DNA of 64,000 bases. Origin: Aquila chrysaetos chrysaetos (Eukaryota; Chordata; Aves; Accipitriformes; Accipitridae). The stretch lies in NCBI RefSeq assembly GCF_900496995.4, contig NC_044009.1, forward strand, positions 35,611,505 to 35,675,504, given 5' to 3'. The notes below the pieces were generated by a model, which did not search any database, was not told the DNA's origin, and saw nothing but the letters and a program-made list of their open reading frames with translations. This document shows, piece by piece, positions 1 to 64,000 of this stretch (its first letter is position 1; the number at the start of each line of letters is the position of its first letter). The position numbers and the translations under genes are program-made.

Positions 1-159
1 CAGCCCCTCTCAGCAGCTCCGAGCCGCCGCTTCCCTCTTGTCTCACTAGTCGATCGTCTCCTTGTGCCTTCGCTTATCAGCACAAATACAGCTGTCAAAA
101 ACCCCTCTCTCTCCTCTCCCTCGCTCTGTCTCTCTGCCTCTCTCCTTCGCTCCTCTCTG

Positions 160-298
160 GTTAAGACCCCAGCAGATACAGGCAGCATTTAGGCATCATG
201 TGCTAATAAAATCCAGGGAATACTTAATAATTCAAGACATGTCAACATTATTTCATCGTCAAATAAAGAGCGAGCGCCAGAGAAAAGAGGCAGCGTGA
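160..298. promoter_or_regulatory. AT-rich islet, candidate conserved non-coding element
   Basis: An abrupt AT-rich, low-CpG stretch beside the CpG island. It contains CTAATAAAAT, ACTTAATAATTC and TCAAATAAAG. It has no open frame of interest and no repeat structure. The sharp composition change is what one expects of a conserved regulatory element or untranslated leader, but I cannot test conservation. Confidence 0.3.
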
Positions 299-404
299 AG
301 GGCCCCGGCGCCTCCGGGGCAGGGAGCCGCGCTGTGCCCTCTCCCCAGCCCCGGCTCCCAAGTGCTGCCGGAGCCACTTGTTTGAATGGCTCGGGAGCTG
401 CCGG

Positions 405-566
405 GGCCGTACCGAGCCGTGCCGTGCCGTGCCGAGCGGAACGGAGCCGCGCCGAGCCGCGCCGTGCGATGCCGAGCCGCGCCGCTCTGCTCCGCGCCCC
501 GCCGTGCGATGCTGAGCCGAGCCGAGCCGAGCCGAGCCGAGCCGTGCCGTGCCGTGCCGTGCCGAA
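405..566. repeat. GCCGT/GCCGA pentanucleotide tandem repeat
   Basis: Repeated 5-mers GCCGT, GCCGA and GCCGC run through this stretch. The cleanest parts are a run of GCCGA near 516-540 followed by a run of GCCGT near 541-564. Imperfect units and single-base changes dominate the left half. It lies inside the CpG island and directly precedes the (CCG)n run. Confidence 0.8.
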
Positions 567-591
567 GCGGGCGGGGCACGGAGCCTGCCCC

Positions 592-645
<54 letters not shown>
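592..645. repeat. (CCG)18 trinucleotide microsatellite
   Basis: Eighteen uninterrupted CCG units (CGG on the minus strand). It sits in the middle of the CpG island, so on a leftward transcript it would be a CGG repeat in or near a 5' leader, the same arrangement as FMR1-type repeats. There is no AGG-type interruption in this copy. Confidence 0.95.
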
Positions 646-646
<1 letters not shown>

Positions 647-3539
647 GCTGGCCGCCTCGCCCCGCCGTGCCCCGCCGGCCCGTGCGCCCCGGGGCAGAGC
701 GCGGCTCGGCTCGGCGCGGCGCGGCGCGGCTCGGCGGGGGCGGGCAGCCTGCGGGCAGCTCGCCCGGCGGCCCCCTCCTGCTCGCCCGCCTGCGGACTCC
801 TCCTGCCTCGGCGGCTCCCTGGCCGTTAACCGCCTCCCTGCCACGGCCCGCCGCGCCCTAAGTCGGCGGGCGCCGAGCCCCGTCGGTCGCGGTCGCGGTC
901 CCGGTGCCGGTCCCGGCCCCGGCCCCGCCGAGACCCGGCCGACAAGCCGCCGCCGGAGCGGGGCTGAAGACGGGGCGCCGGGGGTGCATGGGGGGCCCCG
1001 TGCTCCCTCGGTGCCCCGGAGCCGGGAGGGCGGCAGCACCGCCAGCCACCCCTCCGTGTCCGCCGCCCCCTTCCCCGCTGCGCTTGCTGTGCGCCCGGGC
1101 TGGGCTCCCCCAGCTTCTTCATTTCTGCCCCCCACCCCGCTTTGTGCTGCGCGCTGGGCTCCGCGTTTCCCCACGGCAGCGCGCGAGAAGTGGGGGTCAC
1201 CGCAGGCAGTGACCGGCTCTGATAGAAAGGCTGAGCCGGGGTCACCCTCACCCTCTCCTGCCCTGCTGAGCCCCTGCCCCTCCTCGGGTCTGGCTCTGCT
1301 CCCTCCACGGCACGCTCGCACCCACCCCTGTGCACAGCCCCACGCCGGACTCGGCTCCCGTGGCAGCACTGGGGGAAGCAGGGTGTCCTCCTGCCCCATC
1401 CTGCCCACAGCAGCGGGGCTCTGCCTTCATTGCTCAGCGGGATCAGAGCTGTGATGAGGTTATGGGTTCACCCTGCGGCACCGACCACAGAGCCACTCGC
1501 CGCCTGGATCTGGCCGCTCCCCACGCACAGCACCTTCTGCCAGCAAGTCATGATCTCTCCCAGCTCCCTGCCTCAGTTTCCCCAGCTGGTGACAGAGGGT
1601 TAGCGATGCTAGAAAGGCCGAGCCCGACCCCTCACCCACAAGTCAAGCAACCCTCTGCGACCCTGCCCAGTGGCACAGTGGTGGGGGAAACACCAGCTCC
1701 CTGCCTCCAGAACAAGCCCAGCACCAGGCACCCCCCCTACCTCCCCCCGGAGATGTGGCTCTGCTGGGGAGGTGCGTGCCTGGCTGGGAAGCCGGGGTCC
1801 CTGGAGGACAAGTGATGAGACAGCCGCCCATGAGCTCGACAAGAGGCCTCGCCTCTCCCCGGGGACTGCGCCGCAGGTCAGCGTGACCTTCACTGTGCTG
1901 CCGATGCCAACGGCAAAGCTTTCCCCAGTCGTCCGGCAAGCGCACACACATCTTCAATCTTCCCATCGATCTGTGCATGGCACACATGTTCCTGCCTCTG
2001 TGTGGGTCAATACGGCATGATAGGCTGCCTCCGGCAGGGAGCACGCACGGTCCCAGCTACCCGCTTCTCCCTGCCCAGGGGATGCAGCATGCGTGTGCCA
2101 GCCCCGCATCCCCGGCTCGGAGAGACACGGCGGGGAGCGGGCTGGGCAGGTGGTCCGAGCGCCACCGTCACCACGGGTGGCCCCAGCCACACAGCCACAA
2201 GCCCCAGGCTGCTTCCGCGGGGCTGCTTGGCCCTGCAGGGGATGCTTGGCCCTGGAAAGACTGTGGGCAGCAAGGGCCTGACCCATGGCAAGGAGGTTCT
2301 GGGGTGCAAGACAGTGGCCGGCATTCGGTCTTTGGTCTGCAGAGCCTGGTACGGAGTCCCTGCCTGCGTCTCAGTGCCATGGTGGCGAGGAGCACGAGGG
2401 CACAGAGGATCTGCCAGGCAAGTCCACCCCGTAAGCGCAGATCCTGAGGTACGGGGCAAACTGAGCTGTTGTGAGTGTGAGACCGGCAGGAGCCCCATGT
2501 CCTCTGCGTGCTGGACAGTCATGGCACGGGAGCAGGACTACCTCTCAGCTCCCTGCATGGCCCCCACACCACGGGGACCATAGACCTCTGCTCTCTCTGG
2601 GCATCTCCTGCTCCATTAGCAACTGCCACCTGGGCTGGGGACACCTCTTGGCACCCTCCCCACAGCATGGTCCCCTCCTGTGCCACTGAAGAGATGGATG
2701 GGTCCTCTCCTCCCTTCTCTCCTGCCTCTCCCCTGCTGTGCCCTGGTCCTGCCTGGCCACCCAGCAAGGGCAGATGGGTGCTGGGGGCTCATCCCCTTGC
2801 AGGATCACCCAAGGCACGGAGCTGAAGTGCAGCCAGGCTGGATTGGGATCAAGCTCTGCCCAAGTGAGCGGCACCCAAGGCACAAGCCCCAACCCCAGCT
2901 GCAGCTGCAGGCCTCCTGCAAGCCACAGAGCAGGGAGGGCTGTGGCTTCATGGCCACCAGCACCCGGGGAGAAGGCACACCAGGAGAGACGCTGGGCCGG
3001 AGGGGCAGGGAGCAGGGAAGCAGCATGGCTGGGATGGGAGGCAGCAGGGCTCGGGGACTGCTTTCTCCTGGGACCAGACAAGGCAGCGAGCATAGCACCA
3101 GCTGGGAAGGGCCAGTGCTGCCACTTGGCAGCATGTCTGCAGCTCAGTGTTCTGCACCGGAGCCTCCCACCTGTGGCTGAGCACGGCACGCCTGCGCACA
3201 GGGGGCACGAGGCCACGAGGAGGGACTGCAGCATGCAGCGGGGCTTGCCTGCCCCTCCGCCCGGCCACGAGCAGCTGCAGAGCCCGTCTGCCCGCTGATG
3301 CTCCCACAGCCAGCCCTTGGGTTTGAAGCTAACGACCGGGAGAAGCCCGATGCCCTGGGCTCCAGAGTGCTGACTTCACTAGCCACCGTGCAGGACAGGA
3401 GACCCAGCTGAGGGCTCGGCGGCAGATCGGGAAATGGGGGTCCCCCCTGCTCGCCCCCGCGCCCCCAGCCCGGGGGGAAGCTGAGCGGCGGGGGCTTGGC
3501 GCAGGGCCCACGTGCTACGCTCAGATGATGGGGGGAGGC

Positions 3540-3640
3540 TGCGAGCGCCGGGGAAGACAGGACTGGAATTCGAAATGATGTTGACAAATCGGAGAAATGG
3601 CCTGAAAACAATCAGATCCAATTCAAAAGGACAAGCGCCA
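3540..3640. promoter_or_regulatory. AT-rich islet, candidate conserved element
   Basis: Short AT-rich block (GAATTCGAAATGATGTTGAC, then AAAACAATCAGATCCAATTC) inside GC-rich DNA. There is no repeat and no coding pattern. It is called only from composition and motif appearance. Confidence 0.25.
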
Positions 3641-4954
3641 AGAGCTGGGCTTGGGCGGGAAGCAAATCTGCCCAGCGAGCAGAGGGCAAGCGGCTGGAGG
3701 GCAGGGCTGCCGAGCGGGCAGGAGGGCAGGGCAGAGCCCCGGCTCAGGAGCGGGCAGCAGCGTCGGCTTGTCCGAGTTTAACACTGAAACCCAGGACAGT
3801 CCCAGGCAGATAAACAAGGCATGCAGAGGGTCGGAAACCCAGGCAGGACACGCTGTGCAGGTGAGGTTATCTGTGCTTGCAGAAGCTGCACTTCCAGGTG
3901 CACAGCAGCCAGGAGCTAGGAAAAAACAGAAGCCTCCTTCATCCGGGATATGGGATCTGCCAGCGTAATATGGGATGTCTGGCTGCCCCGCAACTGCACT
4001 GAGCTTGGTGGAAAGGAGGACGTTGCTCAGGGCTGTGTGAGAAGGAGCATCATTCACCAGGCATCTGAACTACTTGCTGGCAGCGAGGCCTCGGCGGGAG
4101 CCCTGTGCCTGGTCTGGGACCAAACGTCAAGAAAAATCCGGACTAATTGGAAAGAGTAGAGAGGTTGGCAATAACAGGGAGCAGTGCTGGAGACTGGCTG
4201 GAGGCACTGGAGGTTTGGGTGAGAGCAGAGGAGGCTAAAAGGCTGCATCCGTAGACAAAATAACTGCTGTGAGCACAGAAGGAGGGGGCTTTCTAGAGCA
4301 TCAGGGCCCTGACACACCATGGAAGACAGCAGGGGTTAGGTGGAGCCTCCACGGAGGAGAAGCTGGCCCACAGGCTGGAGGGGTGCTTGGTGGGACTGAT
4401 TCTGCCATGGTGCCCTCCAGCAACCTCGTGATGATTCATCCCTCCAAGACACAGACACTGCCTGTTTCTATTCTCAGGCCGATCCGGGTGAGGGTTTGGT
4501 TACCATTTCCCTGTCTTGCCACGGAGCCAATGGATCGACTCTTCGCTGTACCAGCACCCGACCTCCCACCACGCTCCGGCACCGGAGTTGTGCCGCGGCA
4601 GTGAGCCCACCCTCCTGGCCACCCTGCGGGGCTGCAGCTCCTCAGCACGGGCACAAGGGATCAGCCCGAGGGCACCAAAAGGTGCCGTGGCCAGGGCAGC
4701 CCGGCCGGGTGGGGGACACAGGTGACGGGACAGTTGCAGCCCGGGGCAAGTAGCGGGCACCTGCCCGAGGGGAGACCCCCAGCACGCAGTCCCCACCTGA
4801 TGCCCTGCTAGTCCAGGACCCAGATCCTGCTTGCTGGGCAGTTCTGCCACCAGCCCAAGCCCATAAGCTGGCTGCCGTGCCTTCCTCGCCAGCTCCACGT
4901 GCTCCAGAGCCAGCGCTGGCTGCAGCCCTGTGCCCGGAGGGAAGTGGATCTGGG

Positions 4955-5000
4955 GCGATCATTAATTTTGATCTAATTGAAGGAAACGTGACTGCGGAGC
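4955..5000. promoter_or_regulatory. AT-rich islet with ATTAATTTTGATCTAATTGA
   Basis: A compact block in GC-rich sequence with a TTTGAT TCF/LEF-like core flanked by two homeodomain-type ATTA/TAAT cores (4968-4982). Candidate enhancer core; composition only. Confidence 0.3.
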
Positions 5001-5611
5001 CCAGCTGGCCGCAGAGCTCGACTCTGCCTCGCACCAGTCGGATCCTCCGAGACCTTTGCAAACACGTCGGCTTAACAAGCGCAGCCTCCTTCCCCGGCCT
5101 CCCCGGCACGCTGCCGGCGCCTGCCTGGCAGGTTGGGCTCCACAGCGAGTGCCTCGGCTGTGGGGAGATGTGGGATGACAAGATGTCCACTCCAATTACG
5201 GGAGAGCAGGGCTGGCAACGGTGTGATGAGCATGCCGGGCATTACCCCCCACCGTGAAGCCGGCCGTGGGGCGGCCACGGAGGCAGTAATGTCGCTTGCG
5301 CCCCACTCACCGAAACCTCCACACCATCCTCCTGTGCCTGCGGGGAGCGGCGGGGCTGGGAACGGCGGGCAGGGAGCCGTATGCACCAGGGCAGGGAGCG
5401 GAGCCATCACTACGAACACCGTTACCAGCCACGTGGTGCTGGGATGGGGAGGATGGCAGCTCCGGCACCGCAGACCAGCCTCGCTGGTGGCCCTGGTCGC
5501 CTGGGCAGGCAGTGGCTGGGCTCTCCCACGTGCGGGGAGCCGCTCCCCAGTTTAGCCCCCGGCGGCAGATGACACGTCTGCCAGGGCCGGCAGATGCATT
5601 GGCGATGCAGC

Positions 5612-5786
5612 ACCCCATTAACGCACTGACCCCATTTACGTAAACTACCCCCATTAAACACAATACCTTATTAAATGCTTTACCCCAATTAAGTGCAATA
5701 CCTTAATTAATGCAACACCCCAATTAAGGACAACACTCCCATTCAATTTATTCCTTCATTAAGCGCAAAACCTCAATTACAGTCTC
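5612..5786. repeat. 17-18 bp tandem repeat, about ten units, with ATTA cores
   Basis: Ten consecutive units of 17 or 18 bases, consensus close to ACCCCAATTAAGTGCAAT. Unit starts are recognisable as ACCCC, ACCTT, ACTCC or ACCTC, followed by A/T-rich ATTAA and a variable GCAA-type end. Units differ from each other by several bases, so the array is old. Each unit carries a homeodomain-like ATTA/TAAT core. No coding potential. Flanks are GC-rich unique sequence on both sides, so the array stands out sharply in composition. Confidence 0.85.
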
Positions 5787-7124
5787 TTTTGTAAGCTGTG
5801 TGCATGAGCTCGCACAAGGTGCCCTGGACACCTTTTGCTGTTGCCAGAAAAACAAAAACAATGCTGGGCTTATGTGGCTTTTGGGGTCCTACCTCCAGGA
5901 ATTTAAGGACTGGGTTTCAGTAGAATCTGGGTGTCGGAGCATCCGCCATGGCTGAGAGGACAATATCTGCCTGCATCAGAGCCGGGTTAGATCCCATGGA
6001 CTCTCAATGGGATAATGGGTCAAATCCCAGCCTGGTTCATAGGAGAAAAGGGTCTGTGCTGGGCCCGGGCTGATTCCATGGTATTTAACCCCAGGGAGCA
6101 GCTGAGACCTTGCTGGTTGCCCTCCTGACTTCCTCCACTCAGAGATGCTCAGCTGTGCCCCCATCCCAGCCAGCCCCAGGCCCCCTGCCCGAGGAAAGGC
6201 ATGGGCTGCCCACCCGTGCACAGCAGCCCCTGCTCCTGGTCTCCAACTGAGACACCTGATGTACCATGGATTTGCACTGCCTTGGCTCTGCCAGGCGGAA
6301 AGCAAGAGGAGCAGCAGCGACTGGCATCCCCTGTCCGTGTTCTGCTCTGACCCTGTCAGTACAAACGACACCTAAACTGAGCCATCCACTTGATTGCACC
6401 ACACAAACATCCTTGTGGAGAGGAAACACATCTAAAAGCCTCCCAAATCCATGGAGAAGAGCAAAGCAGAGCCCCCTTCCCAGCAGGATGGGTGCACGTT
6501 TCAGCACAGAGGGTGTTCAGCACCCCAGGAGGATGCTCAGCCCAGCACCTATCTCGAGGCTCTGGGTCCGGCAGTGCTCGCTGGCCCATGATCGGCAGGA
6601 GGTCAGGCTCAGCTAATGCTGCCCTCCAGTCCTGAGCGGGAGGAGCGGAGGAAATGGCCTTACCGCCCTCAGAGCATCCCCTGCGGCTGGAAAGGCCGTC
6701 GCAGACGTGACCAGAGAGTGGCTGTGTGGCAGCAGCAGCCCAGGCTCTGAGCACGGGGCGCTGGGGTGAGCACAGTCCTTCCTGTCCTCAGCGCTGTTGG
6801 GAAGGGGAAGGCGTCCTGGGAGCCATCGCTGCAGCGTGCAGAGACACTCGTTTGGTTTTATAGCCTTTTATTGCTGCAGCTGGTTGATCCTCCCTGGTCT
6901 CTGCCATCTTGAGGAGGGCAGCCGGGCAGGCTGGCACGGTGGCCGTGCTGTGCCGAGCAGCTCGGCGGCAGGGCACATGCCTCGGGTGCTGCTGGGCTTG
7001 CACCACTAGTGAAAGCACCAGCATGGCAGGGAAACTGGGCACAGCACCCTGCTGGGACATTCCCCAGTGCTATCCCCGCATAGCCCCTCTGCCCGCAGCA
7101 TGAGTCCCCCCCCCTCCACCACTT

Positions 7125-7250
7125 GTCACCTGCCTGGTGGTTTATAAAACTTTAAAGCTAATGGTGTAATAAACTCCAATAATGATATTGCAGCTGCACC
7201 GGGGCACCCTGGGATGAATACATTATGGGAGCTGCAGCAGATAGGCAGGG
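7125..7250. promoter_or_regulatory. AT-rich islet, candidate conserved element
   Basis: Contains TTTATAAAACTTTAAAGC, CTAATGGTGTAATAAACTCC and AATAATGATATTGCAGC. It has several ATTA-type cores and is bounded by GC-rich DNA. It has no repeat or coding pattern. Confidence 0.35.
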
Positions 7251-8949
7251 AGGGCAGCATTGGGGCTGGGAGATGCTCCGGCCAGCACTGCGGGAGACGG
7301 TCAAGCCTCCCCTGGCCCCCGTGAGCAGGGCACCGCCTGCTTCGCTCCCTCCCAAGCGACAACCGAGCAAAGGCGACCAGAGGGTGGGCAGCCCACCTTG
7401 GCCACAGTCCTCCCTGATCATAAGCCAGGCCAGGAGACCTCCAGGGGAAAAGGAGTTGGGGGGAACACGAGCCCCTAAGGCAGCCTACCACCAGTTTCTG
7501 ACTCATGGGCAGGGGATGCTCGGATGGACGAACTGGGCTGAGCCTGGGGGTCCCCCCTACTTCCAGCATTGGGAGGTCCCCACAGCACTGGGCTCCTTGC
7601 TGGGGTGAGCCCTGGACACCGTGTGCAGCCCCTGAGCACCGGCCGGGTGTCCCTGTCCTGCCTGGACAGCGCCAGCCCCGGCACACACCCGTCAGGGCTG
7701 GCGTGCCGGTGCGCACAGCTGCATGTGTGGGTAGGGGTGCTCTTGAACACAGCTGTACAGGCACAGCTGGCACAGCTGGGGGAGCATCTCATAGCCCAGG
7801 GGACATGCCCAGAGCTGTGCTACCCCAGAGAGGCAGGGTGCAGATGGGTGCAGCCTTGCTGCGGTGCACGGGGAGGATGAGACCCCCATCCCACGCCAAA
7901 CAGACCTGGTCCTGCACCAAGGAGCACGTCTCTCCTGCGCTGGCATGGGAGCAGAAAGGTGTTGGATGCTGCAGGGCTGGAGACCGGCGCAACAGCGGCA
8001 GGGAGCCCATCACCAGGCTCTCTAGGCACCTCTGGAGAGGTGCAGCCTGTGAGTAGCCCCAGCGCAGGGCACGGGTAATGCTGGCACCCCAGCAGCACCT
8101 GCACCAGGCAGCAGGGCTGGTACCCACCCACCACGGCCCCTCCATCTTGGCCCTGGCCCCAAGGGATGCGAGGAGCCAGATGGGAGCATGCCCAGCCAGC
8201 GGAGCGTGTGGATCCGCTCTTCATGCTCCGAGAGACATCGCTCAGCTGCTCCCTCACGCTCAGCTGTGCCTGCAGGCCCTGTCCTGCTCCATCCCCTGCA
8301 GCCACCGGCACCCGGTGCCCAGGCAGTGCCCTCCTGCTCCTCCCGGCCCTGGACCGCTCCTCCTGCCCCATCCGCAGCGCTTTGCCCAGGCGGCTCCTGC
8401 CTCCCCCTTGCCTTTCCTAAAAACAACAGAGCCATAAACTGCCGGCAGAGCTGCCTCAGCGCAGCAATAGGGCTGAGGTTTTAAATGCACCCAAGTCAGG
8501 AGATTGGAAGTTATGGGTCCCCGAGCAGCTGTAGCTCAGCCGCATGGTGCCCATGACGGCCCCGTGCGTGCACAGCCGTCGTGCCGTGGGCAAGGGGCAG
8601 AGTTAGCGTTGCCATGGGAACCATCGCTCCCCATTTTCTGACATCTGCGTGATTAAAACCACAACCTTAATGCCACGGCCCCACCAACGGCATGTGCGGC
8701 GGGGGCACCCTGCCTGCTCCCCCCGGCTGCCGGGCGAAGGGGCTGGGAGCCAAGCCCAGGACTGCCCCTGCCCTTTGGTGGGTGGTGGAGAGGCGGTGGC
8801 CGGACTGGGTCCGCAGCGGGGAGCAGTAATTTGGAGGAGGCCGCTGGGAAGTCCCAATGCAAGCCCCACGGCCCCGCTCCTGGGGCTGGGATCCAGCCCG
8901 GCGGCAGGGCCCGGGGCCGAGCGCACCGTGGGCACGGCGCACAGCTGGC

Positions 8950-10757
8950 CGCCAAGCACACCGCATCAATCAGGCCCAGCATGGGCCGCGAGTGCTGACG
9001 GCACGGCGGGTACCGCCTGCTGCGGAGCACATGGCTAACAACAAACACGCCGCGTGTGCCATGCCAGCCGCCGCGGAGCTGGGCACCTTCAGCTCCCCGT
9101 GTGCTGCGAACGCCAGGCACGCCGCTGGCACCGCGTGCGGAGCATGCTGCAAACACCTAACACCTCGCTGGGCTTCATCCTGAGCACGCTGCGAGTAGGG
9201 CAAGCGCCCAACTGCTCAGCGTCCTGGAAGCGTCGACCCCAAATGTGAGCTGTGCCATTGCAAACGCAACACTTCCAGGCACCAAGCGCCAGCTCCCTGC
9301 AGGCAGGCGGCCGATGCTGAGCACTGAGGGCACTGACAGGGCCACATGTGCCACAGGCACTGAAAACTGTGCTGTGAACATGGGATGCGCAGCAGGCTGC
9401 GAGTGCTGAGTGTGCTGCCGAGCGAGCCTCGGCGGGGAAAGCACGGACTGATGGCACTGCTAATGCGAGAGCCGCTGCTAGCAGTGCACACAGAGCATGC
9501 TGCAACTCCAAAGCGGGCTGGCATCTGGCACTGAGTGCAGGCTAAATAGCAGAAAAACGACTAATGCTGTGCAGCAAGCTCTGCAAATAGCAAAAGCATC
9601 AGGAAGCTTGTACCAACCACACCATGGGCTGCCATCGCAAAGCACACAGCAAGCAGCGCATCAGGCACTGGGGGCTGGATGCAGGGCAAGCAGCAAGCAT
9701 GCACACCTGCGGGAGCGAGCATGGAGTGCGCGGGCACAGGGAGCATGCTGCGGGTGCTGCAGGCTGAGCCCACTGCAAGCACTGCATGCCGCACTGGTGC
9801 TGAGCACCGGCCGCAGTGCCAGAAGTCTGCTGTGAACACTGATCACACCACAGGAACCAAAACACTGAGCACACCACAGAGAACGGGCCGGTGCGAGCAC
9901 TGACTACGCTGCAAATGCCAAATTTAACAGGCGCCGGGCACACCTTGAATACGAAACGCTGCCTGCGGAGATTGCTGAGTGTTTGGCAAACACGAAACCA
10001 CAGCTGACACCAAATGCTGAAGGCGCTGCAAACATCAGCAGTGGCGGGTCCCACACCTGGAGCACACTGTGTGTGCCGAGGGCTGCAGACACTGAGTGCG
10101 AGCACTGTGCAAATAACAGCGATGCCACAGGTATTAAGTGCTGAGCACTCTGCAATTATCAAGCAAACTGTGGGCATCAAGTGCTGCACACACCACGACT
10201 GCAAACACACTGCAGGCACCAATTTGACAAATACGCTCCTGATAACAAGCATGTGGCTGGTGCTGAGCATGCCGAAAAGAGCGTGCGAGTGTGGGTACAG
10301 AGTGCCACAGGCTATTGCACACACCAAACCTGGCACGGGCACTGGAAATGCTGCATACATCAGCTCCGACATTGTGTGCGTTGCAAATACCCAACATAGC
10401 ATGGGCGCTGAATGCCAACCACATGCTTCTCTGGCTCCTTGTTATGATGTGCTGCGCTATAAATAGGAAATGTGCCAAGGCACCACCCTCTAAATGCATT
10501 GCAAGCACCAAATGGACGCAGGCGCCAGGCACCCCCATGCTGACCACCGAGAGCTGGGCATGCTGCAACCGGCCCTCTTCCAACGCCTACCTCAAAGCCC
10601 GCTGCAAAGAGCAGCTCCCCTCAGGCACCGCGTGCTCTGCACACACGAGACTTGGTGGCGGCACCAAACGCTGGCACGCCGCGTGTCACAAACCTGCCCC
10701 GGCTGTGTGACAGCAACCCAGCAAGCTGCTTGCGGCCGGCGCTGAGCACGCTGCAAG
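8950..10757. repeat. Degenerate minisatellite, unit about 40 bp
   Basis: About 1.8 kb built from diverged units of roughly 36-47 bases. The recurrent core is close to GAGCACGCTGCAAACACCA, separated by a G/C-richer spacer often reading GGCACCAAGTGCT. Recognisable cores occur near 9140, 9182, 9493, 9743, 9901, 10022, 10097, 10143, 10195, 10264, 10345, 10376, 10491, 10556 and 10743. Spacing is near 40 or multiples of it. Divergence between units is high. The array opens a 267-codon frame on the minus strand (9599-10402), rich in Cys and His, which I treat as a by-product of the repeat and not as a gene. Confidence 0.8.
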
Positions 10758-10879
10758 GGGGATGAAGGCAGCCCTGCCGGCCCCACGTATCCCCCACCCC
10801 CGGGTGCGTGGGGTCCCGCCTGTCTCTCGGGGAGCGACAGCCGTGCAGGAGGGCCGGTGGTGCGGCGCGTGCCGGTGTG

Positions 10880-11000
10880 CTCAGGGCCTGTTATTTCATT
10901 TTCACTTGTCCCATCCCATTAGCACAGCTGTCTGCCACCAGAGAAGGGAAAATTGATGCTAAACGGGATATCAATTTATCATGGAGTGTGTCACCCGCCG
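10880..11000. promoter_or_regulatory. AT-rich islet, candidate conserved element
   Basis: Begins just after the minisatellite. It contains TTATTTCATTTTCACTTGTC, CCCATTAGCACAGCTGTC (an E-box CAGCTG beside an ATTA core) and ATATCAATTTATCATGG. Candidate enhancer by composition and motif density only. Confidence 0.35.
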
Positions 11001-12129
11001 CACGGCTCTGCCAGCCGAGCAGCAGAGACGCGCTGCACCAGCCAAGCAGCACCTGTAATTAACAGCTCGTCAGCCTCCCCCGCGCGCTGCAGCCTGGGCA
11101 CCAGCTGGCTGGTGCGGCGCGGGGAATCCCAGCTGCGGTGCCACCCTCCGCCCCCGGCCGGGACCCCAGCGTCCCTCCTCGGGGGCCGCGTGTGCCCCAC
11201 CTCCCACCCCTCTGCCAGGGACGGAGGCAGCCGGTGGGTCGCACATGGGTACGCCGGGGTTGCCAGCCCACGGGGTGCTTGGAGAGAGAGGTGTGTCCCC
11301 TGTCCCAGCCCTGCCTCAGCCGTGTGTCCCCCCCACCCCGATCCCTTGCTGCTGAGGTGTCCCGGCACAAGGCAGAGCCATAACTCATGGGGTGACGGTG
11401 CCCAGTGAGTAACGAGCCGGGAGCCCGGCTCCTGGGCGTGAGTTATGGCCGCTGCCTGCGCTCAGTGAGACATCAATCCCGGCGGGCAGCGGGGATGGAA
11501 ACGTAGCGTTCAGCGTGCCGGGAAGGGGCTGCAGGATGGGCCATCAATCCTGGGCAGCGGGGTGGAATGCCAGCACAGGCAGCGAGCGGGCGCGGCTGGA
11601 GGGTACCCACTGGGGACACCCCTGCCCGTGTTCCCATGTCCAGCCCACGTCCCCCTGGGTGCCCCCAGCCCCAGGGCGAATGCAGGCTGTTGTGCCCAGC
11701 CCACACCAGGAAGGACGTGGCAGATATGGCTTCTCCCTGCCCTGGGGGTGCCGGTGGCCATTCTCTGGGAAAGGTGGGAGCAGGAAGGAGGGAAGGGGCC
11801 ACCGGGACAGCCTGGCACAGAGCCAGGAACGGGGTCCCAACCTGGCGCCGGCAAAATCTCCAAAGGGTTTTGCATGAGCAAAACCTCTCCACCCCTGCTA
11901 CTCCGGGCTGCTCAGCGGTGCCCCCACCTTCCCCCAATGCCCCTGCCATTCAGGGGTGCTGCAGCTGTGTGGCCCCTTCCCTACCGTGCCCGGGCAGGAG
12001 CAGGACAAAACCCCTGCCCAGCCGCGGTCGGGCACTGCCACCCCCTGCCCTGCACCCAGCGTGCCCGGGCTGTGCGGCAGTGGTGCGGCGGGCAGCCGGC
12101 GGGAGGGAGCGGGCGAGCGGGGCGGCCAG

Positions 12130-12425
12130 CAGAGCCGAGGCTGTTTGTTGCTTTGATGTTAAACACCCAGAGATGAAATGCGCGCCCCGGGGCTGGGTCC
12201 CTTGCAGCCAGCCGGCCGGCCAGCCTCTGGCTGCGGAGCCGTGCCAGCGCTGGGGCCGATAATTGGATGCATGTTTCTTCCAATGAGTTTGTATCATTTT
12301 TATGTAAATTTGACATTTTCCTGATGTTCTGTAATGTGCACAAAGCAAGTGCCGCTCCTGCCGTCGGCAAAGCCTATTTCCTTCCTGTCTGAAGTGCTGT
12401 GTTGATTTAAGGGCCTGCTAATACG
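12130..12425. promoter_or_regulatory. AT-rich islet, candidate conserved element
   Basis: Nearly 300 bases much less GC-rich than the flanks. It includes GATAATTGGATGCATG, TTTGTATCATTTTTATG, TGTAAATTTGACATTTTCC and a 3' part with GTTGATTTAAGGGC. It has no open frame of note and no repeat unit. The length and sharp edges resemble a deeply conserved non-coding element. Confidence 0.4.
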
Positions 12426-13129
12426 CGCAGCCGGGCCCCCCCTCCCCGTGCACATGCACGTGCCCGCACGTGGCTCGCCGGCTCCAATCTCTCTCCATCA
12501 GCCTGATGTGCAGCCCCTGGGTGCCCAACCCCATGTCCAACCAGGGCCTGGGCCGTCCTGCACTGGCACAGCACGGAGCTGGGCTCCCCAAGACAGCAGA
12601 GCACCTTCTTTCTCCATCTCACGTGCCACCGGCTCCCTGCTGGCACCGCCGGACGCCGCTCGGCTGTTTGGCTCATCCTGGCGGAGGTGAAGAGGTGCCT
12701 CCGTGCCTCACATGGCGGGGGGCACCGCCGGCAGCCCCCGCGAGGCTCTTTCATGTCCTGGAGGAAGGTGGGAGGAGATCAGAGTCCTGGAGCCAGAGGG
12801 AGAGGAAAGCAGACGGCAACCAAGGGGCACCTTTCTGACAGCGTGGGGAGGTGCTGCTAATTAACCGCATGCCCAGGGCTGCAGGGGACCGTGCAGGGGG
12901 AGCTTTGAACTCTGCCACTGTAGGAGCTGCCGGAGGGGCCGGGACGGGTCTGCCCTGGCATCCCAGACTGCTCCCGGACAGGGGTCCGTGTGTCCTGGCC
13001 ACAGCACTGCCTGCCCACGGGCAGCAGCCGTGGGACTGGGGGGGCCCTTCCTGGGGACGAGGGCACCCCCGCTCCCACGTCCCTCAGCTTCTCGCGCCGC
13101 ACAATTTTCCCGGGCTCCGTCTGCGGCGC

Positions 13130-13330
13130 AGGCAAGCGAGTTTCAAAGGCAGCGCTGCTATTTAAAGCCCTTATTGTTCACGTCCTTGACACCGGCAGCT
13201 ACATCCTGCTGTCGTTCGATGCGAGCGCATCCTGGCCCGGCCAGCCAGAGGAAGGCAGCTAATGAAGAGCAAGTGCAAAGACGCCTCTTCTTTGTCCTGA
13301 TCACAAAGCTGCTTCCCAAACAGTCCCCCT
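13130..13330. promoter_or_regulatory. Candidate conserved element
   Basis: Contains GCTATTTAAAGCCCTTATTG followed by unique sequence with CTAATGAAGAGCAAGTGC and TTGTCCTGATCACAAAGC (a near-palindromic SOX-like TTTGT/ACAAA pair around 13290-13307). Called from motif appearance only. Confidence 0.3.
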
Positions 13331-14719
13331 CCACCCCGCGCTGGGTGGCTATTTATAGCTCCCCTTCCCCAGGGCACGCCGGGAGTTTCCTCCAGACGGC
13401 GATGCCCTGGGATCCCTTCAATGGGCCGCAGGGATGAAGGCTCTCTGGCCCTGCGGCCCTGGGAGCTGCTCGCAAAAATGCCCCATCCCTGCACGCTCCC
13501 TCTGCAGGGGCAGCTACGAGGGCAGCTGGGTCAGCCAGGGCCAGGGAGAGGGTGGGCTCCCCCCCCCGGCATCGGCTCCCTGCCCAACCTGGGCAGCCAG
13601 TGGCCCTGGGGGAGCTTCTCCATCTGGGCAGCGTTGCTGCCTCTCTCCTCTTCCTCCCCACGGACGGGCGCACATCTGCCGCCGCCGCTCCCCTGCCCGC
13701 CTCGGGCGCGGGGCTGCGCAGCCGTGGGACGCGGCGGAGGGCTGGGCGCCCCAGCCGAGCCTCCCGCACCCCAGGGCGGCCTGCCTCCCGTCCCCCCGGT
13801 CGCAGCCGGCATCTGCTGCACCCCCATGCCAGGCGCTGCTCTCTCCGGCGAGAGGCTTTGACAGGAAATTAAAGATTAATGTTCCCTGCAGCACCTGTGC
13901 CAGCAGCACCCACAGTGCCGAGGACGTGCCTGGCATGGCAACCTAGGCTGGGGGGGGGGCCGGGGCAGGGGTACCCCGGGGCGTGTGGGCAGGAAGGAGG
14001 GGGGCTCTGTGGGAGGCAGAGGTGGGGATGAGGAGGGAAGGGACGCGTCCCCTGGGCACCGAGCCACCGTCACCGCATCGGGCATCCAGAGCCAGGCAAG
14101 GAAATGCCACCCTGCAGGCAGGGCAGCGCCGGGGCCGAAGGGGCTAGAGCGGTGGCCGTGGAGGGTCACGGGTGTCAAAGCCCTGCGCAGAGCCCTCAGC
14201 CCCTTCCCTGCCTCCTTCAGCACAGGGTTTGGCCTGGCAGGGGAGCCACCAGCGCCTCAAGGGGACACCCCACAGCAGGCCAGGGGATGCCAGCACCCGG
14301 CTAACTGGCCGCCTGGCATGGCGAGAGGAGCAGCGCAGCTGAGCAGGCAGCGTGATGCCAGGAGCATTTCCTCCCTCCCACCCGGAGGGGATTAAGCTCA
14401 GCCCGGCTCTGGCTGGCAGCAGCCGTGCCCACACGGCTGCACCCGCGGCTGCAGCTGCCGCCTCTGCTCCCGGCGCAGCTGGGTGCTCCGTGCCTGCTGC
14501 ACCCACCGCCCTCTCCCATGGCACTTCCACCCTGCTCCCGGGGCACAGGGCTGTGCCAGACCCCCCTCTGCCCTGCACCGACTCCCATGGGCACACACTG
14601 AGCCCAACGAAGGCGGTGGGACCCATTCCCCCACTGCCGGCCCTGGTCACGCACCCACCGTGACCACAGGTCTCTCCCCGGGAGCACCGGGCGCCTTGGT
14701 GTGCAGGGCTGTGGTTTTG

Positions 14720-14995
14720 TGAAATATGGCCCCTATAAATCCCGCCGGGTGCGAGCCGTAATTCTCAATATATTTTCAAATATAGTTCAATTATTTTTCC
14801 CATATATCATGGGGAAATTGCATTGGCGAGTGGCGGCGCTAAGCAGGGAGCGCATGGCGGGGCGGCGTTAATAGGATTGTGCATGGTATTATGCATGAGG
14901 TCGTTCAGGACACAGTGGGGAACCTCGTGTGCTCCGGAGAGACGGGAAAGAATAAATCAGGCTATTAGCCCAGCACCTTGCTCAGGTCTGCAGGG
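14720..14995. promoter_or_regulatory. Long AT-rich islet, strong candidate conserved element
   Basis: One of the most AT-rich stretches of the window. It contains GAAATATGGCCCCTATAAAT, a run ATTCTCAATATATTTTCAAA and CCCATATATCATGGGG (an imperfect palindrome resembling a CArG-type element). Further on are GTTAATAGGATTGTGCATGG, ATTATGCATGAGG and AATAAATCAGGCTATTAGC. It has no coding or repeat pattern. The mix of POU-like ATGCAT and homeodomain cores fits an enhancer, but this is inference. Confidence 0.45.
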
Positions 14996-15489
14996 GATTA
15001 ATCTCTCCAGCGTGCGGGGATCCCAGCCGGGCTGCCTTCCTGGGCTCCTCCCGGGAGCTCTGTCCCACTCCCTGCCTGCATCTGCCCAAAGCACTGGGGA
15101 GTGGAGGCAGCGCTGAACGTGCCAGGGTCACCAAAGCAGGTGTGACATGTCACTGGGGAGCGGGCATCCCACGACTGCACTCAGCACACTCCCTGAGGCT
15201 GGTGGTGAGGCTGGTGGGACACCCTGAGAAAGCCCTGGGCATCTCGGGACCTTTTCTGGAAAAGCCTCATCCTTGGGTTGAGCTTGCAGAAGGGCTGGGA
15301 ACAAGCGTGTCCCCAGCATACAGCTCTTGTTCCAGCCCCATGTGGGGTCCCAGCAGCTTTTTGCCCCATGCCATGCTGCAGGTGGGCAGCACGGGGTGCC
15401 CTCGCCGCCTCTCGCCATGAGGCGGGTCCTCGGCCGGCAGTACCTGGGGAGCAGCCGCAGCCTTCAGGACAGGCGCGTGTAATCAGCCG

Positions 15490-15545
15490 GGACAGTCACA
15501 TTTCCTTCAGTTTGCCATGAATATTTATGCAATTTGCGCAGAGCT
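15490..15545. promoter_or_regulatory. AT-rich islet
   Basis: Contains ATGAATATTTATGCAATTTG, an octamer/POU-like and homeodomain-like cluster, flanked on both sides by GC-rich sequence. Confidence 0.3.
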
Positions 15546-16439
15546 GCTGGAGCCGAGCTGCCGAGCCGGAGGGGAGATGGCAGCCTGGCCCCCTGGCTCC
15601 CCCCAGGTCTCACGGGACCTCCCCAGGGCTGGTCCTGCTCGGCCGTGCTGCGGCACACACCTCTACACCGCAGCCGGCAGGCAGCGAGATGGGAAGCGAG
15701 GGTCCTGGGAGCAGTGACCCTGGGGACAGATGCAAGGGAGGGCACAGTGTCCGAGGCAGGGCTGGGCACTGCTATGTTGGGTTTCCAGTGGGAACATCTG
15801 CACCAGCCACAAACCACGCAAATAGCACCAAAAGCGGGTCCCAGATGCTGGGCTCATGGGCTGCTGGCTGTGCTGTGGCTAGGGACTGCCTGCCCGCTGT
15901 CTGTCCACCTGGGAGAGCCCGGCAGCCTCGGCACCGCCTGGGCTGGTGCCAACAGAGATGGAGCCCAGCGCGCAAGCAGCAGGAGGACTTGGCTGCATCT
16001 CTCCAGGGCGTCTTTATTTGGGGGCAACTGGAATTACTCCAGGACCCACCATCATGGGCTTGCGCTGGCACCCAGCCCGGGGCACAGGGAGAGGGCAAGG
16101 GACAGCACTGCTGTGGGCTGCAGACCCCTTCCTGGGGCGGCCCACACAGAATCCCCAGGGCTCCTTTGCAGAGGCCGGGCGTCCAGGTCTGCTTCTGCGT
16201 CAGGAGCGGGCGGGACGCTTGCTCCCCTTGCACAGGGCTTGGCCCACTCGGAGCAATGAAGAGGTTCCTGGTGCTTGGCAGGTGCCGCTCACCCCCTGGC
16301 TTGGCTCCTGGGGGGCTGCCTGGCCCTGCAGTGGGTGTCCCACAGCAAACAGGGAGGTGAAGGACCCGCCAGGCGAGGGTATGGATGCTCCCTGGCAGCG
16401 ACGGGGCTGGTGGTGCCAGAGCAAGCAGCGAGTGCAGGT

Positions 16440-16565
16440 GAGGTTTACAGTAAAGGGAAAAACAAATTATTAATCATGAGAGCAGCCCCAGCCGGGCTGT
16501 CAGGGCCGCATGGGCTCATGAATATTCAGCATCGGGCTGAGCACTAAATCTCATTTAAATGTCAG
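16440..16565. promoter_or_regulatory. AT-rich islet, candidate conserved element
   Basis: Contains GTTTACAGTAAAGGG, ACAAATTATTAATCATG, CATGAATATTCAGC and CTCATTTAAATGTC. Homeodomain-like cores are frequent, and neither strand has coding potential. Confidence 0.35.
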
Positions 16566-18924
16566 GGACCATTAGGCAGACAGGGAGGGGGCTGGGATGG
16601 CAGCTCCCCGCTCCGTGCCAAGCACCGCACCAGCCGGACGGGCCGGGACCAGGGTGCTGGCACCACCCTGGCACGGCTGGGCAGGGGCCACACTGGTGCT
16701 CTGGGTGTCCCTAGCCCAGCGCCTGGGTGCTCCTTGGGGGTGTCTGAGACCCCCTGGCACGTCTGCCAACCCTGAATGTCTTCTGATTGCTGATGGGTTC
16801 TGAAAACCCACACTGAGCACCCTACAGATCCTGACACCACCAGCCAGGCGCCCCGCTCCCCCTGGGCAGGGGAACAAATCCTTCTGGATCATCCACCCAG
16901 GCAGGCTCAGCCTGGCAGGACACAGTCCCCCAGCCCTTGGCATCCCGGCCAACCCTCCTTATTCCTCAAGGCACGCACAGGAACAGCTCCATGTCCTTTC
17001 CTGGGTGCAGAGCTGGTGGGTGCCAGAGGGGTGCCAGAGGAGGTGGGTGCCCAGAGGGGTGCCCGGGAGGACCGAGGCCGTACCGGGGAGGTGTGGACAA
17101 CACACCCAGGGCCCTGCACACTTGACATCCTCCTTTGGAGCCCACTGCGGGGCCCATTCCCTGGTGGTGCCCGGGCACCATCCCTTTCCACACCAAGCAC
17201 CCTCTCCTCTTGAGCCACCCGCCTGCTCCCAGCTGTCCCTGCTCAGGGTGGTGGCTCCCAGTGGTGCCCACGGTGGTGGCAGTGGCAGCAGGCAGCGGCA
17301 GGCAGTGGGAGGGAGCGAGGCACGCCTGGGCACTGCCTCCCTGTGCTGGCACTCACACTCTTTCCAGCTCAGCAGGGGCCTGGCAATTACACGGATACGT
17401 TTAAGCTCTTAATCCTACTGAAGATTATTCCAAGGTCGGGGCGTGAGGCAGGTCCCCATGCGCTGCCAGGCTGCAATGCGTCCCTGCTGCCATCTGCCGG
17501 GACAGGCCAGCCGAGGGGATGCCGGCACCCCAGCACACAGTGTCTCTCCCCGTGCCTGGGCCACCAGCATCCCTCCACCCATGGCATGGACACAGCCATG
17601 ACATGCTGGCATCTCCTGAAGGTTTGAGCCTGGTGTGAGGGACCCTGCCTGCAGCTTTTCCCAGCTGCCGGTGCCAGCCCCTGGTACCTCCCCTGGCTCT
17701 CCCACCTCCCAGCCCCATCAGCTCCCTGTTGTTGCCCCACGCTGCTCCATGGGAAGCGTGATGGGTGACCTAAGCCATCCAGAGGGATGAGGAGACCCTT
17801 GAAGATGAGATCTCTCCGGCGGGGCACAGGTGACACCTTGGACTTGCCATGGATGTGGCGGGGGGCCCGGGGCTGCTGTGTGCCCATCCAGGAGGACACC
17901 GAAGCTCAGAGCTGCAGAGGAGTGTCTTAGCCTGGGTTTGAGGAACCCTGGTGACCAAAGAGATGGCTCACAAGCTCTAAAAGTTTTATCATCACTGGCA
18001 CTGGCAGGTGATGGTCTAAGAGCAGCAAGTGGCTCGAAGATGGTGCAGGCCAACCTGGGGGCAGGTCTGAAGCCCACTGGAGAGCGGGACCGTTAACCGC
18101 AGTGTCTCATCCCCTGGGTTGTGCTGGGGTCTCCTCCAGGCACCTCCAGGTGAGCATGGGTGCTTTATGGGGCCATTGCCCTTGCCTGAGGCAGGTTGTG
18201 TGGCGGTAACTAAAAGGAGGGAAGGTGCCCAAAAGAGGGAAGAAGCGCTTGGGCTGGGTGGTGGCACCCGGGATTTCCTCTCCTGCCTCTGCATCGCTCA
18301 TTGGAAATCGGCACCCGCTCCCTGGCATGGCCGCGGTCCTGCCCTGCCTGCTGCTGACAGCTGACGGAGCCCTGCAGGACCTGGCATTTCCTCCCTGGGA
18401 AGATGTGTATGTGCTACAATCCATCACTGTCCTGTTTCTTGCCGCAGGCCAGCCGGGGCTCTGCCGGAAGGAATGGGAATCCTTGGGGCCGGTCCCAGGG
18501 GATGGTGAGAGGATGATGCACGCTGCACCCTTGGGTGCTGTCTGTGACTGCGCTGCACCATTTGCACCTGGGACCAGCACCAGGCTCACTCGGCTGGGCA
18601 GGGGCAGAGCCCGGGGCAGCACGGCACCTGCTCTTCACCCCCAGAGTCCCCACATCCCACAATCCCCTTGGAAAGATGCTTCTCCAGCCCGGCACACACT
18701 CCCTCCTGCTGCGGGATGTGCTGGGGACCAGTGCTGTGTTCTCCTGCTTTCCCCTCTTCCAGCTACCTAGCAGCGCAGCCATCCCGTGCACCAGCACGCA
18801 GACACACCAGCCTCCGCACCCCATCCCACTACCCCACCATACCCCCACCTCCTATCACACCCCCCAAGCCCTGCGATGCTGCCTGTGCCCCAAACCCTTG
18901 AGTCTCCTCCTGCTACTGGTTGGA

Positions 18925-19420
18925 AAGGTAAAAAAAAAAAAAATTTATTAATGATTATTAGGAAGAGCTAAAGCGGAATTGCAAATGTTATTTCTCCAGT
19001 AGATGGATGATAGCGGGGTGGATGATAGATAGCTGGATGGATGGATCTCTCTCCCTCCAAGCTGTAACCCCCTTCCAATCGCTCCCTCTGGAGCGCTGCT
19101 GTCACCTTGTCTCTGCTCAGAAGGGCTTTTACTGGCTCACTGGGGGATGCACGAGAACAGGTTATTAATACATGGAGAGGGGGATGGAATCCATTTGACT
19201 TGAAAATAGCTGAGAAACTGAAATGCACTTTTGAAATCTGCTTTTAATCAGAAGGAAAAGAAGAGAAGTTTGAACAATTAGGGAGTAATGAAGAGCTTCG
19301 GAAAAAAAAAAGCTCTCTGAAGATTAGCTAAGATTTTTACAGCACTTGGAGAATTTAAAGAGCAATGCCAGTATCGAGCTAAACGATACAAATATTCCCT
19401 GTGAAAATCACAGGCGGTGG
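18925..19420. promoter_or_regulatory. AT-rich block with poly-A run and short GATG repeats
   Basis: About 500 AT-rich bases. It opens with A(13) at about 18930-18942, then TTTATTAATGATTATTAGG. A short GATG/GATA tetranucleotide stretch occupies about 19003-19048. The remainder is unique AT-rich DNA ending near GATACAAATATTCCCTG. The simple repeats could be remnants of a retroposed tail, but no mobile-element body is recognisable. The unique part is a candidate conserved element. Confidence 0.4.
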
Positions 19421-20029
19421 ACCGACGGCAAGTGCCGGAGCCTGGACGTCCACAGGCAGGCACGGCACCGGCTGGCTGTGAGCAGTGATGCCGTGCTGCC
19501 TGCATGCCAGGGCAGGCAAACAGCTGGCAGCAGCAGGGCTCACCCCTCACCCCCTGCCCACGAGAGGTAACGGGAGCGTGGCCAGGCGGGACCCCCAGCT
19601 CAGCCATGCATGGAGAGCCACGGCGGAGGCTCACGCCAGGAGTGCAGCCACCGCGGCAAGGCTGGACCCATCCCAGCTGCTCCCAGCCCTCTGCAAGGGG
19701 AGCAGGGGTGATCCCCCACGCACTGGGGTTTTGGGGGGCCGGGGACACCCGGCGGATGGGCATGGGCAGAGACCGCTGACGGCACATCCCTGGAGGAGAG
19801 CGCGTGGAAAAGCATCCCTCAGGTACTCCCACGGCGCACACGTGGGGCAGGCAGCCCCGCTGCTGGCATCCCCTGCCCCGAGCTGACCCCCGGCTCCCGC
19901 CGCGCAGGGAAGCCCGCAGGGCAGCCCGTCCGTCCCCGGCGTGCCGGCGGCTGCTCCCCACCGGTACCTGCCAGGGGCCCGTCGCTGGGAGGTGAGCGCG
20001 GGGGCTGCACAGCCGTGCACAGCAGCAGC

Positions 20030-20280
20030 TGGGTAATTTTCATGCTAAGTGAAAAGTAAAGTGCACAGACTCTTTATTAGAGCGAGCACGGTGCGGGGAA
20101 CAATGAAGGCAGTGATGATCGTTAACTTTCTAATCGGAGGAGAAAAGTCCTCAATGCAATTTTTATGGTAATAACATCGACACTAAAGATAATTGCTCCC
20201 CGCGTCGCGCTTAGCGCCAGGAAACTGTTTGGGAAAAAAACATTAATTTGCAGGAACTGAGCCAAAGTTTCCTTAAGGCA
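20030..20280. promoter_or_regulatory. AT-rich islet, candidate conserved element
   Basis: Contains GTAATTTTCATGCTAAGTG, TCTTTATTAGAGCGAGC, CAATTTTTATGGTAATAAC (HOX/CDX-like TTTATGG), CTAAAGATAATTGCTCC and AACATTAATTTGCAGG. Unique, non-coding on both strands, sharply bounded by GC-rich sequence. Confidence 0.45.
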
Positions 20281-20639
20281 GCTGTTCCCTGTGCCACCCT
20301 GCCCCCAGCCCACGCCGGCACTGTCCGCTGGCCGACCCCCTGCCCATTCCCCCCTTGCCCACGCCAGCACCCCTCATCCATCGCGTCGGCCAGGCTGGGT
20401 TTGCACCACGCCGGTGCTGGCCGGTGGCACAGGGCTCTCCCAGCATCGGTCCCTGGGGCTCAGCTCAGCAGAGATGCCGGAAGCGGTGCAGCCCACCTCT
20501 GCGGTGGTGGAAGAGGGCCAGGAACATTTTGGGCGACGTGATGGAGGAGCGCTCGTGCTGCGGCAAAGGGGATGGGCAGGGCTGCCCCGCGTGCCGGGAC
20601 CGCTGTGGGCAGGGAGGGATGGGAGCTCGCGCTCCCTAG

Positions 20640-20825
20640 GGAATAATAAGCGCAGGAGAAATTACAGCCAGGTGACATTTTAACGAGCCGGCGTCCTGCG
20701 TGGCATTAATATTCCAGGGGCTGCAATTCCCTGGTGGGCGTTTGAGAGATGAAAAAAAAAAAAAAAAAAAAAAGATCCCAGCCCAGTAAAAGCAAATAAA
20801 TAAATCTCTGCCTAAGCGTGGCGTC
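20640..20825. promoter_or_regulatory. AT-rich islet with 23-base poly-A run
   Basis: GGGAATAATAAGCGCAGGAG and GGCATTAATATTCCAGGGG precede a poly-A run at about 20751-20773, followed by GCAAATAAATAAATCTCTGC. No SINE or pseudogene body is recognisable upstream of the poly-A, so it is listed as a low-complexity element within a candidate regulatory islet. Confidence 0.35.
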
Positions 20826-21051
20826 TCCCCCGCCCCCAGCACGGAGCGGGCGGCACGCGGTGTGATTTCCCCTGTGATCCCCTGCCGCCGAGCAAGCAAT
20901 CGGCTCGTCTTTGAGCGCGGCTGCAGGATGATTTATCCCGGCTCCCGGCACCCAGGCTGGGGCGAGAGTGCGGGGCCGGAGATGATGCATTGGGCAGGAG
21001 CAGAGGTGGCAGCGGGGGGAAAGCAGGAGAGCAGGGTGCGCACACAGGCCA

Positions 21052-21140
21052 CCACTCAATCCTAAATTAATTTTAATGTTTGACAAATCAAATCTACTTA
21101 GGTGAGCCATGGGCCATGCGAGGGAGATTTATGAGAGTTT
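21052..21140. promoter_or_regulatory. AT-rich islet, candidate conserved element
   Basis: Core CCTAAATTAATTTTAATG followed by GACAAATCAAATCTAC: three homeodomain-like cores and an FOX-like ACAAAT in about 40 bases. Sharp composition boundaries. Not coding. Confidence 0.35.
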
Positions 21141-24100
21141 GTGGCTGTCGACTGCACGTGTAGCCCGCATTCGCCGCTGCCCCGCGGGGCTCCGGCACTC
21201 ACGGCATCACTAATTCCCCCCTCCCCGGGGGAAGGGATACAGCCGGCATGTCCAAGCAGCGTGACAGCGGTAAGAAAAATGTCACGGCCTCTAAGTCCTG
21301 GCTTATTAGGCTGGCAGGAATGACGGGCCCTTTGCCTGCCCCAGCTCTGAGCCCACCGGCAGAGCTGGCAGCCAGGGCACAGCACCGGCCATGGCTGGAG
21401 GTGGTACCCGATGCCTGGGCTGTCCCTGGGAGCTCCGGCTGAGCTGGGGAGGAGCAGCCTGTTCCAGTATGCCAGGGACTGCTCTCCCCTCTGCGGGGCT
21501 GGAGCAGTTTCCCGTGGGTTGGGGGCAATTATAAACCTGCGGGCTGAGGAGCCACGCTGGGAGCTGGAGGTGGTGCGAGGGGTGCGCAGAGCCGTTCCCC
21601 CACAGGGTCATTTCAGTCCTAGCTCCACCAGCAGCCCGCAGATTCATGGGCCCCGGGAGGTGACAGGAAACCTGATAGGTTTTAAGACAGCAACATGTCC
21701 TGAATCTGCAAGGTGCCTGAGCAGGCGAGGCAGGGAATCCACAATGTTTACAGCCTCAAGGGACGCGGTGACTGCAGAGCAGGGAAGGCAGGCTGGGCTG
21801 CCAGGGACGAGCCGGACAAGCCGGGGAGAGACCACCGGCATCCCTGATGTGCCGTTGGAAATCCCTCCCTCGGCATGGGCATCTCCCCAGCAGCAGCGTG
21901 GGATCAGCGGGGGGGGATTCAGGGAAGCCCAGTGCCCCCATGCTGAACCCGCTCCTGCGGCAAAGCCCTGGCATGGGGGGGCTCCCCCGGGGTGCAGAGG
22001 TCTCTCGCGGTGATGCTGGAGAAGGGTCTTCAATGCTTTCTGCCCTGGTGCCCTTCACTCTTGTCCATGGGTGAGGATGAGCCTGGACTCACTTCTTGCT
22101 GACTCCTTTATTCAGCGCAGCCGGGTTCACCGTGCCCGAGTGCTCAGGCAGGGAGACCGGGGCTGCCCTCAGCGGGCCCTTGCCTGAATGATGCTACTAC
22201 AGAGACACGGCACTGGGCTCTGTGCTGGAGACAAGGCCCACATCTGGCTGCAGCCTCGCGCTGGGGTGTCTCAAGGGGCCTACAGCACATCCCTGTCTCA
22301 AGGGACCTACAGCGGCATGTGGCCCACAGCAGGGCAGGCAGCCTTTCCAAATCCTCCAGCAGCCAAGAGGCAAGCAGTGCGCAAAGCTCGGGCCAGCGTA
22401 GAGCCCTGGGTGGCTCCGCTGCCAGCCCTGCCTGCGCCTCCCCCAGCTCCTGCTCTGCTGATGGCAGAGCCCTCCACGTCCCCGAGGAGTGCCAGAGAAC
22501 AGCCAAGGGCCACGGGAGGGATGTGAGATACAGGAGAGACCGCCTGTCCGCAGGGATGCCACGCACGCCTACACCCAGCGATTCTTACAGTATAAAACAG
22601 AGACCTCAAAGGTCTCAAAGGACTTTAAGAAATGTCTACGAGTTGCTTGGGCCAGTAGGGACCAGCTCTCAGAGGTGATGGATGGAAGGAGAAGGCAGTT
22701 TCCAGCCCCTGCCTGCCCCTGTTCTTGGCCAGGCTCGCAGCTGGGCACCGGGGCCAGTTGCTGCATCCCAGCGTGTCCCTGCAGAGCGGGATGCAGCAGG
22801 ATGGACGGCGGGCCCTGCCTCCGGGGCTGCAAGCCTGCAGCAGAGCTTCATCCCCGAGAGCTGCACACGGTTCCTGGTGGCTCTCTCCAGCCCAGCTTCA
22901 ACCCCACGGGTGCTCCATCAACAGCAGAGGCAAACCGTGCCAGTCCTGGCGATACACGGTCCATGGGAAGGTGGGGTGACCGGCTTGTGGGCACTGTGTT
23001 ACAGCTCCAGCTCTCAGCAGAAGCGTATGCTCTCGTAAAAGATCTACATTTGGATGCAGAGATTTCCAGGGATCCGAGAACGCTGTGCTGATAATTAAAC
23101 ATCTGCTCTGCATTTGTCTGTCTTCCTGCCGCGATGTCGCTCCAGCCCTCGCTTTCCCTTCCCTGTCCTCCGGAAAGTACTCCAGACCGGGACAGCATCC
23201 CCTGCTCAGCGCTCTGACCCAGCCCGGAGGCACAGCATCCTGGGCCATGGGTGCTGGGAGAGAGAGGGCAGCTCTGGGCACCCCTCAGAGCAAACACAGC
23301 TTTGCTGCCAGTACCCGCAGCCTTCGTGGGGCTGTGAAGCCGACAGCCTGCCCTGTGGCTCGTACGAGCCCAAACAGTTTCACTGAGCCCCACCATGCAT
23401 TGCCAGCCAATGCTTGTCCATGCGTGGTCCCCTGGGCTGAGCAAGCAGCTGCCACCGCCATCCTGCAACCAGGAGAGCATCAAAACAACCTCCAAATTGA
23501 TCTGTGAGACTCTTCTGCAAGCCCCAGTCACGTCCTGCTAGGAGCAAGCGTCCGCTCTAGTTACTGTCTCCTAGGAGAGCACCGAGGGCTTCAGGCTGTC
23601 ACAGGAGGAGCAGACCCAAACATGACATCTCCATGGAGCCTGGGGTACGGCAGGCAGGGCCACAGCGCCGCCGAGCAGATGGCACCGGGACCTGGATCGA
23701 TGGGACCCGGCTGGGCCCCGCGGGGGCTCTAACAGCTCCTACAGGGCTGGGCTGGCGGTGGGATGAGCGGGGGACAGGGGTGGGTCCCTTCCCCAGCTGT
23801 GGTCCCTCCAGCCCCAGCTGCGCCTGCACCCCTGCCCCAGCACCCAGCAGGGCTGAGCCGAGGTGGCTGCCTGCTGCCTGCCCGCTGCCTGCACGGCTGG
23901 CCCCGAAGGGCCACATCCTGCCTGCATTGCACTCCCTGCCTGGCCGCCGGCGGCAAGCTCGGGCACCCTCAGTGCTGTGCCAGCCGGGCACTGCCGGCGG
24001 CCGCGACGCTGCCTCTGCCCTTGGGCCCGCAGCCTGGCAGGGTGCCAGCATGTATGGGGACAGGACCCTGCCGGGATGGGGGGACGGGGACCTCGGGTGG

Positions 24101-25329
24101 GCACAAGGATGGGAGAGGCTCCCTGGGGTGCACTGCAGAGCCCCGGGTGCAGCACGCCAGCACACCCCAACCGCCTGCCCCCCTTTGCCAGGGCTGCCCT
24201 TTGTGCAGGCAGGGCAGCCCCATCCCTTGTCCCCTGCCTGCTCCCTGCCCTCGCCTCGCGGCCCCCACGCTGTTTGTCACACCTGTCACCATGGCAAGGG
24301 AGAGATTAGCCACAGACCCTCCGCTCCCGCCCCAAGCCACTGATTCATATTCATGAGACTTCAAAGCATCTCGCCTGGCTCTCCTGCACCAAACCTAATC
24401 CTCTGCTGCAGCACCGTGCCAGCAGCCCTCGCTCACAGCGCGGGGCCGGCAGCTGCCAGCCCCGGAGCCTTCCTGCCCTGGCTGACGGTGGCCATGCAGC
24501 CGCCTACCTATCGCTCCTGCTCCCCCACGCTAAGCCTGGCCCATGATTATGGGGGGATGCTCGGTGCCATGGGGGTGCTGCCACGGGAGCCACAAAAGTC
24601 AGGGGTTAGCAGCACAGAGGTGACGGTTTGTGTGTCCTCACCTGCACCCATCCGTCCCTCCACCCCTCCAGAGGAGAGAGCTGTGCCCGCAGCACCCTGC
24701 CTGGACCACCAGCCCGGCAGCATCCCTGCATGGATCGCAGCGATACCTTTGTAGGGGCTAATTGGTGCTGGCGGCCCACAGCCCCCCCCCCGCATACCTG
24801 CCACAATCAGAAGCCACCAGGCATCAGGCAGGGGCTATTCAGGGGCAGTCAGGCGTGCAGAGCATGGCCTCGCCGGGTAGCCTGCCTGCTCCTGCCAGGG
24901 ACGGATCCTGCAGCACGGCACCAGCGGAGAAGTGGCGGGGAGCATGCTAGAGGCCACGGCATTTGGAGACGCAGGCAGGACCAAAGCGACTACCTACGCC
25001 CAGGCCACCCCTGTGGAGCAGGGGAGCAGAAGATGGGAGGAAGAGGCACCCAGGGGTGCCCTCCTATCACCCCGCTGCAGTGTGGGTGCAGGCAGGGCTG
25101 CGGATCCCCACGAGCGCTAGCGTTAGCCGGGCTACCTCCACGTCCAGCTCACCTGCTCCACGGCAGGATCACACTGGGGTCAAACACAGCCCGCACGGGG
25201 AGCCGGTGGCACCGTACCACCCGCAGGTGCTGGCAGCCCCGCGCCGGTGCTGGTGCCGGGAAGGTGCTGGCTCGGCGCACGGGTCCTGGCGGCGGGCGGG
25301 CAGGCGGGCGGCGGGTCCCCCACGGAGCC

Positions 25330-25445
25330 GTCTCCTCCAGATGGCGAAGGCCATTAGAGCCGCTCTCGCGCGCACGGAGCCATAAAGTTTATGGGCCTCA
25401 TCATTTCGCTGTAATGGAAATAGTTAAATCTGTCTCTGTTTAAGC
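25330..25445. promoter_or_regulatory. AT-rich islet containing a CCATAAA/TTTATGG inverted repeat
   Basis: At 25380-25394 the sequence CCATAAAGTTTATGG forms perfect 7-base arms around one central base. Each arm is a posterior HOX/CDX-type half site. Downstream come CATCATTTCGCTGTAATGG and AATAGTTAAATCTGTC. Candidate homeodomain-dimer site; function is inferred from motif similarity only. Confidence 0.4.
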
Positions 25446-26394
25446 AAACTCTGCCCTCACGGGAGCCCTTGGCGCGGGCAGGCGGGGGGGACTCCGGAGG
25501 GCAGCGGGCGCCTCTGCTCACCACCCGCCGCGGCAGCCGGGGCACCCAGCCCTGGCGCTCCCGCCCGGCACGTGGGACGTCCCCATCGTGCCAGGATGGG
25601 GACAAGCGTGTGACACCAGCGTGGGGGCTCTCCCTGCACTGCAAGCCCTGGTGCCTCAGTTTCCTCTCGGTGCAGGGAAGGTGAAAGCCACATTTGGGGA
25701 AACGAGGCAGGATTTGGGACTGTGCAAATTCCCTGCCAGGAGGAGCCAAGAGGCAATGTGTAGGCAGGCGAGCAGAGTGCAGGGAGCTGTGGGCAGGATG
25801 ATTCCTGCCTGCTTCAGGCAGGGCACCCGCAGCTGCGTAGGGGTGACACTGGGATTCGGCAAATGCAGACCTGCCCTGCGCAGGCAGGTGCTTTGGCCCG
25901 GCAGCCCCCAGGCAGAACCCAGCCTGGAGCCTACTGCATGGGACAGAAGAGAATGTGGATGTCTTGAAAGCCACTTTTTGTCCCTCGCCAGGCACTCCCA
26001 GGAGCTGGGTGGGGGGATATGATGCCAGCACAGCCCAGGTTGCCCCCAGCTCTTGAAGCAGGACCAGGGCAGGGAGCAGGGTGAAAGCAGCACCCTGCTG
26101 TGCCTCACAGCACCCCTCAGCCCCGGTCTGGGGGCGGGAGGCTGGACCCTCCTGCTGGGAAGCTGCTGGTGTATTTGTGGAGGGCCAGTTTCTTCCCATG
26201 GGCGGGTGGGAGTGCTGACCCCAAAGCAGTAGGACTGGCTGGTGGCACCTGCCCCACGCACAGGGTCTCAGCTCAGCACCCCATGCAACCTCACCCCGGG
26301 CCCCGCATCTCACCCGGGATGGGGTGAGACCCTGGGGCTGCCCCTGCCGCTGGAGCGGGTCTCCCCACCCATACTTAGCCATGGTGGTGGTGGG

Positions 26395-26520
26395 AGCTAC
26401 CCCCTCCACAGCATGCAAAGCATGATTAATTACAGAGTAAGTCATTAATATTCACAGCTAATTAAAGATCCTTATCATGAATAATGGAGCTCACTCTCCA
26501 AATTATGGGACAAGGATGGA
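26395..26520. promoter_or_regulatory. Homeodomain-core-rich islet
   Basis: Dense cluster: ATGCAAAGCATGATTAATTA, GTCATTAATATTCACAGC, GCTAATTAAAGATCC and ATGAATAATGG within about 80 bases, giving several TAAT/ATTA cores and a POU-like ATGCAAA. GC-rich DNA borders it. A typical look for a developmental enhancer; inference only. Confidence 0.4.
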
Positions 26521-26969
26521 GGAGGGAGTAAAAAGCCCTGTGGGGAGAGGGGGCTGAAGAGGGGCAAAGCTCTGGGGCCGGGGCAGGAGGGGGAGTGGTG
26601 GTGCCCTCCCTGTGAGGTGCCTGGGTCCGGCAGTGCCCTGGTCGGGGATGCAGTGATGGGCAGAAGCTGGGGCAGTTGGCACTGGGGCAGGCAGGGGATC
26701 CAGCCACACTGGAGCAGGGGCCAGGCAGCCCCGGGGGCTCCAGGCACCCCTGCCCATGGGTCTCCAACCTGCCACCCCAGTGTGCGGGGGACCCCTTTGT
26801 GCTGACCCAGTCTTGCACATCTCCCCATGGAGCAAGGACTGTCCTAACCCAGTGGCACACAGCTCCCGAGCCAGCTAATCCCCAGCAGCTGCCCAGCGCC
26901 GGGCTGGGATGGGGCTGTCTAGTCCCCAGGGAGCAGGCGGGAGGGGAGGGCACCGGTACTTTGCCTGAG

Positions 26970-27190
26970 CTCCTGTTATACAAATGAAAGGTTTTTAGTG
27001 GGAAAGACTCCGGGAGAGTAATACATCTCCCATATTGATCGCAGGCCAGGGACCAAGGCACGGCTTAAACAGTAATTGATTTCTAGCCGCCGAGATGTGT
27101 TGGGGAGCATTGATTTAACAGCACTGCAGACACACTGCTACTAATCTGATTAAAGTATTTAGCAGAAATGTTATTCTTTAAAAAAAAAAC
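26970..27190. promoter_or_regulatory. AT-rich islet, candidate conserved element
   Basis: Contains TTATACAAATGAAAGG, GTAATACATCTCCCATATTG, CAGTAATTGATTTCTAGCC and CTAATCTGATTAAAGTATTT, ending in an A(9) run at about 27181-27189. No repeat family recognised and no coding pattern. Confidence 0.4.
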
Positions 27191-27939
27191 AGAGGAAGGT
27201 GATGGTGCTGCCTGGGGCCAGGGGGCTGAGGCAGGGCCGTGAAGCCAGGGCAGCATAGCACCCCGCCGGCGGGGGCCTGGGGACGGCTCTGTGCCCGCAC
27301 CCCGGCAAGGGTGCCGCTGCCTTGGGGCAAGTCTCCAGCCAGCTGCGCTCGCAGCCCTTCCCACCGGAGCTGCCAAGGACGCGGGCGAGCCCGGCGGGAT
27401 GCAGGCGAAGCAGGGCCAAGGACGCGTGCCAGGAGTGTGGGCGACACGTGCGCGAGCCCGCAGCCAGCCGCCCTGGGGACAGAGCAGATACGGGAGGAGG
27501 TGGAGGCAGCCCTCAGATGTGGCCCCGGTCAGAGGCACGCTCGGCTGGTGGAATGGGCACGTGGCCCGCACCGGTGCCGCAGCAGCCGGGGAGGCGCAGG
27601 ATGAGGTCTGGTGGTGCCCGCAGCCCCAACCCCCTGTTCCCTGCAGCCTCCCAGGGCAGGGAGGGGATGCTGAGCCAGGGGACCGTGCGCACTGCTGGCC
27701 CTCCAGCCATGCAGCATCCCCATGCACGCCCCTTCCCTGCCTCGTGCCCCGCTGCAGGTGGTCAAGCCATTGCGGGAGCTCTCGCATGCCGTCCCGTCCC
27801 CTCCCGCCCCGGTGCTGAGAGCAGGGATGGGTGCTGCGCCGGTGGGGACGGGACTCCCCACGCCATTCTTAGCCCCCACGGAGAGGCACCAGCTGAGCAG
27901 GTGGAGGGGTTCCTGCCGCTCCCCATCACACACATCAGC

Positions 27940-28045
27940 CCAGTTAATTAACAGGCGATATCAAACAAATAAATTATTCCTGCTTCCTATTGATTCTAAT
28001 CTACTGGCCCCTGGAGAGCCCGGGCTCATTTATCCCACCTGTCAC
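27940..28045. promoter_or_regulatory. AT-rich islet, candidate conserved element
   Basis: CAGTTAATTAACAGGCGATA contains the palindrome GTTAATTAAC, an HNF1/homeodomain-dimer-like site. It is followed by CAAACAAATAAATTATTCC and CTATTGATTCTAATCTACTG. Called from composition and motif content. Confidence 0.35.
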
Positions 28046-29149
28046 CCCTGCTTAGCAGCTGCACTAACATCTGCCCTGCTCCCTTCACCTCTCCCACTCC
28101 TCCACCCTTGGGGCAGAGCTGGGCACAGCCGTGGGGCCAACCCTGCCCCACACCGCTGCCCGTGATCCCCTGGGACGCAGCTGCAGCCTGGCGTGCTGCT
28201 TTTCCCAGGGATGGTGGATGCCCCAGCATGCTGGCAGCACAGAGAGGGAGGCTGGCTGCCCATCATCGTGGCACCCCCTGCCTCCCCGGGGATAAGCCTC
28301 ATCCAGGGATGCCCTGGCCCCTGCCAGCCCTTTCCCTTCCCCAGCACCACCAGAAAGGGTGGGGATGCCAGTTCTGGCTGCCCAAGCCCAGCCCCAGGTC
28401 CCCGTGGGCAGCCAGGCTCCCAGGCCAGGCCATGCCCAGCAGGACAGCAGCCAGATTTCCCTGCTGTCCCGGAAAGAGGCCACCACTGCCCACGCACCAG
28501 CCTTTGATGTCTGCCTCATCTGCGGGAGGCTGATCAAAGCCCGAGCCCCTCCCAGCTCCCGCCCCTGTGGATGCTGGATCAATAAATCCATCCCGGCTCA
28601 GCTGCTGACTGCACAGCCATTTGCTCTGGAGCAGGCTTGGTTGGGAGATCCCAGGGAGGCCCAGGGTCCCAGCATCCACCCCTGCCTGCTTCGGGGGCTC
28701 AGCTCATGGCCGATGCCACACTGGGCTAGTGTCACCTCACCCATGCCAGCCCGGGCTCTTGGGCATGATGGTGGCAGCTGCCAGCCCTTGGCAGCCAGGA
28801 CTGCCTCCTGCTTGGGTCCGGGCAGCGCCCAGAGATGGGTCCTGGTCCTCCCCTGACCAGGGCACCACGGCCCAGCGCTGCCTGCACAGGGCTGGGCTTT
28901 TTCTGGCAGGAGCCCCCAGGCTCGCATGCAGCAGCGCAAGTGGCAGCGTGTGTGCCTTCCTCTGGGTGCGGGGATGTTGGTTGGCTCAGCTGGGGGATGC
29001 TCTGGGCAGCAGCCTGCCGGCACAGAGCCGGTGGTGAGCTGGATGCAGCCAGAGCAGCCCTGGCCTCGCCCCAACTCTGGCAAGTGACCAGTCATGCTGT
29101 ACCGGGGCAGCTGGAGGCTCGCCAGGGCCATGGGACGGGGTCGCAAGCA

Positions 29150-29190
29150 TAGCCTGCCTGTCTGCCTGCCTGCCTGCCTGCTGCTGGTGC
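29150..29190. repeat. (TGCC)n microsatellite
   Basis: Tandem TGCC units, about eight, with one T-containing variant, running into CTGCTGCTGG. Isolated simple repeat. Confidence 0.8.
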
Positions 29191-30279
29191 TTTCCAGAAC
29201 AGGCTGAGTTGGATTTCCTTGGGTTGGACGGATTAAATTGATCCTGGCCAGACACCAGTGATAGGCTGCTTGCCACGTGCCCGTGGTCCGAGCCTGCCTG
29301 GAGCATTTGGTGCTCAGACAGGGGTCAGCCGGCTTCTGGCTTGGGAAGGGACATGCCAAGCGCTGGAGTCACTCCTGGGGACCCTGACGAGTCCCTCATG
29401 CTGTCTGTCCCTCCCCAAGCCTTTGGATGTCCCCCACGCTGCTCTTCCCTTGCAGAAAGCCGAGCAGCGACAGCCCCGCCGTTGTGCCGAGGGGTGGGTG
29501 AGGAAGAGCAGCGGATGCTGTTGCCGAGCCCTGCTGCCAAGGTAGCCGGGGCCGGGGGGCCGGCAGCTGACTCACTCGCCCGGGATGATTCATCTCAGGC
29601 GGCTGGCAGGAGCAGCCAGAGAGCCAGAGCGGCTTCAGCCGGGCCAGGATGTCTTGCCCAGAGCCAGCCCATCACCCTGGCCTCCAGCCCTTGGCTGAAC
29701 CCATGCGCCTGCACCTCTCGGATGCAGCCCAGCTATATACATGCCCGGGAGCTGCCAGCCTCCCCACCACTGACCCACCACCTGCCCTGCGGAGGCCGTG
29801 GGGTGCCCGGCAGGATGGGGGGCTGCAGCTCCCGGCTGGCTTGGCGCAGTCCCATGGCGGCGTGTGGCGGGGCGCGTGTAGGAGGAGCGGCTGGCAGCGC
29901 CGCAGCCGGGAGATAAGCTCCTCTCTCATCCTCATCGCCTGTGATGGGAGGGAGATTTATGGTTCCGAGCTGCGATTTGTGCACAGCTCCAGCACACGGT
30001 ATTGATCACTCCTGGTTTCTCCTGCTGCTCCCTCATCTCCCAGCCCCTCCTGCCTGGTGAGGCGGGCAAACCGGCCCTGCCTGTTAACTCTTCCACACCT
30101 GGGGACCGCCGGGGCCAGGCACCCCTCTGTGCTGCAGCAGCTGGGGCAACAAGGAGCACCCCAGGTCCAGGCTGGCTGGGATGCCAGGGCCCACCTCTCG
30201 GGAGAATAGCAGGGTTTTCCCCCGCCGAGGCGCAGAGCAGAGCAGGCAGGGGTAGTTTGGCTGGGCTGGCAGTGGGGAG

Positions 30280-30580
30280 CGCCCCTTGGCAAGGAGAGGG
30301 GCCAAGGGCGGGACTGGAAGAGCCAAGGGGACAGGGATGGCAAGCAGTGATAAGGGGACAGGGTGGAGGGAATGGGGCATGGTGCCAGGGATTAGTGCTG
30401 AGTGTACGGGGCTGGCAGGTGGTGACAAAGGGACAGTGCCCAGGGGACAGGGTGTGATGGCCACGGGCGGTGCCGAGGGCACATGGACAGCAGCGTGCGC
30501 CGAGCAGTCCCGGCGCCAGCCGAGGGGCTGACGCCGAGGGGACGGGGATAGGGGCAGCCGAGGGGGGACGGGGATGGGAC
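30280..30580. repeat. G-rich degenerate repeat (GGGGACAGGG / GGGGACGGGG)
   Basis: GGGGACAGGG-like decamers recur at irregular spacing near 30328, 30355 and 30437 and as GGGGACGGGG near 30539 and 30566, in otherwise similar purine-rich sequence. It looks like an old minisatellite. The plus strand has many G-runs that could form quadruplexes. Confidence 0.45.
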
Positions 30581-31769
30581 TGCGGGTGGCTCTGCAGCAG
30601 CAGCAGGAAACGATGTGTGAAATGAAGAGTTCCTGCCCAGTGCCCAGAGGGAGCGTGCAGCATACTGAGCAGTGCTGGGGCCGGGGAGGGGGCTGCGAGG
30701 GGGTGCGTGGCCGAGGGGGTCCCCAGCACCACATGGGGACCCTGACTCAGCGTGGGGCTGTGCCCCTCCTGCAGGGGAGGCGGGAGGGGGGGGCTCTCGG
30801 CATGGGAGCAGCGGGTGGCTGCCGTGGGGCTGGAGGCTGTGGGGGGCACAGCCCTGCTAGATCAAGTCCTCGCTGTCCCCCCTGCGAGACGCCCCAGCCC
30901 CGCGTACCCACCACCCCCTCCCCGCTTGCTGGTTTCCCGCTGCTCCGCGGAGATAATTAAATCCGCCGTTTCGGCAGGTTCCGCATCCCCTGCCAGGCGG
31001 ATCCGCAATCAGCCTCGAGAGGGCCGGGGGCTCCCCCACCTGCGCACCCCCTCCTGCCCTCCCCGCCGCCACGCCACCCCCGCGCCGGGGCACCTTGCCT
31101 GGCCCTGCCGCCTCTGCCTGCCTCGGCTCCCTGCCTGCCGGCGTGACCTGCCCGCCTGCACCCTTGGGGACAATCCTGGGTGCTCGCGGGAGGGGCAACA
31201 CATTCGTCTCCCGTGTCAGTGACGTCTCCTCCACCAGCCGCAGGGTCACAGCCCCATGCCGGCTCCTCTGGGGGGGTCAGCCCTGTCCCCAAAGCCAGCC
31301 TGGCTGCAGAGGGACCCGTCCGGGGGGTGGCACAGACCCCGAGCACGGGCAGGAGCAGCTCCCCACTGGCTGCCCCAGCTCCCCATCCATCCCTGGTTCC
31401 GACGTTATCATCTTCCCGCGGCACCCAGGGAAGCTTTAAATAATTCAGGGAGGTGAGCTCGAGCACAGATGCTCCCGTAGGCAGCTGGGTGCGAGCAGGC
31501 AGGCAGCGGCTGGGCGGCAGAGATAGCAGTGCCGTCCCCGCCGGCTGCCCAGGGCTTGCTGGCACCTGCCAGCCGGGAAGAAAGGGCCTGGGCTCAGCAT
31601 TCACAAAGGAAAAGCACCGAGAGCATCTTCCTGAGGCAGCTCAGCAGAGGCGGGAGGTGAGCAGGGTGCCCAGGGAGCCCCTCACCGTCCTGCCCCCCAT
31701 GCCCAGCCCTGCGCCATGCCCCAAGCCTGGCTGGCTCACCCCCCACCCTCCCCTCTGCCCCCAATCTCC

Positions 31770-31890
31770 TGTGCAGCATCCCAGATTGATTCCTGAGAAA
31801 GCCTGTTGTGAAGCTGGCAGCTCTGGCTGTAAATTCAGATCAATAATTTAAGGGGGTAAAACTATTAATAGAAGATTAAAATATCTGCTG
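31770..31890. promoter_or_regulatory. AT-rich islet, candidate conserved element
   Basis: Contains GTAAATTCAGATCAATAATT, TAAAACTATTAATAGAAG and ATTAAAATATCTGCTGTTG in GC-rich surroundings. No coding pattern or repeat. Confidence 0.35.
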
Positions 31891-34800
31891 TTGTCTGAGG
31901 CACGAGGGTGGGAGTGAAGGTGAGGGTGCCTGGATGACCTGCACAGCTACCTCCACGCCCTGCCAAAAGCCCTGGCGCTACCGGTGCCGATGCGGTGGGG
32001 AGAGTGGCAAGCATTGCTGTAACGAATTGCCGGCTGTGCCAGGAGAGGGGAGGGAGGCATACATCAGGGAGCGGGGTTATTGATGGACTCCAAGGCTGCT
32101 ATTACCCGCCAGCCCTGCTATTACACACACCATCACTCAGTGCGTGACCGTGGCCGCCATGCCAGCCCCTCGGCGGTGCCTTGGTCTGCACTGGCTGGGA
32201 AAACCACGGGAAACAGGTATAATTACACAGGCGGTGCTCACCAAGGGTATTTTGGCTGCATCCCCATTACCTGTGCTTCTGGCTACACATTGCACCGATG
32301 CTGTTCAATGCTGCCTGGGTCGTCCTCCAAGTCCCGTGTCCCCAGCCCCACAGCGAGCCACCAGGAAGCAAACCCCGTGGCACATCCCCGCTCCACCCCA
32401 GCGCCTTCTCCATCCTCCACAGCCAGCCTGGCCCCATGCAGCCTCGCTGAGCCGCTGGCAGGAGGCAGCCCCTGCCAGCCTGGAGGGGGGAGCTGGCCCT
32501 CCCCGCCCGCAGGTGATGCTCTCGGGAGCCACGGTGTGACGTGGAGAGCCCACCGCAGCCCGGCTCATTTTGGGAGGATTAGTCTGTGATCTCCCACTGC
32601 CCAGCCCCGGGGAGGGTGGCTCTGGGAAGTAGGGAAGGTGAATTTCAGGGAGATTAACCCTGGTCCCCAGCGGGATGAGAAATGGAGGTACATCTGCTCA
32701 TCCGAATGGAAGGAACAGCCGCCCCGCGAGGGACCAGATAAAAATAGGCTGACATTTACCTGCCAGCCCCAAGCAGGGTGAGTGGAGGGCACCGTGGCCA
32801 GGCCATGTCCACCGAGGGATGAAGGCATCCACTCGAGTGCCAAGCACTCACCACCCGCTGTCCTGCTCAGGCGGTAGGGACAGCGTACAGCATGCAGCGG
32901 TGTGGCTGTGTGGCTGCAGGGCAGTGTCCTGGGGTGGCACCGGTGATGGGGAGTCCTGCGGAGGAGTGCACAAGCAGGCATCGATGCTGGGGTGATGGGA
33001 CAGCCAGGTGTGTGTGCAGGGCCTGTGGCATGCTCAGGGCAGCCTGTGCGTGGAGGTGAGCAGCAAGGTGGCTGGCAGTGAGGTGAGCAGCTGTGGCATG
33101 GGCAGGGGTGAGAGTTAGGGGCAGGGCTGGTGCCCGAGCCTGGAGCCTGCTGGGGTACTTGTTCCTCCCAGGGGGATGGTAGTGAAGAGAACAGGCTGGG
33201 ATCCCTGGTAGAGGTGCCCTGGGAGGTGCCTGAGGAAGGTGAATGAAACCCGCCTGGGCACCATCCCCTGCAAACAGAAGAAAGAGGCCTCTTCACCTGT
33301 CTGAAGCCCTGCAGCCCAGGCTGCCGGGCAGGGCTGGCGGCACCCTCTGCCCTGCTCAGGAGCCAGGGGATGCCGCAGCGGCTGGTCCCATCTGCCCGCA
33401 GCAGCCCCTGTCTTCCCATGCACCACAGACCAGGGCTGAGCATCCTTCTACGATGACATGAACATTTCCCGTCAGTGCTGGCAGCTCCTTCTTGGGATGA
33501 CACTTGCCATCTCCGAGCAGTGCAGGCCAGCCACCCCGCAGCCACAGAGGTCGGCACACCTCCTCCAGCATCACCAGCTCGGCATCCCACTGCCGACAAA
33601 CGCTGACCTTGCTGCGTGCCCAGCGGCCAGGCACACTGCTGCACATCACCTCGGCTCTGCTCAGGGTGCCTGCCCAAGCCGAGGCACAGCAGCCTGACCC
33701 ACGGCTGGTCACCCAAGTCCCCAGGGCTGCGATAGCCCCTTGAGCCGCTAGCACTGCTGCCCTCGGGGCACAGCCTCTACCCCACCAGCACCCAGCCCTT
33801 GCCTGGCCTGGGGCACCCGGCCTGGGGCAACCTGCCTGGCGCCAGCAAGCCCAAGTCCGAGCCCTCACCACCAAGAAGCCAGCGCAAGGCTGCGAGTGGG
33901 AAGGGTTAACAGCTCTCAGAGCAGAGCCTCCCCTTCCTCCCCCTGCGCTGTGTTTTACAGGCCGGAGCTATTACCAGGAAATGTTCCCATCAGCACCATT
34001 GATCCCCTTGTTTACAGCCCTGTAATCCTCAGCTGTTGACTCAGGAGCAAAGAAGAGAGGAGGGGAGGTGGTGGCTCCCTCTTGGGCATCACCTCTGCCC
34101 TGCCCGCATCCCCACGCAATGCCCGCCTGGCTCCGGCGCACCAGGGTGACATGCACCCAAGCCCTGCGGCACCCGGCTGGGCACCGGCGGCTCTGTGGCC
34201 GGTGGGAAGATGATGGAGGGCGGCAGGAGCCTGGCTCTAGCGGTGGCCACGGCCCTGCATGAGCTGGCCCACGCAGGCGGCTGCGGGTCCCCGCTCGCCG
34301 TCGGCGCTCTCCCGGCACGCGGCTGTGCCTCCTGCCAGCTGCCTGACACCTGGTCGCAGGGCCCCGCGCGGCAGACCTGCTTTGTTCTCTATTAGTGCGA
34401 TGAGCGGAGCCGTCACGCTAAATTAGGGACCCTCCCGACTCGCAGCTCTGCATCTGCCAGCCAGCGGCGGCTGCCAGCCAGGAGAGCCCAGCGTAGCAGC
34501 GGTGGGCACCCGCTCGGTGCCCCAGGGAGGCTGCAGGCAGGGTTAGGCAGCCCCCCAGGCTGCCCGCCAGCCAGTGGCATGGCAGGGTTGGGGTGCCAGC
34601 TCCCGGCGTGGGGCATTGTCCTTGCACAGCCCTGCCTGCCCCCGTGGGTTGGCTCTCCCCACCCCAGCGGGGCACGGGTGGCTCCCTGGACCCCTACGCA
34701 AGGGCTGTGGCTCTCCCTCACCCTTAGCCAAACTGGGACTGTGCAAACCTGTGCCGAGCATCTGAGGCAAGGGCGCTTGCGTGCCATCCATCACCGGGAC

Positions 34801-35500
34801 TTTCATGAGCTTTTGTAATTCTTCCAGCTCCGATAACACTAGAGCTCAGCCACCTCCCTGTGCTGGTGCCCACAGGCATATCCCCATGCTGGCCGGGAGG
34901 GCAGGATTATGCCTCCATCCACTCATTTACCCTACTGCCTAGATGCAGCCCATCCCCTGGCCCCTGCTCTGCTAGGACGGGATATGCTTTGCTCCCTTCC
35001 AAAGCCCTCCAGGCAGGGATCTACCTTCCCTCCCTCCGCAAGCCCTCCAGAGCCTGGCTCTCCCCCAGAGCCCACGGGAAGGGTAAGGAGCCAGGCTTCC
35101 CGGTTGGGCTGGAGCAAGTCTGCGGGTCACAGCCTGCCTCTGCTGGGGCTGATCCAGGCTGGGCAAGTCCCAGGGCTGGGCTCCCCAACCCACCCTTTCC
35201 CTGTGCCTCTCAGCTTGGCTTCACAGCACAAGCCCTGCCAGAGCACCCCCAGCCCAGCCCAGCGCACCCCTGCTCTGCACAGGCTCTGCCCCAGCCCCAC
35301 AAACCCCACATCAAACCAGGCAGCCTTACAGCCTGCAAAAACCAGCCCCTGGCAGCTTTCCCCACCCCTGATCCCCGGTCACTGGGGGCTAGGATCCCCT
35401 TGTCAGCACGCCAGCAGTGCCCCAGGCTGCGGTTGCCGGCACAGGGGCCGTGCCCAGCCCTCCCTGCCCCCCCCGGGATGTCCTGCCACTGGGCACTCAC

Positions 35501-36154
35501 TGTCTGGAAGTCGCTGCCGTTGCACTCCTCATCACCGAACATACAGTGGACAAGCATCTCGCCCAGGTCCAGCTGGTGGCCCGCGCGCCCATAAAACTCC
35601 TCCAGGTCGAAGGGTCGGCTCTTCTCCTCCTCGCTCATGGCCAGCGTCCCCAGCAGAGCCTCCAATCTGCTCTTCTCTGGGCTCTCCGGCACCAGGGGCT
35701 GGCCAGCCCCATCCAGGAGACCCAGCATCTCCCCTGCCCAATACAGGTCATGGCCAGAGAGCTGCGAGAAGCGGGCAGGGTTGAGGTTGCAGAGTGTGAC
35801 AGCGGGGAAGGTCTTGTTGCGCGCCGTCTCCTCCTCCAGCTGGGTGCTGTGGGGGTACTGGAAGTAGAAGCCCACGCACTTGGCATAGGCGTGGATGAGG
35901 AGGGCCAGCGAGCCCAGGAAGGCCAGCAACCACAGCAGGTTTCGGGCAGTGTAGCGTCGGTGCCGGAAGATGTGCTGGATGCCATGGAGGGTGGAGCGGC
36001 CGGCAAACTCCTCCAGGCTGCACGGGCGCCGCTGCGGGGCCGGAGCATCGCATATTGGGTGCTCGTCGGGGCAGCCCCCCGCAGGAAGGGATGCCAAGGG
36101 CTGGGGCGGACCCCAGGGGCATGGGGGGGTCCTCCGGTCTTCCTCCAGCCACAT
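35501..36154 (-). CDS. ASIC4: Acid-sensing ion channel, first coding exon (ASIC4 by position)
   Basis: Start codon at 36154, preceded in frame by a TAG 30 bases upstream. The exon ends at 35501 with ACA followed by donor GTGAGT, giving 218 codons in phase 0. ASICs are trimeric proton-gated sodium channels of the DEG/ENaC family in neuronal plasma membrane. Seen: the conserved STLHG at residues 54-58 with the His-Gly gating pair, a first membrane helix at about 73-91, the post-TM1 signature FPAVTLCNLN at 116-125, and DLYWAGEMLGLLD then FYGRAGHQL, which form the palm and finger start. All ASIC1-4 genes break their coding sequence near this point. Neighbour order (SPEG, GMPPA, then this) identifies ASIC4. 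The protein, however, resembles the ASIC1a/ASIC2a N-terminal type more than the mammalian ASIC4 start. Downstream exons are not in the window. Family call is firm, orthology less so. Confidence 0.85.
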
Positions 36155-37044
36155 GCTGCCAGACGGCTCTGCCTCTCCCTGCTAAGCCCAAGGTGCTGGA
36201 GGAGGTTTGAGGAGTGGATGACCAGCACGGCCAACGGGCGGGCAGGCGGGCTGGGCTGTGCGCCAGGCAGCGTGCGCCAGTGCCGGGGTGGGACTGGTGC
36301 GGCACGGTGCTGCCTGCACCCTGCCCCAAGCGGGAAGCTCGCTGAGTGCCGAGACCACAGACGTACTTAGTGATTGCCGCATCCTGCAGGAACCGGAGCC
36401 AGAGGCTGAAACATCCTGGAAAGCTCCGGGCGTTCTCAGCGCCTGTCCCCTGGGGGTGCAGGCAATTAGCTGGAGTCCTGCTCTACTTCAACCATCTCTG
36501 TGCACTTAGCGTGGGCTCCCCCGGGAGGGAGAGGCAGGCAAAATCCTCACATCCCCCTGCCAGGGCATATAGAAGCCGCCCGGGGCAGGGCTGCATGGCC
36601 CCGGGCTCAGGGGAGGTACGTGGGCAGCTGTGTCTTGGGGGGCAACGGCTCTTTGGCCACGGGGATGTGGTGGGCCCCCAAGCTCTGCACCAGCCTTGCA
36701 GGAGCGCAGCTCGGAGACATCAGGCTGGCCAAGGAGCCGAGGTGCCGAGTGTCATTCTTGTCACAGCTCCTGCACCCTTGGGCTCAAGCACCTCCTCTGG
36801 GCTCCCCAAAAGCTGCGAGGTGGCAGGCTCCCGCCAGCACAGGGCAAGGATAGGGGGTGGCAGGGCACCCGGGGGGGGCAGTGACACAGACCCCAGGGGA
36901 GCACCAGGTGCTGGTACCACCTGCATGCCATCGGGGATGCTGGCAGGCTCTCCGGTGTGGCGCTACCTTGAGGCCAGGAGCTCTGGCGCGGTGCTGGGGC
37001 CGGCACAGCTCAGCATCCCTCACCCTCGAGGTGCGCAGGAAGAA

Positions 37045-37185
37045 GCAAAATCTTTTATGAGCCAGCGTTATAGCTGAGGAAAACAGTTGCTTGTGAGTAC
37101 TGAGAACCTGTGTACCCAAAAGCTTATCCCCTTTTCTGAACCATCTCAGTTGGTCTAGTAAAAGGTATTGCCTTTCCCTACCAGC
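37045..37185 (+). mobile_element. Remnant resembling the 3' tail of an old amniote retroposon
   Basis: The sequence around AAAAGCTTATCCCC (near 37118) followed about 35 bases later by TTGGTCTAGTAAAAGGT matches, in order and spacing, the AAAGCTTATG...TTAGTCT...AAGGTG tail motif I associate with old interspersed repeats in amniotes. It is heavily mutated and the 5' part is not recognisable. I cannot name the family without a repeat library search. Confidence 0.4.
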
Positions 37186-37624
37186 CTTGCCACGCATGCA
37201 CCTACCCGGGCAGATCCCGCAGCGTTGTTTCGCTGGCAGTGGGAGCAGAATGGAGATATAGAGCAGAGCCGCATCCATGGGGCTGGGGAGGACAGGTCAG
37301 GGTGGGGGAGGATGCCCAAGCTGGGAGGGGGCCTGCGTTCCCCCACTCTGCTCCCCACATTGGGCACAGGAGCCTCCCGGGAGGGAGGATGGGGAAATCA
37401 GAGGCGAGGATGCCCGGGCACAAGAAGGAGGTGGTGCCCAGGCCCAGTGGGGCTGGAGGGGGCGTGGGAGAGCTGGGCTCTCTCCTGAGGATGCTCGGAT
37501 CTGGCCGGGCACCCCGTGGGGCCCGGAGTGGAGCAAAAGGCGCTGCAAGGCCCCGTGGTGTCTGCAGCCACAGGCCGGCAACGCTGGCCCTGCCCAGCTG
37601 CGCTCCCCTGGCCTGTGCTCCCCA

Positions 37625-37705
37625 GCACAGCTCTAAATCCATTAGCTTTGCATAATTAGATTTTTCTCAATTACCAGATTATGATAATTAACAGCTCATT
37701 TGTAG
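37625..37705. promoter_or_regulatory. POU/homeodomain-rich islet upstream of the ASIC exon
   Basis: TTTGCATAATTAG (37647-37659) joins an octamer-like TTTGCAT to a TAATTA homeodomain core. It is followed by CTCAATTACCAG and TTATGATAATTAACAGC. It lies about 1.5 kb upstream of the ASIC start on the transcription side, in GC-rich DNA. A neural enhancer would fit a neuronal channel gene; that link is inference. Confidence 0.4.
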
Positions 37706-38239
37706 GAGGCAGTGCCTAATCCCGGCATCGCGCTTGGCTCGGCGCCAGCCTGGCTCACAAGGCTGCCGGCACCGGGATGGCAGGCAGCAGAGCAAACACC
37801 GGCACGGGGGAGCCCTGCCAGGGGGGGAGGTGGCCTCAGGGATGCTCCCAGGATCCCCCAAAAGCTCTCCACCACTGGTGACCCAGACCTCCCCTGCACC
37901 GCCTGGCCAACACAGCCTGCCCGGAGGGGTCGTTCCCCCAAAACAGGGGGGATGAGAGCCCATGCAGGGGCAGCATCTGCTAGCGAGGGGAGTCAGCAGG
38001 GTTTTAGAAGTGGCTTGGGCACCCATGCGGCTCTGGAGATGCAGAAAACACCCTGCGATGTCTCCTCTTGCAAGCAGCCACCAAGGGAAACCACGGGAGA
38101 GGTTAGCGTTGTGGGCTGGGCTGGCGTGGCTGAAGTCATTAAGGGGCTTGTTAATGAAGTTTCCTTGTCAATAATGTTGCTGAGGAAGGACAGGAGAGCA
38201 GGGTAGCAGGAGGCAGCCACCGGTAAGGTACCAATCTCC

Positions 38240-38530
38240 ATCATGGGAAGGCAGGGCAGTTCAGGCAATTACTGCCCATCAACAGAGCTTCATCCCTAGT
38301 AAAATAATAGAACAAATATTAAGAGAAAAATGTTTCTGAGGACCTCGAGGGCAGGGGAATGGGGAGCAATAAATATGTGCTCGGAGCTCACACAGAATAA
38401 ATCTGCCCAGTCCGACTTGATTGCCTTTTTTGGGTAAAATTGCTAAATGAATTGATGGAGAGGAGACAAGAGGTGTGATGTATCAGGCTTTTATTAAAGC
38501 ATTTGATATAGCATCTCAGGGAATTAATTC
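38240..38530 (+). mobile_element. Decayed LINE (CR1/L2-like) reverse-transcriptase fragment
   Basis: On the plus strand the nucleotide sequence follows the reverse-transcriptase core of CR1/L2/L3-type LINEs. Near 38258-38320 it matches the stretch encoding the N-Y-x-P-I-S...K-I-L-E motif (seen as CAATTACTGCCCATCAACAG and AAAATAATAGAACAAAT). Near 38494-38515 AAAGCATTTGATATAGC corresponds to the K-A-F-D motif. Frames are broken by several stops and indels, so it is a dead fossil. It is the only LINE fragment I can recognise in the window. Similarity was judged by eye. Confidence 0.65.
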
Positions 38531-41500
38531 CAGTTGGCAGGGACAGCTGTCCCCCGCCCACACTGGGTGCAGCCAAGGAGGCAAGCGTGATGGGGCAGGC
38601 TGGGGACACAAGGGGAGCATGGTGGCACCGTGTGACACTGGTGTACGCAGCGCTGGTGGTGGCAGCCCCTCTTCTCCCATCCCAGGTGAACAGGCCGCAG
38701 CTCCAGTCCCCATGGGGCAGCGCCCGTAGCCAGCCTGGTGCCCCACTGCACCCATTTGGGGCCACCACCTCCATGTGCCCAGGGCCATCCTGCAGCTTCT
38801 GGGCTCTTCTGCTCCTGCCATGGGCTCTACCTGCAGAGCTCTGGCTGGGAAGTGGCATCGAGCGTGGGCAGCGGTCATGCCCAGCCAGGCACGACTGGCT
38901 GGCACGTCTCAAGCCATTCCTGTACGTCTCCTTTGCACGGCATTTCTGATCTTCTGCCATGAGCGTCTCCAGGCAGGGGATCTGGTCCTGCCTCTCTGCC
39001 CAGCATGGGCGGCAATTTCGGCTCATACAGGCAATAAATCAGCCTGCTTGCCTGGAGGTGGCTGTGCGGCCCCTGCAGCTTCAGCTCGAATTTCCCAGTC
39101 TCAAATTACCCCGGGGTTGCCTGAGAGCTGGCTAGTTTTGTGCCGCTCATCCGAACTCCCCCAGCTCCGTTTCTGTCACCAGATTTTGACAAAGGCTCTC
39201 GAATGTCCCCGTGCCCAAGAGCAGCATCTCCCAGCACCCAGTCCCCGTGGGCAGCCCTGCTGGGGAGCAGAGCTGCACCAGCCCTGGCTGCTCGACACCG
39301 CGGGGAGCCGGACGAGCCTCGGCAAGGCAACTTCGCTCAACCGCAACGGCATTTGCTCCTTGGCCAGATCAGCACAGGGTCAGAGGTCCCAGGCCAAATA
39401 CCGACATGTTTTGCTTAGCGGGGGAGCAGCCCAGAGTGTGGTTTTTGCTGGAAACCACCTGGAGAGTTTCTCCTTGAAAACAGTTTCTCCCGATGGGGTT
39501 CCTTTGATGCTCATGCTGGGAGCACCGCACGCAGCAGTTACACTCCCAGCTGGAGCCTCCTTTCCCCTCACCCAGGAGTCCTTCTTGCCGTCCCCTTCGG
39601 CCTCGACAGCCCCTTCCCCGTCCCCGGTGTGCCAAGGAGCCGGGGGCTGGAGGTGCTGGAGGTGATGGCAGGCTCTCTCATGGAAACAGCCCTGCCATGG
39701 GGCAGCAAGTGAGGGAGTCCTGCCGCTGCCAACACCCACAAAGTGATGGGGTCCCCGGGAGCTGCGAGATACCAGGAGAAGCCAGTGGGGAAGGGGCTTG
39801 TGAAGGCACAGCTCACCCCAGCGCCTGCCCAGCTAAGCTGCTCCATAAGAAAGGCACTAACGATCCGTGAGAGCATTCAGACATCCCAGGTGGGTGTGAT
39901 CAGCAGAGCACCAGTGGTTCAGGGGCCGAGCAGAGAGAAAAGCTCTGTTTTTGTGGCATCAGCAGATCCCTCCCACGCCCCCCACTTTTGGGGTGACAGA
40001 AGAAGCTATCAAATGAGGCACATCTGCAGTGGTCCCAGCAGCAGCCTCTTCCCTTTCTGCTATCTCCTCTCTCCCCGCAGCCTGCTCCTTCCCACACCAG
40101 CCTCCTTCCAGCTCCTCGTGCTGGTGCTAATCCCTAATCTGTGCAAAGCAACAATTTTCTGCATGGCACAGCAGCTGGTTTGAGATCTGCATCCCTCCTC
40201 CCCCAAAAGCCAGCTCCCTTATCAGCAGCAGGTATCAGGTGAGCCATGCACCATCTACCTCTGATAAACCTATGTTTTATTTTGCCCTACTTCCATTTAT
40301 CTCTGAGCCTGTAATTATCCCTCTTCTCACAACATGTTGTGCTGCCTTGCGCTCTGAGGAGCAGAGGGGATGTGTGCTTTGCTGGGCAGCCCTGGACCAC
40401 AGGCTCCTGCTGGCAGGGTTCAAGGAGCCGGTGGGGCGATGCTCGGGGATGAATCCTGCCTGCCACGCTGGCTGCCGAGCCATCCCTCCTCTCTCCGCAC
40501 CCGGGCCGCATTCCCTTTAATCTCACACAGCAGCAGAGATGGATTTTCTCCCTGTGAGCCAGATGTGTTGCACGGAGCATAAACACCCGCGACAGTTGTT
40601 GTGCTCCTCGGTGCGAAGGCATCAGATGTCTGCATTAAAACAAAGCTCTCCACTTAATTACTCAGGCTGATAATTCAGTGCGTGGAGGCGGCTCTGGCTG
40701 AGAGCAGAGGGCTGGATCACAGCTGGGACTGGAGAGCCTTGGAGTGCGCATTAATCCCGGCTCTCGCAACCTTGATTAACGGCGCTGGAAACCTGCCCGC
40801 CCTGCTCATTCCCAGGGGAAGGGTCTGTCCTGGCACCCACTCGCTGCCCCGCTGGAGGGGGTCCGGGCTGGTGCCCGAGGTGCTCTGCTGACCCCTCGAC
40901 GGGCCAAGGCATCCCCTGCCCAGCATCTTCAGGGTGGGGTGGTCCAGGACATGGGGACCATCACTTGGAGGGTGCTGTGCTGCCCTGAGAACACCAACAC
41001 CCATCCACTGCATCTGGAGCCCAAGGGAGCTGCACGCAGGACAGGGAGGGCAGGGCCCCAGGGTCACCCGTGCAGGGACCCACTGCAAGAGCACAGCTGG
41101 CGGGAGCTGGAGTCAGCCCTGTGGACAGACTCAGGGCAGGAGCAGGCAGACCACCAAAGGCTTTCTTCTTGGGGCTCAAGCTGCCTGCTACTGTTGACCT
41201 GCATTTCTCCTCCCATGGACCAGCAAACACCTCCTGCAAATTCACCTCGCTGCCCTCTGTCACCACCGGGGCCCAGTGCCTTCCTGGGGGAGCCCCTCAC
41301 TCAGCCGTCGGGGCAGGCGTGTGCCTTCAGCCCATGGGTGCCCAACCCCGCTCTGCCAGTCTCTCTGGGATGGGATGCTCATGCATTGGGCTGCTCTCTT
41401 GAACCCATCTCCCCTGCCGTCTCCCTCCAGCCTGGTCCCCCAGCCCAGCCCCTACCCCCTTCCCTCTCCCCATCCCTCCCTGATCCCTGTGCCTGGGCAT

Positions 41501-43159
41501 CCCTGGATCTGGGGCATGCCTCTCCCAGCAGAGTGCCCATCCCCGGGCACCCTGTGGGCTGGTGCTGCCGCAGATCCGCCTGTGGGGTCCTGTCTGTCCA
41601 GGGAGACTGATTTCCTCCAGCTCTGCTCCTGCCCTCTTATCTCTCCTCCCCGGGCTGCACGCCTCGCTCCACAGCCCTGGCGAGCGGGAGCGATAGACCC
41701 CATCCTGCCCGGGCTGAGCACCAAGTCTGGTGCTGGGCATACAGGGCAGCTGGGCCCGATGCAGGCAGGCAGGCAGCTGCGGACAGCACCACCCCAGCGG
41801 GGCCCCAAGGGTTAAGTTGTCATGTATTCAGGGCCACGCGCTGGCCAGGAATTACACTTTTATCGGCATGCGGTGCTGCCGCCGCTTGAATTGGGACTGG
41901 GAACTCTATTTCCGAGCTCACCCAAATTATTCTCAAAGAGATAAAGCGCGGTGCAGAGCAGCGCCGGCGCTTCATTAACATTCCCCAGCCCATTCAGCTT
42001 TAAACGAAGATTGCCTGCCTCGGAAAATGATAAAATTGAACATGTGAAGCAGGGCATTATGTTCCATCAGCCGATATTATTTCCCACGCAGGGGCCGAGC
42101 GGAGACACAAACAGCTATTTATGCAGCGCCTGGCCAAGCCAGGGTGGCTTGGGAGGGGGGGAGCAGACGGGGGGGGGGGCACAGGGTGGGGTGGCGAGTG
42201 CCCCCCTCCCATCCCCGGGCATGAGAGGGGCTGCCTGCACGCTGCCATGGCCACTCTGCCCTACTGGGGGCTCCCAGGCTTGTGCCCAGGGTGCATGGCG
42301 GGTCTGGGGACCACAGACCTGCTCCATGCATTGGGTGAGGGAAGGTCCTCAGGGGTGCGTGGGGTCCCCCGGGCAGCACTTCATGCCATGCCCTGCAAGG
42401 CTGGGGCATCTCCGTCTGCTGCCCTGCCCTGCGGGGATGTGTGTCCCTTGCTAGGGCTGAGCAAGTGGGGGACTGGCTCCATGTGCAGAATGGGGTCCCA
42501 CCTCCTGGGGCTGGGTGCTGGGCCGGCAGGTGCTGGGGAGCACCCGCAGCCAGGGAGCGCATGTCTCCCCAGAGACAGGCAGTGGAGGGCTGAGCAGGGA
42601 GGCCCCCAGGGCTGCAATCGGATTTTGCTTGGCCGTGCCGAGCCTATTGATCCAGCAGTAATTAAAGTCGCTCCAAAACCTGACTCATATTCAACCTTGG
42701 GAGGAAGGAGCTTCTCTGAGAAACACCCTCGGCTCCCCGTGTGCTGGCACAGCGTAGAGCTCAGCCTGCCGGGTTGCTGCCAGGCCATCCCAGCTCCCTG
42801 CCAGGCTCTGTCCCCAAGGGGACCCTGCCTTGGGACTGCCTGGTGCCCAGGGCAGCAGCACCCCATCAGCCCTGATGAGGTTCAGCCCTTGGGGTGGGGT
42901 CCGTGCCACCTGGATCCTATAGCCCGGGATGAACGCAGGCTATTTTCTCACCAAGTGCCTCAGACACATCCCTGGGATGTGGGGGTGCTCTCCCGTGCCC
43001 CTTGCTGTCACTTGGCATGGGGAAAGGAGCCTGTTGAATCTGCAGCCACCCCCGAGAGGCATCGGGGTGCTGGGGGGACCTGCTGCTGCATGCCCATGGG
43101 GTACAAAACCACTTCTCGAGGTCAGAGGCAGCCGGGGAGGTGTGAAGGCATGCGAGGGG

Positions 43160-43203
43160 CCTGCGAGCGTGTGTGCGTGTGTGCGTGTGTGTGTGTGTGT
43201 GCA
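43160..43203. repeat. (GT)n microsatellite
   Basis: GTGTGTGCGTGTGTGCGTGT followed by an uninterrupted GT run. Alternating purine-pyrimidine, potential Z-DNA, about 1 kb upstream of the RACGAP1-like start. Confidence 0.85.
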
Positions 43204-43269
43204 CGGGCTTGCACGCCCAGCCCTGCCGCCAGCCCCACTGCTATTCCCGGTATTCGCAGCAGGTCGGGA

Positions 43270-44330
43270 CAGGCACCGAGGAGGGGGAGCTGCCATTCAC
43301 CGGGGCCCCCCGCAACCCCGCCCGGAGCCCCCGCCAGAACGCAGGGCCACCAGGACCTGGCGGCTGCGGCAGGGAGGGGGCCCGGGGCTGGGGGCTGCTC
43401 CGGGGAGCCCCTGGACGCGGGACCCCGGGGGGCACAGCACCCTCGCAGCGCCGGGCAGCGGCTGGGCTTTGAGGCGGGGAGGTGGCTCCATCTGCAGGAC
43501 ACGGCCCCGGCCGGGAGCCCCGGTGCTGGGGGGTCCCCACCGCCCCCGCCCGCCGGTTTGCATGCGGGGCACAGCGGCGGGGGACAGCGGACAAGGACAC
43601 CGGCCCCTCCGGCTCCCACCCGCGCCGCTCCCGGGAAGCGGGACTGGGGGAAGCGGTGCCGGGAGCCAGCCCCCCTCCCGCACCCCACCCTACACCCCCC
43701 CAGCGCACCCCACGCCCGGTGCTCCCGCCCGACGCCCCTGCACCCCCAGAGCGCCCCGCACCCGCTGCGCCTGCACCCCTCAGGTGCTCTCGTCAGGTAC
43801 GCCCGGTGCCCGGGCACCCACCCTCCCTCAAAGGCGACCCCCACCCGGCACCCTCGTCCTGCCCAGGGCTCTCGCCCCGCACCCCGGGCCACCCCACGCC
43901 CAAGGCTCCCGGGAGGGCTCCCCCGAGCCGGCAGCCGTCGGGGCGGCGGGTCGGGGCCCCGGTGGCGGCGGGAGGCGGAGGCGGAGCCGGGACGGGCTCC
44001 ACCCCGGCCCCCGGCCCACATAGGCCGGCCGGGAGGGCCCCTCGCCCCCGGAGCCTGCGCCGTCCCGGGGGCGTACGGCGGATCCCGGCGGCCGGAGGAG
44101 AGCGCGGGGCAGGAGCTCCGGGGGCTGGGGAGCGAATCCCCGGGCGGGCTGGGAAGGGGGGGTCGTGCTGCCTGGCTGCGGGGGGGGGGGGGGTGTCTCA
44201 CCCCGTCCTAGGGCGGCGGGATGCTGCGGCAGCGCTGCGGGCGGCTCCTGGCCCGGCTGGAGCGGGCGCTGCAGCTGCTGGAGCTCGGCGGTAGCGTGGA
44301 GGAAGGTGGGTGCGCGCAGCCCCTCGGCCT
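43270..44330. promoter_or_regulatory. CpG island promoter of the RACGAP1-like gene
   Basis: Dense CpG and GC with few stop codons on any strand, ending over the first coding exon at 44221. A G(14) run lies at about 44179-44192, just upstream of the start codon. No TATA box is seen near the start. This is the usual promoter class for broadly expressed cell-cycle genes. The transcription start is not determinable from sequence. Confidence 0.6.
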
Positions 44331-47300
44331 GGGGCACCCAGGGACCCCCGGCTCTGCGGCCAGCGGGGGCTGGGGACCGGCCCCCATCCCGGCTGGCCAC
44401 CCGCTTGTGTTGCCCCCAGACTACATCCAGATTGCTCAGTGCTTCGAAGCGACGCGCCAGAGATGCTGCCGCCTGGAGCAGGATGGACGGTGGGCCCGCG
44501 AGCAGCTGGCTCGTGTGGAGGCCGAGCGGGCAGCGCTGGAGGTGAAGCTCAAGCACGCCCGCAACCAGGTGGAGGTGGAGATGAAGAAGCGGCACCGGGC
44601 AGAGGCTGAGCTGGAGAAGCAGGTCTGGGAGCTGGCCGTAGGGGTACCCTGCGTGGGGCTGGCTTTGGGGACCTCAGCCAGCTCACTGCCACCTCATTTC
44701 GCTCGCAGGAGCGCAAACTTCAGCTGGTCTTCGAGTCCCTGATGCGGGAGCCATGGGGCAGCGGGGTGCTGAGCCGGGAGCAGTGCTCTGTCCTCAGGGC
44801 CCTGGCTGGCCACCGCCTCGGGACAGCCCTGGCATCGGGCAGGAGGTGAGCAGGGCTGGTGGTCCTCGCCCCAGCCCCTCGGGCAGCCCTGGGCTTGGCT
44901 GTGCCCCTCTCCCCCTCACCTCTGCTGGGCTCGAGGGGCTAGCTGGGCAGGGGGGTGCTTGGGCTCTGCAGAGGCATCACCCATGGGCTCGCAGGAGTAG
45001 CTGTATGAGTAAGTGCTGGCTGGGGGGGGGGGTTGCCCCAGCTGGACTGACACCCAGCTTGCTCCACAGGTCGTCTGCAGTGGACGAGTCATGCCAGTCC
45101 CTCCTGTCCCACTCGGACATCAGCTACGACCGCACCGAGGATGATGTGGTAAGGAGCAACCCGATGCAAGTCCCCAGGTTCAGCTTCTCCCCAGCAGTGA
45201 GGGCGTAGTTTTGTCCCGCTCCTGCAGTGGGGCAGCCCCTTTGCATGGCCATGGTTAGGGGCAGGCTGCCATTGGAGCTGGATCCTGGGGGTGTATCTGG
45301 CCCCGTGCAGCCCTGCCAGCCCTCAGCTTCCCCGCTGCCTTTCAGGATGTTGATATGACCGTGGTGCGGACCCTGAAACGCAAAGCCCAGGAGAGGCAGG
45401 TACGAGGGAAATGCTGGGATGTGGCAGCCCGTGGGGCCTAGTGTGGAGGTGGGGTCTGCGCCTCTGCATGGGTGAGGATCCCCCGGCTCTGCTCTGCACT
45501 TTGCCCCTGGGACCCTCTACCCATACAGGTCAGCGGCCTGGGCTGGGGTGCTGGCCCTGGCCCATGCAGGGTTAGTGCACCCAGATACTTCTCCATCCCA
45601 GCACAGGAGGCTGCAAGGAGCCTGGCAGGGGGTTTAATTTATGGATGCTGGGCTAGGAGTGCTGTCTCTCAGCAAACCTCCTGCGATCAATAGAAACTCC
45701 ATTACCCTCCACTGTGGCCCAGCCGGACTCTTCAATAATTCATCCCCACGTGCGGGCATCCCACACCCCGCTCTGCTCACACCTCTGCATTGCAGGCCTG
45801 GCCTGGCTTCCCCCAGCCCCTGGGCTGGCTCCAACCCAGGTGGGGGGCCTGGGTCCCCGTGATGCCTGGTGTAGGGCAGGCAATGCTGTGGGGCAGGGTG
45901 AGACTGAGACCTTCTGTGGGGCTGAGACCACTTGGCTCGGGTGCTCTGGGGCGGGGAGCAGACTCAGGGAGGGGGTCCCTGCCTACCCTTCACCCCATCT
46001 GCTCTGTCCCCAGCGCGTGTCCCTGGCCCCTCAGATCGGCCCCGTGGTGGTGGCGAAGCGGCACCGTTCTTCTGTGGCACCCCACCACACCGTGAGTAGG
46101 GACCCCAGTGCGCCCTGGGTGGGGATGGGGTGTGTGGGCTGCCCCAGTGCCAGACGGCAATGCCGCAACCTTCAGTCCTGTGGGTGCTGTGGGGTCTGGG
46201 GGTGCTCAGCTGTCCTCTCTGGGTGCCTGTGCCCTGCAACCTGTATCCCCCTGTACCCATGGTGATGGCATCCCTGGCTGTGCAGGACAGCAGGGCCAGA
46301 GAGCAGGCACAGCAGAGCTCATGGGGAGATGCTGGAGCACTGTGCGGCTGCAGCCAGGCATGTTCTCACTGCCCCCCACCTCAGCAGGCGAGTGTCCCCT
46401 CCGTGCCCCCTCCTGCAGAGGTTCCAGGCCCTGCTGGCAGCCTCCTGCCTGCTGTTCTGGTGCCGCGACGCCGCTCTCGCCAGGGTCATCGTGTCTCCAC
46501 GCGTGCAGGTCACGGGAAGGGCTAGGGAGGGGACTCATGGGTGGTGTGGGACCAGCTTCAGGGTGCTTCCATTACAGGGGAGGGAGGGGATCTGCTGGGG
46601 GATGCTTGTCTCTACCATGGGAGTACTGGGGTCCTCGAGACATGCCAGATGCCACTGTCCCAGGGAAGCTGGGGTGCTGCAGGGGCTCCCTGGCAGGTGG
46701 GAAGCCTCCCCACATCCCAGCTGGGAGCTGGGGTGGTTTGTCTTTTGGGGCCCCCTCCACTGCCTCCTCTCTCTGCAGAGCTGACCACAGTGTGGGGCAC
46801 CAGTGAGGATCCAGGCTGCCGTGCTCTGGGGCAGGAGAGCCATACCGAGGGCAGCTCCGTGGGGCAGCCAGCGCCAGATGCCTTCCCCTCGCCTCCACAG
46901 GGCTTCCCACCACTCCAGCACCAGTTCACCTCCAAAACGGTGTGTGTCTCAGCCTCTCTCCCTCCTCTTGGCTGCTATGGAGAAAGGAGCTGGGTAGGGG
47001 GACCAGGTCTGGGGAGGGGGGCAAAGCTCTCCGCCATCCTCCCCACCCCAGCTCTGCACGCACAAGAGATGGATGGAGGTGGTGGGGGCTGGTTTGGGAG
47101 GGATGAAGGAGTGGTACTGGGTATCTGCAAGAAGTGGGGGCCCTGATCCTGCTCCCCTCTCTCCAGGTGATCCGCCCTGAGCCGTGCAGCGTCTGTGGCT
47201 CCCGCATCCGCTTCGGGAAGGCTGCCGTCAAGTGCCGCCAGTGCCAGCTGCTGCTGCACCCCAAGTGCCGGGAGCAGTGCCCCAGCCTCTGCACGCCCCG

Positions 47301-48851
47301 GCCTCACCGCCACGCCTGGCCCCGTGAGGTGAGGGGGGCATGGTAGTGCTCGGGGGCTGCTCTGTGTCCCTGTGGGGCTGCTGGGCTGCTGGCCCTGGGA
47401 CGCTGGGGCTCTGTCTGCCCCGGCCACAGGGCTGGGTGGCAGGTACAGAGCGGGAGTCGGCATTGTCCTCCCCAGGGCGTGCTGGCTGACTTCGCCCCCC
47501 CCACGCCGCCCCTGGTGCCCGCGCTGGTGGTGCAGTGTGTGACCGAGGTGGAGACGCGAGGTTTGACAGAGGTAGGGGCCGGGGCGGTGGAGGCAGTGAT
47601 GCCATGGTCCCCACGGGGCTGAGCCCTTCTCCCTGTGCCCCAGACAGGGCTGTATCGGGTGCCGGGTGCGGAGCAGCTGGTGCGGGAGTGGAAGCGGAGG
47701 CTGCTGCGGGCTGGAGGTGCGCTGCCTGCCCTCAGCAGCGTGGCTGACATCCATGTGGTGTGTGGGGTGCTCAAGGATTTTCTGCGGGGGCTCAAGGAAC
47801 CACTGGTCACCTTCAGCCTCCACCCTGCCTTTCTGCAGGCTGCTGGTGAGTGGGGGGGTCCCAAGCTGGGAAGGGAAGGGGCTGCTTCTCCCCTAACACT
47901 GCTCCACGGTGCCACTACAGACATCCCAGACGATGCCGCCTGCAGCACAGCCCTGTGCCACGTGGTGAGCAAGCTGCCCCCAGCCAACAGGGACACCCTG
48001 GCCTTCCTCATGCTGCATCTGCTCAGGTGAGGGGCTCATCCTGGCAGGGGCTCTCTTGGGCCTGTCCCCATCTCCTGGCTCTCTGCCCCTCATCCAGGCT
48101 CCATGCCCCACAGTGGGGAACCCGGGCTGAGGATGAAAGGCCCCTTGGCCAGGCAGTGTGCTCACACTGTCTGTCCCTCCTCGCAGGGTGTCGCGCAGCC
48201 CCGACTGCAAGATGGACGTGCTCAACCTGTCCCGTGTGTTTGGTCCGACACTGGTGGGACACAGCTCGGCCAACCCCACGCCGCTCGCCATCATGGAGGA
48301 CACACCGCGGCAGTCCAAGGTGAGGGCATCCCTGGGCCGTGGGGTGTACCCTGGGTGCTGCCAGCATCCCCATACTCCATCCCTCCCTGCCCAGGTGGTG
48401 GCTCGGCTCCTCTCGCTGCCACCTGACTTCTGGAGAGGCTTCGTGGGGACAGAGCAGGAGAACCTGGTGCCAACACCAGCCCCAGGAGGTGAACGTGGTG
48501 AGGCATGGGAGCCCTGGCCCCTCCCTGCCCTTGCCCTGTGGCTGCTGAAGGGTGCCTTTGGCTGGGCTGGGGTACAATAGGTGTCCCCCTCTCTGTCCTG
48601 CAGAGCCGTTCTTCCATCCCATCGCCTCCCCGGAGCCCAAGCCGGGCCAGCTGAGCCCAGCTGGCACCTGCTGCCTCCCCAGCACCCTGCGGAGCTGCGT
48701 GGGCACAGCCACCCGGCCCCCGTGAGTGCTGCCGCGGGTGGGTGGGGGGCCCGAGGGAGCTCGCTTTGCACCCCTGACTCATCTCTCCCCACGCAGGCAG
48801 GGGCCGGCCCCGAGGAAGGTGGTGGGCCGGTTCTTCCCTTCTCCCTTGTAG
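44221..48851 (+). CDS. RACGAP1-like Rho GTPase-activating protein, complete, 16 exons
   Basis: Exons 44221-44305, 44420-44622, 44709-44845, 45070-45148, 45346-45399, 46014-46091, 46286-46508, 46779-46939, 47167-47328, 47476-47571, 47644-47845, 47921-48026, 48187-48319, 48395-48488, 48604-48721, 48797-48851; all phases join, about 661 residues (human RACGAP1 is 632). Seen in order: an N-terminal coiled coil with VKLKHARNQVEVEMKKR; the acidic DES...SDISYDRTEDD segment matching the PLK1/ECT2 docking region; an atypical C1 zinc finger (about 334-382, all His/Cys ligands present); a RhoGAP domain (about 396-590) with arginine finger in GLYRVPG and motifs NRDTLAFLM and VFGPTLV; and a C-terminus ending GRFFPSPL, like the RACGAP1 tail. 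RACGAP1 is the CYK-4 subunit of centralspindlin in cytokinesis. Exon 7 is unconserved and its limits are uncertain. Divergence indicates a paralogue and not RACGAP1 itself. Confidence 0.92.
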
Positions 48852-49053
48852 CCTGCGGCAGCGGCTCCCTGGGGGCACAGAGCTGGCACTGGAGGAGGAA
48901 CAAAGCTCGCGGGACCAGGCAGCTGCCTGTGGGCCGGTGGTGCCGAGCTCCAGGCCCTGCTCTGCTTCCCTGGGGACTGGGGAGCAGGGCTGGCTCTGCC
49001 CAGCTGTGGTGGTGGGGACACTGCCCCAGTGCTGTACTTAGGGGCAGGTTTGT

Positions 49054-49059
49054 ATTAAA
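49054..49059 (+). terminator. Polyadenylation signal (ATTAAA) of the RACGAP1-like gene
   Basis: ATTAAA about 200 bases after the stop codon, followed by a T/G-rich stretch (GGCTGTGGCTGCTGTCTGTC at 49080). It gives a short 3' untranslated region. Confidence 0.65.
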
Positions 49060-49079
49060 TGTTTGCAGCAAAACGAGCC

Positions 49080-50870
49080 TGGCTGTGGCTGCTGTCTGTC
49101 CCTCCCTGCTGCTGCCAGGTCCCAGCGTTCGGGGTTCACTGGCATGATGGAGCCTGGCTGTGCAGTGGACAAGAGCTGTACTGACAGCAAGGGTTAGCAG
49201 TGCTCCCCAAACACTCTGCTTTTGCTGGGCGGGGAGGGCAGGCAGAGCCCCCTTCTGCCCTAGCTGAAGCCCTGCTCTCCCTGCCCTGGAGCCCAGGATG
49301 CGGGAGGCCCCTCTTTCAGCCCAGATGTTGGCCTCAAGTAATCAGAGCTGCTGCTGCTCAGGGCAGGACAACCTTAAAGCATTTCCAGACTTCCTGGCAC
49401 CTCAGCAGAGGCCCCTTTAACTCCTTCCTTCCCTCCAGCCCCACCGCTGGAGCTGCAAAGTCCAAGCAGGGCTGGGATGCACAGCTCGCTCTCTCCAAGA
49501 GGGGGAAGCTGGATGAAGCTGTAATGGAGCAAGGGCTCAGGAAGGGCTTGTCACCCAGATAACTCTGCACAGGGGACAGCCACTACAAGGGGAACTTGGG
49601 GAAAAGGGGCATTGCACAACAGGGCTGAGAACTGCCCTAGGGCCACGTCCAGCAGCTGAGAAACCTTTGTCTGTACTAAAAGCCAGGCCAGATGTGGGAC
49701 ACGGGAGAAAATTCATGTACAATCCTGAAAGCAAGTACTTTGGCTCAGTTTCCCCCAGCGCAGGGGTGTTCACCAGCAGGCAAGGAAATTAGCACATCCA
49801 AGGCAGAGGCAAAACTGAAGGAGTTTAATGTGCTTAAAGCCAGGGAACAGCTAATCCTCGCCCAGGACCACAGGAGAACTGGTACAGGAAGGCACAGGGC
49901 TGGGAGCAAGGATTTACTGCAAATCCATCGAGCTGGGGTGGTACTGGATAGATGGAGAATCCCTAATGCGGTGCCTTGCTTAAGGTGAGAGGCGTGATGG
50001 GGCCCTCAGTGGAGTGCAGGGCTTTAGCACAGAGCTCCAAAACCAGAGGCGAAGACAGGGAGGTAAGTGGATAAAGGGCAGTGTTGGTTACTGTAGACAA
50101 ATGCTGCCAGGATCAGCAGGAAGCTGCTTTCAATAAAAACAGAATTTTGAGACAGAGCGAGGTGGTAGATCTCTGCCACCTGCACAGAGGTGCCCTGTGG
50201 ATGTGGCTGGTGCAAGGGGAGACATGCAGTGAACCCCCCAAGCTACGCTCATGCTGGTGCAGCCTGCTGCCATCACCCTTAGCCCTACCTAGGCAGCCTG
50301 TGCAGGTCTCAGCCTGACAGGAGCTCTCCTAGCTCATACAGAGCCCTTGGGGGTGGAGGTGGTGCTGGGGGAAGGGGTGCTTTTACAGCTCCCTCCAGGG
50401 CCAGCAGCCTGCCTGTCCAACCCAGCCCTTGTGCGCCAATGCCCTTAGGACAGCCTGGTGCTGCTCTGTTTTCCCAGGAGTAGGCAGGAGCCCAGCTCAG
50501 GCTGTTCCAAATCACAGTGCTGAAATTGAGATCCTCACAACTGGCTCCTGCAGGACGGGTTGCCTATCCAAGATGGGCACGTTCAAAGCTCCCCAGCCTG
50601 TGAGATGGGCCAAGACCTTCCAGGGAGTTGCAGACAGCAGCTTCTGCAGAGCAGGGGAGAGCCTGGTGAGGGGTGGCAAGACCGTGCTGGTAGTGCCCTT
50701 TGGTGGAGAAACACCCAAAGCTCAGCACCTGAGATGCTGCAGGCAGCAAGTGCTCCCTCAACAGCCTCTGCATAGGCATGCAGCCTGGTGCCAGGGCCAC
50801 ATGCTGTCCCTGAAGCCTTCACCCTGCCCCAGGGCTGGTCCCTGGGCTGCAAGAGAAGCAGCACACGAGG
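49080..50870. other. Intergenic space between convergent genes
   Basis: About 1.8 kb between the RACGAP1-like polyadenylation signal and that of GMPPA, which face each other. No exon, RNA gene or mobile element recognised. Less GC-rich than the genes on each side. Confidence 0.6.
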
Positions 50871-50885
50871 CTGATGCTCACCAGC

Positions 50886-50891
50886 TTTAAT
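50886..50891 (-). terminator. GMPPA: Polyadenylation signal (ATTAAA) of GMPPA
   Basis: TTTAAT on the plus strand, i.e. ATTAAA for the minus-strand transcript, about 170 bases beyond the GMPPA stop at 51062. This gives a short 3' untranslated region. Confidence 0.65.
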
Positions 50892-51061
50892 GTCTGTCTG
50901 GAGAAGGAGTCAGGCACTTGCAGGGCTCCTGGCCTGCACCTATCTCTGGGGGTACTGGGAACCTCCCAGGAGGTGAAGCCCCAGCACAGGCTCTTGTGGT
51001 GGGGCACAGCAGGGAGTGGGGGGCTGGCACTGGCCCCCTCCCAACCCAGCGAGCAGCTGAC

Positions 51062-54000
51062 TCACAGGATAATCTGGTTCTTGTAGCTGCGGCTCAGCTC
51101 TTTGTGAGGAAGGACGATGGAGTTGAGAATAACGACCTCAGCAGGGATGGTGACACTGCAGCCTGCAAGGAGAGTGCGAGTGGGTTAGTAGGAGGGGAGA
51201 GACTCTGCGCCACTGCGCAGGGCCAGGGCATCTGGGTGCGGGTAGGATGTACCCAGGATTGTAATGGATGGCGTGAGGCGCCCGTCCCGGAAGAGGGTCT
51301 CGCTGTCAATCTTGGCATAGGGATCATTGGGGTTGGGGTCACTGGGTGTTCCTTCAACCCGGGCCCAGCGCCCGATGGTGCTGTCCCAGCCCACGATAGT
51401 ATTGAGGACACAGGTATGGTCCTAGGGTGAAGAAGAGGGGGGTGAAGGGTGCTGCTGCCTCCCTGGAAGGGGTGGGGGTTGACACCCACACTCGCAGGCA
51501 AACCCTACTTACGTGGAGTGAGGCGCCGTGCAGGACAATGGACTCTCGCACTCGCACACCAGCTCCCACCGTCACCCCCTCCCCAATGGAGACGTTGGGG
51601 CCCAGCTGTGAGGACAGAGGGAGGTGATGGGGTTGAGGACAACGGCACCCTCAGCACCCCCGAGCATCGCCCTGCCACGGGGTCCCCCAGGCCTGCACTC
51701 ACCACTGCAGTGCTGTCGATGGAGGCTGTTGGGTGGATGTACACATTCCCTGCAACACAAGGCAGCTGCATTAGGGGAGGCAGCTCACAGAAGCACCCAC
51801 CTCTCAGATCAGGGGAGGTCCTGGGGCAGCCCTCAAGGCAGTGGGGTGCATCAGAGGGGTACCTCGGATGATAGGGCCTCCAGCCTTGTTCTGGGCCAGC
51901 CTCTCTGGGTGGCTTTTGCTGTACTGGTTCAGGTAAAGGCGACTGGCATAGATAGCAGAGCTGGGGGAGGAAAAGCAAATGATTGTTATTATCTCTCCAG
52001 CACTACCAGGGCAGAGGAGGCTCTGAATTCAGCGCACCCCACCCACCCCCAGGGCCCTGCCTGGGCGCCCTCCTCTCCCATCTCTGGTACGGACTGCTTG
52101 ATGCGCCTGCTGCACCAGCTCTAGCTCTAGACCTTACCCTGCTGATTTGATCTGGCTCCAGAAGCCATCAGTTTTGTAGACATAGAGTTTGCCACTCCCA
52201 GCCAGCGCCGTGAAAACGTCCTGCTCTAGCCGGATCACTTCAGCACGCTGCCAGCCGTTGGAGCTCTCCTCTCTGCAAGCGAGAGGCCCGTTAGACACCT
52301 GCCTCAGCCAGGGACCCCAAGAGCTACCTCCCCCAAATCTGGGGGCTACGGTGATCCTAGACTCCTACCTAAACATGGATTTCTCCCCAAAGGTGGGGAC
52401 AGCCCCAGCTGTCAGGCTAGGCCTGCCCAGCCCCACTGAGCCCCAGAGGGAGGGGGCTCTGCCAGCTGAAATAAGCTCTGAGCCAGAAGTTGATGGTGCA
52501 AGAGCCCTGCCCAGTCCAGATGGGTGTATGAGTGACAGATCCTGGCCCTGTTCCAGAGCTCTGCCCAGCTGGATTTTTGCTTGGGTGGTGGCAGAGATGT
52601 CAGGTGACAGGCTGACTAGTGCAAAGAGCCGGAGCAGGGAGCGGAGCATTCCCAGGCTTGCTCAGCCCCTTGTCTGGAGCTGAATGAGGATGGGGTGGGA
52701 GGAGAGGAAGGGAGAGGGGGAGTCTCAAGCTGGCCAGGAGACGAGCAGAGGAAAGAGCAGCCTTGCAAAGCAGCCTAGAGCAGGGAGGAAAGCACGCATT
52801 ACCACTAGGGACGATCCAGCCTGGAGAGCAGCCAGTGCACACACAGAGGGAGACTTACCCAAGGTAAGGACAGCTGGTGCAGGACCAGGAAACAAGTAAG
52901 TGATGGCAGAGGAAGAGAGAAGATAGAGAAAGAATGGAGGATGAGCGTGCCGCTGCAGCCCTGGGAAGCAGTGGGGTGGGAAGGACGCGGGGCAGAGAGA
53001 GGCACTCACAGCACTAGCTCCTGCTGGTTCCTCTGGAAGACCTCACCGATGTGTTGGAATATGGCAGGCGTGAACAGGTAGATGCCACAGTTAATGATCT
53101 CACTGACAAATGTGCTGGGCTTCTCCACGTAGTGCTGGACCTGGAGGCAAAAGAAAATATGTGAGTCCCGGGATGCAGCCCCTGCACCTGGCATCATGCC
53201 TGCTGTGGCACGCTGGGAACATGCGCCCACACAGGCAGCGCAGCACCCACTGCCCACACTGTGCCCGGCTCCCCAAGGCCCTCCAGTACCTCCTGCGTGT
53301 CTGTGTTTGCCACGATACAGCCATAATTCAGCGCCTGCGTCCTGTTGGCCTGCGAAGCAAGGACGTGTTAGCAATGGTGGAGCAGTGGGCATGCGAATGC
53401 AGAGCAGATGAAACCCAGAGCTCACACCCAGGGACTCATCCACCGCAGGAGCCGCTGGCTTCTAGACAAGCCCACGGCAGAGCACTGCTGTTCCTCTGCT
53501 CCCCAGCACTGCCACTCACTGTGGTACCCAGAATGACAAAGCTGTGCGCGTCCCCGTGCTGCTGCCGGAACTCCAGCATCTCCTGCAAGGGGAACTCTGA
53601 GCACACGTCCGCGTTGAGGACAAAGAAGGCCTCAGCACCACCTGACAGGATCTGGTCTCGGAAGTGATAGATGCCACCACCCGTGCCCAGCGCTGCGTAC
53701 TCCTGGAGATACCTGCGAGCCAAGCAGGGAAAAGCGAGGGCTTAGGGAAGCGGGTGTCTGTTAGCACCAACCAGCAGCAGGGCAGAGAGATGGGCTGGCA
53801 GGGGCTGGAGACATTATCCTGCCGTGCAGCAGTGGGGCTCACGTGGACGTTGGCACAGGGTAAGGAGGCTGCGGCAGCTTGGAGCTGTGCTGGAGAGGCA
53901 TCTTTGGAGCAGGAACCAGCCAGGGCAGGGCCCAGGGCAAGGGAAATTTGGCAAGACTGATGCGGGAGGCCAGCTGTGCCCATCTGTGGTGGGACAGTGC

Positions 54001-54538
54001 CCACCTGCCCAACGCCCGGGTGCTGGCTGGGGGCTGCCACCCCGGGGGAGGCGGGTGAGGGGCTGAGCCAGCCTGTGCCACCATGGAGGGGGTGGGAGGT
54101 CTCCTGCCCACCTGATGGGGATCTTGAACTCCTGCTGCGCCGACACCAGGAAGCGGCTGAGGGCCTCGTGGGGCTGATAGAAGCCCATCAGCAGGATCTC
54201 CTTCATGCCGGGCACCTTGAGGGGGGAGAGGGGGCAGAGTGGGGAGGGCGGCCGTGGGGAGGGCGGCCCTGGCCCCCCCCAGCCCCGCCGCCCCCCCCCC
54301 CCCGAGCCACCCCAGGCCCCCCGTACCTTGGCGCAGGCCTCGATGTGGTGCTGCACCATGGGCACCCCGGCCACGGGGAAGAGCGGCTTGGGCACCTCGA
54401 AGGACAGCGGCCGGAACCGGGTCCCTGCGGAGCAGAGGGAGGGGGTCGGCGGGGCCCGGCGCCGGCGGGACGCCCCGCGGGCCCGGCGCACTTACCCTTC
54501 TGCGGGCCCCCGATGAGGATTACCGCCTTCAGCGGCAT
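51062..54538 (-). CDS. GMPPA: GDP-mannose pyrophosphorylase A, complete, 12 exons
   Basis: Exons (5' to 3') 54538-54496, 54424-54327, 54215-54112, 53712-53520, 53349-53290, 53140-53010, 52272-52138, 51960-51863, 51749-51703, 51605-51513, 51421-51253, 51162-51062; phases join to 423 residues plus TGA (human 420). GMPPA is the cytosolic regulatory partner of GMPPB: it binds GDP-mannose and feeds back on its synthesis for glycosylation. Seen: the nucleotidyltransferase start [58 protein letters not shown], then HYVEKPSTF and NCGIYLF. A C-terminal left-handed beta-helix of hexapeptide repeats starts near GNVYIHPTA, and the protein ends SYKNQIIL. The start matches human apart from one extra residue (MPLKAV versus MLKAV). 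It sits about 1 kb downstream of SPEG on the same strand, the standard vertebrate order. Nothing is broken. Confidence 0.97.
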
Positions 54539-55540
54539 CTCGACCCCGCTCCGCTCCGGCGGCCCCCGCAGCCCCGTCCCCTCCACCGCCGCTCCCACCT
54601 CCCCCGGCCCGCCCGCCGCTTCCGCACACGTGGCTGCGACACGTCAGCGCGCAGGGCTCTCGCCCCCCCCCCCCCAGCGTCACCGCGCCGGGCGGCGCTA
54701 CCGGGGGACGCCCCGCCGACCGCCAGGGGGCGCCGCAGCGGCGGGAGGAGGGGAACGCGCGGGCGCGTGCCCGCCGGCCTGGGCAAAGGGGGCCGGCCGT
54801 GGGCGCGCAGGCGGGGGGCGCGTGCAGCCGTGGGCGGCACCGCGGGCTGTCGTGCCTCTGCGTGGGCGGGCGACGGGCGGCACGGTGCCGGGGCGGGGCG
54901 GGGCGGGGGGGCCGCGTGCCGGCAGAGGCGCGCGCGCGTGTCAGGGTGAGAGCGTGACGGTCCGTGGGCACAAGCCTTTACGCGTGTGGCCGCGCCCACC
55001 CGCGCAGGCACGCGCTGCGGGCGCGGGGGTGCGTGTGCGCACCGAGGAGCCCGTGGGTGCAGCCGGGGGGGGGACAGGGGGGGGTCAGGCCGGGCTGTAA
55101 CCGGAGCAGCCCCCGCCAGCGCGGCCGGCCCGGCCTCATATGGGCAGCGGGTATTTATAGCGCGGGGGGGGGGCGGGTCCCCGCCGCGGGGTGCCCCTCA
55201 CCTGCACCCGCCGTGTCCCCAGCAGGGGCCCGGCTCCGGCTGCCCCGCGCCGCCGCCGGCCCCTCCAGCACCCGGTATTTTCGCTCCATGACGTGAGCAC
55301 CCCGTGAGCCAGCCCACCCACCCCGCCACCCCGCCCCCGCCCCGGCGCTTCGCAGCTTTCCTGGCTCCTTCCCCAAGTTTCCGACACCCTTCCCAGCCCG
55401 GCCCCACCTGGAAGTCTTACTGGCTTCGGGTCCCTGGATTTTGGGACGGGACCCTCCCGAGGCGCGAAGCCCTGGGTGGCGGGCGGGGGCTGCTCTGCCG
55501 TGTCCCGTCCCCCCCCACCTCCCAGCGAGGCACGGAGACG
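54539..55540. promoter_or_regulatory. CpG island between SPEG 3' end and GMPPA start
   Basis: About 1 kb of extreme GC and CpG content directly upstream of the GMPPA start codon on its transcription side, and downstream of the SPEG polyadenylation signal. It is the expected GMPPA promoter region. Any 5' untranslated GMPPA exons should lie here, but none can be fixed from sequence. Open frames on both strands here have no homology I recognise. Confidence 0.6.
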
Positions 55541-55559
55541 GGACCGGCTGCTCAGGGTC

Positions 55560-55565
55560 TTTATT
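55560..55565 (-). terminator. SPEG: Polyadenylation signal (AATAAA) of SPEG
   Basis: TTTATT on the plus strand, i.e. AATAAA for the minus-strand transcript, about 1.16 kb after the SPEG stop at 56722. The intervening sequence has no other AATAAA on this strand that I noticed, so 56721 to about 55540 is taken as the 3' untranslated region. The plus-strand AATAAATAAA at 55677-55686 is in the wrong orientation. Confidence 0.6.
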
Positions 55566-56721
55566 GCTGCTCTGGCGCGTTGCTTGCTCCAAACCGTGGG
55601 GACGTTGGCGGCTCCGGAGCCCGGCAGAGAGGAGGGGACGGGGATGGGGACGGGCAGACGCCTTCTCCCCAAAGTCAATAAATAAAGCCCTATTGCTACA
55701 GCAGCATCTGGAAGGTGGGTGCCCAACGGCTGCCCCCATCCCGTCCCCCCCTGCCCAGGGCACCCCGGCCACGCTGGAGCATCCTGCTGCCAGCCGGGGA
55801 GGGGGTGCAGAGGGGTGCGGGGCTCAGCAAAGCACCTCCGGGGCTGTGCCGTGGCACCGGGGGGTCGGGTGGGAAGGGGTGCAGGGAAGGGGGAGGGCTG
55901 GGGACAGGCAGCGGGGCACAGGGCGAGGGCCAGAGCTGGGCAGGCAGAGCGTGAGCAGCGTCGGCCTGAGCAGGCGCAGGAGGTGTGCGTGGCACGTGGG
56001 TGCCCCCCCTGCAAAAGGAGGGATGCCGGCCAGCCCCCCGCTCCCACGTGGGGCACAACCGACAGCCCCGGGGAAGGCACCGGCATCGGTCCTGGGGTCG
56101 CAAACCCGCTTGCCAGGACCGGGGCTGGGAGGAGTGGAAGGTGGGGGGCTAGTGGCCCCCACTCCCAGCCGTGAGGACCAGGGCTGTGCCGGCTGGCAGG
56201 GGGGGGCAGGGGGCTGCGAGCGGGCCCCTCTCTGCAGGAACCACTGGAGCAGCCTCAGTCCTCGGGCGGTGGCGTGCAAACTGGAGGGGGCGCGGGGACC
56301 CCCCGCGCCGTGGCCGGGGGCAGCTGCAGGCTGCGGCGTAAGGCACACGGCTGACAAGACCCGTGTGGCCAGGGCTGGCTGGCGTGCTGGTGTCTCTCCC
56401 TCTCCTTCCTGGGGCTTCCCTTGGCCCCCTGTCCCCATCCCATCCTTCTCCTGACCCTCTGCCACATTCTCAGTTCCTCGCAACAAGGCTTCCTGCCGCC
56501 CGCCTGCTGCCGGACCCCACCGCCGGGCCGGCTGGGGCAGCACCTCCCCTCTCTGTCGGCACCACCAAAATGATGCCAGCCGCCAGCATCCCCGGCTGCG
56601 GCGCGTGAGGTCCGTGGGCTCATCCCGGCACGTCCCGGCTCCTCCTCGGCCGCCCCGTCCTGCGGCCCCTGGAATGTTCCTCTGGCTCCTCGGCCTCTTG
56701 CGGCCGCGGCCGAGGCACCAG

Positions 56722-58682
56722 CTACTGCATCCCCGGCGGCTGGCTGCCCTGGTAGGAGCGGAGTAAGACCTTGTGCTTGGTGACGGCCTCGCCACGGCGC
56801 CGCTGGTGCTCCACCAGGAACTCCTTGAGGCGGTTGGTGGTGAAGGTCAGGGTCTGGCGGCGCAGCTTCATCAGGTAGGCGTCCTGGAGCCAGGCGTTGG
56901 CAAAGCAGTCCTTCACCGTGGGGCGGCTCCTGGGGCAGGGGCAGCGCCGCGTCAGGGACCGTAGGGTGCCTGCCGCTGCTGCACCTCCCAAACCTGGCCA
57001 CCACCCCTCCCCTGCAAGACCCAGGGGGGTCCCAGACCTCTCCAAGAACAGGGATGGATCCCAGGGCCCTGAGCTCAGGAGATCCCAGCCCTCTCCAGGA
57101 GCAGGGATGGGCCCTGGGGTCCCACTGATGATGTCTGGAGGGGCCCCGTGGGGCAGGCAGCTGCCTGCCTGGCCCGGTCGCAGGCGCAGTCTGGGGCCAT
57201 GTGTCCTCCCTGGCTGGGCTGGGCACTTACCAGGGGTGGACAGCGAGGACCTTGCGGATGAAGAGGGCAGCACTCTGCGAGACATTGGGGTACAGCTTGA
57301 AGGCATCAAAGCGCCCTGCCAGGATGCGGTTCTCTGTCTCGACGGGGTCCAGTTCGAAGAACGGCGACCGCCCACTGAGCCTGCAAGGGTGGAGGGGGTG
57401 GCACAGGCTGGGGTGCAGCGGTGGGAGGGCACCCAGCACCCCCTACCCGCCCATCCCTGGTTTGGGACAGCCACAGCTGCCAGGGTGTCTCGATCCTCGT
57501 GTCCAGCTGGGAAGGGTCTGCAGGGATACAGCATCCCCCAGCCCACCACCAGCCTGGTGTCCCCCATGGCACCGAGCCCTCGGTGGGGCTGACTACACCT
57601 CAGGGTGCTGTTCCACCCGGCCCCTTCTCTTACATGATGTAGGTGAGGACGCCAACACCCCAGACATCTGCTGCGGAGCCCACCGGGTCCCCCTTCACCA
57701 CCTCTGGTGCTGTGGGCAGGGAAGCAGGTCTGTCATACGCACCGGGGGGCCCAGCCCCAGCACCCACGGCACTCCCAGCACCTCCAGAACCCACAGTATC
57801 CCCAGCACCCACAGCACCCCCACCAGCCACAGAACTGCACCATTGCACCCTCCAGCACCCCTCCCTGACACCCCAATACCCTGACAGACCACAGCACTTC
57901 CAAGGATACCCCAACTGCCCCACAGCACCCAAACTCTCCCACTGAGCCCAGCAACCCTACAGAAACCCTCAGCAGACACCCCCAGCACCCAAAAGACCCG
58001 CCCAGCTTCCCAAAGGACATCTCAAATCCTCCCCATTCCCAAGCCCCCAGCTGCACAGGCACGCATGCACACCTCTGGCACAAGCGTGCCCCAGATCTGC
58101 CCCTGTCCCCGTCCCCATGCCACCACACCCCCAGTGCCCCACGCACACATGTACTCCAGGGTGCCGACACGCCGCCCCAGCTGCCGCAGCACGAGGGGGT
58201 TGTAGGTCTGGGCACTGCCGAAATCGATGATCTTGAGGGCGTTCACGCCTGAGATGACGACGTTGTCCGGCTTGATGTCGAGGTGCACGATGCGGCGGCT
58301 GTGCAGGTACTCAAGGCCCTGCAGGAGCTGCAGCACGTAGCTCACCACGTCGTCCTCCGAGTAGCGAAACCTGGGGGCAAGTGGCATCAGTGGGCGGCCC
58401 CGTGCCGGCAGCTGTCTCCGGCGGCCCTGCGCCTGCCCGTACCTGTCCACAATGCTGTAGAGGATCTCTTTGCCGGCGCAGTTTTCGCAGATGAGCACCA
58501 GGTAGCGGGGGGTGATGTACGCCTCGTGCAGGGCCATGATGCGCTCATGGTGCAGCGCCTTGAGGATCTCGTACTCCTGCAGCACGCTCTGCTTCCGCTC
58601 CGCCTCGTAGGGCACGATCTTGGCCATGAAGTGCTTCCCCGTGGCGTTCTCCTTGCACAGCCGGATCACCCCAAAACGGCCC
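56722..58682 (-). other. SPEG: SPEG kinase domain 2 and C-terminus (five exons)
   Basis: Glycine loop RGRFGVI, ATP-binding lysine in [11 protein letters not shown], helix C region [14 protein letters not shown], catalytic loop HLDIKPDN (HLD in place of HRD, usual for MLCK relatives), DFG in [13 protein letters not shown], then TLEYM. The APE motif reads SPE if the donor after ATGT at 58147 is used. Then [20 protein letters not shown], and the C-tail [17 protein letters not shown] ending PPGMQ. All residues needed for catalysis appear present. Confidence 0.93.
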
Positions 58683-61600
58683 CTGCGGCACAGGGCGGCG
58701 CTCAGCATCCCCAGTGTGGGGTGCTGGGGGGGGACGACACCCCCGGCAGAGCATCCCGTCCCACTGCTACTCACCTCGCCTTCTCATCCAGGAAGGTGTA
58801 TGGCTTCTGGGGGACGCCCTGCCTCAGCGCCGTGCTGTCTTTTGCCCCCGGGACCCCACTCTCAGCTGGTGGCTCCTTGGAGGACGGGGTGGGGTGGGAC
58901 GACTCCTGTGCGAGGGGCGATGCGGGGGGCATGGAGACGAAGGAGGTGACCATGTAGGGGGGCATCTTCCGCGTGGGCGCGGCGTTGTGGGTGGGAGACA
59001 GCGTGGGGGCTGAGCTGGGGGTGGTTGACACTGGGGAAGTGGGGGAGAACTTGGAAGGAGATGGAGCCTGGGGTGGGGGGGACGTGTCCGTGGGGGGCGC
59101 GGGGGAGCCTTGGGTGGGAGTGTCTGTGTGGGGCGAGGTGACAGTCCGAGGTGGGGTGAACATCAGCTCGGGGGGCACGCAAACTGTGATGTTGGGTGGG
59201 AGTTCGGGGTCTGGCCGCGGCCCCTCCTCGCACGGTGCAGGGGGCTGGAGGACCCCCGGGGGGACGTCCGCCTGCGCTGCCCCGTCTGCCTTCTGCACCA
59301 CTCCCTTGTGCTTGTGGAGCGGCGGTGTGGGGGGGGCCCCCGTGGCCAGCGGCTCCAGCTGCCCCACGGGCGTCTGGGTTGACCGGCTGGAAGCCACCTT
59401 CTCGGGGAGAGGGACAGCGACAGCGATGTCCTTGGCTGGGGCAGCTCGGGCATCTGTGGGGAGCAAAGGGAGGTATGAGCCAGGTGGGGGTAAGCCAGGA
59501 GTGGGGTGCAAGTGGTGCCCTGTTCCCCAAAGCCCTGGGGAGAAGACCCCCAGGACTCAAGGACCCCCAGAGCACCCCAGAGGCCTCAGCCCCACAGCTG
59601 CCCCACGCCCGCGGGACAGGGCTTGCTCACCCGCTGCCTCGAGGTGCACCTTCCCCGAGGGGTTGCTGTAGGGCCCCTGCCCGGCCTTGTTGACACAGGC
59701 CACCCGAAACTTGGCGGCGCTCCCGGGGGGCAGCTCCGTCACGTTGAAGTAGCAGTCGGCGATGCCAGTGCTGACGATCTTCCACTCGTGCTCCCCTGCC
59801 AGCACCGGAGCAAGGTGAGGCGAGAGCAGACCTGGGGCAGCCCCCTGTCCCCCACCCCTGACCCGGGACCCCACCAAGCCCCAGGGGACAGCAAGGACAT
59901 TGGGCACTTTTGTCCTGGATTGGTGTTCCCGTGTGAGCCCATCTTTCCGGCTGCGGCCCCCGGGGGGATGGGAGGCAGCCCCACGTACCCTCCAGCCTGC
60001 GCTCCAGTGTGTAGGTGCAGGGGGCTTTGCTCTCCGCGGGCTTCCACAGCACCAGCACCGTGTTCTTGTACTTCTGGGGGATCTCTGGGGTGCCCGGCCG
60101 CCCGGGGAGCCCTGCGAGGGACAGGCAGCGTGGGCTGGGTGACCAGTCAGGGACAGGGCAGAGCTGCTGCGGCGTGAGGGCAGCGCAACACGTGGGCTCA
60201 GAGATGCTGGAAGTGCCCATGCAAAACTAGCCTGTCCCCCCTCAAAAGTCCCAGTCTCTTGTAGATGTGGAGAGCGGAGCTCAAATAACCTGCTCCGACC
60301 GGTCCCCAGCCCCGGGCTCTGTGCCTGGCACGTGCTCTCTCCCCGTGGGGCAGCACCTCTGTCCCCCGAGGTCCCCCTCCCGCCTCCTTACGTGCCACAG
60401 CCAGTGTGCAGGAGCTGATGGCCGTGCCCAGGGTGTTGGCGGCTGCACATTCATACAGCCCCGCGTCCTTCCTGGAGACCTTGGTGATCGTGAGCATCTG
60501 CCGGCCGTCCTTGCAGGAGATGACGTTCAGTGCGCTGTCTGGCTGCAGGGACCTCTTGTCTGCAGGGGGGAGCAGAGGAGAGGGATGCTACAGTGTTCCC
60601 CCGGCGCCCACTCACCGAGGCAGCGCGGGCAGCCCCCCACCTTTCATCCAGAGGATCCTGGGGGTCGGGCTGCCGGCAGGCAGGCAGCAGAGGGTCAGCG
60701 CCTCGCCCTCCAGCAGCACCTGGTCCTTCAGCTTGATGTGGAAAACAGGGGGGAAATCTGGAAAGCAGAGGTGGGGTCAGGCTGGGGCAGTGACACACAG
60801 CCGCCATCCCATCCTGGGGGCTGCACCTACCCGACTCACTGGGTGCATGTGGCCGGCCGGTGGCGGGTCCCTCCTCCCACAGCAGGCTGGAGGGGATGCT
60901 GGGCTGCGAGGCCATCTTCTCCTTCTTGCCCCGCGAGAGCCCCCAGCGCTCCCAGCGGGACCGCTTCTGGCTCTCACCCCCACCTGCGGGCACCCAAGGT
61001 GACTGAGAGCAGGGCCAAGCCGGGATGGCCATGCCTGCCATGCCCAGGGTGTTTGGGCCACGGGGTGCCGGTGGGACCCCCCCTCGTCGCTCACCTTTGG
61101 TGGAGGCAGAGGAGCGGGTGCTGCCCTCCGAGCGCAGGGACTCAGAGGAGGGCGCGGGTGCCGGGGGGGGCCCCGGCTGCAGGCTCTCCCCTTCAGAGCT
61201 GGCACGGCGGAGCTCCCCGGGCCCCTCGCCCTCCGGCCGCTCGTCCGACAGGCTGCGCAGCCGCGCAGAGACCCGCTCCACCGTGGCACTGATCTTCCTC
61301 CGCACGGCCACCACGGGCGACTCGCTCTCCCCGCCGCCCCCCGGCTCCGACTTGAGGCTCTCCGAGTCCCTCCGCTCCTTGGAGCCACCCAGGGCCAGGC
61401 TCCAGGAGAAGCGGCGCCTGCTGGATGGGGTCTCGCTGCCCCCATCCTCCCCCCTGTTCTTCTTCCTCTCGGCAGGCGGGGTCCGCTTGAGGAGCACGGA
61501 CATCCTCCGGAGGAAGCCCCGGTCCTTCTCCACCTCGTGCAGGTCCTGCACTGACTTGGACTTGGCTGCCAGCCCGGTGGCACGGTCCCTGCGCAGCTCC

Positions 61601-63985
61601 AGGGGCACGCCGGCCGGCGTTGGACGGTAGATGCCCTCGTCGGGGGCCGGGAGGCTGGCCAGGTGCCGGTCCTCGGAGCGAGAGCGGGTGAGGAGCTTCA
61701 GCCCTCGGCTGAGCGACGACTCCCGGCCCCGCTTGAACTTGGCCTCGAAGACCTCCTCCGAGTCGATGTCCTGGATGAGCAGGGAACTGGAGGAGCCGGT
61801 GGGCTTCGCCTCCCTCCTCAATGCTGGTGCTGGTGCCGGCGTGCGGGGCTCGGTGGGGGTGGCCAGCAGGGGCCGGGGGGGTTCCTCGGTAGCTGGCTCC
61901 CCACCTTGCACAGCTCCCATGGCTTGCATGACCTTAGCGTAGGAAGACGTTTTGGGGGCTTGGGCACCGGGGACTGGGGGCTGCGGTGGGGCAGGTGCTC
62001 CCGTCCTGGCAGCTCCCTCCCCACTGGCTCCAGTGGCCTTGGTGGGCATCTTCTCCTCCTGCCCCCTGGCCATGGGCTTCTTCCCCATGGTGGTGGTGGC
62101 CGTGCTGGCCCCGGGCTGGCTGCGCTCCTCAGGGACGCGCCTCCTCCCCAAGGCAACCTTGGCGGCGGGAGCCCGGGGGACGGCAACCTCTACCACGGGG
62201 GGTGTCAGCGGGCCAGGGGCATCCGGCGGCGCCGGGGGCCGGGCATCAGAGAGGGCTGAGAGCGATGGGGACTCTTTGAGCCGCTGGGCCTCCAGGCGGG
62301 CCACCGGGATCTCCAGGGGTGCGCCGGAGCGGCGGTGCCGGACGACAGGCTCGGCGTCCCCGTGGCTGAAGGAGCTGCTCTTCTGCAGCTGATGCTCAGC
62401 AGGGAGGAGGCGCGGCGAGGTGGCCTCGCTGGAGGCCGCCCGCACAAGCCGTGGCACCGCCGGCGCCGGCGGCTCCAACCGGGTCGGCCGCGGGACCTTC
62501 TTGTCTGGGCCGACCCCCAGGGTCTCCAGGAGGGGACCCCGCAGACCGCTGACCTTGCCGTCCCCGGAGCTGCCCCGCAGCAGCCGCTGGCGCATCAGCT
62601 CCAGGCGCTGGGCATGATCGTCCTCCCCCCAGGTCCCCTTCCGCCGCGGCAGCTCCATGGAGGCCGCCTTGGCCAGGGCCCGGCGGGGGTCCCGTCCCGC
62701 CTCGGCCCCCTCCTCGGCCCCCGGAGGCTGGTGGAGCAGCAGGGCGCTGTCGGCTGAACCACCCCTCTTCAGCTCTCCCCGCCGGGCACTTCCCGGGGAC
62801 TCCAGGCTGGAGCCCTTCCTCATGGCTTTGCGGGGGTATTCCGGCCGCTTCTGGGCTTCAGGGGCTTCTTCGTCGGAGGAGCCGGGTGCCTCCACATCTG
62901 CGCATGGCCGCCGTGGCCCGGCGCCCCTCGGCCGCTTCCCCAAGGCCACCCCGGGCTTCCCCGTGCCCTGGCTCTGCCACTCCATGGCGGAGACGTCCCC
63001 CGACGTGACCCCCTCCAGCCGCGGCCCCTCGGACGGCCCCATGGCCTCGTCGTCTGTGGGGATCTCATTGAGCGACATGCGGGAGCCAGAGAACTCCACC
63101 TGGTGCGGCATGGGGATGAAGGGCAGCTCGTCCAGGTCATCCGAGTCCGAGGAGGATGACAGCGCCGGTGACTCCTTGAGGTGCCGGGGCACGGCGATGG
63201 AGAGGTGGTTGGACGTGTCCTCCAGCAGCTCCGGGATCGGCCGCAGCACCATGTTGCACTTGTAGCTGATCTGCGAGCGCTGCAGCCGGCGGAGAGGGCT
63301 GGATCAGGCCCGGGCGGGTGGCACGGCATCATCCTGCCCAGTGCACATCACCCCATCCTGCCCAGCACACAGCCCTGCCTGCCCCCCTCCCTCCCCAGCT
63401 CCTGCCTTCACCTGCCATTTCCGACGGGAGAGGAAGAGCTTTAGGTGGTCGGTGCTGATGACCTTCCCCTTGGCCAGCGTCTGTGGGGCGAGGGGACAGC
63501 GGTGTCCCACAGAGCCTATAGCAGGCTCAGCGGAACCCCGCTGCCGCCGGGCACTGGGTCCCTGCTGAGGCTCACCTTGAACCAGGGATGCTCCAGGGTC
63601 TGCTCCGCGTTGGGTCTCCTGTGAACCGACACCACCAGGTAAGAACCGCCCGGGCTGGGGGGCTTTGGCCAGCCGGGGGAAAGGCAGGAGGGTCTGGCTG
63701 CCCGTGTTGCACCCCAGCAGGGCTGTGCAGCCAGCCTGCCCTCGGGCACCCCGATGCACGGGGGTCCCCACCCTCCCTTGACCACAAGGCTCACACCAGC
63801 GGCACAGGGGCCGGGGACCCCACAGCACTCACAGCCTGTCATTGACCAGCACTTTGATGACGAAGCCCTTGGCCTCCCGGGTGAGCCCCTGGAACATCCT
63901 CTCCTCAAAGGCCACGTTGTAGTTGCGGATGTTCATCAGCGTTGTCTTGTCATTCTCGCCCACGAAGGGGGAGATCCCCGTCAGA
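56722..63985 (-). CDS. SPEG: Striated muscle preferentially expressed protein kinase, 3' part (15 exons)
   Basis: Exons (5' to 3') 63985-63833, 63618-63576, 63480-63412, 63279-61095, 60983-60831, 60757-60641, 60559-60392, 60111-59989, 59795-59631, 59453-58775, 58682-58443, 58370-58147, 57709-57634, 57380-57231, 56929-56722; all phases join to about 1,583 residues ending PPGMQ then TAG. SPEG is a giant MLCK-family scaffold with two kinase domains, acting at the junctional membranes and triads of heart and skeletal muscle. The 5' half lies right of the window. Domains here: kinase 1 C-lobe, long Ser/Pro/Arg linker, Ig, fibronectin-III, proline-rich linker, kinase 2. The first exon start is inferred from the acceptor CCTCGGCAG at the window edge. 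Followed by GMPPA on the same strand, as in other vertebrates. The gene looks intact. Confidence 0.97.
57740..58010. repeat. CAGCACCC-type low-complexity repeat in a SPEG intron
   Basis: The intron between kinase-2 exons at 58147 and 57709 is filled with irregular CCCAGCACCC / CCCACAGCAC-like units. It reads as an old degenerate minisatellite; unit length is not constant. Intronic, no coding role. Confidence 0.5.
58775..59453 (-). other. SPEG: SPEG proline/threonine-rich linker and start of kinase 2
   Basis: About 225 codons, dominated by Pro, Thr and Ser. Conserved islands include [14 protein letters not shown] and, at the end, [18 protein letters not shown], which is the lead-in to the second kinase domain. 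Otherwise low complexity. Confidence 0.9.
59631..60111 (-). other. SPEG: SPEG fibronectin type III domain (two exons)
   Basis: [20 protein letters not shown] gives the A-C strands with the conserved Trp. [11 protein letters not shown] and [20 protein letters not shown] follow, with [18 protein letters not shown] as the F-G strands. Same layout as the Ig-Fn3-kinase modules of MLCK and titin. Confidence 0.92.
60392..60757 (-). other. SPEG: SPEG immunoglobulin-like domain (two exons)
   Basis: Begins [19 protein letters not shown]. It has the B-strand Cys (TLCCLPAG), the C-strand Trp (ILWMK) and the F-strand signature [14 protein letters not shown], as in I-set domains of titin-type kinases. It precedes the fibronectin-III domain. 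Each exon carries about half the domain. Confidence 0.92.
61095..63279 (-). other. SPEG: SPEG long inter-kinase linker exon (2,185 nt)
   Basis: A single uninterrupted exon of 728 codons, rich in Ser, Pro, Arg and Glu, low complexity in places and predicted disordered. Recognisable SPEG blocks: [14 protein letters not shown] at the start, [79 protein letters not shown] and [10 protein letters not shown]. Exon limits were set by acceptor GGCTGCAG and donor GTGAGC. Confidence 0.95.
63412..63985 (-). other. SPEG: SPEG kinase domain 1, end of C-lobe (three exons)
   Basis: The first exon reads [20 protein letters not shown], a typical MLCK/titin-family subdomain IX-X. The second supplies [13 protein letters not shown], the subdomain XI arginine and terminal HPWF. 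The third gives [15 protein letters not shown], the regulatory-tail start. The catalytic loop and glycine loop of this kinase are outside the window. Confidence 0.93.
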
Positions 63986-64000
63986 CTGCCGAGGAAGAGA

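What the first reader, a model, noticed from the sequence alone, without database searches (positions are those of the whole stretch)
44221..48851. A complete second RACGAP1-type gene between GMPPA and ASIC4
A full-length 16-exon gene with coiled coil, PLK1/ECT2-docking-like acidic segment, C1 finger, RhoGAP arginine finger and the conserved C-terminal FF-SP tail. As far as I know no such gene lies between GMPPA and ASIC4 in mammals. It is head-to-head with an ASIC gene, as RACGAP1 is next to ASIC1 on human 12q13; DES/SPEG here and PRPH near RACGAP1/ASIC1 there add to the parallel. The simplest reading is an ohnologue from the vertebrate genome duplications, kept in sauropsids and lost in mammals: possibly a second CYK-4 with its own role.
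Basis: partly seen in the sequence, partly recalled or inferred. Interest (0 to 1): 0.85.

Follow-up and report, generated by a model that had tools for sequence, protein, structure and literature searches.

The report
Ancient second RACGAP1 cell-division gene
This genome (probably a bird's) carries an intact second copy of RACGAP1, a gene usually treated as single-copy that helps cut dividing cells in two; the copy is older than the split from mammals, probably dates from the early vertebrate genome duplications, and has changed far more than the standard copy.

Summary
In detail: window 44221-48851 (+) holds a complete 16-exon, 630-codon RACGAP1/CYK-4-type gene without internal stop, between GMPPA (-) and the first exon of an ASIC gene (-), ASIC4 by position. 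The same genome also has a canonical RACGAP1 at C15:29318782-29325214; all 15 introns match in place and phase. Canonical is 82% identical to human RACGAP1 (human letters recalled, GAP domain checked against PDB). The window gene is about 44% identical to both and sides with neither: 23 sites shared only with human, 17 only with canonical, p = 0.43. So the duplication predates the human/sauropsid split. Both genes stand head-to-head with an ASIC gene, and both blocks carry hedgehog and WNT genes: most likely a 2R ohnologue. Chicken very likely has both (papers). Catalytic residues, C1 zinc ligands and the ECT2-docking serine are kept; the Ser387 position is Pro. Best guess: a divergent centralspindlin GAP subunit, perhaps outside ordinary cell-cycle control. 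Expression, function and loss in mammals were not tested.

The parts
44221..44305 (+). coding exon 1 (ATG 44221), start of coiled-coil region
   Evidence: canonical exon 1 has the same length, 85 nt
44420..44622 (+). coding exon 2, coiled-coil region (203 nt in both genes)
44709..44845 (+). coding exon 3 (137 nt in both genes)
45070..45148 (+). coding exon 4; holds Ser160, equivalent of human S157, the PLK1/ECT2 docking serine
   Evidence: role of S157 from PMC2680336 passages
45346..45399 (+). coding exon 5, acidic then basic segment (54 nt in both genes)
46014..46091 (+). coding exon 6 (78 nt in both genes)
46388..46508 (+). coding exon 7 (alternative acceptor 3 nt upstream)
46779..46939 (+). 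coding exon 8; first C1 ligand His300 near its end (46919-46921)
   Evidence: base position worked out from the exon table
47167..47328 (+). coding exon 9, C1 zinc finger, remaining seven ligands
47476..47571 (+). coding exon 10, start of RhoGAP domain (96 nt in both genes)
47644..47845 (+). coding exon 11; arginine finger R397 = CGG 47656-47658; two residues on, Pro399 stands where human has Ser387
47921..48026 (+). coding exon 12, RhoGAP (106 nt in both genes)
48187..48319 (+). coding exon 13, RhoGAP, Asn508 (133 nt in both genes)
48395..48497 (+). coding exon 14, 33 nt shorter than canonical
48604..48721 (+). coding exon 15
48797..48851 (+). coding exon 16, FF-SP tail and stop TAG
49054..49059 (+). 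poly(A) signal ATTAAA
43200..44599 (.). CpG-island-like promoter region (GC 67-82%, CpG o/e 0.56-0.78 per 200-bp block); no CCAAT or CHR match within 43000-44420, the part scanned
35498..36031 (-). first coding exon of the ASIC gene (ASIC4 by position), head-to-head with this gene; not part of it
51188..54520 (-). GMPPA, at least this span, convergent with this gene; not part of it
   Evidence: motifs; PDB match of one exon

Best explanation
The locus is an intact, fast-evolving second RACGAP1 (CYK-4/MgcRacGAP) gene that arose together with ASIC4 when an ancestral ASIC-RACGAP1 block was duplicated, most likely in the early vertebrate genome duplications (2R). SHOWN by sequence: complete ORF and splice sites, RACGAP1 domain order, conserved catalytic and zinc-binding residues, a separate canonical RACGAP1 in the genome, matching intron architecture, paralogous synteny, and divergence before the human/sauropsid split. 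INFERRED mechanism: the protein dimerises through its N-terminal coiled coil and binds the kinesin KIF23/MKLP1 to make a variant centralspindlin. PLK1 phosphorylation of Ser160 (human S157) can recruit the RhoGEF ECT2. The C1 finger holds it on membrane, and the GAP domain switches off a Rac/Rho-family GTPase locally. Pro at the Ser387 position would remove any phospho-switching there. The lack of CCAAT/CHR matches hints at expression not tied to the cell cycle, for instance in a restricted tissue such as germ line or nervous tissue.
For: Gene model and domains. Canonical RACGAP1 on C15: 16 exons, 631 aa, 15 of 15 introns at the same place and phase, 8 of 16 exons of the same length. Three-way comparison over 595 columns: human-canonical 82.4%, human-window 44.5%, canonical-window 43.5%; 23 sites human=window only versus 17 canonical=window only, p = 0.43; in the GAP domain 9 versus 7. 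Head-to-head ASIC on C6 and C15. Hedgehog genes on three contigs only, two of them these blocks (C6:35.89 Mb, C15:28.76 Mb); WNT genes at C6:36.03 and 36.06 Mb and C15:28.81 Mb. 3 of 3 GAP residues and 8 of 8 C1 ligands kept, although only 242 of 490 human=canonical sites are. Chicken papers: 'RACGAP1' ENSGALT00000018359 on chr7 with ASIC4 ENSGALT00000018356 (PMC4835825) and RACGAP1 on chr33 (PMC10286233). One KIF23 locus found.
Against: The window branch is about 1.25 substitutions per site, against about 0.1 for human and for canonical, so constraint looks much weaker. GC3 is 0.80 against 0.51 and Gly/Ala/Arg/Pro 35% against 23%, so part of the change may be composition drift. The chicken gene carries a splice-donor variant among two resequenced lines. 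No expression or biochemical data. The promoter contrast is weak: in an 80% GC region only 0.24 CCAAT and 0.01 CHR matches are expected anyway, and the canonical stretch, chosen after seeing its motifs, has 3 CCAAT (1.12 expected, P 0.10) and 2 CHR (0.33 expected, P 0.046). WNT genes occur on 13 contigs, so their pairing alone says little. Only two of four ASIC-bearing chromosomes have a RACGAP1.
Confidence: 0.82

Rival explanations
1. The gene is intact by inheritance but under so little constraint that it is on its way to being a pseudogene; it makes little or no working protein.
For: Long branch 1.25, GC-driven composition, a splice-donor variant in the chicken gene.
Against: No stop or frameshift in 630 codons after a divergence older than the human/sauropsid split; 15 of 15 splice-site pairs intact; 11 of 11 catalytic and zinc residues kept where only 49% of comparable sites are. 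My reading of the chicken table (3 nonsynonymous, 5 synonymous SNVs) gives pN/pS about 0.28, but P is only 0.07.
Confidence: 0.12
2. A local segmental duplication of an ASIC-RACGAP1 block, older than amniotes but not part of the genome duplications.
For: Only two of the four ASIC-bearing chromosomes carry a RACGAP1.
Against: Hedgehog genes, found on only three contigs, lie within 0.6 Mb of both RACGAP1 genes (C6, C15) and also on C3, an ASIC-bearing chromosome; WNT genes lie within 0.6 Mb in both blocks too. This resembles the HOX paralogon (name recalled).
Confidence: 0.06
3. A recent sauropsid or bird duplicate of RACGAP1 that diverged quickly.
For: A high rate of change could mimic age.
Against: No excess of sites shared with canonical over human (17 versus 23); the canonical branch is not shorter than the human one (0.116 versus 0.098); the ASIC gene beside it would need the same event.
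Confidence: 0.02
4. It is the only RACGAP1 of the genome, displaced or mis-assembled.
For: A chicken paper called the chr7 gene simply RACGAP1.
Against: Canonical gene with complete ORF on C15.
Confidence: 0.01

Closest known systems
RACGAP1 / MgcRacGAP / CYK-4 (canonical; human 12q13, location recalled)
   Same: Domain order, 16-exon structure with 15 of 15 intron positions, GAP Arg/Lys/Asn, C1 ligands, ECT2-docking serine, FF-SP tail, head-to-head ASIC neighbour
   Different: About 44% identity; Pro at the Ser387 position; Asp and Thr at the S164 and S170 positions; shorter last exons (14 and 16); GC-rich and Gly/Ala/Arg/Pro-rich; no CCAAT/CHR match upstream; sits between GMPPA and ASIC4
Chicken chr7 'RACGAP1' ENSGALT00000018359 (listed in PMC4835825)
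   Same: On chr7 with SPEG, OBSL1, ASIC4 and DES; transcript number three away from ASIC4; very likely the orthologue
Chimaerins (CHN1/CHN2)
   Same: C1 followed by RhoGAP
   Different: Much weaker match (E 5.3e-30 versus 3.8e-69) and no SH2 domain found in the window protein; that chimaerins have SH2 is recalled

Membership tests
RACGAP1/CYK-4 family | C1 finger with eight zinc ligands directly before a RhoGAP domain | tested here: met
   Pfam; the ligand spacing pattern occurs once in each of the two proteins searched, window and recalled human
RACGAP1/CYK-4 family | Catalytic Arg, Lys and Asn of the RhoGAP fold (their role recalled) | tested here: met
   R397, K436, N508; GAP activity itself not testable
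RACGAP1/CYK-4 family | N-terminal coiled coil that binds MKLP1/KIF23 | tested here: inconclusive
   46% identity to recalled human over 106 columns, VKLKHARNQV kept; coiled coil and binding were not tested as such
RACGAP1/CYK-4 family | PLK1-phosphorylated ECT2 docking site (human S157) | tested here: met
   SDIS[F/Y]D[K/R]T conserved, Ser160; role of S157 from PMC2680336 passages; phosphorylation not testable
RACGAP1/CYK-4 family | Exon-intron structure of RACGAP1 | tested here: met
   15 of 15 introns same place and phase as the canonical gene of the same genome; exon edges of that gene were set by hand at GT-AG sites near tblastn matches, and the frame closes without a stop
2R ohnologue of RACGAP1 | Divergence older than the human/sauropsid split | tested here: met
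   23 versus 17 shared sites, p 0.43; branch lengths. Human letters outside the GAP domain are recalled
2R ohnologue of RACGAP1 | Paralogous synteny with the canonical block | tested here: met
   ASIC head-to-head, hedgehog and WNT on C6 and C15
2R ohnologue of RACGAP1 | Presence in other vertebrate classes | not testable with these tools
   No vertebrate genome collection on hand; chicken seen only through papers
Chimaerin family | SH2 domain before C1-RhoGAP (recalled) | tested here: not met
   Only C1_1 and RhoGAP found

The most novel reading that the evidence does not exclude
Birds, and perhaps other non-mammals, run two centralspindlins on a single KIF23: the usual mitotic one and a second built on this divergent CYK-4. 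The second lacks the cell-cycle promoter and the Ser387 switch and serves a specialised structure, such as stable germ-cell bridges or neuronal microtubules, a function that mammals lost with the gene.
Probability: 0.3. Interest if true: 0.75.

Novelty: new member of a known kind. Interest (0 to 1): 0.58.

Why it matters
RACGAP1 is, as far as I recall, treated as single-copy, and functional work assumes one CYK-4 per vertebrate. A retained, fast-changing sister gene with intact catalytic, zinc-binding and ECT2-docking residues is a natural experiment on which parts of CYK-4 are needed. It also warns that chicken data labelled RACGAP1 may refer to either of two genes (chr7 or chr33).

Tried and rejected
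An exon 7 acceptor chosen at first broke the frame; the acceptor at 46388 restored it. Searches for relatives in plasmids and, with the GAP part, in viral contigs found none, as expected for a vertebrate gene. The first 298 residues alone have no significant PDB relative (best E 0.12). Rfam found nothing in the window at its gathering scores. A tree of ASIC first exons was first built with four loci on the wrong strand (discarded) and redone; it is poorly resolved and carries no weight. No aquaporin motif was found in the 24.8 kb after canonical RACGAP1. Paper searches that could have shown a second RACGAP1: RACGAP1/ohnolog/birds (163 papers, 20 listed, none of the 20 holding RACGAP1), RACGAP1 with paralog and chicken (7 listed), 'Rac GTPase-activating protein 1-like', RACGAP1/chicken/avian (41,694 papers, 40 listed), RACGAP1 with whole-genome duplication and synteny, RACGAP1L, RACGAP1B and paralog names, RACGAP1/gene loss/sauropsid (164 papers, 12 listed). 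Others: MgcRacGAP with DT40, RACGAP1 with zebrafish and maternal-effect (none), ASIC1/ASIC4 with genome duplication (none). In the rows listed and the passages read I saw no description of a second RACGAP1 or an ohnologue; most hits of the broad searches were not listed and the library is partial, so this is no proof. Passages only were seen of PMC5737441, PMC6500517, PMC6678745, PMC7166044, PMC10286233, PMC9639855, PMC7152653, PMC4245216, PMC12462953 and PMC2680336; of PMC4835825 passages and section 9 part 1; PMC12954441 was searched for five terms (RACGAP, ASIC1 and others) without a match.

Full report
OBSERVATION. I rebuilt it from the DNA: 16 coding exons from ATG 44221 to TAG 48851 on the + strand, 15 of 15 introns GT-AG, phases that fit, and 630 codons without a stop. 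The only ambiguity noticed is a 3-nt choice of acceptor at exon 7. A CpG-island-like region precedes the gene and a poly(A) signal follows at 49054. Pfam sees a C1 finger (E 7.9e-10) and a RhoGAP domain (E 2.8e-37). Among solved structures the best matches are human RACGAP1 GAP domains (E 3.8e-69), then chimaerins at 5.3e-30.

NEIGHBOURS. GMPPA lies on the other strand downstream (motifs; PDB 7d72 E 4.4e-28). The first exon of an ASIC gene lies on the other strand upstream at 35498-36031. I call it ASIC4 by position, and because chicken has ASIC4 on chr7 in the same block. A kinase exon at 58025-58783 (-) fits SPEG by position. Desmin motifs were not found in the window.

IS THERE ANOTHER RACGAP1? 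Yes. The window lies in a 1.23-Gb genome at C6:35611505-35675504. Searching that genome with the window protein gave 19 exon matches: 14 at home and 5 on C15 near 29.32 Mb. The stretch was fetched, and a gene was modelled there at C15:29318782-29325214 with 16 exons, 631 aa and a complete frame; its exon edges were set by hand at GT-AG sites near tblastn matches to human. All 15 introns fall at the same place and phase as in the window gene, and 8 of 16 exons have exactly the same length. No third locus appeared; a repeat search with the canonical protein did not complete.

AGE. In a three-way alignment of 595 gap-free columns, human and canonical are 82.4% identical, human and window 44.5%, canonical and window 43.5%. 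Sites where the window gene agrees with human alone number 23, with canonical alone 17 (p = 0.43); in the GAP domain, where 196 of my recalled human letters are confirmed by PDB, 9 and 7. A duplication in the sauropsid line would give a clear excess for canonical. Branch lengths say the same: human 0.098, canonical 0.116, window 1.25. So the copy is older than the human/sauropsid split. Its branch is 11-13 times longer; part of that is the time before the split, but it must have changed several-fold faster.

ORIGIN. An ASIC gene stands head-to-head with RACGAP1 on both C6 and C15 (13 ASIC-exon matches in all, on C1, C3, C6, C7, C8 and C15, the C1, C7 and one C6 match weak). Hedgehog genes occur on three contigs only, C3, C6 and C15, and those on C6 (35.89 Mb) and C15 (28.76 Mb) lie within 0.6 Mb of the two RACGAP1 genes. 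WNT genes also lie within 0.6 Mb of both (C6:36.03 and 36.06 Mb, C15:28.81 Mb), but WNT matches occur on 13 contigs, so this adds less. On C3 and C8 there are ASIC and WNT genes 1-3 Mb apart and no RACGAP1. This is the pattern of the HOX paralogon (name recalled); the simplest origin is the 2R genome duplications. In print, canonical RACGAP1 lies near FAIM2 and aquaporin genes in coelacanth, two teleosts and human, and RACGAP1 beside AQP6 in king cobra (PMC4245216, passages).

CHICKEN. A 2016 paper lists 'RACGAP1' ENSGALT00000018359 on chromosome 7, three transcript numbers from ASIC4 ENSGALT00000018356, with SPEG, OBSL1 and DES also on chromosome 7 (PMC4835825, section 9 part 1). A 2023 paper puts RACGAP1 on chromosome 33 (PMC10286233, passages). 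The four qPCR primers for chicken RACGAP1 from two papers (PMC7152653, PMC6678745, passages) match the canonical gene of this genome with 2-3 mismatches and the window gene with 7-9, so those assays read the canonical gene. Chicken therefore very likely has both genes; I saw neither full sequence. The table's values for the chr7 gene fit 3 nonsynonymous and 5 synonymous SNVs (my inference), pN/pS about 0.28, P = 0.07; the same paper reports a splice-donor variant in it.

MECHANISM. Kept: the GAP Arg, Lys and Asn; all eight C1 ligands; and Ser160, the equivalent of human S157, whose PLK1 phosphorylation docks ECT2 (PMC2680336, passages). Only 242 of 490 sites shared by human and canonical are kept overall, so 11 of 11 such residues is unlikely by chance (about 4e-4 if sites are independent; I chose the residues from recalled knowledge). 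Changed: human S164 is Asp, S170 is Thr, T260 is Asp, and Ser387, which is Asp in PDB 3wps, is Pro; that Ser387 is an Aurora B site is recalled. The canonical gene has two CCAAT-type boxes and a CHR-like site within about 60 bp of one another in a CpG island upstream of its ATG; the window gene has none in 43000-44420. Controls make this weak: 3 CCAAT against 1.12 expected (P 0.10) and 2 CHR against 0.33 (P 0.046) for the canonical stretch, which was picked after seeing the motifs, and near-zero expectation for the window. One KIF23 locus was found, so both proteins would share one kinesin. I infer a variant centralspindlin subunit, perhaps expressed outside ordinary cell-cycle control. No expression or biochemistry was available.

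VERDICT. The ohnologue reading is well supported. Absence from mammals rests on a recalled human map, and the role is unknown. The gene has been annotated under the name RACGAP1 in chicken; in the rows listed by my paper searches I saw none that describes it as a second gene.

Noticed in passing
L006 (C6:35610779-35611237, just left of the window start); L005 (C15:29288566); L007 (C8:5074610); L008 (C3:78927461): Each of C3, C6, C8 and C15 carries at least two ASIC first-exon-like units (C6 three, C6:35587259 being the third). On C8 they are 411 kb apart, as expected for the alternative first exons of ASIC2 (recalled). An alternative first exon may therefore predate 2R and exist for ASIC4 too; the tree did not resolve it.
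   Followed up: partly
window 1-35213: The motif patterns recognised no further ASIC exon between the ASIC4 first exon and the window's left end, so its first intron may exceed 35 kb; not checked further.
   Followed up: no
L008 (C3:78927461-78927925): The second ASIC-like unit on C3 has an in-frame stop and a very long branch; possibly a decayed exon.
   Followed up: no
window 44221-48851 versus L011-L012: Strong base-composition contrast between the two RACGAP1 genes of one genome: GC3 0.80 versus 0.51, Gly/Ala/Arg/Pro 35% versus 23%.
   Followed up: partly
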